A stretch of DNA of 64,000 nucleotides. Source: Dipylidium caninum. Lineage: Eukaryota > Platyhelminthes > Cestoda > Cyclophyllidea > Dipylidiidae. Position numbers and translations under genes: made by a program. The number at the start of each line of letters is the position of its first letter. The stretch's first letter is position 1. The stretch spans positions 1 to 64,000 of the forward strand of contig QEYB01001217.1 in the NCBI GenBank assembly GCA_017562135.1. Reading direction: 5' to 3'. The notes below the pieces were generated by a model. That model saw only the letters and a list, made by a program, of their open reading frames with translations, searched no databases and was not told the origin of the DNA. Shown here piece by piece: positions 1-64,000 of this stretch.

Positions 1-474
1 CGCCCAGCAGCAGCGAATAAATCGTGCAATACCCAGCAGAATATTTCCATGGCATCAGCATGGTTAAGACTGCGAGTACACCGTCGAGTGGTCACAGAAC
101 GTTCGCTACTCTACCTCAGGCCAGATGCCAACGCCGACCCGCGAAACGCCTAACGCTGGTATCAACATGTGGAGAAAGTGGGATGGACTCATCGCCCCTC
201 CTCCCAATATCTTTTGCCTGCTTGATTTCCTCAAACCAACCGCCTCAACTAGACACCTGCACCCCTCCGACATAATGACGCGGCCCTCAGAAGCGGCACC
301 CATTCTGGCAACGGTATCGCTGTCCCCATCAGCCAAGTTTACAACGATAAGTGTGGAGTTGAGTGGGATGAAGTGGAAGAAGAAGAAGAAGAAGAAGAAG
401 AAGAGGTTTATTAGCTAAAGTGGAGAAATGGGTTACAATGAAGTGAGTATTTTGAAATAAAGGTAGAATGAGTG
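1..474. other. Left edge, no gene recognised
   Basis: No protein family or RNA gene is recognisable here. The stretch contains a GAA microsatellite near its right end. Short ORFs occur on both strands and none has coding features that I can support. It may belong to the older repeat layer that begins just to its right, but I could not align it by eye to other parts of the window. Confidence 0.4.
376..405. repeat. (GAA)n microsatellite
   Basis: About ten GAA units in an uninterrupted purine tract. It lies just left of the point where similarity to the Y' segment begins. Confidence 0.9.
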
Positions 475-996
475 CTAGAGTGCGAAGAGTAACCAAAGAC
501 CGAAGAGGAGCAAAGACGAGGAGGAAGTGGTCCTTCTCTTCGTTGACCATTGGTTCTCATGGCGGCTCAGGATCAACCGGTCCGACAAAAGAGCACTGTT
601 TGCCTTGAGCAATGCAATCCCTTCGGGCAATTCGAACAAGGTTCTTGGCCTGCTCGTACGCCAACCAGCATCCGCCGATGCAATCTTGATTTTCAATATT
701 AAGAAAGCGGTTTATGGCAAGGGTAGGTGACATTTCCCAATCCACCAAGTGGAGGCCAACTCACCCATGGTATAAATGACACACAACGGCCTTCTCCTGG
801 CCCCCGGGGCAACGTCACGAGTCCGCATCCGATGTCTAAGGGTTTGGTCGTGTAACCATCTACGGTAATACACGGAGTCGATGGTGGATACACACTCACA
901 ATTATTGGCCAAAAAACACAGAAATACGAACTCAAGCGTGGTTTGAATCTTAATCGTACCGTGACAGAACCCGTCAGACCATATGAAATCATGCAG

Positions 997-1023
997 TCAT
1001 GTCATGTCATGTCCATGTCATGT
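997..1023. repeat. TCATG pentamer repeat
   Basis: Five near-perfect pentamers. The aligned position in Y' (around 41394-41500) carries much longer pentamer arrays of different sequence, so pentamer slippage has happened repeatedly at this site. Confidence 0.75.
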
Positions 1024-1782
1024 ACACTGGACAATCGGAGCACACGGCGGCAATGTCCAATAGCGCAGCATAGCATAAGAAATAGATTAGATAGGAGCGA
1101 GCGGAGAAGAGAGGAGCGTGGGCAGAGACGTAGATGAAATGGCAAGGGAGGGTGATCTGTAGAACCTCCTCGAATCGCGAGGATCGTTCCATCTCACATC
1201 AACGCGTGCACTTGCCTGTTTATAGTCGAGTACAACTTTCGCCTTCGTCAACTTATTGGGTCTCCATAATGGTAGTTTCGGGCTTCATCCAACCATTCGT
1301 AGGGATGAATGCACTCTGTTGACCCGTCAGGCATTGGAACACCTGCATATTCGTCCCGAGCCAAATGTATTGCTTCGCCGTGGAGTCGTTGAGGTGTTTT
1401 TCCTGGTTACATGCTTCAGTCCACGACGATGCCATTTTCGCGCAAAATCCCTGGAATAACAACTAAAGGCGGCGGGAGAAGTGGTTAGCTCCTCTAGGTG
1501 TTTGCAATATGCTTGGTGAGTAAGGGTAGAGAAGGTAAAGACAAACCCAAGGCCGTCATGTTAGAAAGCCCGTTGGTTGAACAAGCAGAACGAGCCATCC
1601 TATGAAACTAACTAGCAGAGATCGTAGCGATTTCTCCTGTCCGCTATGCGCAGCTACGAGAAAGCAGGAGAAGGAAGTTCATCTTCAGCCTGACAGTGTT
1701 GCACTGTCGCCGCTCGCCACAACCTGCCTCATATAGGCTTGGTGGTGGAGGCGGGACTGATGTCACTGCGTAGGTAGGCAAC

Positions 1783-2586
1783 ATGACGGAGGTTAGGCTA
1801 CTTCATCTGAAGCCGTGGGTGGAAGGAGAGCTCTTCTTCTCGTTTGCCCTCCTCACCTCACCTCCATTCCCCTCATTCCCCCTCTTATTCCCCCTCCATT
1901 CGCCCCTCATTCGCACTTTCATTCACGTGGTCTCTGCGCTCCTACCAACCTGGGCTCTTCCCCCTCCCCCGTGTCGGGCGACAATCCACCCAACAGCACC
2001 GCATCTTCCCCCTTTCCCCACTCTCCTTCACCCTCTACGCATGTATGCAATGCAAAAGCGTAAGGCCGTTAAGCGCCGATTTGCACCTCACTCAATCTCC
2101 ACTCACTCAATCACCTCTCTTTCATGGCGCCCCTACCCTGCGCCGCATCACACAACGACCAATTGGCGCGATCGAGTGATGGCAGTGGATTGGGCCCCAT
2201 CGTTGTGTGCAGACAGCCCATCTTGCCTCGCCTCCTCCTGCTCTTCCCTGACCTGCCGGATTGCAACTCCCCTGGCTACCCTAACGGCGTCCAGAACTGC
2301 ACATCTCTCAACTGGTTCTTCCACTCCGCCCCATTTGATTCGACGAACACATCAACTCGCACCTACCAATCGCATGCCCATGTGGCAGTGTGTGCTCCCA
2401 AGTTGCCATTTGTCCTCCTCCTCCCTCCCTCCCTCCCTCCCTCCCTCCCTTATCCACCCTCTTTGCCCACAATACCTCTCACAGGGAACGGTGTCGAGAC
2501 GTGGAGTGGGCGAGAATCATAATTTTCGGCATCGTTCCTGGCGGGCAGACACAGTCACTGGTGTCGGGGCGGCAACTTGCCTCTGA
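1783..2586 (+). CDS. Hypothetical 267-aa ORF, low support
   Basis: The longest open frame in the repeat half. The product would be rich in Pro, Ser, His and Thr, with no domain, signal peptide or catalytic motif that I recognise, and part of its C-terminal half is encoded by a CTCC microsatellite. One point favours coding: in the aligned part of Y' (about 42430-42560) the same frame gives a similar peptide containing KRK, KRRFAP, HHTTTNWRDR and MAVDW, and an indel between the copies is a multiple of three. Against it, the frames separate after MAVDW through a one-base indel, and composition bias alone can keep such frames open. No start context or splice site distinguishes it. Most likely not a real gene. 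Confidence 0.15.
   Translation: MTEVRLLHLKPWVEGELFFSFALLTSPPFPSFPLLFPLHSPLIRTFIHVVSALLPTWALPPPPCRATIHPTAPHLPPFPTLLHPLRMYAMQKRKAVKRRFAPHSISTHSITSLSWRPYPAPHHTTTNWRDRVMAVDWAPSLCADSPSCLASSCSSLTCRIATPLATLTASRTAHLSTGSSTPPHLIRRTHQLAPTNRMPMWQCVLPSCHLSSSSLPPSLPPSLIHPLCPQYLSQGTVSRRGVGENHNFRHRSWRADTVTGVGAATCL
2414..2450. repeat. (CTCC)n microsatellite
   Basis: About nine units of a pyrimidine-only tetramer, inside the older diverged copy of Y'. The aligned part of Y' (around 42600) keeps only a short CTCC tract, so it expanded here. Confidence 0.9.
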
Positions 2587-3560
2587 AACGCTTCAGCCAC
2601 TTTCTGTGGTGCTTTCCTTCCCTTTAGCTCGCGTCTGCTGCTCCGCCATCACACTCACGTAACACCTCCCCAGTAATCAGGAGCTAGTGACATGTTCAAA
2701 CTGCTCCCATCAACCCTTGGGCAACCACTTCATTCTCGGTTACACCTTCTATTCGACAGGTGTAGGCCAATGTTCGATCTACCCTCTGGGACATCATTGT
2801 AGAGGACACCAAAGTTACTACTTATTTTCATCTATTCAATAAGATGACGCGCGAATCGCAGGTGCCCTCGACTAATTACTCATGAACCAGTGAAACAGAA
2901 CTGGTTCTTTCACCACCCTTCTTATCCAGCGTGCGTTTGTGCCAAAGTATACCTTGCAGATACTTCAGGGGACTACGCCAAATTCCCCTGCTTTCGTGTT
3001 TAATGGGACTTGCATTCTCCTCCCCCGCCTCATCTTCTGCCTTGCCTTTCATCCCCCCCTTTTATCCTAAATCCGTGTTTTGCGAGATGTCAGACTGCCA
3101 TTGCTCAGTACCCTCACGTCAGTTGAGAGCTCGACGATACTGCACTCACGAACACTTGTCTGTACGACAGAGCGGTCGTTCTGAGCAGCACGCGTCCACC
3201 GAATGTAATGAGTACTACAGTCGAGGAGCATTAAAGTAGGTGGCATTGCACACGGGTGATGGATGTGTCAGTCCGTCAAGGCGATTTTTTGCGGTATATG
3301 GAATACCTAGTCACCGGGTCTGTGGCTGCCCCACCTCTTCAACACATCTTGTTCACTCGACACACCTTCCTACACTGCAATGCACATGCTGGAACCTCCG
3401 AAGCTGGTGAGGTGAATCTGCGAGAATTTGCTACACTCATGTCACCGAAAATGGCCGATTACGTGACTTCAAAGTCCCGTTAACGGCCTCAGATGCTCGC
3501 CAGTGCGACATCGAGTTGGCAGCGCTCGTCGTCCAGCGCCCTTCGACAGGATGAAGTGAT

Positions 3561-5410
3561 TTAATCATTCTTAATATGTTAACAGTATGTGAGGTGTGCG
3601 CGCTTCTACAAGCTCTACCACAGTTCTCTCATGCCTCTCCTTCACGCCTTGTCCTGTTTTTTTACTTGTGGATAATAAAATAAAGAAAACCAAAAAAATG
3701 AACATATATTGTGGAGATATAAGTAAGTAGGAGAGATGTTAGCGTGTTAAGGCATGATGGAAACTGGAAAACCGATGGCCGAGATGAGAACCATTCTTCT
3801 GCTTCTCTCGCGCACCAAATGTTAACACCATGTGGAAAGGCGAGCGTCCAAATTTTGTAAGCATGCATTCATACGGGCGAAGAGACGTTGACTCACCGAC
3901 CCCAAAGAAGATTCGCTATTTCGTCCACATTCTCTTATCCCTACGCTGGCGACCGGTATTTCATCAAACTGAGGGTCAAGGTGACCTGCACCAAGCATGC
4001 AAGACTACTAATATCCTCCTTCCGCCACATGCAGAAGCATCCGGTGATGTCGGAGAGAATTGCGCGGCATCGGGGTCCAACAGCTGTTCCCGTCACTTAC
4101 TCCAACGCCTCCGAGCTGTTGCAATATGAAGGCGTGGGAAGAAAGTTGGCTGAGTTGTAGTGTTGCCTCCTTACAGAGGGCTTCATTCGCCTACAGAATG
4201 GACGGCAGAAGGCAGCCTTTGTTGCTATGCCTTCACTGAGGTGACCATGGTTTAATGCGATTTGAACGTGTTCTCGCAATGCCAAGATAACTCAGGTCAT
4301 ACTATGCATGCGTCATACCATGCCATGCTGCCACAGTCACTGTGCCTTCTAAGGATGGTTCGGGAGAAAGTGATGGAAATCAGTTGTGCAGTTGCGACGT
4401 GTTCAGAGGGCACAAAGATAGTGTTGGCGTGTCACTACCGACGGAAGTCTGCGCCCTCATAGGCACTTTCGCATGAAAACATTGCTTCTCATACCGTATT
4501 GGTGCGAGGGGCGCAAGTGCTTTTCGAAATGACCGCAGGAGAGCTATTGCAGAATGAAGCGTGAGGAAACAATGGATTGGATGAGGACAGGAAGAGATTA
4601 TTACACAATATACGGCCACATCTTCTCCTTCCAATCTTCTGCACCTCTTCTAGTCATTCATTTTGCCTTATTTTCCTTCCGAACTTTATCAGAAATAGCC
4701 TCCGCTTGCGGCTAATTAATTTTTCATCACTTTCTCCAATCGCTGCGACTGAAATGTCAGTTTAGGGCAAAGGGGGTGTTGACGTTGTTGTCCCTTACGT
4801 TATCCTATCGTAGCGCATGTGAGACGGTGAGAGTACACGGTGTCATTTTGGAGTAGAAGAGGTGGGTGGTGATGGGAGAAGAGCATAGATAGTTGGAGAT
4901 CGTGGAGCATGGCAGATCATTGCATGAAATGGCCACGGGTGGTGAGCGAGTATTCTCGAGTCGCGAGGACCTTTCACCCAACACAACAGAGACCAAGAAC
5001 CTTTTGCATCAGCACTTGTATTGCTCCCATGATGGTAGTCTCGCATGGGACAGGCTCGACTACTATTTGCTACTCTTCCATACCAGATGGGCGCAAAGGG
5101 GTATAGAAAAGGCAGACAGTATTCACCCTGGCAATGTAGCCTATCATAGTCAGAAGGCGTTTAGATTGACTTGGGTCTGGAGATACGTGCTTTACGCTCA
5201 TTTTTGTCGTCCTCCTGTCGCCCCATCACAGTGCTTACCTACCGCCCCTCCGCCTTTCCGCCCCTGCGCCCCTCCTTTCCATCTCTTCCCATCTCTCCAT
5301 CACGCGTTCACTCCACAGGAACCGTCCACTGCGATCTCAAGATCGTCCAATTTGGGAGGTGACCTTTCGAGCAGGGCCGAGGTTTTCAGGCAGTCTATGG
5401 AGGCGAACGA
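3561..5410. other. Mosaic repeat DNA left of X, no named gene
   Basis: The left part shows no similarity that I can place. From about 4800 to 5340 it resembles two other places: 4900-5060 resembles 1134-1300 and 41555-41720, and 5110-5310 resembles 8150-8330. The second match ends in a pyrimidine-rich run followed by CCATCTCTCCATCACGCG in both places. An ORF at 3888-4160 (+) reads smoothly for its last 60 or so residues, but it matches no family I know and has no second copy to test it against. Confidence 0.5.
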
Positions 5411-5689
5411 GGCAATGGGGCGAAAATGCGTGCCGATGCGGATTTGGAATATTTTCACAACGGAGCAAGTGCTCAGCTTGTCATTGACAGTGGTCAAATG
5501 TCTAGTGAAGTCGGTTGCCCTAATTCCTTCGACTTACATGATGCGAACCAGTCGCTTTGACGAGTGAAAGCTGGCGAACCGTCGAGTCGAATGACAGTGG
5601 ATATGGGGATTGGAAGTGAGACGAGGAAATAGTGTGATTTTCTATGCTGAAAGGAAGATGCTTGCTCACCCTTACTGGTAACTCCGTTG

Positions 5690-6625
5690 TAGGTTACGCT
5701 TCACTTCGCCCTCTTTACTATTCTACCACTCGGTTGATCTCACACCCCGCACTTCCTCACCATCTTCTCCACTGGATTCGACCTTTCTTGGGATGATGCG
5801 CGTGGCGATCAAGTCTCCTTCCTCACCCACAATGCTGCAAACTGGAGATTCGTCCGAGGCCACAACCACCACTTGTGCCGAAATGCAAGCACCGATAACG
5901 ACTGTATCACAAAAATTGGGGCGAAACCAATTTGGGCTTCCTTCGTCGCGCGTGAGCTGGTCGTATGCAGCAAACAAGGAGGAGGTGAGGAGCGCCTTCA
6001 AGCTCTCACCTTTCACGTAATTAAGGCAGCATGAGCACGTAATCATGTGTGAATGGCGAAGAATGCGGCGTCGATGGGACCATCTGCTGGCTGCGCTACT
6101 TTTCCGCTAATGTTGAATATAGGCAGCACAGGGAAATGCTTTGGGAGAAAGAGAGTCGAGGCCAAACGGAATGCCGAGAAACATGAGGGAGTAGGGCCAC
6201 CCTCGGCTGAACGTGTCCCTCCCGACATAACAAGAGGTGGATTTTATAGAAGGCCTTAGTCAACCGAAGGTGTATAGACGAGTGGGAGGGGAAGTGGAAG
6301 CGCTCAGCGGTTGGCTTTCATTTCTGCAGGGGAAAGAGAGCATTTGTGACACGAAGGCAGCAAGGGGAGAGGGTGAGGGAAAAATAGAGGAGAGTGAGAA
6401 AGAGAGCACGAGAGGGAGGTGTGGAGAGTCTGAAAGGACGCAACACCAGACGGTTTGAAAAGGGCACTTGAGGCGGAGTAAGCCACTTCATCTAGTCCGA
6501 AGGGCGTAGGGCGATGAACTGTGCCGACTCGATGTTGCCTTGACGAGCCTCGTAGTCCTGGTCGGGCGGACTCATCAACTCGCTTCTGTGCTCACCAACG
6601 AGAGAGAAGATCGTGAATTTGCATG
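5690..6625 (+). repeat. Module J, first of six copies
   Basis: A 0.9-kb module that marks every junction of the large repeats. Other copies are 15985-16890 (+), 23429-23850 (-, partial), 27930-28830 (+), 38150-38579 (+, partial) and 45205-46110 (-). The two partial copies are both cut at the same internal point, CCGCTAATG, where segment Y or Y' begins. The module therefore looks like the substrate or product of the rearrangements. Confidence 0.75.
5723..6046 (-). CDS. Hypothetical 107-aa ORF in module J
   Basis: The frame reads like protein for about 60 residues (segments LKALLTSSLFAAYDQLTRDE, NWFRPNFCDTVVIGACISAQ), then becomes acidic and low in complexity. I recognise no family. In most other copies of module J the frame shifts after NWFRPNF, because a homopolymer has four rather than five A residues near 5935 (compare 16198, 28136 and 38381). 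In the copy near 45766 it shifts even earlier, through an extra T. Either this copy carries an erroneous extra base or the others have lost the gene. No splice sites or promoter were identified. Confidence 0.2.
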   Translation of the reverse strand: MITCSCCLNYVKGESLKALLTSSLFAAYDQLTRDEGSPNWFRPNFCDTVVIGACISAQVVVVASDESPVCSIVGEEGDLIATRIIPRKVESSGEDGEEVRGVRSTEW

Positions 6626-8352
6626 TGAAGCCGCAACATGCGAGCCACACATCAATTGACTCTGGCCGAGGGTGGCGTTGAGAAAGCGCAGGGAAGAGCT
6701 GACAGAGATGAATGCAACCTCGAATGTAAGTATGGAAGCCTCAAAATTTACACACTAGTGAAAATATGTGGCATGTGTGAACGTGATTCTCAGTGGCAAG
6801 CTAAACCTTTCTGTCGCGTATTTTTGCGATACGCTGCGCACTGTTGCTGGGTCGAGTGATGGGAAAATGTGGTTACGAAGGTGGTGACTTTGAGAAGCCC
6901 CTTCCAGTCTTTCCATGTTGCAATATTCTTTTGATTACCTTGCATGTCTCGAGTGCGCACGTTGGAAAGAGCCCGCTAATGTGCCGAGAATGCTGACTCT
7001 GTGGTAGCTTAGGGGAAAACTGCGAGTTATTTCCCCCTGCCCTTTTCGTACGCCCATGTAATACGCAAGAACTATTGCCAAAGACACGCTTGGAGAAAAC
7101 CGAACATCAGCTAGACCGAAAAGTATTCGGCCCTTGTCGCAGTCGTTCGCGCCATTGGCGTCTGCCAAATGCCACACTGAGCGCGGCGTGGTAGCCTACT
7201 TAACCATCCCTGACCTGTCACTGGCGCTTTACAAGCACAAATCCGTCTTGTTTACCGCCTTTCTCTTTAGGATTCAGGCTACGTTTTTTTTAAATGCAAC
7301 TAAATTCAGAAGTGTAGGAGTGAGGTAGGGCGAAAGTTCAAATCAAAACTACGCAAAAGATATTAGAAATTGCCTCTCCTCAACCTTAATCAATGGCGAC
7401 TTTCGTCTCGACGTCGACTAACGACGTTAAGGGTGTTGGTCCATTATCCCCGACAATTGTGGCTGTCGGAGATAAAATTGGGACTTGGCAGGACAACAAG
7501 CTCATTTTAGCACACATAAATTCGCGTATATTGTAGCCGTCGTTGCAAAATGTCAAACTCCCTCGCAACGGCGTCCACGGGAGTGAATTGAGGGAAGGCG
7601 GCACAACCGCTTCAAATGCCAGCCTAAACCTGTTTCACATCTAAACTCCATCGTCTTTTCGTCACATCACAGCAACCGAGCGAGACTGTACGCGGCAGGC
7701 GAAAGTGAGCTGAATGGACATGTTGCTCAGCTCGTTCATTCGTCGTCCTCACCGTCGCCGAAACCGGCTCTAGCTTCTCAAACTCACCAGGCCCAAACTG
7801 AACAGGCCTCCCAGTTACAGTTTTATATTATTTACTTATTTGTTTGCGAATTACCGTTTACAAAATCGCACAAGTAGGGAGGCAGGTGTATAACTGCTCG
7901 ATGGTGAGTGATGTAAATTCTTACCCCTAACCGGACAAACCGTTGCAGAAGTTTCTCCTGAAAGGTAAGGACGGCGCCCGTTTCAATGAGTACCTGATCA
8001 CCCTTGATATTTCAATAATACGTGGCTTTGTGTAATACTAAATGTGTTGGTGTAGGTGGCAAGAAAACTGATTTCTTGTGCATAATCTCCTATGAGATGG
8101 GACAAGCTCTACTCATGTTTACTAGTCCTTAAGCCCTGCAACACGCAAATGAGTTTATGCAAGCCACATCATTCTGGAAATGTAGCACATCACTCTCGGA
8201 AGACGTTGGATTGACATGGCGCGAGAGCTAGGTGCCTGAAGTGGGGCGATCATCGTGCCCATTCGTACTGACAGAAGCGCTTCCTCTCCTCCCCTCCGTT
8301 TTCCCTCTTCCCCATCTCTCCATCACGCGGAAGGGGAATGGTTCTCTCCGTC

Positions 8353-8373
8353 AAAACCCTCTACTGAGGCGAG
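8353..8373 (+). other. Small hairpin in a recurring repeat module
   Basis: The sequence CTACT, a short loop, then AGTAG follows a pyrimidine run and the string CATCTCTCCATCACGCGGAAG. The same arrangement is present at about 25295-25322 (and inverted near 14500), there followed by a second hairpin GCGT-GGAA-ACGC. The stem is kept although the loop differs. Its function is unknown, and five base pairs is weak evidence for an RNA or DNA structure. Confidence 0.3.
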
Positions 8374-10496
8374 TTTAGTAGCGTGAAAGCGGACAACTTG
8401 AAGGCACACGGTAAAGGATGAATGTGGAGTTGTAATTTAATTTAGCGTGACATTTGAGGTTTAAAGCGATGCCTGAGAGGCAAAAATAAAGTTGGTAAGT
8501 CGGCAAGTGTGAGGTAACTTACCACTTATGCTGATAGGTCTCCGGCGCATCTCCCTCTTCCATGGAGAAAATCACCCTACCACCCGACGATTGGCTTCTC
8601 ACCTGTAACCATCCGTAACGCTGCTGTCCACTCCCTTCAAAAGGCGCCGCCTCATGGAGAGATTCAGTGCAACACTGTTTAAATGGAAAGCGCTACCACT
8701 TACAGGCTCCACGAAGAGGAATTGAGGGGTTTGCAGTTGCCCCCAGAGCCTCCAATCAATCGGGGAGTGTTATCGACACACGTTAAAATCTATGAGAGTT
8801 CGCTACTTTTAAGCGCCCTTTATCCAATTTAAGATGCCTGCTGTGTTCCAACGGTGCCGTGATTTGCGTCTTTACCCTCCACTGCAGCAGCGCGTATCAT
8901 CTCAAGAGCCGAAGATGCCCTAATTGAGTTGCAGAAGTCTCGAATGCTTGCTCTCAACGATAAGTCCGTAGAAGTGGTGAGTGAACCTAATCTCAGGAAA
9001 GTGATATTTCTGGGAGGAATATGAAGTCATGTAATGAATTACCCTCCATTCTCTCTTCACTGATCACATGGAACAGCTTTATAGTAGCCTCAAGGACCGA
9101 CTGAATGGGCGAAAGGGAAGAAGAAAGGGAAGAACTGTGGCTCCGTAAGTGAAATCGTTGACGCAATCTCCCCCCTCCCCCTCTCCCCTCCCCCACGCCC
9201 CACGCCCCACCCCCCACCTTCCATGTTGCCTCCTAGCGATTTTTCATGCAGGCGTGCAACTCCCTCCGCAGTTTACGGTTGTTCAGACTGAGCAATGATG
9301 GAAAGAGGGCTTGAGAAAGTGGTGCATGCGGTGCGTTTGAAATGCGGTTTCGAGATAAAAGGATGCTTCTCCTGCTATCCAACCGCCAGGAATTGACATA
9401 GCAAAGGACGTGTAAACGTTTGCCCGCTGACCCAAAAATTGGCCGTGGTTAGAGCACATGAAAAACACGCAAAAGACCCGGGGTAGAAGGTTTGGGTGTG
9501 TAACAGTATCCCTGTATATGGCATGCCCTTCAGATGACTGGATTCCGAGTGGCGACGAGGCCCAGTGGTTCCTTACTCCAACGTCCTCATCACTCACGGC
9601 TGCAAGTGGCCATACGTGAAGGTAATTCTAGGAATTCATACTTTCGCTTCATACATCACCCCATCACAAGTTTCCTGCTTCGGGGGCAGACTCTGCTCCA
9701 AACACGCAGTGGCGACAGACCGATGGTATTGCGAAGAAGGCAAAGGAGCATGAGTTGGGGAAGTGAATTGGCCGTTATTCCAATCTTCCTTTGCATGCGA
9801 AAAGCATTTGCCACTTTCCGCAGTGGACTGGCAAGAGTAAGTTTTGAACCTATGATGCGATTTAGCAAAAACCACTGAGGTGTTAGGGACTGGATGAGGA
9901 TAAACTTTCTATCAAAGCACAACACGCCCGTTGACATTTCTTGAACAAACCTTCCTCACTTCACCTCTTCCATCGCCCTTCCACGCTTTAGTGTACGCCC
10001 GCTCCTGCGCATACACTTCTCCCTCCACCGCCTTCGTTTAAGTGGGGCAAACGGGCAGCCATTATGCCATCACACTTTGTCAGCATTCAGAGGGCATAGC
10101 ATGCTCCTGTGGTAGCTGCTGGCTAATTATCACAGGCAATAAAGCCTTATTAGTAAGACGCATAAACGAGCTCCGTCTTCGTTCTTGTCTTATGTATAAA
10201 CACTTGTTGAAGGACGACGATTGGTGGAGGAGCACGAGCCCAATGGCATGAAAGGGCTGCTAATTTAAACAAATATAGACTAACACACACACTCCCGCGC
10301 AATATCCCATCCCTGAAAATCATACGTGGTCGCTTTGGCCATAACCACCTCACCCTCTCTCCGTGTCTCCCCCTCAACGGTCTGTGTAACAATCACTTTG
10401 TCAAACCCTCTCCCCACCAAGTCCCGTCTGGATATGGTGCGTGTCCGTTATAACGCCTGAAAAGGGTCTCACTAGGGTAAGAATGATTTCGTTTGT

Positions 10497-10570
10497 CTCA
10501 TTCATTCATTCATTCATTCATTCATTCATTCACTCATTCACTCATTCACTCATTTATGCAATCATTCATT
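10497..10570. repeat. (TTCA)n microsatellite
   Basis: Tetramers with some CTCA variants. The copy in X2 (32696-32766) has a different number of units, so the array has changed length since the duplication or was assembled differently. Confidence 0.9.
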
Positions 10571-12782
10571 TAAAGGCCACTCTTATTGTCGCCTCTAGAT
10601 ACTCCAATGAGCCCACTTTGTGTGACTGACACATGTCACTTCTCGCCGTGGCGACACCTCTCCCCGTGTGAGGTTGTCGTCGTGGCGACAGCTCCACGTG
10701 GAGCGCGAATGACTGGCATTGAGGGCCAGTGGTGAGGCCGGGAGGTGGTGGGTGTGAAGGCACAGCTCAGACCGCGTCCCTCTGTGCCCTCATTACCGGT
10801 CGCATGCTAATGGGAGGTGGGGAGCCGGAGGTCCGTGCCCGACAAATTGCACTTCACACGGTGGCTGGCGGAGTTGGGGGCCGAAAGGACGGGGGCCGAG
10901 GGGACGAGGGGCCGAGGTACTGAGGTACCGAGTGGGGAGGAGAGCACTTTGGCTGAGTAGCGGACTGATACTGACACCAGTCTTCCTAACAGAAGAGTAG
11001 TTGATGTGCTGAGTAGGAGGCTTCGGACAACCACCATTTCATGCTCTCCTCCTTCCCTCTTCTCCACAATTGGCGTACGTCCACGATGTTGCGCAGGTTA
11101 TGTGCTTCTCGCTTAGTCCACACTTGCCCATTCAATGTTCCCTCACGAGGCAAGAGACGCCTTGTGGGGAGGATGCCCTCAGTCGTGTCTCTTCCTGCCA
11201 ACACAGTTGCCTGTTTTGACAGCTTCTGTGTGTCCAACAATCGGCCCGTTGACAACGAGGTAAGCTCAACTATTAGCAGGTGATGAGGCAAGAATCAGCC
11301 TAATCGACTGTAATTTCGAACATTTTGTGCACTGTGCAGAACTCGCCACATGACTTTGCACACGCCGCATGCTTCGGCATTGCTTATTCCATGTGGATGT
11401 CCTTTCCCCTGTCCCATTCAAGCTCATTGTAAGCGAACGAGTGTGAAGTAAAAGTTCTGTGCATGAGTGTGGTGAGCCTCACTCCCGGGTAGGTGAAAGG
11501 GCGAGAGACCGCGGAAAGGTAGACCCAGTCCACGTGAGGAGGTTGAAGTCTTCGCATCCTCCCGTTTTCGGCGACAGGGCGTTCGTTGCTGACTGGTGTG
11601 TGGGGACTCCAGTCATCTGGAAATGTTCGCCCTCCCCTTGGCCAGAAGGGCGTTAATGGGGGAGGGGAGGGGAGGAGGAGGCAGACCCTTTCGAGAGCCA
11701 TAAACCGCCTCATTGCCACGGCGGGATTGCTGTGTGCTGCGGGCCCTACTCCGACAGGTACCAGCATGTCGGAGGATAACCGTTGTTGTGCCTGCGAGAA
11801 AGGCTAGATGTCGACTTGGGGCGCTGTGGCGTGGAAGAGGACATGTCACACCAGTGGTTTCAGGCCGAGTCACTGGTGATTGCGTTTGACAGGAAATGTC
11901 AACGCCTTTTCAAAATCGTCCAGCAGAGGATGCTGCAGTTCTCCATAGGGTCCTCGCTGCCATCCTGTCTTTCATTCCCTCTCAAGTGTTGAGCTTTGCC
12001 TCGGAAGCGCACTTTGCTCTCCTTAGTCCAGCAGAAGACTGCATTCTGCCTTGTGAGCTGTCAGCGGTTTGTGGACACAAGTCAAATGGCTCCTTGTGTT
12101 AACACATGATTTAATGCCTGGAGAGAATGGTAAGGCAAACACGGCCTGGATTTTCTATTATCTGCCAACTTGGACGCCGACTTTTCAAGTAGGACCGAAT
12201 TGTTTTTGCAATCTTGAGAAGGTGACAGAGCAGTGGGACGAGATTCCTGTGGCAGCGGAAGTGAAACAATTATCGCCACATGTCAACAGCCTCACTCGTC
12301 TGTTGCAGTGTTCACAAGACTAGTAAAAACGATTGTCTTCACACCGTTTTGCCGAGTGGAAGCAGGCACACTGCCGACTCAGATGTCATTGTTGGTGACT
12401 TCTTCGTCGAATATGCCATTTTTGACTGTTACCTCTTAATTCTTGGCGGCTCTCGAGGCCTTTTACCCTTACACCAATCAGCGACTCTAGGCGAATTCGG
12501 CCAAATTCTGGAAATACCATTCAAAGCGCTTAAATCGTGAAATTCTCTCAAGCTATTACTGCAAGTACGCGTCTCATTTGGTTCGAGAGCAATGCGGCCG
12601 CATTTTCAATAGACTGTGAATTCAGTGAGTGAAAATAACTCCGAAGAACCATTTGTTCTATGAATAAATTACGCCTCAAAATAGCCCATCACTACTAACT
12701 AACCGCGACAGTGCACAAGTGATCTGGCGAATGTTTATTACTTGCGGGTCGAACAGGTTGCCATCCCGCGGTCCCAAGCGCC

Positions 12783-12808
12783 TCTTCTTCTTCTTCTTCT
12801 TCTTCTTC
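12783..12808. repeat. (TTC)n microsatellite
   Basis: Trinucleotide run in X1. Corresponding runs lie at 34976-35004 in X2 and, as GAA on the plus strand, at 27010-27038 in the inverted arm. All three differ slightly in length. Confidence 0.9.
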
Positions 12809-14596
12809 ACTTCGTGCATATACGCATATAACTGTCCTGCGATTCACATTTTTTCGCACTCTCTTCCGAACTCTACTGTGGATTCCAAAGATGCAGCGTC
12901 CTTTGCATGCATGAGTGAAAGGCTTCTAACTCACTGCATAGAAGCGTGCACGGCAGTTGGTTCCTTGTCGAAAGAAGTACACAGAAGTAGGCTGAGAATG
13001 GAAAGAAGGCGAGATTCTTGCTAACAACTGATCCTGTATGGAGGCAGCAAGAGGCCACATGATTGGCGGTTGAGCGGGGCAGAGACACGGTCCTCCACCC
13101 GGGATGAGGCCTCGCCTCGCTCTACCATTGCTGATGCAGTGACAAGGATTAGAAAATGAACGCCAGCGTAACATAATCGACGACACAGAGGTATCAATAA
13201 GTGTGAAGAAGTTATTTCCTCAAAACATGGAAAATCAGGCTACTTTCCGTTGCGCCCCCACTCCCACCTCCAATGGCGTCTGACACAGCGGTTTTGCCTG
13301 CCCCAATTCGGCAAACTTCGGCCGACGTCATAACTAATGGGCTTTCTGTTTTTACTACATGCAAGGCACAGGTTGCCTACAATAAGAAAACATGGTAGGA
13401 GCTCTGAACACGCTGACGGAAGAATGTGTTCAGTCCACCTATCGAAATGGTTTCGGGCGAAATTCACTCGTCTGCGCTATCAGCGCACCCACCAATGGCG
13501 TCAATGGCGCATTCAGCAGGAACGTTGACACAAACGCAACAACCAACCAACGGCGAACCCACCTATTTGATAAGCCGCGCGGTAAAGAAGCAGTAGTCAA
13601 AGGCGAAATTACTTCGCGCAATGCCTTTGCTATGCACTGGTAAGGCTAACTTAAGTGTCATATCCATCAGCGAGAAACCTGGCGGAATGGCCGACGAACC
13701 AAAGCCTTTCTCCACTCCTACGACTCGAAGGGTTTTGTCATTTTGCCTTTCCCACGTTAATTGTCAACCACGACGCGCTATTTATGGAAGAATTTTGAGA
13801 AGATGTGCACGAAAAGTGCATTGTCTGGGTCTGTAAAAGTCACTAATTTGGGGGATTTGCCTGTGTGCTCTATGAATGAATGAGTGCTCGAGTGCAAGAA
13901 ATGAGGTCGAATAATTTTTTTCATCATCTAATCTGAGTGCGCACAGTCGAAAGGAAACACATGAGTGAATGCCAAATATGGGGCAGAATTGCGTGAAGGT
14001 GGTTCAGACGGAAGAGGTAGGAGACACAGGACTTGACACAAACGTACGTGGAAGGTGAGGCAAGCATTTTGTGCAGGGCAACCCGATCACCGACTCTGGT
14101 TCAGGCTCAACGTGACCGGTGACAATGTGCCATGAGTGCTTTACTTGAACGCAGACGTAGATGTGGTCGTTGGTGATCGTCTCTCGTGACGACACGATCC
14201 AACTAACTCACTGTCGACGGTCGCTTTCCCCTCGACACCGTCCTCTCCTGTGGCACAAGTATGGTTGAGCGAGGAGTGTGGATAATGGAGGGGAGATGGC
14301 AACTTGGACGCATACACACCCACGTGTACACGCGACGTGGCAGATGGAGGCGCTGATGGCTTCGCCCCCTTCGGCGAGCAGCGGCAGCAACAAACGCCAC
14401 AATAGGCGGAGTATACACTTGCGTGTGGAAGTGGGGCAGGGCGAAAGTGAAGCATAATCTCTTACCTACTCCTTTAACTTGCGGCATCAAGTCAGCGTTT
14501 CCACGCTACTAAGCCGCCTCATCAGTAGGAGGTTGCGATGCGCTCAGCCTCGCCTCTTCCGCGTGACGGACAGATGGGGAAGAGGTGGGGGCGCGT

Positions 14597-14606
14597 GGGG
14601 GGGGGG
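14597..14606. repeat. Poly(G) run, quadruplex-prone
   Basis: Ten G residues, followed within 30 bases by two more runs of five G. The equivalents are 36782-36790 in X2 and the C-rich strand near 25219 in the inverted arm. Run length differs among copies, as expected for a site that is hard to replicate or to sequence. Confidence 0.7.
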
Positions 14607-17600
14607 TCGAATGGGGGCGGCCGGGGGTAGCGAGAAGGCGAAGAGGAAGCAACTCCGTCTGAATGAAGGATGAAATCTCATCGACCTCGCTCAACCAAGG
14701 CAGGCGAGACGACAGGCGGCACTCCTCTCACGTGTCTCTTGCATCATGGCCATCTTACGGCTGCCGCGAGTGATGTTTAACATTTCCACAATAGTGTGCT
14801 TGCAAAGACCATTCCGTGTGCCTTGTTGTTAAGAGTCCTTGGTGGTGCATGTCAGACAAGGCGTGTGGAACCAGTAGTTCACTTCGCACCATGCCTTAAA
14901 GGATAGATCTTGGATAGTGTGCGGTGGGCAAAGTGGCGATTCTGCCCACCATCATCTAAATAGAGTCCGACGCAACATCCTGATGACCGACTCATCCTCA
15001 CCCACAGGATGAGGTGGCTCGAATCGGCCGGTGCGTGCGTCGTTTCGGACCCCTCCACGCCCCGCTCGCATGCTCTCTTTCTCCGAGAGAGATAGAGGCC
15101 AACGCTGGTCGCTCCTACTTTTCCTCTCATCCGTCCATGGGATCAGTTCGTTGAGGCCTCGAATAAAACGCTGACTTGGTGGCGCAAGTTATGCGAGTAG
15201 TTGGGAAATATCGCGTCAATTTGACAAGACGAATGAGGTGTAAGTGTGTCATCCTGGCGGGGAGAAGGGTGAGTGGCTTCTCGCCTCTGATCGTCAGCAA
15301 CGCTGCTGCCCACTCTCCTGAGAAGACGCCACTTCGCGCAGATCTCCAACGCAGCATTGTCTCATGAAGGGTGCTCCCACTTAGCGACTCCACGAGGATT
15401 AAGTGAAGTGTTTTCAGATGCCCCCAGAGCCTCCTATCAAGGCGGGGCGGTGTTGATGGCAGCGCATCAAGAAATATGTTGGATTTGCGACTTGTGAACA
15501 CGCGTTAACGCAGTGAAAAACGCCTTCTGCGTTAGAGCGTGGTGTGAATCGCCTCTCGACTCGCCACCGTAGCACAGCAGGCGTCATTTGCACAGCCGAC
15601 GATGTTACAACTAGACCAGAAGAAATGCCTGAGCGCCACACGTGGGAAGCGCTCGTGGCGAATGCACGGAGAGTGGGAGGTTGAGTGTGGCCTGAGGAAG
15701 GGCTCGACTTCGCTCTTGCAGCTAACAAATGGCCCTTTGCAAGTATATCCTTGCGGGAATGTAACACATCACTCGAGGCAGGCGTTGGATTGACAGGAGT
15801 GTAGCCTGTCATCTCGCCTACCCCGGTCGCATCACATATGTTCGTTGTGGTCTTCTCGAGTGACGACAAGATGCGACTCGCCTCACTGTCATGGGTAGCA
15901 TTTCCCCTCGTTTGGATTAAGTAGTCCCGACCTCCGCAAATCCATTTTGGCATCGTCGGCCCCACGATGGCGAGTAAAGACGAGCATGCTCCGCTTGCGC
16001 TCCTTATTATTCTACCACTCGGTAGTCTCACACCCCGCACTTCCTCACCATCTTCTTCACCGTATTCGATCCTTTCTTGGGATGATGTCGCGGTCATCAA
16101 GTCTCCTTCCCCACCCACAATGCTGCAAACTGGAGTTCGTCCGAGGCCACAACCTCCACTTGTGTCGAAATGCAAGCACCGATAACGACTGTATCACAAA
16201 ATTGGGGCGAAACCAATTTGGGCTTCCTTCGTCGCGCGTGAGCTGGTCGTATGCAGCAAACAAGGAGGAGGTGAGGAGCGCCTTCAAGCTCTCACCTTTC
16301 ACGAATAATTAAGGCAGCATGAGCACGTAATCATGTGTGAATGGCGAAGAATGCGGCGTCGATGGGACATCTGCTGGCTGCGCTACTTTCCGCTAATGTT
16401 GAATATAGCAACACGGGGAAATGCTTTGGAGAAAGAGAGTCGAGGCCAAACGGAATGCCGAGGAAACATGAGGGAGTGGGGCCAGTCCTCGGCTGAACGT
16501 TGGTGTCCTCCCGACATAACAAAGGTGGATTTTAATAGAAGGCCTTAGTCAAGCGAAGGTGAGACGAGTGGAGGGGAAGTGGAAGCGCTCAGCGTGGCTT
16601 TCATTTCTGCAGGGGAAAAGAGAGCATTTGTGACACGAAGGCAGCAGGGAGAGGTGAGGGAAAATGAGTGGAAAGAGGCACGGAGGGAGGTGTGGAGTCT
16701 GAAAGACGCACACCAGACGGTTTGAAGGGCACTTGAGGCGGAGTAAAGCCACTTCATCTAGTCGAAGGGCGGTAGGCGATGAACTGTGCCGACTCGATGT
16801 TGCCTTGACGAGCCTCGTAGTCCTGGTTTCAGGCGGACTCATCAACCGCTTCTGTGCTCACCAACGAGAGAGAAGATCGTGAATTTGCATTGTGAGGTGA
16901 GAAGAAAAGGAAGTGATCGGAAGACACGCATGTGTTGCGCGACTGTGCGAGGGGAGTGGGAGACGAGAGTGAAGCAGGTTTGAACAGCCATGACACTGCG
17001 CACCCTGTCTTGAAGGCCAACTCTTGCGTATATTCCGAATATCACCGGGGCGTCTCGACTCTCATCAGCCTCCAATGGGGTTTGGACTAAAGTCCTGCTC
17101 GCACCTCGAGGTGTCACTGGAGGGGACGCAGTTTCAGCTTCGAATTGACTTGCGCTCGCGTTTACAGACAGAGCATGCTTGCGTCGTCAACCGACTGCAA
17201 GTGGATGAATGCAGCGATTGGCAATGAGTATGGAGGGAATAGGAAAGGCCAAACGGAGAGACACCACATTGAGAGAATGCACGGAGCAGGGTGTGACAGT
17301 GTGGCGAAAATTTAGGCAAATAGTAAGAGGCACTTAAAGCGCCTCCGACCCTTGTTTAGTCACTTAATATCGGCGTTTGTGGGATAAATGTTTCCACTGG
17401 GGTGGTTGCCTTCCCCACTTGATTGTACCAAGTGGCACAATAACGTCAATGTCCTTCTTCTTCTACTCTTCATCGTCCCGCCTCTTCTTCTCACTGAAGC
17501 GGAAAGTTTCAAATGGTTGCATTGATGCAGAGGCAGGCTTGATCGTGGCATCGAAACACATGGTTGTAATGATTAGAGAAAGGAAAAACAAATCCCACCT

Positions 17601-18655
17601 TTCTTGTGAACGTGCATTAGATGAAAACTTAGTTTCAGATTCCAACATGATTCCCCTTACCGTTCGAGCACCTCCTCCAAGTTGTCGCAGACTTCTCACG
17701 CTCCGCAGTTCGAGGTTATTTCCTCATGTGCACACTCGCAGACATGCGGGACGGTGGGAAGGACCAGCGCGACACTGGACAGAGCAGCGCAACTTGGCGA
17801 AGTCACCACCTTCGTAAACACATTTTGCCACCCACTCGACCCAGCAACTGTACGCAGCGTACTGCAGAAAATGCGCGACAGAATGGTTTCGCTTGCCACT
17901 GAGAATCACGCTTACACATGCCACATATTCTCACTTTGGCGTGTAAATTTGAAGCAGCCAAAACTTACATTGGAGGTTGCATTCATCACCTCGGCTCGTC
18001 TCTACGCCTTCGACGCCACCCTCGCCAGAGTCAATTGTGTTGTGGCCCGAATGTCTCGCCCGGCTCCTCACTTGCCCTCTCAAGTCACCCCTCCCAAAGG
18101 GCACAGTTGGCAGCACCCATGTGTCTCCAAGTGACCATGGAGGAAAGGGGCAGAAGAGAGACAGCTCGGTTTTAGCTCGATGTGAATGATGAAGAAGCGC
18201 AGCTGCTCATGTCAACCAGCTGTCAAGGCGGATTCAGTCAACAAGTGCACCTTCACTCGGTGACACGTGTCATCACAACCCTCGTCGATGGCATTCGTGA
18301 ATAACCGCCATGCGACATTAATTTACATGGCATCATTGTCAAACACCGCACCCTTCGTCAGCCTCGTTTCCCTCCTCTGGTGGAACACGGTAAGCCACAC
18401 GTGGTGTGGTGAGGCTCATTAAATGGGTTGGCTCACTCTCGCCCTAGCCTCATACTTAAGGGCGCAATTTGTTATCCCTATTATTCTACCCTTTCTCTGT
18501 ACTTTGCTCGGAAACGGCTCGACAAACTTTTGCCAACCGACGTTCATATCCCACCTACGCACTTGGTTATTACTGCTCCAAAAGCTTTGTGGCCATCAGT
18601 AGATCTGAGCTGCCATTTGGCAAGTAGGTAGCGGGAAGAGAGCCAGAGAGCCGGC

Positions 18656-18667
<12 letters not shown>

Positions 18668-18687
<20 letters not shown>

Positions 18688-18691
18688 AGAA
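18668..18691. repeat. (GA)n microsatellite
   Basis: Dinucleotide run in Y. The inverted counterpart is a TC run at 43349-43376. The copies differ in length. Confidence 0.9.
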
Positions 18692-20506
18692 AGAAAGTGA
18701 AAGAGAGGATGAGAGAGAGGTGTGGAGAGTCTGAAACGAAGCACACACCACTCGGTTTGGATGACCACTTAAGGCGGATTAAGGCACTCATCCTGTCGAA
18801 GGCGTTGACGATGAATGGAGCCAACTCGTGTTTTGCCTGACGAGCATCTGCAGCATCAACAGGAATTCGGAGTCAAGTTAATTGCCGCATTGGCGACATG
18901 AGTGGAGTACGTTCTCGGAGTAAAATGGCTGAAGTCTGCTACTCAAGCGCGCGCGTGTTCGAAGAGCAGACAGTGCAGTGCCAGCGCCCGCATTCGATCT
19001 GTTCCGCCAAGCGACAAAACACTATTCGAGGCGAGGTGATCTGAAGGCGGGGAGAGGGGCGAGTTGCGCGCTGTCTGACGCAGTGGAGGCAGATGAGTCA
19101 AGTTAACAATGGTGTCTCCAGAGGGTTGAGCGAGTATTGATGAGTTGTGTAACCGAGCTCAAGGGATGGGTGCAGTGACATTGTCAACTAGGCTTGCTGA
19201 TACTAGGCGTCGGAGCAGCAGACGCGAGCTACACCACAGAAAGTGGCTGAAAGAGGCAAGCGCGATGACTGTCTGCCCGCCAGGAAACGATGCCCCCCTC
19301 TACCATTCAGAGGTGTCGCCAGTTCGCCCATGTGCACTGCGCGAATGTGTTTGCCGAATTAAATGGGCGGCGTAAGGAGCCAATTGGGAGATGTGCAATC
19401 CGACGCAGGTCGGGGAAGAGGAGAGGGAGGAAGCGAGGCACGATTGGGCTGTCTGCACACAACGATGGGGCCAATCCACTGCCATCGCTCCGATCGCGCC
19501 AATTGGTCGTTGTGTGATGCGGCGCAGGGTGGAGGCGCCATGAAGAGAGAGTGAGTGGAAGTGGTGCAAATCGGCGCTTAGCGGCCTTACGCTTTTCGCA
19601 TTGCATACATACGTAGAGGTGAAGGAGAGTGGGGAAAGGGGGACGATGCGGGCTGTTGGGTGGATTGTCGCCCGACACGGGGGAGGGAGCCAGTGGTAGG
19701 GGCGTCAGAGACGTGAGGGGAGGTGAATGGAGGTGAATGGACGTGAGGAGGCACGAGAAGAAAGAGTCGCCTTCCACCCACGGCTCCGATGAAGTAGCCT
19801 AGCCTCCGTCGTGTGCCTACCTCACGCAGTCCATCAGTCCCGCCTCCACACCAGCGCCTTTGATAAGCGATTGTGGCGAGCGGCGACAGTGCAACCCTGT
19901 CAGGCTGATGATGAACTTCCTTCTCCTGCTTTTCGTCACTTTGGGCAGCGCGCTGACGCCTCTTGAGCGAATTGATATAGTGGAAGTCCATCACTTCCTC
20001 CGTTCTGCTGTTCAACCCACGGCGTTCGAAGATGTCGGTGCTGGTTCGTCTGCCACTTCTCTAGCCAACATGCGCCACCCGCTGCTCGTGTGCATCCACG
20101 CGTGCATCGAGCATTGGTGACACGCAGAAGAGCTAACCTCTTCCTTCACCACATTTAGCGGTATTCGCAGGACTTGGGGAAAATGGCAGAAGATTCGGCT
20201 GCCAGCATGTTGCCGTTGTCGTCCGACGCCTGCACAGAGCGCAAATACCCGGGCATTGGAACGAATGTGGCAGAGTTTAAACCATATCATACCACCATTG
20301 AAAGATATTGTTCCAGGAATGGGAGGCGGAGGGCCAACACTACCATTATGAGAACAACACTTGTGACGAAGGACAAAGATGCGATCACTATAAAAAGGCA
20401 GGTGTGACGTGTTGTTGTCCGGTGAAGTGGCCTCGGAGACCGAGGAGATTTCACGATTACCACCACTTTGCCATTCCATTCTATGCTCTTCCACGCTCCT
20501 CTCATC

Positions 20507-20560
20507 TCCCCTCCACTCCCCTCCACCCCCCTCCACTCCACTCCACTCCACTCCACTCCA
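20507..20560. repeat. CTCCA pentamer array
   Basis: Pentamers that grade into CTCCC variants on the left. Together with the adjacent ATGCG array they form a compound tract of about 120 bases. The inverted counterpart is the GTGGA part of 41476-41500 and following bases. Confidence 0.85.
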
Positions 20561-20570
20561 CGCCATTGCC

Positions 20571-20629
20571 ATGCGATGCGATGCGATGCGATGCGATGCG
20601 ATTGCGATGCGATGCGATGCGATGCGATG
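20571..20629. repeat. ATGCG pentamer array
   Basis: About eleven units with one interruption (ATTGCG). The counterpart in Y' (41394-41450) is uninterrupted and is followed by a run of a variant unit, ATGGC, that is nearly absent here. Confidence 0.9.
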
Positions 20630-20769
20630 CCACTCCTCATCTCCTCCGTGCTGGCATTGCTGTGCTCTAACATGACACCGTTTGCTCTGACGCTCGCGAA
20701 TGTGCTGCAATAGGATGATGCCTAGGTGACATGTTGTGAACAAGGTTGGTGTGAGGTTGGAAACCATTC

Positions 20770-20815
20770 TGATGCCATCTGATGCGATCTGATGCGATCT
20801 GATGCGATATTGATG
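20770..20815. repeat. Decamer repeat GATCTGATGC
   Basis: Four or so imperfect ten-base units. The inverse lies at about 41219-41260 in Y'. Confidence 0.8.
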
Positions 20816-21210
20816 AGATATGATTGCATGTGTCATGATGTGAAGTGAAATGACGTGGTGAGGTGTGAAGCGGTTGAGTGAGATTTAATTCGAGATGTAG
20901 ATTACGCCGCTGGTGCGAATCACCGCTAGATGGTGCACGACGACTCCAGGAGTCGATGCATTGGCGAAGTGTGCCGGTGCCAAAAAGAACGTCTTGCTGT
21001 GTCATTACAAACCAGGGTGAGTTGGCGTCTAATGGGTGATGGGAAATGCGAGCTGCCTTCATCCGCACACTGACCCTCTCCATATGATCTGCAAGAATGG
21101 AATCGGCGGATCCGGTGCCTTACGAGCAGCGGCGAGAGCTGTTCCCGTTGTCCCGGTATTTCCTGCGTCGTAGGCCAGTGCCAATTCCCCCCATCGCCTC
21201 CTACTACTAC

Positions 21211-21260
21211 CGCCAGCACCGCACCGGCACCAGCACCAGCACCAGCACCCTCAGCACCAC
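21211..21260. repeat. CACCAG hexamer array
   Basis: Tandem CACCAG with variants. The counterpart on the other strand is at 40763-40815, where more perfect units are present. Confidence 0.85.
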
Positions 21261-22590
21261 AGGTTCTGCTACGACTAGCAAGTGTCAACTACTGGCACCA
21301 GCACGGAGAACAATTGTGACGTTAGAGAAGACACCTCCTCCTCATGCACACTCCAATTCGGTCTCTGGTTACTCGTCTCACCTCTCGCACTCAACCACTT
21401 TCTTTAATTGACTTAATTCATGTAACCACTTCCTAGTTTACTTAGTATGCCTCTCTTCTCGGTCGATCTAACATTCCTTTTATCTGCCTTGACGGGGAAT
21501 GAAGGTCGTGACTAGGCGGAGAGCGTTGTGATAGCGCAGACGACCACTAACTAACACCTGTCTCACCGACAGTGTTCACTAGGTGCAGAGGGAGGCCTTG
21601 CACTTACGTACCACCTTTCCATCAGCCGCTTAAATGAGAGGCCAGCATTGGAGCGCGTAGTATGACCATTTCTACTGGGCTTTAGAAGCCGTCGCAAGTC
21701 GCTTTTGTGGAGGGGAAACATGATGGAGCGTTCATAGGACTACGCAACTGGCAGTTCGGCCACATGGAGGAGGCACTACCCCGTTTAGGAAGGGAGTTTT
21801 AAACACTCATTATTTCGGCCTATCACTGTCACTCGTGAGACGATGCGTCGGCCAACCACCCTGATTCAGGTGGCTTTTGAAAGAACCACCAGACCACTGC
21901 CAGAGGCATTCTCGCCACGACTGAGTTGCCGAAGCTCGGTTTGACTGTTGGTGCACTGGCACTGTGGCCCACAGAGGCAGACACTGTGACTGTTGGCCCA
22001 TTCGAGGCCTACACGGCGTGGCAGGCTGCAGTGCGCCATTGGAACGGGTGCAGTGGCAAGACGATGCCTCGAGCCTCATCACTGAGCGACGTCAGTAATT
22101 AGTCTGAAGGGTTACAAACAAACCTGCGCAATCTAGCCACATAGTGTTTAATAAACGGACAGCAGAAGTCCGAACCATAAGGATAAACTGCCGGTAAGGT
22201 ATTTGGAACACGTCAACAGGACAAAAGAGAAATGCGCACTCATTCACTTGTCAACCCAATATGTAAGATGCATCTTCATGTCAGGCTTCGCCATTTTCGA
22301 CCGTCTTGCATCTGTGATATCCTCTTTCCCATTCCCCCTCATTCGTGGTCTTCCCCTATCCCCTCGAAATACAAATTTCAGGTGGGCACGAGGCGTTATT
22401 CTGAGATAGGCCTTGTACCTGCACCATACCATGACGTGACGCACAATCTGTCCGTGGCAAGGCGCAATCATCCTTCGACACACAACAAATGAATATGATC
22501 TTGCCTACGTCCGTGCGCTCCAATCTCAACGCTGAGAAGGTCTGCTCTTCGGGCAAGGCACCAAGCGCAGATGAAAATCATTCGCGGCGC

Positions 22591-22720
22591 CAGCTCCAGC
22601 TCCTCCTCCAGCTCCACCTCCAGCTCCAGCTCCACCTCCAGCTCCACCTCCACCTCCAGCTCCACCTCCAGCTCCACCTCCACCTCCAGCTCCGGCATCA
22701 GCATCCGCATCCGCATCAGC
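22591..22720. repeat. CAGCTC/CACCTC hexamer array
   Basis: About twenty mixed hexamers, followed by a few CATCCG units. It keeps frames open on both strands and produces spurious low-complexity ORFs. The counterpart at 39290-39430 has more of the flanking GATGCG units than this copy. Confidence 0.9.
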
Positions 22721-23410
22721 CCCGGCAGCAAAAGCAACACAAACGGTCGAGTGGAGCGAAGTTAGTGGCTGCATTTTCACCGTTACTTGGCACAACATGG
22801 GCGCCTCACCACGTCGTCCTCACAGGCGTCCCGGGGGGAGAGCGCAAAGCGCTAAAGATGCACGTTGAGCGCACTTCCGAGTCAGGCGTGAACACAGGAT
22901 TTTCACGCTTCCGCTAAGATGACTTAGTATGCATGCACCATCGATACTGCGATTACGCGACTGCAAAGTCCTTCTAAATCTCTGCATCTTTGTCAGTGCA
23001 ACATCGAGTTGGCACCACTCATCCTACGTCTGTCGTCATGCTGAAGTGGCTTAATCCTCCTCAAGTGGTTATCCAAACCGTGGACTCAGTGCGTCTCTCT
23101 CCAAGTCTCCTTCTCTCACTCCGTGTGGGTCGGATGATTGCAGTTGTTCACTTATCTCTGCTCAGCTTCGTCTCTAAGCGGCACAACACGGACGTCGAAC
23201 TGGATTCGTGGCTGCAGAGTGAGGCCTTTTAGCTTGGGCAGCTGAACTCAATAGCCAAATTATCTTTTCTCCTTATTTCGCATTTAAGCAAAATACACTT
23301 ATGCTCCCTCACTTGAGAGACACCCCATCCGCCAGTGCATTGCGCCTCTGGATCAACATGTTCGTGGAGGTTGCAGTAGTGGAAAAATGGGTGCCCGCAT
23401 ATCAGCCTTC

Positions 23411-23431
23411 ATGAGTGAATTCGCCACTCAT
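23411..23431. other. Perfect 7-bp hairpin at an inversion breakpoint
   Basis: ATGAGTG, seven loop bases AATTCGC, then CACTCAT. The right stem arm contains the junction between Y and the inverted arm b'. The identical hairpin in reverse lies at 38578-38598, where X2 meets Y'. Confidence 0.8.
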
Positions 23432-26400
23432 TAGCGGAAAGTAGCGCAGCCAGCAGAGGTCCCATCGACGCCGCATTCTTCGCCATTCACACATGATTAC
23501 GTGCTCATGCTGCCTTAATTATTCGTGAAAGGTGAGAGCTTGAAGGCGCTCCTCACCTCCTCCTTGTTTGCTGCATACGACCAGCTCACGCGCGACGAAG
23601 GAAGCCCAAATTGGTTTCGCCCCAATTTTGTGATACAGTCGTTATCGGTGCTTGCATTTCGACACAAGTGGCGGTTGTGGCCTCGGACGAACTCCAGTTT
23701 GCAGCATTGTGGGTGGGGAAGGAGACTTGATGACCGCGACATCATCCCAAGAAAGGATCGAATACGGTGAAGAAGATGGTGAGGAAGTGCGGGGTGTGAG
23801 ACTACCGAGTGGTAGAATAATAAGGAGCGCAAGCGGAGCATGCTCGTCTTTACTCGCCATCGTGGCCGACGATGCCAAAATAGATTTGCGGAGGTCGGGA
23901 CTACTTAATCCAAACGAGGGGAAATGCTACCCATGACAGTGAGCGAGTCGCATCTTGTCGTCACTCGAGACGACCACAACGAACATATGTGATGCGACCG
24001 GGGGTAGGCGAGATGACAGGCTACACTCCTGTCAATCCAACGCCTGCCTCGAGTGATGTGTTACATTCCCGCAAGGATATACTTGCAAAGGGCCATTTGT
24101 TAGCTGCAAGAGCGAAGTCGAGCCCTTCCTCAGGCCACACTCAACCTCCCACTCTCCGTGCATTCGCCACAAGCGCTTCCCACGTGTGGCGCTCAGGCAT
24201 TTCTTCTGGTCTAGTTGTAACATCGTCGGCTGTGCAAATGACGCCTGCTGTGCTACGGTGGCGAGTCGAGAGGCGATTCACACCACGCTCTAACGCAGAA
24301 GGCGTCTTCACTGCGTTAACGCGTGTTCACAAGTCGCAAATCCACATATTTTCTTGATGCGCTGCCATCAACACCGCCCCGCCTGATAGGAGGCTCTGGG
24401 GGCATCTGAAAACACTTCACTTAATCCTCGTGGAGTCGCTAAGTGGGAGCACCCTTCATGAGACAATGCTGCGTTGGAGATCTGCGCGAAGTGGCGTCTT
24501 CTCAGGAGAGTGGGCAGCAGCGTTGCTGACGATCAGAGGCGAGAAGCCACTCACCCTTCTCCCCGCCAGGATGACACACTTACACCTCATTCGTCTTGTC
24601 AAATTGACGCGATATTTCCCAACTACTCGCATAACTTGCGCCACCAAGTCAGCGTTTTATTCGAGGCCTCAACGAACTGATCCCATGGACGGATGAGAGG
24701 AAAAGTAGGAGCGACCAGCGTTGGCCTCTATCTCTCTCGGAGAAAGAGAGCATGCGAGCGGGGCGTGGAGGGTCCGAAACGACGCACGCACCGGCCGATT
24801 CGAGCCACCTCATCCTGTGGGTGAGGATGAGTCGGTCATCAGGATGTTGCGTCGGACTCTATTAGATGATGGTGGGCAGAATCGCCACTTTGCCCCACCG
24901 CACACTATCCAAGATCTATCCTTTAAGGCATGGTGCGAAGTGAACTACTGGTTCCACACGCCTTGTCTGACATGCACCACCAAGGACTCTTTAACAACAA
25001 GGCACACGGAATGGTCTTTGCAAGCACACTATTGTGGAAATGTTAAACATCACTCGCGGCAGCCGTAAGATGGCCATGATGCAAGAGACACGTGAGAGGA
25101 GTGCCGCCTGTCGTCTCGCCTGCCTTGGTTGAGCGAGGTCGATGAGATTTCATCCTTCATTCAGACGGAGTTGCTTCCTCTTCGCCTTCTCGCTACCCCC
25201 GGCCGCCCCCATTCGACCCCCCCCCACCGCGCCCCCACCTCTTCCCCATCTGTCCGTCACGCGGAAGAGGCGAGGGCTGAGCGCATCGCAACCTCCTACT
25301 GATGAGGCAGGCTTAGTAGCGTGGAAACGCTGACTTGATGCCGCAAGTTAAAGGAGTAGGTAAGAGATTATGCTTCACTTCGCCCTGCCCCACTTCCACA
25401 CGCAAGGTGTATACTCCGCCTATTGTGGCGTTTGTTGCTGCCGCTGCTCGCCGAAGGGGGCGAAGCCATCAGCGCCTCCATCTGCCACGTCGCGTGTACA
25501 CGTGGGTGTGTATGCGTCCAAGTTGCCATCTCCCCTCCATTATCCACACTCCTCGCTCAACCATACCTTGTGCCACAGGAGAGGACGGTTGTCGAGGGGA
25601 AAGCGACCGTCGACAGTGAGTTAGTTGGATCGTGTCGTCACGAGAGACGATCACCACGACCACATCTACGTCTGCGTTCAAGTAAGCACTCATGGCACAT
25701 TGTCACGGTCACGTTGAGCCTGAACCAGAGTCGGTGATCGGGTTGCCCTGCACAAAATGCTTGCCTCACCTTCCACGTACGTTTGTGTCAAGTCCTGTGT
25801 CTCCTACCTCTTCCGTCTGAACCACCTTCACGCAATTCTGCCCCATATTTGGCATTCACTCATGTGTTTCCTTTCGACTGTGCGCACTCAGATTAGATGA
25901 TGAAAAAAAATTATTCGACCTCATTTCTTGCACTCGAGCACTCATTCATTTAGAGCACACAGGCAAATCCCCAAATTAGTGACTTTTACAGACCCAGACA
26001 ATGCACTTTTCGTGCACATCTTCTCAAAATTCTTCCATAAATAGCGCGTCGTGGTTGACAATTAACGTGGGAAAGGCAAAATGACAAAACCCTTCGAGGC
26101 GTAGGAGTGGAGAAAGGCTTTGGTTCGTCGGCCATTCCGCCAGGTTTCTCGCTGATGGATATGACACTTAAGTTAGCCTTACCAGTGCATAGCAAAGGCA
26201 TTGCGCGAAGTAATTTCGCCTTTGACTACTGCTTCTTTACCGCGCGGCTTATCAAATAGGTGGGTTCGCCGTTGGTTGGTTGTGCGTTTGTGTCAACGTT
26301 CCTGCTGAATGCGCCATTGACGCCATTGGTGGGTGCGCTGATAGCGCAGACGAGTGAATTCCGCCCGAAAACCATTTCGATAGGTGGACTGAACACATTC

Positions 26401-27642
26401 TTCCGTCAGCGTGTTCAGAGCTCCTACCATGTTTTCTTATTGTAGGCACCTGTGCCTTGCATGTAGTAAAAACAGAAAGCCCATTAGTTATGACGTCGGC
26501 CGAAGTTTGCCGAATTGGGGCAGGCAAAACCGCTGTGTCAGACGCCATTGGAGGTGGGAGTGGGGCGCAACGGAAAGTAGCCTGATTTTCCATGTTTTGA
26601 GGAAAATAACTTCTTCACACTTATTGATACCTCTGTCGTCGATTATGTTACGCTGGCGTTCATTTTCTAATCCTTGTCACTGCATCAGCAATGGTAGAGC
26701 GAGGCGAGGCCTCATCCCGGGTGGAGGACCGTGTCTCTGCCCGCTCAACCGCCAATCATGTGGCCTCTTGCTGCCTCCATACAGGATCAGTTGTTAGCAA
26801 GAATCTCGCCTTCTTTCCATTCTCAGCCTACTTCTGTGTACTTCTTCGACAAGGAACCAACTGCCGTGCACGCTTCTATGCAGTGAGTTAGAAGCCTTTC
26901 ACTCATGCATGCAAAGGACGCTGCATCTTTGGAATCCACAGTAGAGTTCGGAAGAGAGTGCGAAAAATGTGAATCGCAGGACAGTTATATGCGTATATGC
27001 ACGAAGTGAAAGAAGAAGAAGAAGAAGAAGAAGAAGAGGCGCTTGGGACCGCGGGATGGCAACCTGTTCGACCCGCAAGTAATAAACATTTCGCCAGATC
27101 ACTTGTGCACTGTCGCGGTTAGTTAGTAGTGATGGGCTATTTTGAGGCGTAATTTATTCATAGAACAAATGGTTCTTCGGAGTTATTTTCACTCACTGAA
27201 TTCACAGTCTATTGAAAATGCGGCCGCATTGCTCTCGAACCAAATGAGACGCGTACTTGCAGTAATAGCTTGAGAGAATTTCACGAATTTAAGCGCTTGA
27301 ATGGTATTTCCAGAATTTGGCCGAATTCGCCTAGAGTCGCTGATTGGTGTAAGGGTAAAAGGCCTCGAGAGCGCCAAGAATTAAGAGGTAACAGTCAAAA
27401 TGGCATATTCGACGAAAGAAGTCACCAACAATGACATCTGAGTCGGCAGTGTGCCTGCTTCCACTCGGCAAAACGGGTGAAGACAATCGTTTTTACTAGT
27501 CTTGTGAACACTGCAACAGACGAGTGAGGCTGTTGACATGTGGCGATAATTGTTCACTTCCGCTGCCACAGGAGTCTCGTCCCACTGCTCTGTCACCTTC
27601 TCAAGATTGCAAAAACAATTCGGTCCTACTTGAAAAGTCGGC
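23429..27642 (-). repeat. Inverted arm b', reverse copy of the end of X
   Basis: A 4.2-kb reverse complement of 12176-16398 (and of the equivalent part of X2). With X1 it makes a palindrome whose 7-kb spacer is Y. It ends abruptly at GGC, where the second copy of X begins. Where X1 and X2 differ near its inner end, it usually agrees with X2. Confidence 0.9.
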
Positions 27643-29733
27643 AATGGGGCGAAAATGCGTGCCGATGCGGATTTGGAATATTTTCACAACGGAGCAAGTG
27701 CTCAGCTTGTCATTGACAGTGGTCAAATGTCTAGTGAAGTCAGTTGCCCTAATTCCTCGACTTACATGATGCGAACCAGTCGCTTTGATGAGTGAAAGCT
27801 GGCGAACCGTCGAGTCGAATGACAGTGGATATGGGGATTGGAAGTGAGACGAGAAAAATAGTGTGATTTTCTATGCTGAAAGGAAGATGCTTGCTCACCC
27901 TTACTGGTAACTCCGTTGTAGGTTACGCTTCACTCGCCCTCTTTACTATTCTACCACTCGGTAATCTCACACCCCGCACTTCCTCACCATCTTCTCCACT
28001 GGATTCGACCCTTTCTTGGGATGATGCCGTGGCCATCAAGTCTCCTTCCTCACCCACAATGCTGCAAACTGGAGTTCGTCCGAGGCCACAACCGCCACTT
28101 GTGCCGAAATGCAAGCACGATAACGACTGTATCACAAAATTGGGGCGAAACCAATTTGGGCTTCCTTCGTCGCGCGTGAGCTGGTCGTATGCAGCAAACA
28201 AGGAGGAGGTGAGGAGCGCCTTCAAGCTCTCACCTTTCACGAATAATTAAGGCAGCATGAGCACGTAATCATGTGTGAATGGCGAAGAATGCGGCGTCGA
28301 TGGGACCTCTGCTGGCTGCGCTACTTTCCGCTAATGTTGAATATAGGCAACACAGGGGAAATGCTTTGGGAGAAAGAGAGTCGAGGCCAAACGGAATGCC
28401 GAGGAAACATGAGGGAGTGGGGCCAGTCCTCGGCTGAACGTGTCCCTCCCGACATAACAAAGGTGGATTTTATAGAAGGCCTTAGTCAAGCGAAGGTGTA
28501 GACGAGTGGGAGGGGAAGTGGAAGCGCTCAGCGGTGGCTTTCATTTCTGCAGGGGAAAGAGAGCATTTGTGACACGAAGGCAGCAGGGGAGAGGGTGAGG
28601 GAAAAATGAGTGGAAAGAGAGCACGAGAGGGAGGTGTGGAGTCTGAAAGGACGCACACCAGACGGTTTGAAAGGGCACTTGAGGCGGAGTAAGCCACTTC
28701 ATCTAGTCGAAGGGCGTAGGGCGATGAACTGTGCCGACTCGATGTTGCCTTGACGAGCCTCGTAGTCCTGGTCAGGCGGACTCATCAACCGCTTCTGTGC
28801 TCACCAACGAGAGAGAAGATCGTGAATTTGCATGTGAAGCCGCAACATGCGAGCCACACATCAATTGACTCTGGCGAGGGTGGCGTTGGAAAGCGCAGGG
28901 AAGAGCTGACAGAGATGAATGCAACCTCGAATGTAAGTATGGAAGCCTCAAAATTTACACACTAGTGAAAAATATGTGGCATGTGTGAACGTGATTCTCA
29001 GTAGCAAGCTAAACCTTTCTGTCGCGTATTTTTTGCGATACGCTGCGCACTGTTGCTGGGTCGAGTGATGGGAAAATGTGGTTACGAAGGTGGTGACTTT
29101 GAGAAGCCCCTACCAGTCTTTCCATTGTTGCAATATTCTTTTTGATTACCTTGCATGTCTCGAGTGCGCACGTTGGAAAGAGCCCGCTAATGTGCCGAGA
29201 ATGCTGACTCTGTGGTAGCTTAGGGGAAAACTGCGAGTTATTTCCCCCTGCCCTTTTCGTTACGCCCATGTAAGGCAAGAACTATTGCCAAAGACACGCT
29301 TGGAGAAAACCGAACATCAGCTAGACCGAAAAAGTATTCGGCCCCTTGTCGCAGTCGTCGCGCCATTGGCGTCTGCCAAATGCCACACTGAGCGCGGCGT
29401 GGTAGCCTACTTACCATCCCTGACCTGTCACTGGCGCTTTACAAGCACAAATCCGTCTTGTTTACCTCCTTTCTCTTTAGGATTCAGGCTACGTTTTTTT
29501 TAAATGCAACTAAATTCAGAAGTGTAGGAGTGAGGTAGGGCGAAAGTTCAAATCAAAACTACGCAAAGATATTAGAAATTGCCTCCCTCAACCTTAATCA
29601 ATGGCGACTTCGTCTCGACGTCGACTAACGACGTTAAGGGTGTTGGTCCATTATCCCCGACAATTGTGGCTGTCGGGAGATAAAATTAGACTTGCAGGAC
29701 AACAAGCTCATTTTAGTAAATATATAGCCGTCG

Positions 29734-30108
29734 TTGCAAAATGTCAAACTCCCTCGCAACGGCGTCCACGGGAGTGAATTGAGAGGAAGGCGGCACAACC
29801 GCTTCAAATGCCAGCCTAAACTTGTTTCACATCTAAACTCCATCGTCTTTTCGTCACATCACAGCAACCGAGCGAGACTGTACGCGGCAGGCGAAAGTGA
29901 GCTGAATGGACATGTTGCTCAGCTCGTTCATTCGTCGTCCTCACCGTCGCCGAAACCGGCTCTAGCTTCTCAAAACTCGCCAGGCCCCAAACTGAACAGG
30001 CCTCCCAGTTACCAGTTTTATATTATTTACTTATTTGTTTGCGGAATTACCGTTTACAAAATCGCACAAGTAGGGAGGCAGGTGTATAACTGCTCGATGG
30101 TGAGGTGA
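29734..30108 (+). CDS. Hypothetical ORF with one membrane segment
   Basis: A 124-codon frame. The first 80 residues are basic and rich in Ser and Pro. A hydrophobic stretch FYIIYLFVCGITVY near residue 95 could be a membrane helix. There is no similarity I can name. In X1 the same region is interrupted by base changes and indels (for example one fewer base near 7590), so it is not conserved as a frame between the copies. A small exon of a larger gene or chance are both possible. Confidence 0.15.
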   Translation: MQNVKLPRNGVHGSELRGRRHNRFKCQPKLVSHLNSIVFSSHHSNRARLYAAGESELNGHVAQLVHSSSSPSPKPALASQNSPGPKLNRPPSYQFYIIYLFVCGITVYKIAQVGRQVYNCSMVR

Positions 30109-31084
30109 TGTAAATTTTACCCCTAACCGGACAAACCGTTGCAGAAGTTTCTCCTGAAAGGTAAGGACGGCGCCCGTTTCAATGAGTACCTGATCACCCT
30201 TGATATTTCAATAATACGTGGCTTTGTGTAATACTAAATGTGTTGGTGTAGGTGGCAAGAAAACTGATTTCTTGTGCATAATCTCCTATGAGATGGGACA
30301 AGCTCTACTCATGTTTACTAGTCCTTAAGCCCTGCAACACGCAAATGAGTTTATGCAAGCACATCATTCTGAAAATGTAGCACATCACTCTCGGAAGACG
30401 TTGGATTGACATGGCGCGAGAGCTAGGTGCCTGAAGTGGGGCGATCATCGTGCCCATTCGTACTGACAGAAGCGCTTCCTCTCCTCCCCTCCGTTTCCCC
30501 TCTTCCCCATCTCTCCATCACGCGGAAGGGGAATGGTTCTCTCTCCGTCAAAACCCTCTACTGAGGCGAGTTTAGTAGCGTGAAAGCGGACAACTTGAAG
30601 GCACACGGTAAAGGATGAATGTGGAGTTGTAATTTAATTTAGCGTGACATTTGAGGTTTAAAGCGATGCCTGAGGAGGCAAAATAAAGTTGGTAAGTCGG
30701 CAAGTGTGAGGTAACTTTACCACTTATGCTGATAGGTCTCCGGCGCATCTCCTCTTCCATGGAGAAAATCACCCTACCACCCGACGATTGGCTTCTCACC
30801 TGTAACCATCCGTAACGCTGCTGTCCACTCCCTTCAAAAGGCGCCGCCTCATGGAGAGATTCAGTGCAACACTGTTTAATGGAAAAGCGCTACCACTTAC
30901 AGGCTCCACGAAGAGGAATTGAGGGGTTTGCAGTTGCCCCCAGAGCCTCCAATCAATCGGAGGAGTGTTATCGACACACGTTAAAATCTATGAGAGTTCG
31001 CTACTTTTAAGCGCCCTTTATCCAATTTAAGATGCCTGCTGTGTTCAACGGTGCCGTGATTTGCGTCTTTACCCTCCACTGCAG

Positions 31085-31173
31085 CAGCGCGTATCATCTC
31101 AAGAGCCGAAGATGCCCTAATTGAGTTGCAGAAGTCTCGAATGCTTGCTCTCAACGATAAGTCCGTAGAAGTG
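31085..31173 (+). CDS. Exon-like segment 1 in X2
   Basis: An 89-base open stretch between a good acceptor (CTCCACTGCAG) and a good donor (GTGAGT). It reads RIISRAEDALIELQKSRM and LALNDKSVEV, which has the balance of charged and aliphatic residues of a real helical protein. The X1 equivalent is 8888-8976. No family was recognised. Confidence 0.25.
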
Positions 31174-31272
31174 GTGAGTGAACCTAATCTCAGGAAAGTG
31201 ATATTTCTGGGAGGAATATGAAGTCATGTAATGAATTACCTCCATTCTCTCTTCACTGATCACATGGAACAG

Positions 31273-31341
31273 CTTTATAGTAGCCTCAAGGACCGACTGA
31301 ATGGGCGAAAGGGGAAGAAGAAAGGGAAGAACTGTGGCTCC
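31273..31341 (+). CDS. Exon-like segment 2 in X2
   Basis: A 69-base open stretch between AACAG and GTAAGT, reading LYSSLKDRLNGRKGKKKGKN then CGS. In X1 (around 9076-9145) one G is missing and the frame differs. Support comes only from its splice signals and its position between similar segments. Confidence 0.2.
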
Positions 31342-31734
31342 GTAAGTGAAATCGTTGACGCAATCTCCCCCCCCCTCCCTCTCCCCACCCCCACGCCCCA
31401 CGCCCCACCCCCCACCTTCCATGTTGCCTCCTAGCGATTTTTCATGCAGGCGTGCAACTCCCTCCGCAATTACGGTTGTTCAGGACTGAGCAATGATGGA
31501 AAGAGGGGCTTGAGAAAGTGGTGCATGCGGTGCGTTTGAAATGCGGTTTCGAGATAAAAGGATGCTTCTCCTGCTATCCAACCCGCCAGGAATTGACATA
31601 GCAAAGGACGTGTAAACGTTTGCCCGCTGACCCAAAAATTGGCCGTGGTTAGAGCACATGAAAACACGCAAAAAGACCCGGGGGTAGAAGGTTTGGGTGT
31701 GTAACAGTATCCCTGTATATGGCATGCCCTTCAG

Positions 31735-31822
31735 ATGACTGGATTCCGAGTGGCGACGAGGCCCAGTGGTTCCTTACTCCAACGTCCTCATCACTCACGG
31801 CTGCAAGTGGCCATACGTGAAG
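31735..31822 (+). CDS. Exon-like segment 3 in X2
   Basis: Bounded by acceptor CCCTTCAG and donor GTAATT. Two frames are open. One of them (VPYSNVLITHGCKWPYVK) ends in phase 0 at the donor and so could join segment 4 in frame. The X1 equivalent is 9534-9620. No family was recognised. Confidence 0.2.
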
Positions 31823-31907
31823 GTAATTCTAGGAATTCATACTTTCGCTTCATACATCACCCATCACAAGTTCCTGCTTCGGGGGCAGACTCTGCTCCAA
31901 ACACGCA

Positions 31908-32034
31908 GTGGCGACAGACCGATGGTATTGCGAAGAGGGCAAAGGAGCATGAGTTGGGAAGTGAATTGGCCGTTATTCCAATCTTCCTTTGCATGCGAAA
32001 AGCATTTGCCACTTTCCGCAGTGGACTGGCAAGA
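31908..32034 (+). CDS. Exon-like segment 4 in X2
   Basis: From an acceptor ACACGCAG to donor AAGA|GTAAGT, reading WRQTDGIAKRAKEHELGSEL, AVIPIFLCMRKAFATFRSGL, AR. This is the most protein-like stretch of the cluster and is part of a 119-codon frame (31735-32094). In X1 a G-run is one base longer (around 9759) and the frame breaks. I cannot name the protein. Confidence 0.25.
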
Positions 32035-32695
32035 GTAAGTTTTGAACCTATGATGCGATTTAGCAAAACCACTGAGGTGTTAGGGACTGGATGAGGATAA
32101 ACTTTCTATCAAAGCACAACACGCCCGTTGACATTTCTTGAACAAACCTTCCTCACTTCACCTCTTCCATCGCCCTTCCACGCTTTAGTGTACGCCCGCT
32201 CCTGCGCATACACTTCTCCCTCCACCGCCTTCGTTTAAAGTGGGGCAAACGGGCAGCCATTATGCCATCACACTTTGTCAGCATTCAGAGGGCATAGCAT
32301 GCTCCTGTGGTAGCTGCTGGCTAATTATCACAGGCAATAAAAGCCTTATTAGTAAGACGCATAAACGAGCTCCGTCTTCGTTCTTGTCTTATGTATAAAC
32401 ACTTGTTGAAGGACGACGATTGGTGGAGGAGCACGAGCCCAATGGCATGAAAGGGCTGCTAATTTAAACAAATATAGACTAACACACACACTCCCGCGCA
32501 ATATCCCATCCCTGAAAATCATACGTGGTCGCTTTGGCCATAACCACCTCACCCTCTCTCCGTGTCTCCCCTCAACGGTCTGTGTAACAATCACTTTGTC
32601 AAACCCTCTCCCCACCAAGTCCCGTCTGGATATGGTGCGTGTCCGTTATAACGCCTGAAAAGGGTCTCACTAGGGTAAGAATGATTTCGTTTGTC

Positions 32696-32766
32696 TCATT
32701 CATTCATTCATTCATTCATTCATTCACTTCACTCACTCATTCACTCATTTATGCAATCATTCATTT
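32696..32766. repeat. (TTCA)n microsatellite, X2 copy
   Basis: Counterpart of 10497-10570 with a different internal arrangement (a CACTTCACTCA interruption). Confidence 0.9.
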
Positions 32767-33907
32767 AAAGGCCACTCTTATTGTCGCCTCTAGATACTCC
32801 AATGAGCCCACTTTGTGTGACTGACACATGTCACTTCTCGCCGTGGCGACACCTCTCCCCGTGTGAGGTTTGTCGTCGTGGCGACAGCTCCACGTGGAGC
32901 GCGAATGACTGGCATTGAGGCCAGTGGTGAGGCCGGAGGTGGTGGGTGTGAAGGCACAGCTCAGACCGCGTCCCTCTGTGCCCTCATTACCGGTCGCATG
33001 CTAATGGGAGGTGGGGAGCCGGAGGTCCGTGCCCGACAAATTGCACTTCACACGGTGGCTGGCGGAGTTGGGGGCCGAAAGGACGGGGGCCGAGGGGACG
33101 GGGCCGAGGTACTGAGGTACCGAGTGGGGAGGAGAGCACTTTGGCTGAGTAGCGGACTGATACTGACACCAGTCTTCCTAACAGAAGAGTAGTTGATGTG
33201 CTGAGTAGGAGGCTTCGGACAACCACCATTTCATGCTCTCCTCCCTCCCTCTTCTCCACAATTGGCGTACGTCCACGATGTTGCGCAGGTTTATGTGCTT
33301 CTCGCTTAGTCCACACTTGCCCATTCAATGTTCCCTCACGAGGCAAGAGACGCCTTGTGGGGAGGATGCCCTCAGTCGTGTCTCTTCCTGCCAACACAGT
33401 TGCCTGTTTTGACAGCTTCTGTGTGTCCAACAATCGGCCCGTTGACAACGAGGTAAGCTCAACTATTAGCAGGTGATGAGGCAAGAATCAGCCTAATCGA
33501 CTGTAATTTCGAACATTTTGTGCACTGTGCAGAACTCGCCACATGACTTTGCACACGCCGCATGCTTCGGCATTGCTTATTCCATGTGGATGTCCTTCCC
33601 CTGTCCCCATTCAAGCTCATTGTAAGCGAACGAGTGTGAAGTAAAAGTTCTGTGCATGAGTGTGGTGAGCCTCACTCCCGGGTAGGTGAAAGGGCGAGAG
33701 ACCGCGGAAAGGTAGACCCAGTCCACGTGAGGAGGTTGAAGTCTTCGCATCCTCCCGTTTTCGGCGACAGGGCGTTCGTTGCTGACTGGTGTGTGGGGAC
33801 TCCAGTCATCTGGAAATGTTCGCCCTCCCCTTGGCCAGAAGGGCGTTAATGGGGGAGGGGAGGGGGAGGAGGAGGCAGACCCTTTCGAGAGCCCATAAAC
33901 CGCCTCA

Positions 33908-34297
33908 TTGCCACGGCGGGATTGCTGTGTGCTGCGGGCCCTACTCCGACAGGTACCAGCATGTCGGAGGATAACCGTGTTGTGCCTGCGAGAAAGGCTA
34001 GATGTCGACTTGGGGCGCTGTGGCGTGGAAGAGGACATGTCACACCAGTGGTTTCAGGCCGAGTCACTAGTGATTGCGTTTGACAGGGAATGTCAACGCC
34101 TTTTCAAAAATCGTCCAGCAGAGGATGCTGCAGTTCTCCATAGGGTCCTCGCTGCCATCCTGTCTTTCATTCCCTCTCAAGTGTTGAGCTTTGCCTCGGA
34201 AGCGCACTTTGCTCTCCTTAGTCCAGCAGAAGACTGCATTCTGCCTTGTGAGCTGTCAGCGGTTTGTGGACACAAGTCAAATGGCTCCTTGTGTTAA
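33908..34297 (+). CDS. Hypothetical 129-aa ORF
   Basis: A long frame in X2 whose latter 100 residues read like a folded protein (FDRECQRLFKNRPAED, VLHRVLAAILSFIPSQVLSF, LLSPAEDCILPCEL). I recognise no family. The initial methionine is uncertain because the frame runs left without a clear start. In X1 (11783-12102) one A fewer in the run near 11917 splits it into two overlapping frames, so one copy is either wrong or dead. It lies downstream of, and on the same strand as, the exon-like segments at 31085-32034 and could belong to the same transcript. Confidence 0.3.
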   Translation: MPRRDCCVLRALLRQVPACRRITVLCLRERLDVDLGRCGVEEDMSHQWFQAESLVIAFDRECQRLFKNRPAEDAAVLHRVLAAILSFIPSQVLSFASEAHFALLSPAEDCILPCELSAVCGHKSNGSLC

Positions 34298-37200
34298 CAC
34301 ATGATTTAATGCCTGGAGAGAATGGTAAGGCAAACACGGCCTGGATTTCTTATTATCTGCCAACTTGGACGCCGACTTTTCAAGTAGGACCGAATTGTTT
34401 TTGCAATCTTGAGAAGGTGACAGAGCAGTGGGACGAGACTCCTGTGGCAGCGGAAGTGAACAATTATCGCCACATGTCAACAGCCTCACTCGTCTGTTGC
34501 AGTGTTCACAAGACTAGTAAAAACGATTGTCTTCACCCGTTTTGCCGAGTGGAAGCAGGCACACTGCCGACTCAGATGTCATTGTTGGTGACTTCTTCGT
34601 CGAATATGCCATTTTGACTGTTACCTCTTAATTCTTGGCGCTCTCGAGGCCTTTTTACCCTTACACCAATCAGCGACTCTAGGCGAATTCGGCCAAATTC
34701 TGGAAATACCATTCAAGCGCTTAAATTCGTGAAATTCTCTCAAGCTATTACTGCAAGTACGCGTCTCATTTGGTTCGAGAGCAATGCGGCCGCATTTTCA
34801 ATAGACTGTGAATTCAGTGAGTGAAAATAACTCCGAAGAACCATTTGTTCTATGAATAAATTACGCCTCAAAATAGCCCATCACTACTAACTAACCGCGA
34901 CAGTGCACAAGTTGATCTGGCGAATGTTTATTACTTGCGGGTCGAACAGGTTGCCATCCCGCGGTCCCAAGCGCCTCTTCTTCTTCTTCTTCTTCTTCTT
35001 CTTCACTTCGTGCATATACGCATATAACTGTCCTGCGATTCACATTTTTCGCACTCTCTTCCGAACTCTACTGTGGATTCCAAAGATGCAGCGTCCTTTG
35101 CATGCATGAGTGAAAGGCTTCTAACTCACTGCATAGAAGCGTGCACGGCAGTTGGTTCCTTGTCGAAGAAGTACACAGAAGTAGGCTGAGAATGGAAAGA
35201 AGGCGAGATTCTTGCTAACAACTGATCCTGTATGGAGGCAGCAAGAGGCCACATGATTGGCGGTTGAGCGGGGCAGAGACACGGTCCTCCACCCGGGATG
35301 AGGCCTCGCCTCGCTCTACCATTGCTGATGCAGTGACAAGGATTAGAAAATGAACGCCAGCGTAACATAATCGACGACAGAGGTATCAATAAGTGTGAAG
35401 AAGTTATTTCCTCAAAACATGGAAAATCAGGCTACTTTCCGTTGCGCCCCACTCCCACCTCCAATGGCGTCTGACACAGCGGTTTTGCCTGCCCCAATTC
35501 GGCAAACTTCGGCCGACGTCATAACTAATGGGCTTTCTGTTTTTACTACATGCAAGGCACAGGTGCCTACAATAAGAAAACATGGTAGGAGCTCTGAACA
35601 CGCTGACGGAAGAATGTGTTCAGTCCACCTATCGAAATGGTTTCGGGCGGAATTCACTCGTCTGCGCTATCAGCGCACCCACCAATGGCGTCAATGGCGC
35701 ATTCAGCAGGAACGTTGACACAAACGCACAACCAACCAACGGCGAACCCACCTATTTGATAAGCCGCGCGGTAAAGAAGCAGTAGTCAAAGGCGAAATTA
35801 CTTCGCGCAATGCCTTTGCTATGCACTGGTAAGGCTAACTTAAGTGTCATATCCATCAGCGAGAAACCTGGCGGAATGGCCGACGAACCAAAGCCTTTCT
35901 CCACTCCTACGCCTCGAAGGGTTTTGTCATTTTGCCTTTCCCACGTTAATTGTCAACCACGACGCGCTATTTATGGAAGAATTTTGAGAAGATGTGCACG
36001 AAAAGTGCATTGTCTGGGTCTGTAAAAGTCACTAATTTGGGGATTTGCCTGTGTGCTCTAAATGAATGAGTGCTCGAGTGCAAGAAATGAGGTCGAATAA
36101 TTTTTTTCATCATCTAATCTGAGTGCGCACAGTCGAAAGGAAACACATGAGTGAATGCCAAATATGGGGCAGAATTGCGTGAAGGTGGTTCAGACGGAAG
36201 AGGTAGGAGACACAGGACTTGACACAAACGTACGTGGAAGGTGAGGCAAGCATTTTGTGCAGGGCAACCCGATCACCGACTCTGGTTCAGGCTCAACGTG
36301 ACCGGTGACAATGTGCCATGAGTGCTTACTTGAACGCAGACGTAGATGTGGTCGTGGTGATCGTCTCTCGTGACGACACGATCCAACTAACTCACTGTCG
36401 ACGGTCGCTTTCCCCTCGACACCGTCCTCTCCTGTGGCACAAGGTATGGTTGAGCGAGGAGTGTGGATAATGGAGGGAGATGGCAACTTGGACGCATACA
36501 CACCCACGTGTACACGCGACGTGGCAGATGGAGGCGCTGATGGCTTCGCCCCCTTCGGCGAGCAGCGGCAGCAACAAACGCCACAATAGGCGGAGTATAC
36601 ACCTTGCGTGTGGAAGTGGGGCAGGGCGAAGTGAAGCATAATCTCTTACCTACTCCTTTAACTTGCGGCATCAAGTCAGCGTTTCCACGCTACTAAGCCT
36701 GCCTCATCAGTAGGAGGTTGCGATGCGCTCAGCCTCGCCTCTTCCGCGTGACGGACAGATGGGGAAGAGGTGGGGGCGCGGTGGGGGGGGGGTCGAATGG
36801 GGCGGCCGGGGGGTAGCGAGAAGGCGAAGAGGAAGCAACTCCGTCTGAATGAAGGATGAAATCTCATCGACCTCGCTCAACCAAGGCAGGCGAGACGACA
36901 GGCGGCACTCCTCTCACGTGTCTCTTGCATCATGGCCATCTTACGGCTGCCGCGAGTGATGTTTAACATTTCCACAATAGTGTGCTTGCAAAGACCATTC
37001 CGTGTGCCTTGTTGTTAAGAGTCCTTGGTGGTGCATGTCAGACAAGGCGTGTGGAACCAGTAGTTCACTTCGCACCATGCCTTAAAGGATAGATCTTGGA
37101 TAGTGTGCGGTGGGGCAAAGTGGCGATTCTGCCCACCATCATCTAATAGAGTCCGACGCAACATCCTGATGACCGACTCATCCTCACCCACAGGATGAGG

Positions 37201-39289
37201 TGGCTCGAATCGGCCGGTGCGTGCGTCGTTTCGGACCCTCCACGCCCCGCTCGCATGCTCTCTTTCTCCGAGAGAGATAGAGGGCCAACGCTGGTCGCTC
37301 CTACTTTTCCTCTCATCCGTCCATGGGATCAGTTCGTTGAGGCCTCGAATAAAACGCTGACTTGGTGGCGCAAGTTATGCGAGTAGTTGGGAAATATCGC
37401 GTCAATTTGACAAGACGAATGAGGTGTAAGTGTGTCATCCTGGCGGGGAGAAGGGTGAGTGGCTTCTCGCCTCTGATCGTCAGCAACGCTGCTGCCCACT
37501 CTCCTGAGAAGACGCCACTTCGCGCAGATCTCCAACGCAGCATTGTCTCATGAAGGGTGCTCCCACTTAGCGACTCCACGAGGATTAAGTGAAGTGTTTT
37601 CAGATGCCCCCAGAGCCTCCTATCAGGCGGGGCGGTGTTGATGGCAGCGCATCAAGAAAATATGTGGATTTGCGACTTGTGAACACGCGTTAACGCAGTG
37701 AAGACGCCTTCTGCGTTAGAGCGTGGTGTGAATCGCCTCTCGACTCGCCACCGTAGCACAGCAGGCGTCATTTGCACAGCCGACGATGTTACAACTAGAC
37801 CAGAAGAAATGCCTGAGCGCCACACGTGGGAAGCGCTCGTGGCGAATGCACGGAGAGTGGGAGGTTGAGTGTGGCCTGAGGAAGGGCTCGACTTCGCTCT
37901 TGCAGCTAACAAATGGCCCTTTGCAAGTATATCCTTGCGGGAATGTAACACATCACTCGAGGCAGGCGTTGGATTGACAGGAGTGTAGCCTGTCATCTCG
38001 CCTACCCCGGTCGCATCACATATGTTCGTTGTGGTCGTCTCGAGTGACGACAAGATGCGACTCGCTCACTGTCATGGGTAGCATTTCCCCTCGTTTGGAT
38101 TAAGTAGTCCCGACCTCCGCAAATCCATTTTGGCATCGTCGGCCACGATGGCGAGTAAAGACGAGCATGCTCCGCTTGCGCTCCTTATTATTCTACCACT
38201 CGGTAGTCTCACACCCCGCACTTCCTCACCATCTTCTTCACCGTATTCGATCCTTTCTTGGGATGATGTCGCGGTCATCAAGTCTCCTTCCCCACCCACA
38301 ATGCTGCAAACTGGAGTTCGTCCGAGGCCACAACCGCCACTTGTGTCGAAATGCAAGCACCGATAACGACTGTATCACAAAATTGGGGCGAAACCAATTT
38401 GGGCTTCCTTCGTCGCGCGTGAGCTGGTCGTATGCAGCAAACAAGGAGGAGGTGAGGAGCGCCTTCAAGCTCTCACCTTTCACGAATAATTAAGGCAGCA
38501 TGAGCACGTAATCATGTGTGAATGGCGAAGAATGCGGCGTCGATGGGACCTCTGCTGGCTGCGCTACTTTCCGCTAATGAGTGGCGAATTCACTCATGAA
38601 GGCTGATATGCGGGCACCCATTTTTCCACTACTGCAACCTCCACGAAACATGTTGATCCAGAGGCGCAATGCACTGGCGGATTGGGTGTCTCTCAAGTGA
38701 GGGAGCATAAGTGTATTTTGCTTAAATGCGAAATAAGGAGAAAAGATAATTTGGCTATTGAGTTCAGCTGCCCCAAGCGAAAAGGCCTCACTCTGCAGCC
38801 ACGAATCCAGTTCGACGTCCGTGTTGTGCCGCTTAGAGACGAAGCTGAGCAGAGATAAGTGAACAACTGCAATCATCCGACCCACACGGAGTGAGAGAAG
38901 GAGACTTGGAGAGAGACGCACTGAGTCCACGGTTTGGATAACCACTTGAGGAGGATTAAGCCACTTCAGCATGACGACAGACGTAGGATGAGTGGTGCCA
39001 ACTCGATGTTGCACTGACAAAGATGCAGAGATTTAGAAGGACTTTGCAGTCGCGTAATCGCAGTATCGATGGTGCATGCATACTAAGTCATCTTAGCGGA
39101 AGCGTGAAAATCCTGTGTTCACGCCTGACTCGGAAGTGCGCTCAACGTGCATCTTTAGCGCTTTGCGCTCTCTCCCCCGGGACGCCTGTGAGGACGACGT
39201 GGTGAGGCGCCCATGTTGTGCCAAGTAACGGTGAAAATGCAGCCACTAACTTCGCTCCACTCGACCGTTTTGTGTTGCTTTTTGCTGCC

Positions 39290-39430
39290 GGGGCTGATGC
39301 GGATGCGGATGCTGATGCTGATGCCGGAGCTGGAGGTGGAGGTGGAGCTGGAGGTGGAGCTGGAGGTGGAGGTGGAGCTGGAGGTGGAGCTGGAGCTGGA
39401 GGTGGAGCTGGAGGAGGAGCTGGAGCTGGC
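39290..39430. repeat. GAGGTG/GAGCTG hexamer array
   Basis: Counterpart of 22591-22720 on the other strand. It is preceded by GATGCG and GATGCT units in greater number than in Y. The Gly-Ala, Glu-Leu-Glu-Val and Ser-Thr ORFs that it opens are artefacts of the repeat. Confidence 0.9.
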
Positions 39431-40762
39431 GCCGCGAATGATTTTCATCTGCGCTTGGCGCCTTGCCCGAAGAGCAGACCTTCTCAGCGTTGAGATTGGA
39501 GCGCACGGACGTAGGCAAGATCATATTCATTTGTTGTGTGTCGAAGGATGATTGCGCCTTGCCACGGACAGATTGTGCGTCACGTCATGGTATGGTGCAG
39601 GTACAAGGCCTATCTCAGAATAACGCCTCGTGCCCACCTGAATTTGTATTTCGAGGGGATAGGGGAAGACCACGAATGAGGGGGAATGGGAAAGAGGATA
39701 TCACAGATGCAAGACGGTCGAAAATGGCGAAGCCTGACATGAAGATGCATCTTACATATTGGGTTGACAAGTGAATGAGTGCGCATTTCTCTTTTTGTCC
39801 TGTTGACGTGTTCCAAATACCTTACCGGCAGTTTATCCTTATGGTTCGGACTTCTGCTGTCCGTTTATTAAACACTATGTGGCTAGATTGCGCAGGTTTG
39901 TTTGTAACCCTTCAGACTAATTACTGACGTCGCTCAGTGATGAGGCTCGAGGCATCGTCTTGCCACTGCACCCGTTCCAATGGCGCACTGCAGCCTGCCA
40001 CGCCGTGTAGGCCTCGAATGGGCCAACAGTCACAGTGTCTGCCTCTGTGGGCCACAGTGCCAGTGCACCAACAGTCAAACCGAGCTTCGGCAACTCAGTC
40101 GTGGCGAGAATGCCTCTGGCAGTGGTCTGGTGGTTCTTTCAAAAGCCACCTGAATCAGGGTGGTTGGCCGACGCATCGTCTCACCGAGTGACAGTGATAG
40201 GCCGAAATAATGAGTGTTTAAAACTCCCTTCCTAAACGGGGTAGTGCCTCCTCCATGTGGCCGAACTGCCAGTTGCGTAGTCCTATGAACGCTCCATCAT
40301 GTTTCCCCTCCACAAAAGCGACTTGCGACGGCTTCTAAAGCCCCAGTAGAAATGGTCATACTACGCGCTCCAATGCTGGCCTCTCATTTAAGCGGCTGAT
40401 GGAAAGGTGGTACGTAAGTGCAAGGCCTCCCTCTGCCACCTAGTGAACACTGTCGGTGAGACAGGTGTTAGTTAGTGGTCGTCTGCGCTATCACAACGCT
40501 CTCCGCCTAGTCACGACCTTCATTCCCGTCAAGGCAGATAAAAGGAATGTTAGATCGACCGAGAAGAGAGGCATACTAAGTAAACTAGGAAGTGGTTACA
40601 ATGAATTAAGTCAATTAAAGAAAGTGGTTGAGTGCGAGAGGTGAGACGAGTAACCAGAGACCGAATTGGAGTGTGCATGAGGAGGAGGTGGTCTTCTCTA
40701 CGTCACAATTGTTCTCCGTGCTGGTGCCAGTAGTTGACACCTTGCTAGTCGTAGCAGAACCT

Positions 40763-40815
40763 GTGGTGCTGGTGCTGGTGCTGGTGCTGGTGCTGGTGCC
40801 GGTGCCGGTGCTGGC
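40763..40815. repeat. GGTGCT hexamer array
   Basis: Nearly perfect units. Counterpart of 21211-21260, which is more degenerate. Confidence 0.85.
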
Positions 40816-41393
40816 GGTAGTAGTAGGAGGCGATGGGGGAATTGGCACTGGCCTACGACGCAGGAAATACCGGGACAACGGGAACAGCTCTCGCCCTGCT
40901 CGTAAGGCACCGGATCCGCCGATTCCATTCTTGCAGATCATATGGAGAGGGTCAGTGTGCGATGAAGGCAGCTCGCATTTCCCATCACCCATTAGACGCC
41001 AACTCACCCTGGTTTGTAATGACACAGCAAGACGTTTCTTTTGGCCACCGGCACACTTCGCCAATGCGCATCCGATCTCCCTGGAGTCGTCGTGCACCAT
41101 CTACGGTGATTCGCACCAGCGGCGTAATCTACATCTCGAATTAATCTCACTCAACCGCTTCACACCTCACCACGTCATTTCACTTCACATCATGACACAT
41201 GCAATCATATCTCATCATATCGCATCAGATCGCATCAGATCGCATCAGATGGCATCAGATGGTTTCCAACCTCACCAAACCTTGTCACAACATGTCACCT
41301 AGGCATCATCCTATTGCAGCACATTCGCGAGCGTCAGAGCAAACGGTGTCATGTTAGAGCACAGCAATGCCAGCACGGAGGAGATGAGGAGTG

Positions 41394-41500
41394 GCATCGC
41401 ATCGCATCGCATCGCATCGCATCGCATCGCATCGCATCGCATCGCATCGCATGGCATGGCATGGCATGGCATGGCGTGGAGTGGAGTGGAGTGGAGTGGA
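41394..41500. repeat. Compound pentamer array
   Basis: Three successive blocks: GCATC (about eleven units), ATGGC (five) and GTGGA (five). The block order matches 20507-20629 read in reverse, but unit numbers differ and the ATGGC block is expanded here. Confidence 0.9.
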
Positions 41501-43348
41501 GGGGGGTGGAGGGGAGTGGAGGGGAGATGAGAGGAGCGTGGAAGAGCATAGAATGGAATGGCAAGTGGTGGTAATCGTGAAATCTCCTCGGTCTCCGAGG
41601 CCACTTCACCGGACAACAACACGTCACACCTGCCTTTTTATAGTGATCGCATCTTTGTCCTTCGTCACAAGTGTTGTTCTCATAATGGTAGTGTTGGCCC
41701 TCCGCCTCCCATTCCTGAACAATATCTTTCAATGGTGGTATGATATGGTTTAACTCTGCCACATTCGTTCCAATGCCCGGGTATTTGCGCTCTGTGCAGG
41801 CGTCGGACGACAACCGGCAACATGCTGCAGCCGAATCTTCTGCCATTTTCCCCAAGTCCTGCGAATACCGCTAAATGTGGTGAAGGAAGAGGTTAGCTCT
41901 TCTGCGTGTCACCAATGCTCGATGCACGCCGTGGATGCACACGAGCAGCGGTGGCGCATGTTAGGCTAGAGAAGGGCAGACGAACCAGCACCGACATCTT
42001 CGACGCCGTGGGTTGAACAGCAGAACGGAGGAAGTGATGGACTTCCACTATATCAATTCGCTCAAGAGGCGTCAGCGCGCTGCCCAAAGTGACGAAAAGC
42101 AGGAGAAGGAAGTTCATCATCAGCCTGACAGGGTTGCACTGTCGCCGCTCGCCACAATCTGCCTTATAAAGGCGCTGGTGTGGAGGCGGGACTGATGTGA
42201 CTGCGTAGGTAGGCACACGACGGAGGCTAGGCTACTTCATCGGAGCCGTGGGTGGAAGGCGACCCTCTTCTTCTCGTGCCCTCCTCACCTCCATTCACCT
42301 CCATTCACCTCCCTTCATGTCGTCTCTGCGCCCCTACCACTGGCTCTTCCCCTCCCCCGTGTCGGGCGACAATCCACCCAACAGCCCGCATCGTCCCCCC
42401 TTTCCCCACTCTCCTTCACCCTCTACGTATGTATGCAATGCGAAAAGCGTAAGGCCGCTAAGCGCCGATTTGCACCACTTCCACTCACTCTCTCTTCATG
42501 GCGCCTCCACCCTGCGCCGCATCACACAACGACCAATTGGCGCGATCGAGCGATGGCAGTGGATTGGCCCCATCGTTGTGTGCAGACAGCCCATCGTGCC
42601 TCGCTTCCTCCCCTCCCTCTTCCCCGACCTGCGTCGGATTGCACATCTCCCAATTGGCTCCTTACGCCGCCCCATTTAATTCGGCAAACACATTCGCGCA
42701 GTGCACATGGGCGAACTGGCGACACCTCTGAATGGTAGAGGGGGGCATCGTTTCCTGGCGGGCAGACAGTCATCGCGCCTTGCCTCTTTCAGCCACTTTC
42801 TGTGGTGTAGCTCGCGTCTGCTGCTCCGACGCCTCAGTATCAGCAAGCCTAGTTGACAATGTCAACTGCACCCATCCCTTGAGCTCGGTTACACAACTCA
42901 TCAATACTCGCTCAACCCTCTGGAGACACCATTGTTAACTTGACTCATCTGCCTCCACTGCGTCAGACAGCGCGCAACTCGCCCCTCTCCCCGCCTTCCA
43001 GATCACCTCGCCTCGAATAGTGTTTTGTCGCTTGGCGGAACAGATCGAATGCGGCGCTGGCACTGCACTGTCTGCTCTTCGAACACGCGCGCGCTTGAGT
43101 AGCAGACTTCAGCCATTTTACTCCGAGAACGTACTCCACTCATGTCGCCAATGCGGCAATTACTTGACTCCGAATTCCTGTTGATGCTGCAGATGCTCGT
43201 CAGGCAAACACGAGTTGGCTCCATTCATCGTCAACGCCCTTCGACAGGATGGAGTGCCTTAATCCGCCTTAAGTGGTCATCCAAACCGAGTGGTGTGTGC
43301 TTCGTTTCAGACTCTCCACACCTCTCTCTCATCCTCTCTTTCACTTTC

Positions 43349-43355
43349 TTTCTCT

Positions 43356-43376
<21 letters not shown>
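43349..43376. repeat. (TC)n microsatellite
   Basis: Counterpart of the GA run at 18668-18691 on the opposite strand. Confidence 0.9.
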
Positions 43377-43387
<11 letters not shown>

Positions 43388-45665
43388 GCCGCTCTCTGGC
43401 TCTCTTCCCCGCTACCTACTTGCCAAAATGGCAGCTCAGATCTACTGATGGCCACAAAGCTTTTGGAGCAGTAATAACCACAATGCGTAGGTGGATATGA
43501 ACGTCGGTTGGCAAAAGTTTGTCGAGCCGTTTTCCGAGGCAAAGTACAGAGAAAGGTAGAATAATAGGGATAACAAATTGCGCCCTTAGTATGAGGCTAG
43601 GGCGAGAGTGAGCCAACCCAGTTAATGAGCCTCACCACACCACGTGTGGCTTACCGTGTTCCACCAGAGGGGAAACGAGGCTGACGAAGGGTGCGGTGTT
43701 TGACAATGATGCCATGTAAATTAATGTCGCATGGCGGTTATTCCACGAATGCCATCGACGAGGGGTTGTGATGACACGTGTCACCGAGTGAAGGTTGCAC
43801 TTGTTGACTGAATCCGCCTTGACAGCTGGTTGACATGAGCAGCTGCGCTTCTTCATCATTCACATCGAGCTAAAACCGAGCTGTCTCTCTTCTGCCCCCT
43901 TTCCTCCATGGTCACCTTGGAGACACATGGGGTGCTGCCAACGTGCCCTTTGGGGAGGGGTGACTTGAGAGGGCAAGTGAGGACCGGCGAGACATACGGG
44001 CCACACACCAATTGACTCTGGCGAGGGTGGCGTCGGAAGGCGTAGAGACGAGCCGAAGGTGATGAATGCAACCTCCAATGTAAGTTTGGCTGCTTCCAAA
44101 TTTACACCCAAGTGAGAATATGTGGCATGTGTGAGCGTGATTCTCAGTGGCAAGCGAAACCATTCTGTCGCGCATTTCTGCGGTACGCTGCGTACAGTTG
44201 CTGGGTCGAGTGGTGGGCAAAATGTGTTTACGAAGGTGGTGACTTCGCCAAGTTGCGGCTGCTCTGTCCAGTGTCGCGCTGGTCCTTCCACCGTCCCGCA
44301 TGTCTGCGAGTGTGCACATGAGGAAATGACCTCGACACTGCGGAGCGTGAGAAGTCTGCGACAACTTGGAGGAGGTGCTCGAACGGTAAGGGGAATCATG
44401 TTGGAATCTGACTAAGTTTTCATCTAATGCACGTTCACAAGGAAAGGTGGGATTTGTTTTTTCCTTTCTCTAATCATTACAACCATGTGTTTCGATGCCA
44501 CGATCAAGCCTGCCTCTGCATCATGCAACCCATTTGAAACTTTCCGCTTCAGTGAGAAGAAGAGGCGGGACGATGAAGAGTAGAAGAAGAAGGACATTGA
44601 CGTTATTGTGCCGAGCTTGGTACAATCAAGTGGGGAAGGCAAACCCACCCAGTGGAAACATTTAAGCCCACAAACGCCGATATTAAGTGACTAAACAAGG
44701 GTCGGAGGCGCTTTAAGTGCCTTTTACTATTTTTGCCTAAATTTTCGCCACACTGTCACACCCTGCTCCGTGCATTCTCTCAATGTGTGTCCTCTCCGTT
44801 TGGCCTTTCCTATTCTCCTCTCCATACTCATTGCCAATCCGCTGCATTCATCCCACTTGCAGTCGGTTGACGACGCAGCACTGCTCTGTCTGTAACAACG
44901 CGAGCGCAAGTCAATTCGAAAGCTGAAACTGCGTCCCCCCAGTGACACCTCGAGGTGCGAGCAGGACTTTAGTCCAAACCCCATTGGAGGCTGATGAGGA
45001 GTCGAGACGCCCCGGTGATATTCGGAATATACGCAAGAGTTGGCCTTCAAGACAGGGTGCGCAGTGTCATGGCTGTTCAAACCTGCTTCACTCTCGTTCT
45101 CCCACTCCCCTCGCACAGTCGCGCAACATGCGTGTCTTCCGATCACTTCCCTTTTCTTCTCACCTCACATGCAAATTCACGATCTTCTCTCTCGTTGGTG
45201 AGCACAGAAGCGGTTGATGAGTCCGCCTGACCAGGACTACGAGGCTCGTCAAGGCAACATCGAGTCGGCACAGTTCATCGCCCTACGCCCTTCGGCTAGA
45301 TGAAGTGGCTTACTCCGCCTCAAGTGCCCTTTCAAACCGTCTGGTGTGCGTCCTTTCAGACTCCACACCTCCCTCTCGTGCTCTCTTTCCACTCATTTTT
45401 TCCCTCACCCTCTCCCCTGCTGCCTTCGTGTCACAAATGCTCTCTTTCCCCTGCAGAAATGAAAGCCACCGCTGAGCGCTTCCACTTCCCCTCCCACTCG
45501 TCTACACCTTCGCTTGACTAAGGCCTTCTATAAAATCCACCTTTGTTATGTCGGGAGGGACACGTTCAGCCGAGGACTGGCCCCACTCCCTCATGTTTCC
45601 TCGGCATTCCGTTTGGCCTCGACTCTCTTTCTCCCAAAGCATTTCCCTGTGTTGCCTATATTCAA

Positions 45666-46556
45666 CATTAGCGGAAAGTAGCGCAGCCAGCAGAGGTCCA
45701 TCGACGCCGCATTCTTCGCCATTCACACATGATTACGTGCTCATGCTGCCTTAATTATTCGTGAAAGGTGAGAGCTTGAAGGCGCTCCTCACCTCCTCCT
45801 TGTTTTGCTGCATACGACCAGCTCACGCGCGACGACGAAGGAAAGCCCAACTTGGTTTCGCCCCAATTTTGTGATACAGTCGTTATCGGTGCTTGCATTT
45901 CGGCACAAGTGGCGGTTGTGGCCTCGGACGAACTCCAGTTTTGCAGCATTGTGGGTGGGGAAGGAGACTTGATGGCCACGGCATCATCCCAAGAAAGGGT
46001 CGAATCCAGTGGAGAAGATGGTGAGGAAGTACGGGGTGTGAGACTACCGAGTGGTAGAAATAATAAGGAGCGCAAGCGGAGCATGCTCGTCTTTACTCGC
46101 CATCGTGGCCGACGATGCCAAAATGGATTTGCGGAGGTCGGGACTACTTAATCCAAACGAGGGGAAATGCTACCCATGACAGTGAGCGAGTCGCATCTTG
46201 TCGTCACTCGAGACGACCACAACGAACATATGTGATGCGACCGGGGTAGGCGAGATGACAGGCTACACTCCTGTCAATCCAACGCCTGCCTCGAGTGATG
46301 TGTTACATTCCCGCAAGGATATACTTGCAAAGGGCCATTTGTTAGCTGCTAAGAGCGAAGTCGAGCCCTTCCTCAGGCCACACTCAACCTCCCACTCTCC
46401 GTGCATTCGCCACAAGCGCTTCCCACGTGTGGCGCTCAGGCATTTCTTCTGGTCTAGTTGTAACATCGTCGGCTGTGCAAATGACGCCTGCTGTGCTACG
46501 GTGGCGAGTAGAGAGGCGATTCACACCACGCTCTAACGCAGAAGGCGTCTTCACTG
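45666..46556 (-). repeat. Truncated inverted arm b''
   Basis: Reverse complement of 15510-16398 only, against 4.2 kb for b'. It ends at CTTCACTGC, after which the sequence is unique. This is the right edge of the amplified region. Confidence 0.9.
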
Positions 46557-47001
46557 CATGTAATCAACCGTCTTCTATTAAACTGTTTTCCTGTTTAAAC
46601 CCAATGGCAATCAAATTCCACATCACCGTCGGACTTAAAGTAGACGCTCAGATCAGTTGACAATGAACTCCTCACTTTCGTTTGTCTGCGTTTCTACTTT
46701 TTTCGTGTTGTATTAACTCGTCACTGGCCATAAGCTGCAATTTTTCACCTTTTGACCCTACTGCCGTGAGGCGTCTCCCTTCAGGAGGCGAATCACCAGT
46801 CCACATCAACAGTCTTGCCCTCTTGCACCTTACTTTGGCAGAGACATCCTCCGCTGCTTGCTATCTGCCTGTCAATGGATTAAATCCGCGCTCTCATGGG
46901 TTACTTTAACGCAGGCATAAAGTCGCGGTAGAGTAGTTGATTGCGGCTTCCACTCCTTCAACTAATCACAGTACCACTGCTGGCAATGTTCTAACATACA
47001 T
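46557..47001. other. Start of single-copy sequence, no gene seen
   Basis: No repeat similarity to the left half. A 75-codon plus-strand ORF at 46682-46909 has no recognisable feature. Base composition is intermediate between the amplicon and the AT-rich region to the right. Confidence 0.4.
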
Positions 47002-48146
47002 TCACCCCGGATCCAACTTGACCGTTGTCTTGACGAGGCTGTTCTTTGGAAGACTCGAGCTATTACGTCTACTGCGATTAAAAAGGGGACTTTGTAGTTT
47101 CTCTCCACTCGCGCGCGATGCTCCAATTTGCCTCAAACAGGCAGAAGGGGAACCCAGTTTGCGGAAAGCCGGATGGTTAGCCTTCACTAAAGTGTAATGA
47201 AACGCCCATCGGATTTGCGCAAACTCATAATCTGTGAGCAATTTACTATTCAATTGTGGAGAATATGGGATTAAAATGGCGTTTTGACTACCAGCCAAAT
47301 TGCAATTTCATAGGGGAGCATACGAATTTGTCATTTTCCATATCACGCGCGTGAGATCTTACTCGATTAAAAGTAATTTTGCGAATTCGTCTAACAATCA
47401 CTCTATTTCCGCAAACTTTTTTGTTTAGAACAACTTTCATCTCATGCTTATTTGTTTAGGGCTTGAAAAGAAAACGTATTTATGTTGCCTTACTTCCCGA
47501 TGGTGGATTCGTCGCCTCGTAGTCTCAGCCGCTGACTGAGCATCGGCATCCGTAAACACATCCAGCCGCTTTACCCTATTAACTGACAAACAATCTCCAC
47601 CCTTAAGAAAAATTCGTTCCACATCATTTTGCACCCAATAAAGTGAGATTTTTCATTTTTGTAACGTTCAGGATGCACTGGACACTTGACAAATCCTCCC
47701 GCACATGTCCCTTGTTGTAAATAAACACGATATCAATGCAAAATAATATCTTGTGGCCATTTTCCAGAGGAAATATGGACATATACTTCATTCAATTCTC
47801 TTCACTGTCGCACAGCTAAATTGGCCACGGAAATATCATTGTCTCGATTTATAAAAGAATATCAAGTAACAGTACTCCGTTAATGAATAACCGAGGGCGA
47901 CCATAATTTTTTGTTTTAAAGGGAGAGTGCTCACGGCATTGCGCAAGGGAGTCAAAGTGGAAGGTTAACAAACCGGCCGTGCAATTGGACACCCACCAAG
48001 ATAAGAAGAGCTACAATAATGAATGGCACGGGGAAGAATAAGCCGGCAATAAGCGTCACGAAGACGGCATGCAGCAGATCCAAATACATCTTGAGGGGGA
48101 GTCTGGGGAAAACGCAGCCCTCTGCTAGCACCACCACCGCACCGTC
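47002..48146 (-). CDS. Candidate minus-strand gene, possible membrane protein
   Basis: Three pieces have coding character and splice signals. At 48146-47952 an open segment follows an acceptor (CAATCAATAG); from Met at 48089 it encodes two hydrophobic stretches (LLHAVFVTLIAGLFF, PFIIVALLILVGV) and stops, unless a donor GTGGGT after LLIL is used. At 47601-47494 a 108-base stretch, phase 0 at both ends, lies between TTTCTTAAG and GTAAGG and reads GGDCLSVNRVKRLDVFTDAD and AQSAAETTRRRIHHRE. At 47186-47002 a stretch after a good pyrimidine tract and TTTAG ends in a stop. The last junction is out of phase, so either a piece is missing or these do not form one gene. No family is recognised and no poly(A) signal was found. 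Confidence 0.3.
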
Positions 48147-48735
48147 CTATTGATTGCGATTTGTTTGAATGGCGTGGTGACAGGGCGGCAAGGCAGGGTG
48201 AAGTCTGGTGTGTTGTGCTAAAAAACCTTGACAGGCTACTTTTAATTCTTTTTCATCTCCTTTTTTCCCTTCCAACCATATTTTGTACCGGCAAAATGGG
48301 AATCACTGATTACGCGGTAGTGCTATCGTAACGAGGTGGAGTCCATTAGTTACCATCTGCCGTAAAGATGAGATTTCGCCTTTTTCATGGGAATGTTGGA
48401 AGAAAAAAAAGCCAAGACGATTTGTATCTTAATTTAATGGCTTATACGGTCCTTAAACCATGCCTAGGGTCTAATAAGCGGATTTCCTTTATGTTTTTCG
48501 GAAAAATGTCTTAATTTACAGGGCACTTTAATGATAAAGGCTTCCCGGATGCCGATTGAGAGTCCACTCATTACCATTAAATTTCCTAAGACTCCCATGA
48601 AAAAATGCTCCCTTAACCTGGATGCTAGATAGAACTGTAGGACTGTAGATGATCTCAGACGATGCGGGTTCTACATATCTACGAATCAGCTAATCACACC
48701 AAATGAAGGCAGTTGGGTGTTCAAATTGACTAGAA
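48147..48735. other. Intergenic, nothing recognised
   Basis: AT-rich sequence without ORFs, repeats or RNA genes that I can support, up to the 28S-derived fragment. Confidence 0.5.
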
Positions 48736-48747
48736 GCGGGAGTAACC

Positions 48748-48801
<54 letters not shown>
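48736..48801 (+). rRNA. 28S rRNA gene fragment carrying the R2 target site
   Basis: About 66 bases match the universally conserved part of 28S rDNA, starting GCGGGAGTAAC and containing ACTCTCTTAAGGTAGCC and GTGACGCGCATGA. The canonical R2 insertion point TTAAGG|TAGCC falls between 48762 and 48763. I see one difference from the usual sequence (CATGAC for TATGAC). Flanking 28S sequence is absent on both sides, so this is not part of an rRNA gene but a displaced fragment, joined on the right to the mobile element. Confidence 0.9.
48759..48791 (+). repeat. Left copy of 33-nt 28S-derived direct repeat
   Basis: Starts AAGGTAGCCAAATGCC and ends CTAATTAGTG; identical to 49181-49213. The two copies flank the 379-bp element like a target-site duplication. 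Confidence 0.9.
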
Positions 48802-49180
48802 CTCCTGCGGGGGTCATGGTTGCGGACCCGGGCGCCTCCTCGTGGCGACCGCCGGGGTCGGAGGGCCTCCCCTCCCATCTAAGACCTGGGTCACCCCCCG
48901 GGGACTCAAAGGGTGGCTCTTATCCCGGGGTTTATCCGGCCACAGTGCTGGGGCTGAGGTCACTGCCTCAGTAATCCTCATCTGGGTCTGATGGGAACGG
49001 CGGATTCTCGAGTGGACGCTACCGAGGTTGGACGTCTTCGGACTCCGCAGGGATCAAATATGCGTGTGCTTACCCCCGAACCTGCCAGATCTCTCTCTCA
49101 CTTCTTGGACTGCATTCTGTACTGCTATTGTTGTTGTGTTTATGTGTTGTACGTGCAGTTGCATCCAAAAATAAATGTTC
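48802..49180 (+). mobile_element. Short R2-class-like element without reverse transcriptase
   Basis: A 379-bp GC-rich insert between two pieces of the 28S R2 target region. Its 5' end folds as an HDV-type ribozyme, the usual 5' processing device of R2 elements. Its 3' end is CCAAAAATAAATGTTC joined directly to AAGGTAGCC of 28S. Full R2 elements encode a protein of more than 1000 residues with zinc fingers, reverse transcriptase and endonuclease; nothing of that is here. It therefore resembles the short internally deleted R2 derivatives known from insects, or a short non-autonomous element using R2-type machinery. Two frames overlap the ribozyme (from 48770 and 48789), but they run through structured RNA and are probably not translated. 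Confidence 0.75.
48809..48892 (+). ncRNA. HDV-type self-cleaving ribozyme
   Basis: The nested double pseudoknot can be traced by hand. P1 is 48809-48815 GGGGGTC with 48847-48853 GACCGCC (six of seven pairs; one G-G mismatch). P2 is 48825-48832 GACCCGGG with 48885-48892 CCTGGGTC (eight pairs, one G-U). P3 is GCC 48834-48836 with GGC 48844-48846, closing loop TCCTCGT, nearly the loop of the HDV ribozyme. Loop CC and the GG after P1 can form P1.1. P4 is GGAGGG 48860-48865 with CCCTCC 48870-48875. The strand before P2 reads CTAAGA, with the catalytic cytosine expected at 48879. The order, the 84-nt length and the core residues all agree with the family. Cleavage would fall before 48809, seven bases after the 28S match ends. 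The P1 mismatch may lower activity in this copy. Confidence 0.85.

Positions 49181-49213
<33 letters not shown>
49181..49213 (+). repeat. Right copy of 33-nt 28S-derived direct repeat
   Basis: Identical to 48759-48791 and directly adjacent to the 3' end of the element. 28S similarity stops after ATTAGTG, where genomic sequence starting GGAGAACTG follows. Confidence 0.9.
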
Positions 49214-50001
49214 GGAGAACTGATGGTTTACACACAACTATGAACTGTGGTATGCATATGAAGAACGAAAATTAAGAACTTCAAAGTCACCTATACTCTC
49301 AACTAAGGTCAGGAATGCTGGAGCGAATTTACGCGAAACTAGGAATAGCATCGCAACCAAATGAAACAATTTGCCTTCAAAAGAGAGGGCATATTTGAAG
49401 GAAAATTAACGCTTTCTGAAAAGCTTTGATGCACTGTTGATTATATTCATTAAGTGCTTTTCCCTAATTATTGGCTTTTATCTCATGCTCTCAACATTTA
49501 ACCATGCATTGCAACTTGCGCATAAACGCATCTCCATCTTATGCGTTCAAGAAACCTAAGTCAAACGTCGACACCCATGACACCATCACAAGAACCAAGT
49601 TGAACAGTTGTCCAGTCGGCAATATCGAAATGTAACCTCAAAAAGTGCATGGATAAGATTCTAGTTAGTATAACGCTAAACAAAATCCACACTGAGAGTT
49701 CCTATTCAATACAGGTAAAAGGATTCCGAAACAGTAGTATCGTGAACCATTAATAGGCAGTGAATTTATTGTAACATTTAGCTTACTAGGTCCCAAAAGC
49801 GGAGGATCCTCAGTATCTTACTATAACTGGCTCTATGCTTAGCTCTGATCTATTCCATTTTTACTTTTCTTACGACAAATTTATCGCGCGCACATAAATC
49901 GGCCCAGGTTTTAATTCTAATCAGAGAAGTTGAAATTAATTTCAGTCACATGATTATTCTCTACTACTAATTAATTTCTACTTATTCTATTCAATAGATA
50001 T
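49214..50001. other. Intergenic, nothing recognised
   Basis: AT-rich sequence between the 28S-type element and the poly(A) signal of the channel gene. No ORF, repeat or RNA gene can be supported. Confidence 0.5.
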
Positions 50002-50007
50002 TTTATT
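50002..50007 (-). terminator. Poly(A) signal of the K2P channel gene
   Basis: AATAAA on the minus strand, about 125 bases beyond the stop codon at 50133-50135. It is the first canonical hexamer that I see downstream of the stop. Confidence 0.55.
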
Positions 50008-50132
50008 ACAGATGATATATTTAACAGTAAGTCCAGGATAATCGTTTGCATTCACATAAATAGAGCAGACAGCCACCAAATGGTACAAATTTTGGGAATA
50101 AACAGGGCTACTTTGTTACTCTGACTGTGTTT

Positions 50133-50308
50133 TCAGTGATGAGTAGGCATGCATCCGGGAGCATCAGGAAGGAGCATGTTTGTATCGGTTAGGGAATGTT
50201 GCAACTTGGAGATCAAAAGATCGCGTTTTATCCTCCGTTCCGTTTCCATCATTTCGCGATACACTCGAACTAGTAGCATGAGCATTGTAATTCCAACGAT
50301 CAAATAAA
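50133..50308 (-). CDS. K2P exon 6: M4 and short C-terminus
   Basis: Starts after GCCATTTTTAG in phase and completes M4 (VYLIVGITMLMLLVRVY), followed by about 40 mainly charged residues and stop TGA. The tail is short for the family. Confidence 0.9.
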
Positions 50309-53300
50309 CTAAAAATGGCAAAAAATAAAACGTACAACTACGCAACGTATTTTCAAACAGAGAAATGTGTTTTCATTCCAAATAAGCTCAATTCAAAATG
50401 AAACGCTAGACTAATAAAAGCATAGACGTCTTATGAATGAAAAAACATTCACAGTACGTATAATTAGTGACCATGAAAAAGTGCAGAAAAAGCGTACGCT
50501 TATGATAATACTTACCAACAATTGCTACGTTGTAAAGCTCGTGGGTTAAACTATATGAATGTGTCCCATAAGAGGTATTGCCTTGGAAATTCACCCTACC
50601 AGGCACGAAATCACCGAATCCGACTGTTGTGAGGGAAATAAAACAAAAGTATACAGCATCGATGTAACTCCAATTTGGTTCAAGACGCATAAACACGTAG
50701 GCTGGTACGAAAATGATCGAAAGAGTAACTAGCCCAACCACCATGAGGAGGTGATAAAGACGAGCTCTTGTTGACCGGCTTTTACGTAGGGCGCGCAATT
50801 TCTCCCTTAAAGTTAAGGGCGGATGCACCAAGAAAAATCCTGAAAATTAAGACAAACAACTAGCATTTGGGAAGAGGATGGCGTTGGGGTTCAGGATTTT
50901 CACAGGAGACAATCTCCAAGTGAAAATGTGACCTACATGCAAGATTAAGTGAATTTGCATGAATAATCGGTGAAAATGACCAAAACCGCGTTCGAAAAAC
51001 AATCTTAACCAGTGCTAGGATATGAGGAAGATCAAATCACGTTTTACAGGACGGTTCGGATTCCATTGGCAGTAGGACATCTCAGATAAGGGTATCTTGG
51101 CGATGAACCAGCATCACCATTGCTCCCCCTGATGACAGTCAAGTCAGATAGACTTACAAATCTGCCATGATTTCCATTCATCAAGTGGCAGAGAAGCTGG
51201 CCCTGCTCTCTTTCCTCTTTTTACGCGTAGCATCATCGCGATATGAACTAATTCGATGAGAGAAAATAAAGGCGGTTGAAACCTTTTTTTGTCGTCTAGC
51301 CCAAAGTAGGATGAAAAAAGGATACTCCCATTTGAACATTATTATAACGTGAATGTAACGCGTAAACACAACGACATTTGTACCACATCATCTCGTTTTG
51401 AGGAAAAATTAAATGACATATATTTAACTAAGAAAAATGGTTCCCTCTCATCCTAACGGAACGGAAAAAATCTGACCTCAGGTGACTATCACGCCTTGAA
51501 CCTAGAGCTCAGCGCACAAGGGAGGATTACGAAAATTTCGACCCATATTCTACTTTATCCAGTCAGTTATAAATTGGTATTCCATACTCGACCATATCCG
51601 TAGTCGCTCAGCTGTTTGAAATGCACATAGCGTCTGCTAAGGACAAAATGAGGTCTGCTACCAATTAAAATAGCGACAATTTGGAAGGCGATAAATAACC
51701 ACTACTTCAGCATGTTCTCGAATAGTCCCTCATATTGCTGACCTAGTCTTCCTACACCTAATGTTCAAAGCTTATAAGTCTGTCATCTCTTTCAAATTAC
51801 ATTCGTTCATACTTAAATTTTAATCCCTAAATAGGGTTTCCCTCAAACTCCAAATTTATGAACGCAATTGTGCTTTGTGGCGAAACACACAAGGAACAAA
51901 GTCCGACTCTTGGTATAGTGAAATATTTAAGGCAGTGTATTCCGGAATTAAGTGCATATAAGCTCTTACACCCCAACAGTTGCAGCTCAAAAGACAAACG
52001 TAATATTGATAAGTGTATTAACTGATAAAATTAGCGAGTAAATTTTGCCACATAAATGGAAAAGTTTGAAGGGCGGATCGAATAAATATAGTTGTAAGAG
52101 ATATTAACACACAGCATATAATGCAATATAATGAAATTATATGAAAAAAAGGCTTTAAAAATTGTGCTAGTCCTAAGTTTACTGATATCTGAAATCTCTC
52201 TGAAAATCCGACAATTGATAAAACGAAGAACTTCACACATATATCAACAGGAGTTCTGAGTACGCCTTGCACAAGTAATGCGGAACCAAATTGGATACAA
52301 ACAATCGTGCTAACGTTAATTTCAAAGTCAGACCTCAGAATAAGCAATGAGGACGTATTCACGACTGCCACCGGGTCGTGTAACAACTCGGATTATACTG
52401 CGTGAAGTATAATGTGGATAAACACGCCGATTTTATAAAGAGTAGCGGAAAAGGTGGAGATACAAGTAGGTGCAGAGATGAACTCTGCTGTGCTCATGTA
52501 CTCGTTCATAAGTAGGAAATGCTCATGCGTTTGTTCGGTTGCGACTTTGTCTCCGACGAATCTCAACTCTCGCCAAAAATTCGTTTCTGTTAACCCACTG
52601 AACAAAAATCTTGAATACTCGTGAAGGTGCGGGGCACTACTGCCGGAAATGCCCCCAGTGAATCACGAAGACTCGCAACTAAAACAAGTCGCTCGACACA
52701 GGACTCGCGAGTTCTGGTTAATCCACCTGTGTCCTGGTATTACGTAAGAGATCACTTTCAGACGTAAGCTAAACCGTTCTAATTTATGTGAATTATTATC
52801 TTTTGTTGACATAACTCACGTGTCTTGGGTGTCCATTCAGGAAGACGGAGACTTTAGATACGGTAGAATAATGGTTTCTGTACGGTATCTGTCTACCAGT
52901 ATCAGTGGGGACATCATTTTGGATTTGAGTATTTTGATAAATTACACTCCCCTCCGGCAGCACGATGGTTGTGTGCTTACGAATATTTTTGGCGATCTTA
53001 GAACAATATAAAGCATTTTGGAGGTCGGAATGGACAGAAGTAAGGCTTTTTGATTTTCTTCGTAGACTGGAAAAGCGCGGCAAGTTGACCAAGTCAGACT
53101 CGTCGAAAGAATGATTCACTTTTCCCAAGGGTTGGACCTCAGGTTTCAGAGATGGAGAATCCTCTTCCTTCTTTGATACTGACTTGAGATCTGTGTTCGG
53201 TGAATGGTCGTCCTCAACTGCGCCTACCCTTAGGAGTGAAAGTTAACTTAGCATTAAAAAATGCAGTTTTGAAGTGACTAGTTACCTAATTTTCGGTTTA

Positions 53301-56300
53301 ATCAACGCAAAAACTAAAGCTGATCCATAGTGAATAAACATTAAAGTTTGTGTGAGTCTGATCACAGTACTCAAAAACCATATTAGAATGTCTAATTCAA
53401 CGTACTTAAAAAGCGAGTTGCCCAGAAGTCTAACAAAATGGCGAAGGTATTGGCAGCGCTATTCACGTTCGATGAAAAAATGCTCATAAAATGGGATGTT
53501 AGGTGGGGACTGTGTAGGAAGATAGCATTTAAAATACGGGAAATGTATGAACGAAGAGGACAGTAATTTGACCAAACGCATTTGACCCCTTAACTTGAAT
53601 TCGGACGTATTAAGGGTACAAATAAATGCCAACATCTTCTTTATTAATTATTTACCAGATTGGAATAATTGCCAACCAATGTTATGACAAATATAGCTCA
53701 GGGTCATTGTGGTGAGAACCTATGACCTGTCAAGAATGTCAGTGAGCCGTATTTAAATGGCATTACTTGACCCAATACCTGGTTGTAGTTTAAAACTTTG
53801 GAACTGAATAGAATTCAAACTTGGTAACGCAAAAATGATTAAAGTTTAAAATCTTGGGAACGAATTATATACTTAAGAGGAATTTATTTGCCTCCATAGC
53901 CTTGTATTTCCAATATCTTACAACCATCGTTAATTCACATGTTTAAAACGAGATGTAGAAAAATATGCTTTCAATAGTATCAGAAGGTTCAAAATCGTCG
54001 CTATTTTATTCCGTAAAAAAACCAAACTGTATGAAATGGATAGGCAAAACAACAAGACGCAAAATTTACTGATCTTTTACATTAATTTAAAAGTGTACAG
54101 TCCAAAACTAGCCAAATTTGCGAAAACTAGAAACAATTTACATATTTGACACGGTAAGAAGGCCAGACAAAGTGATAATGAAAGCGATATTACCTCCATA
54201 TCTATAGCTTTAAAATAAGAAAGAACCTACTTCTCCACATCACGACGTCTAAATTATCACTGGGAGATATGCCACGCATATTGGGGATGGAGATAACAGG
54301 CTGCGGTGATGAGAAGCTTCCGTAGAACCAACGTACGGTAGCAGCTCGCCAGCAAAGGACGAAAGGGCATCACGAGAGAAATCGTAATAGATGAAAGATA
54401 GAGAGTGAAAGGGATTCCAATACATCCGAAGATGATGCAAAACACCTTGCCAGAGGATGTCTGCGGCACAATGTGCCCGTAACCTAAAAGATAATAAAAA
54501 TTAAGCCCCAAAAGGGGCAGGGTTATTAATACCCCGTGATAAACTATACAACGTAAGTCTTTGAGTCGATTAAAGGTTAATAAAACCGCGCCCGTGGCCC
54601 TAAAGTAACGGAACTTTTTGTTCGTAAAAAATTCTGTTTTTCTTCCTCTTACCACTAAATGAAGGACAAGAAACAAATGAATTAGCGAACTTAAATAACA
54701 AGTGCTGCTTAAGGTAACTTGTCGAAACTGGGAGCCGCCGTGATTCATCGAGGTACTTTCAGCAATAGTTCTCTGCTTCTTTATGTAACCATAGAAAAGG
54801 CTAACCTTCGTGTCTCCACTATTCAAGATGGGCTGTTCATCGGGCTAACAGAAACCACTGTATTGACGGGAATCGGCATCCGTCGGAGATAAAGTTCCCA
54901 CTCACAAACGCATGAGTACCCCTCCATCCTATAAATGAATGTGACATCGCCATGCCATGATTGAACTGAATGAATCGGATCATCGCGGAGTGTATCTCGC
55001 CATCGACTTGCGCCTCCGTTTTCAACTTCTCTTCGTAAAACTGGCATGTTTATTACCTGTGCTCATGCACAATTATAGTTCAGTGTGGTCTAAACTTTCA
55101 TCAACCAGTAGGTCACTTTCAGCAAATGCGATATATACCATCGCACTCCTCTCCTTTAGTTTTCGGAAGATACAATTTTTCTAATCTAACTTACACATTC
55201 CGTGCGCGATACTTCAGTAGGCAATAATGAACTTAATCACAAAAGCTTATAACTTTGTTTTTAAGTACTACGAAACTGGCTGTTACGGCGGTGTTAGTGA
55301 TATCAATTTCAGCTTGACCTCTCCATGTTGTTTAGGTATAACACTTTATGATTCTGGTCCCTTATTAAAAGCAATTTTGTCTCCTTTCTTTAATCAAATC
55401 AGCGGACGATGATTGCCCTAGTGACCGATAGTTTCATTTAAACGTATATTCTAAAGTATACTTATTTGTTCTAAACTGGTATTTCATGAAAACTTCCTTG
55501 TAATTTTTTTACTTGATATATCGAAAAGTGCGACGTCATAAGCCTTCAAAAACACGATATTAAGAGGGTTGGCTCTAAAGCATTAATAGTTAAAAAAGCA
55601 AGGAAAGTTCCTTACTTCAAATTTAAGGTATGATAACAAGTGAAGGCGGACTAGAAGCGAATAAACTAAGGTGATATGGACAAAAGTGTTCAACGGAAAA
55701 CTTGTCTGACACTGAAATATGCTCAATTTCGGTATAAATGTGCATCAAAAGGGTTAGACGAGTACCTACATGTTGTGGCGATGTGACAATATCAAGCAAA
55801 AACAAACACAGAAAGTTTAGAAAGCGAAGTAAAAACTATCGAAGTTTTGAAGACAACGTCGGTAGGAAAAGGCTTCATTATCTCCTCCCAAAAGCACTCT
55901 TTTATTCAATTAATTCTCCGCATTTTAACATGCATTATTTCCGCAAGAGACAATTCTTGTGACCTGTGAAAGCGCACCCCGCTCCCTCTAGATTTAGGAC
56001 ACCAATGTTCAGCGAACCACGGCTGCATAGTTTCTTGGCGCAAAATGTTTATCCGATGAAGTGAGTTAGGAGCAAGTGGAAGGCCCCAATATTGGTAAAT
56101 TATAACAGCTTGATGAGACGTTCATAGTTGGCCTAGCCCACCTCGAATACCTTCAATAAATATGTCAATTGAAACGCTACAGTAAGGCTAAACCACAGGA
56201 AAAAATAAGTAGGCAATTATAACGTCACTGTTAGCAACACTGGATTTAGCAGACAATAAGGCCAGGGCAAACTGCTCTGAGAGCACAAATTGAACAATTT

Positions 56301-58773
56301 ACAAATGTTTCGAAACCACTCTACTTTATTTAGTGGTTACAACATTTAACATGTATCTCAGAAATTGCAGCCTTTGACTATGTAGCACTGCTTCAGGCAT
56401 TTAACTATTACTTCCAATCACTCAGTGGCGTCAACTATTTCCTAAGTGAGTGAAACAGGAAAAAGCCGCCTAAGGAAATATTTTTCAGGAAAATTTACCA
56501 CATCTTCCACAGCAACAGTTAACATAACATCAAGTCTGCGTACGAGGTGACTTTTCAATTTCCCGAATAGTCAGACAAGTTTCTAAATTGCTGGATTAAC
56601 AAGTACTGGGGCAGTACAATGCACGAAGGGAAGAGGCTATGAGGTCGGCGGGACAAAGGGACGGACAGACAGTCGGACACGTGTTAAAACATACAGAATG
56701 GATGAGTCATACATGCGTAAACACACGTACCAGATGAGTGACAAAATTACCAAGACAACTGCGAGCATGACTTGAATGTGAGAGAGCACAACTGAATTAT
56801 TACGATGGACGATCGCGCACCCACATTCATGTCATCTTCCATCTTACGTGTCGTCGAGCGATGAAGCTCGGATTTATGAGTAGTAGATCCTTAAAAGTTC
56901 ACTCTGTTTCGAGCATATTGGCCTAATTGTTCGAAGTAAAGTGACAAATTGCTACTTCTACAAAGGGCCTTTAGAAATCAACGCGCATTTCTTTAAAAAA
57001 GTGGGTCGAGTCCTATCTTACATTCTACATGTGACATCAAACAGCAGTTTCGAAAGCTTCCTATCATAGCCCGAAATGACTACACCGTTCGCTGCATAAA
57101 ATGGCCTAGAGAATATTACAAACACACGTTGGAGGAAATGGTTTCAGAAATAACAGCCATTTCGACGAAATAAAATAACTATCAAGTAAGACCATGCAAT
57201 AATTGAGTAAAAAAAGAAAACTGATCTCAAGTCATTTTCCCACTGACATATACTGAAGTATCAACGCCGAAATAAGCTCCTCTTTTTAAAATCTCTCGAA
57301 TTTAAAGCCAGGATGACATTTTTTGAACAAATGACTAGACAAAAGGCCATTTAACTAACCGATAGTCGTGACAACCGACATGCAAAAGACAAGTGCGCTT
57401 CCAAAGCTCCAATTTTCAGAATTCCTCAGGCGAACATCTGCGAGGCGATGGACAAATTCAGGGGTTATCACATTTTGATCTGATATTCGTTGATTATTTG
57501 TATTCGAGTGATGGTTAAGGCGTTCATCGGAGGAGATACTATATACACCGACCAACTCTGAGTGAGGTCCCTTGACTAAAGGGAGATAAAAGTGCTCTCT
57601 AGTAAAAAACATCTCTAGAAAAAGATAATAATTTGAGGAATATCTTCGAGTTGCACATAAATTAATATGTATAAGACATTACTATAGTGAAAGTATGCTT
57701 ATGAAGGAACCAAAAAGGTTAAGACGAATGTTAAATTAACATTTTAAACCGTAAGGAGAGATCACGAGCAAATTCCCAGACGTGTACAAGGTCCACTTAG
57801 TGCAAATGCACTAAAAACTAATAGGTAATAGGTGCAGAAAGTGGAAATTTTCATTGAGATACTATTGAGTGCCACACTTATGGTGGTATGCAATATCTTA
57901 ATGGTTCTTCTTAAGACGTATCATAACAGCAGAGCATAAAGTAAACTTACGAATTTCAAATAAAATCAACACCATAAGGTGACGAATTACTTAAACAGAT
58001 CCGCCAATGTGAAAAAAATATAACTTTTAATGGCCTGAGAATCTCGTCAAGGGTTCTGAGACCACAACAGATAAAAAATAAATGACTGATGTACAGTTGT
58101 TACCTAAGAGGCATTTGCAGCCCTCCAACAGTTGAGTAATTTTCTTGTCTAGAATTTTGGATTGCTGATCGGTTGGTTTTTCGATTAATTGAAAACAGAC
58201 TGCGCCAAAACATATAAAACATATGTACATAACTAGGGTAAATAGAAAATTCACAGAAGGACTTTTCCAACAAGACTTTGAATTAGCCCACATTTTAGAG
58301 GCCCTGGGACTAGACCATAGATTTAACTTGGGACATGTAACGGAAGGCAATCGCCGTGGTACGTTCATTCCGTCCACCCATGAGTGATTATGTGACAGTT
58401 GATTTATATCCTTTTTGCACCGCTTTTCTGCATTGGCAAAGTTGCAATGATGTGTGGATAAAGCGTGTGATGAAGTACTTCTAATTTCCTGAGCGAGGAA
58501 GCCATGACCACAAGATGCAGGGACATTAGGTTGGTGCGAAGACGAGTGAAGCTGATTGTGGTCATGATTCAAATCTTGTGACAGCTCATTGGGAGACGCT
58601 TGATTGAAGGTGAAATCCGGGTCTGATTCACTGGATGAGATTATAAACTCGACGTTTTCGTGGTCCGAACCGCCGACAGAGGGAAAGTCTTCCGTGGAGA
58701 AGCAATCTTGGTCACCAACATAAGCATCAACCTCGATGTTTTCAGGCGTCTCGCCGCCGATGTTGATAAACAT
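50133..58773 (-). CDS. Two-pore-domain potassium channel (K2P family)
   Basis: Six exons on the minus strand: 58773-58104, 57614-57360, 54483-54261, 53228-52820, 50839-50516 and 50308-50133. They encode about 686 residues. K2P channels dimerise in the plasma membrane and carry background potassium current. The diagnostic plan M1-P1-M2-M3-P2-M4 is complete: M1 at about 174-197, first filter TTIGYG near 306-311, M2 322-347, M3 548-571, second filter TVGFGD near 592-597, M4 622-645. The order of GYG then GFG filters is typical of the family. Four of the five junctions join in phase with good splice signals; the exon 4-5 junction needs a weak donor or an extra small exon. Unusual are the 173-residue N-terminal tail rich in Ser, Asn and His, and the 200-residue loop between M2 and M3, while the C-terminal tail is short. 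The start is the first in-frame ATG; the frame extends only 16 codons further and lacks another ATG. I cannot assign a subfamily. Confidence 0.92.
50516..50839 (-). CDS. K2P exon 5: M3 and second pore
   Basis: Starts after TTAATTTTCAG. It encodes a basic stretch (LREKLRALRKSRSTRARLY), M3, then NWSYIDAVYFCFISLTTVGF and GDFVPG. The donor is G|GTAAGT. Confidence 0.92.
52820..53228 (-). CDS. K2P exon 4: long M2-M3 cytoplasmic loop
   Basis: Follows acceptor CACTCCTAAG in correct phase. All 136 codons are polar and Ser-rich with several basic clusters (SSLRRKSKSLTS), suggesting a disordered, possibly phosphorylated loop. The strong donor CAC|GTGAGT leaves phase 0, but exon 5 needs phase 1; a weaker GT four bases later (GTGA|GTTATG) would restore the frame. 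Confidence 0.75.
54261..54483 (-). CDS. K2P exon 3: first filter and M2
   Basis: Starts in phase after TTTTAG and completes GYG, then HIVPQTSSGK and M2 (VFCIIFGCIGIPFTLYLSS). The in-frame stop after HISQ is avoided with donor CCCA|GTGATA, which leaves two bases that join exon 4 as CAG. Confidence 0.85.
57360..57614 (-). CDS. K2P exon 2: extracellular cap and first pore helix
   Basis: Preceded by TTATCTTTTTCTAG. It encodes the rest of the cap, then NSENWSFGSALVFCMSVVTT and I, ending one base into the first Gly of the filter. The donor is G|GTTAGT. An intron within the GYG codons is a common K2P gene feature. Confidence 0.9.
58104..58773 (-). CDS. K2P exon 1: N-terminal tail and M1
   Basis: Codons 1-223 plus one base. 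The tail is acidic near the start (ENIEVDAYVGDQD), then polar with several His and Cys. M1 reads NFLFTLVMYICFICFGAVCF. The exon ends in the cap region (LLEGCKCLL) at donor G|GTAACA. Confidence 0.9.
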
Positions 58774-61500
58774 GGCGAAGAATAGGACACGATAATTGGA
58801 ATAAGGATAGGCAGCCGTCAAAGATTGCGTATGATATAACCTTTAAGACTAGTTAAACAACTGCAAGTAATAATTGTAACGTATAACTGCATCGTTTTTT
58901 TAAAATTTCCCATGCTAAAATTATTTAAATTTTTGGCATGAGTAGTACAAGCTTTCTTAGATCCGTGGCTTAACAGAATGTCAGTGCCAATCAGGATGAA
59001 TGCACGAAAATAGTTAAAGGCGCTACATTTACCCTCCCCCCACATAATTTTACGATTTAACGAGACATCTATTGATTTTGCTATTACGGCGTAGTGATTT
59101 TATACTCGTTGATATCAAAAACCCAGATTCTGGAATTTTAAGCGCGTTCCTCTGCTTCTTCTCCTTGTTGGTTCTCATACCCTAGAGAGATACCAATAAA
59201 AAACCTTCTTGTGATGTATCGATCTTTTATGCATCTTATGCCCTAACTACGCGCCTGGGATAATAGATACACAATTTTTCTATTGTACCAAACCCATTTA
59301 ATTAATGCCTTTGCCTGTTTGTTTTGATGCTCGCGTGGTGTCTAAACTTATGAATTTGGATGTAGTGGATACTGCCCTTAACCCCACTTTACCAAGTTTT
59401 CACAAATCATATTAAACGTGTGCATAAACATCTTTTTCGACTAAATTTGGCTTGGTCTATGCACTATCAGGGCTCTCACTACTTTAGAGTGCTAAATAAT
59501 AATTTTTTTGTTTTTGAAAATTACTCCCTTTACATATTTGTTTTCGCAGAATATCTCTCTTGCAAAATCACTCAAGCTGCATAGTAAGTGTTGCCATTCA
59601 TCATTTTCATCGAATGATCTAATTGCCAACATGTTCAAGTAGGTGACAAAACTGCCATTGCCTGCACGAAGAGGAGTTGGTAAAATCACGTAATTCAGGA
59701 CGCTAACTGTTCAAAAAAATCATTCCGATTCACAAAAGACGGGTTAGCGTTAAATAAAGCGATGTCTTCATCCTTCGGTGTCTGAAAATCGTCTTGAGAA
59801 AATTAAACAGCTTCTACTGAATGTGCTCCACCAAAATATTGGTGCACCAAAAAAGGTTCTGTGGTATGCAATAATGCGGTAGTTATTCACCCCGACAGAA
59901 TTCAGGGAAAAACGTCTCCAAACCGGAAGCGTATTTATATTCAACACGTAAAGAGTCTGAGCCGCTCGAAAACAAATTCACTGTGAATTAGTCTACACGC
60001 AAGTAAAATTGGAGACCGCTTCTGGCTGCTACGCAGAGGTTGTTCGGACACGTTTTTGCATCATATTGTCATACATATTTGCTCACCGAGACAACATTCC
60101 TAATCCTAGGCCCACTTGTGTTCGGTAAATAAAGTTAACTAGTCACAGATATGAAAGTAGCCAAATGTTGAGTGCATGCCGCAGACTGTTTGAGCCACAA
60201 CATTCTATACAATACCAAAAAATAGCCGCGCACTCACAAAAGCTTATTTATTCAACGACGGTTGATATGTTCTTAAAAACCAATTCGTTAACTAAATTAC
60301 ATTTCTATATCTCACTGGAAAAAAGATTTTAGCGGTTATGCAAACTCGATGGAAACATCGTTAAGGCATGAGTTAACAGGAAGGTTTTTTAATGTGGGTA
60401 CATTGTGGGTAAGTAAGTAAAGAGTTCAAAATTGACGTTAGCAAGGAGGCAACCGATTGGAGGTCAGAGAATTGATGAAAACGAAGTCACCGCCAGCATA
60501 TTCCATTCACCTCCCCTCTTGGTGCAAATATATATTTGAATAGGTAACACATTTAATTAGAAAAACATTTTACAAAGTCCGGCGGACAGTTTATTTTCGA
60601 TTTACTCATGCGTGACTGCATCGGTCATTGAGATATGCCTTGAGTAGCGTGGCAACCAGTGATTAATTCATTGTCTGAAGTGAAAGAGAAAGGATTATTT
60701 CCTGGCGTCATTAATATGGAAATAGAGAAATTTTCAGCAGTCTCTCGCAAATATGCTGATGAAGCAGAATTTTTATGAAAACACCCAGTTCATCGTCGGA
60801 TGAAGGATGATTTCCGTGAGAGAGGATCAGGAATAGGCAAAATGAAAACAAATACTTTCCTTCTGCTCACCAGCTATAATTACCATGAGATAGGTGAGAC
60901 ATTTTTGTGGAAGTGACACAATACGATTAGGAGAAATGATTGATAAAGTCATCTTATAATACAGGGAGAATGTCGAGCATTAGTAGAGATGTTATTTGTG
61001 CTGGAGTATCTGCCGACATTGACAAAATTGAAACTTACGCCTAGTTACAATCTTTGTCTCCATGGTTCCGGTGGACGACCAGGAAATCATACGTGAAACG
61101 CAAGAGGGAGAACAATCACCGCTTAACTGATGAAATAGTAACAACTTGTGGTGATGATTACTTGCTGCGGCTTGGAAGTTTCAATTTTGAAAATAAACCA
61201 TCAGTTGATTGCAAAGTACCAAATAGCTGTTGTGAGCAAAAAGGTGCGAAGTAGTAAATCAGGCTATAAGAAGGTGATTTATATGCCTCGTGATGGCTTA
61301 TGCTTGTAAAAATATAAATAAAACGGTTCTAATTCCGTTTCAAACAAAGGAGAAAAGAATCCCGATGGCCGTCGGGATTAAAAAAGTTCAAGACTAATGT
61401 TAATGTGACATATTAAGACGTCGGAATGTGAAATTGAGGCACTTCGTATCAAGAGTCTGTGAAATATGTATGTCAATGTGAAAAGAGCAGGACTTTGTGT
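58774..61500. other. AT-rich region upstream of the channel gene, no gene recognised
   Basis: Probably holds the K2P promoter and 5' untranslated exons, but nothing identifies them. A minus-strand ORF at 59492-59689 and a plus-strand ORF at 61054-61254 contain short protein-like stretches without a family match or a clear splice context. Confidence 0.4.
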
Positions 61501-61526
61501 TTCCGCCTTCCTCTTAACGAGACGTA

Positions 61527-61720
61527 ATGACAATAACCCCGCTTAACCTGCTAGTCCGATTTGGGCCGAGTACCGTAATTTGTACACAATGTCGAATAAT
61601 CGCCGGCCGTCTGCTACGTCCCATCCGTGGATGGGTTGGTCGAAGCTCAGCGACTTTGACGGAGTGGACGGCATCGGCGAGTTGCCCGTTTGGCGAGTAT
61701 AATTTTCCCGCAACATGATA
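61527..61720. other. GC-rich island in AT-rich sequence
   Basis: Clearly richer in G and C and in CpG than its surroundings, with open frames on both strands (61527-61718 plus, 61514-61741 minus) that match nothing I know. It could be an unmethylated promoter island, a coding exon or an old insertion. Confidence 0.35.
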
Positions 61721-61738
61721 TGCGCTTGTAAGTTGAGT

Positions 61739-61777
61739 CACAGGCGAGACTTTCGAGCCGTCTGCAACTCGCCTGTG
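61739..61777. other. Stem-loop with 10-bp perfect stem
   Basis: CACAGGCGAG at 61739-61748 pairs with CTCGCCTGTG at 61768-61777 around a 19-base loop. It directly follows the GC-rich island. There is no U-run after it and no known RNA family fits. Confidence 0.5.
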
Positions 61778-64000
61778 GGCATGATTTCTTTAATTGGTCT
61801 GTTACTGGCAGTGTACCATGTCAAAAGACTATCTCGTGTTTCTGGCAGGCTTGCTGTTACTCAAAAGTTATACAAAAAATACTGTCCTCCTTCATGTGAA
61901 CATCCTGTTCAAGGTTTAAGTTACTTTAACTCCCGATGTGCCATATTTTCCACTATCAGTAGAGGTTTAAAATTGGCGGGGTTAGAATTAGCGAGCGTCA
62001 AAAGCGCAATTAAATTCAAGGCTTAAGTCAGATTTAGGCTTTTCGAAATGCAGTTATTTTTCTATTTCAGGCCTAGGAAGAGGGCCGGTATAAATACTGC
62101 CGTAATTTTTCATACAATGGCACTTCAATGCTACTGGAGTTGGAAACTATGAAACTGGCGTTTATGCTCAATCTGTGTTTATCTCAACAAGTTTCGAGAA
62201 ACCTAAATGAAGCATTTGGAGACGATTACACTGATGTAAAAGAAATTCTCCCTTCTGGTTACACAAATTTCGTTCCGGCGATTCGAGAGTTGTCACGAAG
62301 TCTGGAGGAAGCCACCGGCCACGGTAATAGTAACTAGTGCGATTAGGTGCGACAACTTTGGACCCGAATCTACACACACACACACACACATACACACATA
62401 CACACACTACACACCACGCACGCACACACAGGGAACTATTCGTAAGCTTGGGTCTCACATAAACAGGAATCAGCCATTCATGCGGCTGTGTTAAAACCCC
62501 TGCTTACAGGGAGTGCTGAAAATTGGGCTCCTGCGTATCGGACTTACAAAGTGAAGTAGTCGTAGATAAGTGAGCTCTAGCGAAACGAGCGTCATGTACT
62601 CTGGCCAAAGGAACTTCTCTGTCATATTAACTTTTATCCCCCATATTCATGCAACATTTCCCCTACCACTTATTACCTTTCTCATAATTTGGACGCATTT
62701 TTAAGGAAAAGAAGCCATAATAACCAAATGATGGAACTGTAATGCGCTTAAAATAGTCTATTAAACTTAAAAATAAGCATTTTCGTTATAAAAACCGTTG
62801 ACAGAGGGCGGAAGATGTCAATGGAAGTTATTTCAACTGAATACAACAAAAAATGCGAAAAATTGAGCATTCGATTACCACTTATGTTCAAATCTTGTTT
62901 CCTAGTATCTAACCTATTATTTTCCCTTTCTAATGACACTAAAACCATATTCTCATCATACTTTGATGCAGCTATGAGCGGAGACCGAGTCGCTTATCTG
63001 CACAATAAGCTGCAATCACACCGCGTGTTGGTAAAGCAGAATTATGGGGCAACATTATGCATTTTCCCGCGAAAAAAGGGAAAGAGTTTCCTTCCCCACA
63101 CTCACAGAAGGCCGAAATAGCGAGCGCGCTACCGGTTTAGTGGGTGTTTTGCATTTGCGTTTGTTAGTCGGCGTAAGGATGAACAAAGACGACTTTTGAT
63201 CCACCACTGCGCCTTTGGAGTTGGGGAATATATTTAAATGGCCTGTTTATTAGGATGGCAGATTTTGGCTCGGTGGAGGCACATGGTAAGTGCGAAGAAG
63301 CAAACACCTCTCCACTGCCTTTTGTCATCCGCGTTGGCGGTTTGCCACCACTCGAGGCAAATGAAGCAAAGAGGGTGACACTGCGGTCATTCCTCTGACA
63401 TGACACGTGCAAGTTTTCTTCTCCCGCTTAATGGGTTGCAATTTCCCACCTCACTCGTTGTCGGCCCCAAATTCACTAGAATTCACCTAACTTTAGTGAA
63501 TATTAGGTTGGAAACTATTACACAAGCTTAGTTACCATTTGGTTTTATACCTTTTTCTCTATAAAATATCTCGTAATTATCGAAAAGGCGGGACTCGGTC
63601 GGAGGAATATTGGCTGAATGTTGACGAATTTCGTGGTGAAGAGAGGTTGTTTAATTTGTTAGCAGTAATTAAAGTTTTAGGTGGCCCTTGTGCCTTATCG
63701 TCATGCACGAACGTTGAGCCGTGCTGCTGCAACAATGCTGCCTTTCTTTCCTGGCAATCACCTCATGCATGGGCTGAGGGCTATGTGCCACGGGTGTGTT
63801 CTTAGCCGCCCCCAATTGCCTGATCCTTTCTGACTATCACACAAAATCCACCTCTCATCACGAGTGATGACTTAGTCTAAAAGCGGCGGCAATCGTGAAT
63901 CGCGAAGAAAGCAACAAAGCTGTGCACTCGCTCTTGTGCTCGACCATCCCCACTCGCTGTTGAGTCTCTTATGCGGTCGGCACATGAGTCCGTGCCGATG
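61778..64000. other. Right edge, no gene recognised
   Basis: Several plus-strand ORFs of 69-101 codons (62128-62337, 62815-63120, 63539-63805) have no recognised domain. The first ends near a possible donor (CCACG|GTAATA) and reads smoothly (NLNEAFGDDYTDVKEILPSG), so it might be an exon of an unseen gene. Composition becomes GC-richer again after about 63100. Confidence 0.35.
62371..62430. repeat. (CA)n microsatellite, interrupted
   Basis: CA dinucleotides with TACACA and CGCACG interruptions. Confidence 0.9.

Follow-up and report, generated by a model that had tools for sequence, protein, structure and literature searches.

A probable non-autonomous R2 element in the tapeworm Dipylidium caninum whose HDV-like ribozyme appears to borrow a P1 strand from host 28S rRNA

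The window, that is the whole stretch of 64,000 nucleotides analysed here, very likely contains a cestode non-autonomous R2 element (SIDE) inserted at an ectopic position, whose RNA would have been cut within host 28S rRNA at position -28, counted in nucleotides from the R2 site (AAGG^TAGC in 28S). What can be read directly from the sequences is that the copy belongs to a family, that its core and its tail are homologous to R2, that the 28S heads of the family have their upstream limit at -28 and that host 28S at this point fits the P1 helix of the ribozyme. In the window copy (Table 1) 66 nt of 28S precede the body and 33 nt follow it. A blast search of window positions 48001-50000 against two genuine 28S stretches (L027 and L071) found no further 28S, and the copy therefore lies outside rDNA. 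The longest ORF that overlaps the body has 94 aa and runs beyond the end of the element, in line with the original description of a 379-bp element with no protein, here outside rDNA. Because of this location and because the first P1 base is missing, the window copy is probably inert, and we regard it as probably a dead fossil.

Table 1. Parts of the window copy; 28S positions are counted from the R2 site.
Feature	Position	Strand	Remark
28S head of element RNA	48736-48801	+	28S -27 to +39; 97% match to genuine 28S L027
P1 5' strand as left in the window copy	48736-48739 (GCGG)	+	first G (-28) replaced by A at 48735
Hairpin CATGACTCC-TGCG-GGGGTCATG	48797-48818	+	joins 28S head to body
Body of the likely non-autonomous R2 element, 379 nt	48802-49180	+	no long ORF
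Ribozyme-like core	48806-48895	+	match of same-genome R2 ribozyme model, E 6.7e-7
P2	5' strand 48825-48831; 3' strand 48886-48892	+	82.5% of cells paired in copies having P2
P3 and loop L3 (TCCTCGT)	48834-48846	+	P3 48834-48836 with 48844-48846; L3 48837-48843
P1 3' strand CCGCC	48849-48853	+	apparent partner of 28S GGCGG at -28
P4 stem-loop GGAGGG-CCTC-CCCTCC	48860-48875	+	48860-48865 with 48870-48875
CTAAG with candidate catalytic C48879	48879-48883	+	role putative, by comparison with R2 and HDV ribozymes
Common 3' end of short copy class	48971-48981	+	just past stem CTGAGG/CCTCAG; blast ends at query 238-248
R2-like 3' tail ending CCAAAAATAAATGTT	49081-49179	+	score 34 against R2 tail; shuffles 7.1 +/- 2.6, largest 18.5
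28S 3' of tail, 33 nt	49181-49213	+	28S -4 to +29; unrelated DNA beyond

The HDV ribozyme (RF00094) is laid out with the helix order P1, P2, P3, P4 and a loop L3. The core in the window shares this helix order and L3, but differs in that it is not significant in Rfam and has R2 ribozymes as its closest relatives. A covariance model was built from 12 aligned R2 ribozymes (R2 5' ends) of the same genome, with zero element copies included, and it gave a single match at E<=1 in the 64-kb window (42.9 bits, E 6.7e-7, the E-values of the search tool being rough). Against Rfam, nothing in the window was found at gathering level, and HDV_ribozyme scored 17.4 bits (gathering 50) at E 9.1. A control set of 11 R2 loci and three element loci likewise had no HDV-family match in Rfam at E<=5; since the R2 loci behave in the same way, the Rfam negative is uninformative. 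The covariance check that had been proposed thus came out negative with Rfam, which is a weak test here, and positive with the R2 model of the same genome. Judged from sequence, the ribozyme-like core is real. The model match and the many relatives in the genome support the earlier view of an R2-related HDV-type core, and P2, P3, L3, P4 and the CTAAG strand all stand where they had been placed. The helices of a nested double pseudoknot (P1-P2-P3-P1.1-P4) are present in the family RNA when 28S supplies a P1 strand, with P1.1 and the candidate catalytic C placed by position only. The ribozyme would then span about 48735-48892, for which the predicted length of 84 nt is too short.

COX1 of the assembly shows 89% identity to its counterparts in Cloacotaenia, Taenia and Echinococcus, which places the host among the cestodes. 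A 480-nt query gave at least 42 matches in the organism's own 106-Mb assembly, some of them plain 28S; this count is a lower bound because 40 of 75 candidates were scored in the genome search. A diverged copy used as query gave at least 32 matches, partly new, so the search for other copies suggested by the original prediction did reveal many relatives. The matches range in identity from 87% down to about 65%. The loci retrieved comprise 39 from the first search (among which L027, L029 and L037 have 28S only and no element), eight further element loci and 11 R2 5' ends. A younger and an older subfamily differ in P2 (GACCCGG/CCTGGGTC versus GACCTAG/CTAGGTC) and also in the hairpin loop; the P2 difference is C-G versus U-A (8 CG, 4 UA and 4 UG cells). 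Compensatory changes had been expected to mark the stems, yet in the hairpin, P2 and P3 covariation among copies does not rise above shuffles: nine cells changed on both sides against a shuffled mean of 7.5, the covariation score was 0.135 against 0.142, and 79.2% of cells were paired against 79.0%. Such a lack of covariation could be expected if the copies are decaying. Sliding the 3' partners drops pairing to 28-46%, for a tested structure that was taken from one of the sequences.

The family has two kinds of 3' end. Long copies end in ..AATAAATGTT or similar, followed by AAGG or further 28S. A short class (L017, L019, L021, L022, L028, L031, L038 and L041-L044) ends at the common point given in Table 1 and has no R2 tail; the sequence beyond this end differs from site to site except in a duplicated group, L038 and L041-L044, whose flanks are similar. 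Global scoring ran beyond the end in L022, L031, L038, L041 and L044, and the ends are therefore those given by blast. The short class may represent an additional RNA, about 245 nt long, that was itself inserted. At the flanks of 16 copies of both classes, target-site duplications of at least 7 nt were not seen. Segmental duplicates occur among the copies (L041-L044; L035, L036 and L040; L010-L015). One 5'-truncated copy, L016, adjoins 808 nt of downstream genuine 28S (91.6%) at the R2 site, in an assembly that represents rDNA poorly; this places the element family in rDNA at some time.

R2 itself is represented in the genome by reverse transcriptase, C-terminal and zinc-finger pieces; an intact autonomous R2 was not identified in the assembly. 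The reverse transcriptase piece of L071 lies in genuine 28S and matches PDB 8gh6 at 8.9e-18, the R2-named chains 9nl2 and 9dou, and RVT_1 at 3.8e-21. At this locus (contig C685, about 3263-3882) a 5'-truncated R2 joins the 28S after GACTCTC and has a reverse transcriptase frame without stops over 200 codons; further along, the contig contains a long stretch of N. L078 has an R2 ribozyme followed by a C2H2 zinc-finger piece. The loci L010-L015 (contigs C351, C793, C337, C15 and C605) are near-identical duplicated units, each with an R2 reduced by internal deletion to ribozyme, zinc finger and tail, and then the short element. When the tails of three element copies were compared with five R2 tails, all 15 comparisons exceeded the largest of 300 shuffles, which preserved base composition only. 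As both ends, ribozyme core and tail, are those of R2, the element is best described as a short R2 derivative (SIDE). The 28S segment +1 to +39 that heads the element occurs in none of 12 R2 5' ends.

The 28S heads were aligned for 33 loci, namely the window copy, L078 and 31 of the 39 loci first retrieved; left out were L011-L015 (near-duplicates of L010), L033, L039, L046 and L079-L086. L027 and L029 (genuine 28S), L037 (28S joined to another 28S part) and L009, L010, L016 and L018 (head joined to an R2 tail, or truncated) were dropped from the count. The remaining 26 loci, 25 of the element and one of R2, have a 5' flank that is not 28S, and their heads start between -27 and +13; none starts upstream of -28, and the window copy begins at -27. 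The genuine 28S loci L027 and L029 match out to -239 and -234. Independent insertion events number fewer than 26, because L041-L044 share one flank, to which that of L038 is similar, and L035, L036 and L040 share another; in these last three the aligner was upset by a deletion and the start, judged by eye, is near -26. A 28S block is present in five of 11 R2 5' ends, beginning at -28 (L088), -22 (L090), -24 (L093), -30 (L095) and -29 (L096), and is absent from the other six. The starts of L095 and L096, which are aligner positions and correspond to L099 and L100, are read as including one or two letters that match by chance. Across 21 loci, 178/629 letters agree with 28S at -60 to -29 and 231/315 at -20 to -6. 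At -28 to -26 the agreement was at chance level (19/63), few copies reaching the very end, and -28 is for this reason an upstream limit and not a pile-up. Such a limit is predicted by cleavage at -28 with incomplete copying, not by cleavage at 48809, and the ectopic copies probably still show where the element RNA starts.

The P1 helix of the original prediction joined 48809-48815 to 48847-48853 and fits poorly over 25 aligned copies, where its seven positions pair in 8, 21, 4, 18, 17, 22 and 17 copies. Host 28S GGCGGGA from -28, counted as constant host sequence, pairs with the same 3' strand in 25, 25, 25, 25, 24, 0 and 3 of the 25 copies; the 28S helix of the element is thus five pairs only. 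Against P1' of the R2 copies the corresponding counts are 12, 12, 10, 12, 12, 10 and 8 of 12. From -60 to 48831, GGCGGGA is the sole 7-mer with five contiguous pairs to P1', the next best having three. It therefore appears that the ribozyme borrows the 5' strand of P1 from host 28S rRNA, though this is a fit and not a proof, as CCGCC may be conserved for a different reason. The strand GGGGGTC at 48809 sits instead in a stable hairpin with CATGACTCC, in which CATGACTCC/GGGGTCATG reach -15.4 kcal/mol with flanking bases and -14.0 alone, and 72.6% of cells are paired over the 25 copies; in L026 the hairpin has -14.2 kcal/mol, a value attained by 7 of 200 shuffles. A possible long-range pairing between 28S AACTATGACTC and the element was considered at coordinates one off and carries no weight here. 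A self-contained ribozyme of 84 nt that uses the earlier P1 and cuts at 48808/48809 is very improbable. It does form six of seven pairs in the window copy, which lacks the first pair of the 28S helix, and at -10.1 its helix is somewhat better than the -9.4 of the five-pair 28S P1. These energies are crude and computed with canonical 28S letters, and hairpin and 28S P1 together total -23.4 against -10.1 for the earlier P1 alone, which would disrupt the -14 kcal/mol hairpin. Its third pair is lost in 21 and its first in 17 of the 25 copies; the mismatch of 48811 with 48851, noted earlier as a single one, is present but for the same reason not private to this copy. Moreover, 28S upstream of 48809 is retained in copies at unrelated sites. 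Hence a 5' end at 48809 is unsupported, the P1 fit and the head limit both indicate 28S -28, and the earlier P1 helix and cleavage site are, on these comparisons, very probably wrong.

Two other explanations accept the 28S heads and account for them differently. The heads could be the ends of rRNA fragments, formed without ribozyme cutting, on a SINE-like RNA moved by another retrotransposon. The scatter of head starts without a pile-up at -28 and the missing R2 tail of the short class agree with this, and cleavage of the element at -28 is itself our inference. Yet the upstream limit coincides with both the usual R2 cut site and the P1 strand, R2 heads in the same genome have about the same limit, the tail is R2-like and target-site duplications were not seen, and we hold this explanation to be improbable. 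Still harder to credit is a single event in which an autonomous R2 lost its interior, founded no lineage and was copied by other kinds of duplication: some copies are indeed segmental duplicates, but the body and the +39 head recur between different flanks in copies with identities as low as about 65%, and that head was found at 0 of 12 R2 5' ends.

For an ectopic SIDE released by cleavage at -28, we propose the following sequence of events. Master copies, presumably at the R2 site of 28S genes, would be transcribed together with rRNA. The R2-type HDV-like ribozyme, with 28S GGCGG as the 5' strand of P1, would cut the joint transcript at -28. The released RNA would consist of 28S -28 to +39, the 379-nt body including the ribozyme, the R2-like tail and some downstream 28S. 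An R2 protein acting in trans would then bind the tail and copy the RNA by target-primed reverse transcription; the homology of the tail and the absence of target-site duplications are indirect pointers to such mobilisation. At 28S genes the head of the cDNA may pair with the target and so make the junctions precise, following the model of PMC3774820, while at sites other than 28S the 28S head would stay behind as a tag. The segment +1 to +39 may stem from a past imprecise junction, perhaps aided by the shared word ATGACTC, and would since have been part of the RNA. A more far-reaching picture is tentative, and we rate its chances at somewhat below even: an R2 derivative would have persisted as a SINE-like lineage over a long time and spread outside rDNA driven by R2 in trans, with a 28S strand essential to its ribozyme and a second RNA of about 245 nt. 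In that case it would be the first R2 SIDE outside Drosophila, and its ectopic copies would record the ribozyme cut site in the genome.

The closest known system is the R2 SIDE of Drosophila willistoni, described in PMC3414825 as an element of 529 bp with an R2-type ribozyme at the 5' end, an R2 3' end and no ORF. The cestode element resembles it in these features and in an unrelated centre, and measures about 445 nt including the 28S head. The Drosophila SIDE lies at the R2 site, has R2-like junctions and is cut at the junction (PMC3414825); in contrast, the cut would here be at 28S -28, the head contains +1 to +39 and the copies are mostly outside rDNA. The suggestion of an undescribed non-autonomous lineage therefore needs to be divided: the kind of element is known from Drosophila (PMC3414825), and it is here found in a cestode. 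According to PMC3774820, R2 RNA is cleaved most often at -28, with P1 taken from 28S starting there, and silkmoth, earwig, planaria and others have ribozymes that cut at this position. The element shares with these ribozymes 28S GGCGGGA as P1 5' strand, the L3/P3/P1.1 layout and the catalytic C at the candidate position, but they belong to full R2 elements, whereas the element has a P1 of five pairs and a 39-nt 28S piece in a hairpin. For the 22-bp piece of downstream 28S that earwig R2 has at its 5' end, a similar origin from an imprecise junction has been argued (PMC3774820); the piece here is 39 nt. The flatworm elements R2NS-1_CSi and R2NS-1_SMed are R2 relatives that also inserted outside 28S, but these are full families, and short derivatives are not mentioned in the available text (PMC5035012). 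SIDEs have been put forward as one model that might apply to the degenerate R2 of stick insects (PMC4370867), and the term 'non-autonomous' had no match in the available text of PMC5035012, PMC13188248 and PMC7650587. Among the matches listed for open-licence PMC, only the Drosophila R2 and Lepidoptera CR1 SIDEs were relevant, an R2 SIDE outside Drosophila did not occur (Repbase lies outside this search), and no flatworm paper had R2 as its subject by title. In open-licence PMC, no paper was found that combines R2 with Echinococcus or Taenia, and no title on 28S-derived SINEs named R2.

The R2 protein is under development for gene insertion into rDNA (PMC11331408 and PMC11371274), where both the formation of the RNA 5' end and its guiding effect on insertion matter. 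If our reading is true, the RNA 5' end is kept in the DNA of off-target copies, so that the cut site would be readable from a genome without RNA. R2 SIDEs would then extend from Drosophila to tapeworms, R2-type RNAs could seed genome-wide repeats bearing a 28S tag, and short 28S matches outside rDNA may be the heads of retroelements.

Some further loci are described for completeness. On the minus strand of L037, around 1160-1060, 28S from about -25 on is joined at GGGA to another 28S part, which ends GTTACCACAGGGA; a repeat of 4 nt (AAGGTAGGTAGCC) is present at the R2 site of this locus. The locus may stem from a 28S RNA, without the element, that began near the R2 cut site and was copied into the genome. 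In the diverged copies L039, L084, L085 and L086 a GCAAATTACCC-like sequence stands just 5' of the ribozyme instead of the 28S head, and this presumably resembles a conserved 18S rRNA word. A plasmid search of the window found nothing, as expected for a eukaryote. Elsewhere in the window, on the minus strand at 54257-54844 and 58027-58842, ORFs resemble exons of a two-pore potassium channel (K2P-like), and the second of these has one relative at 41%.
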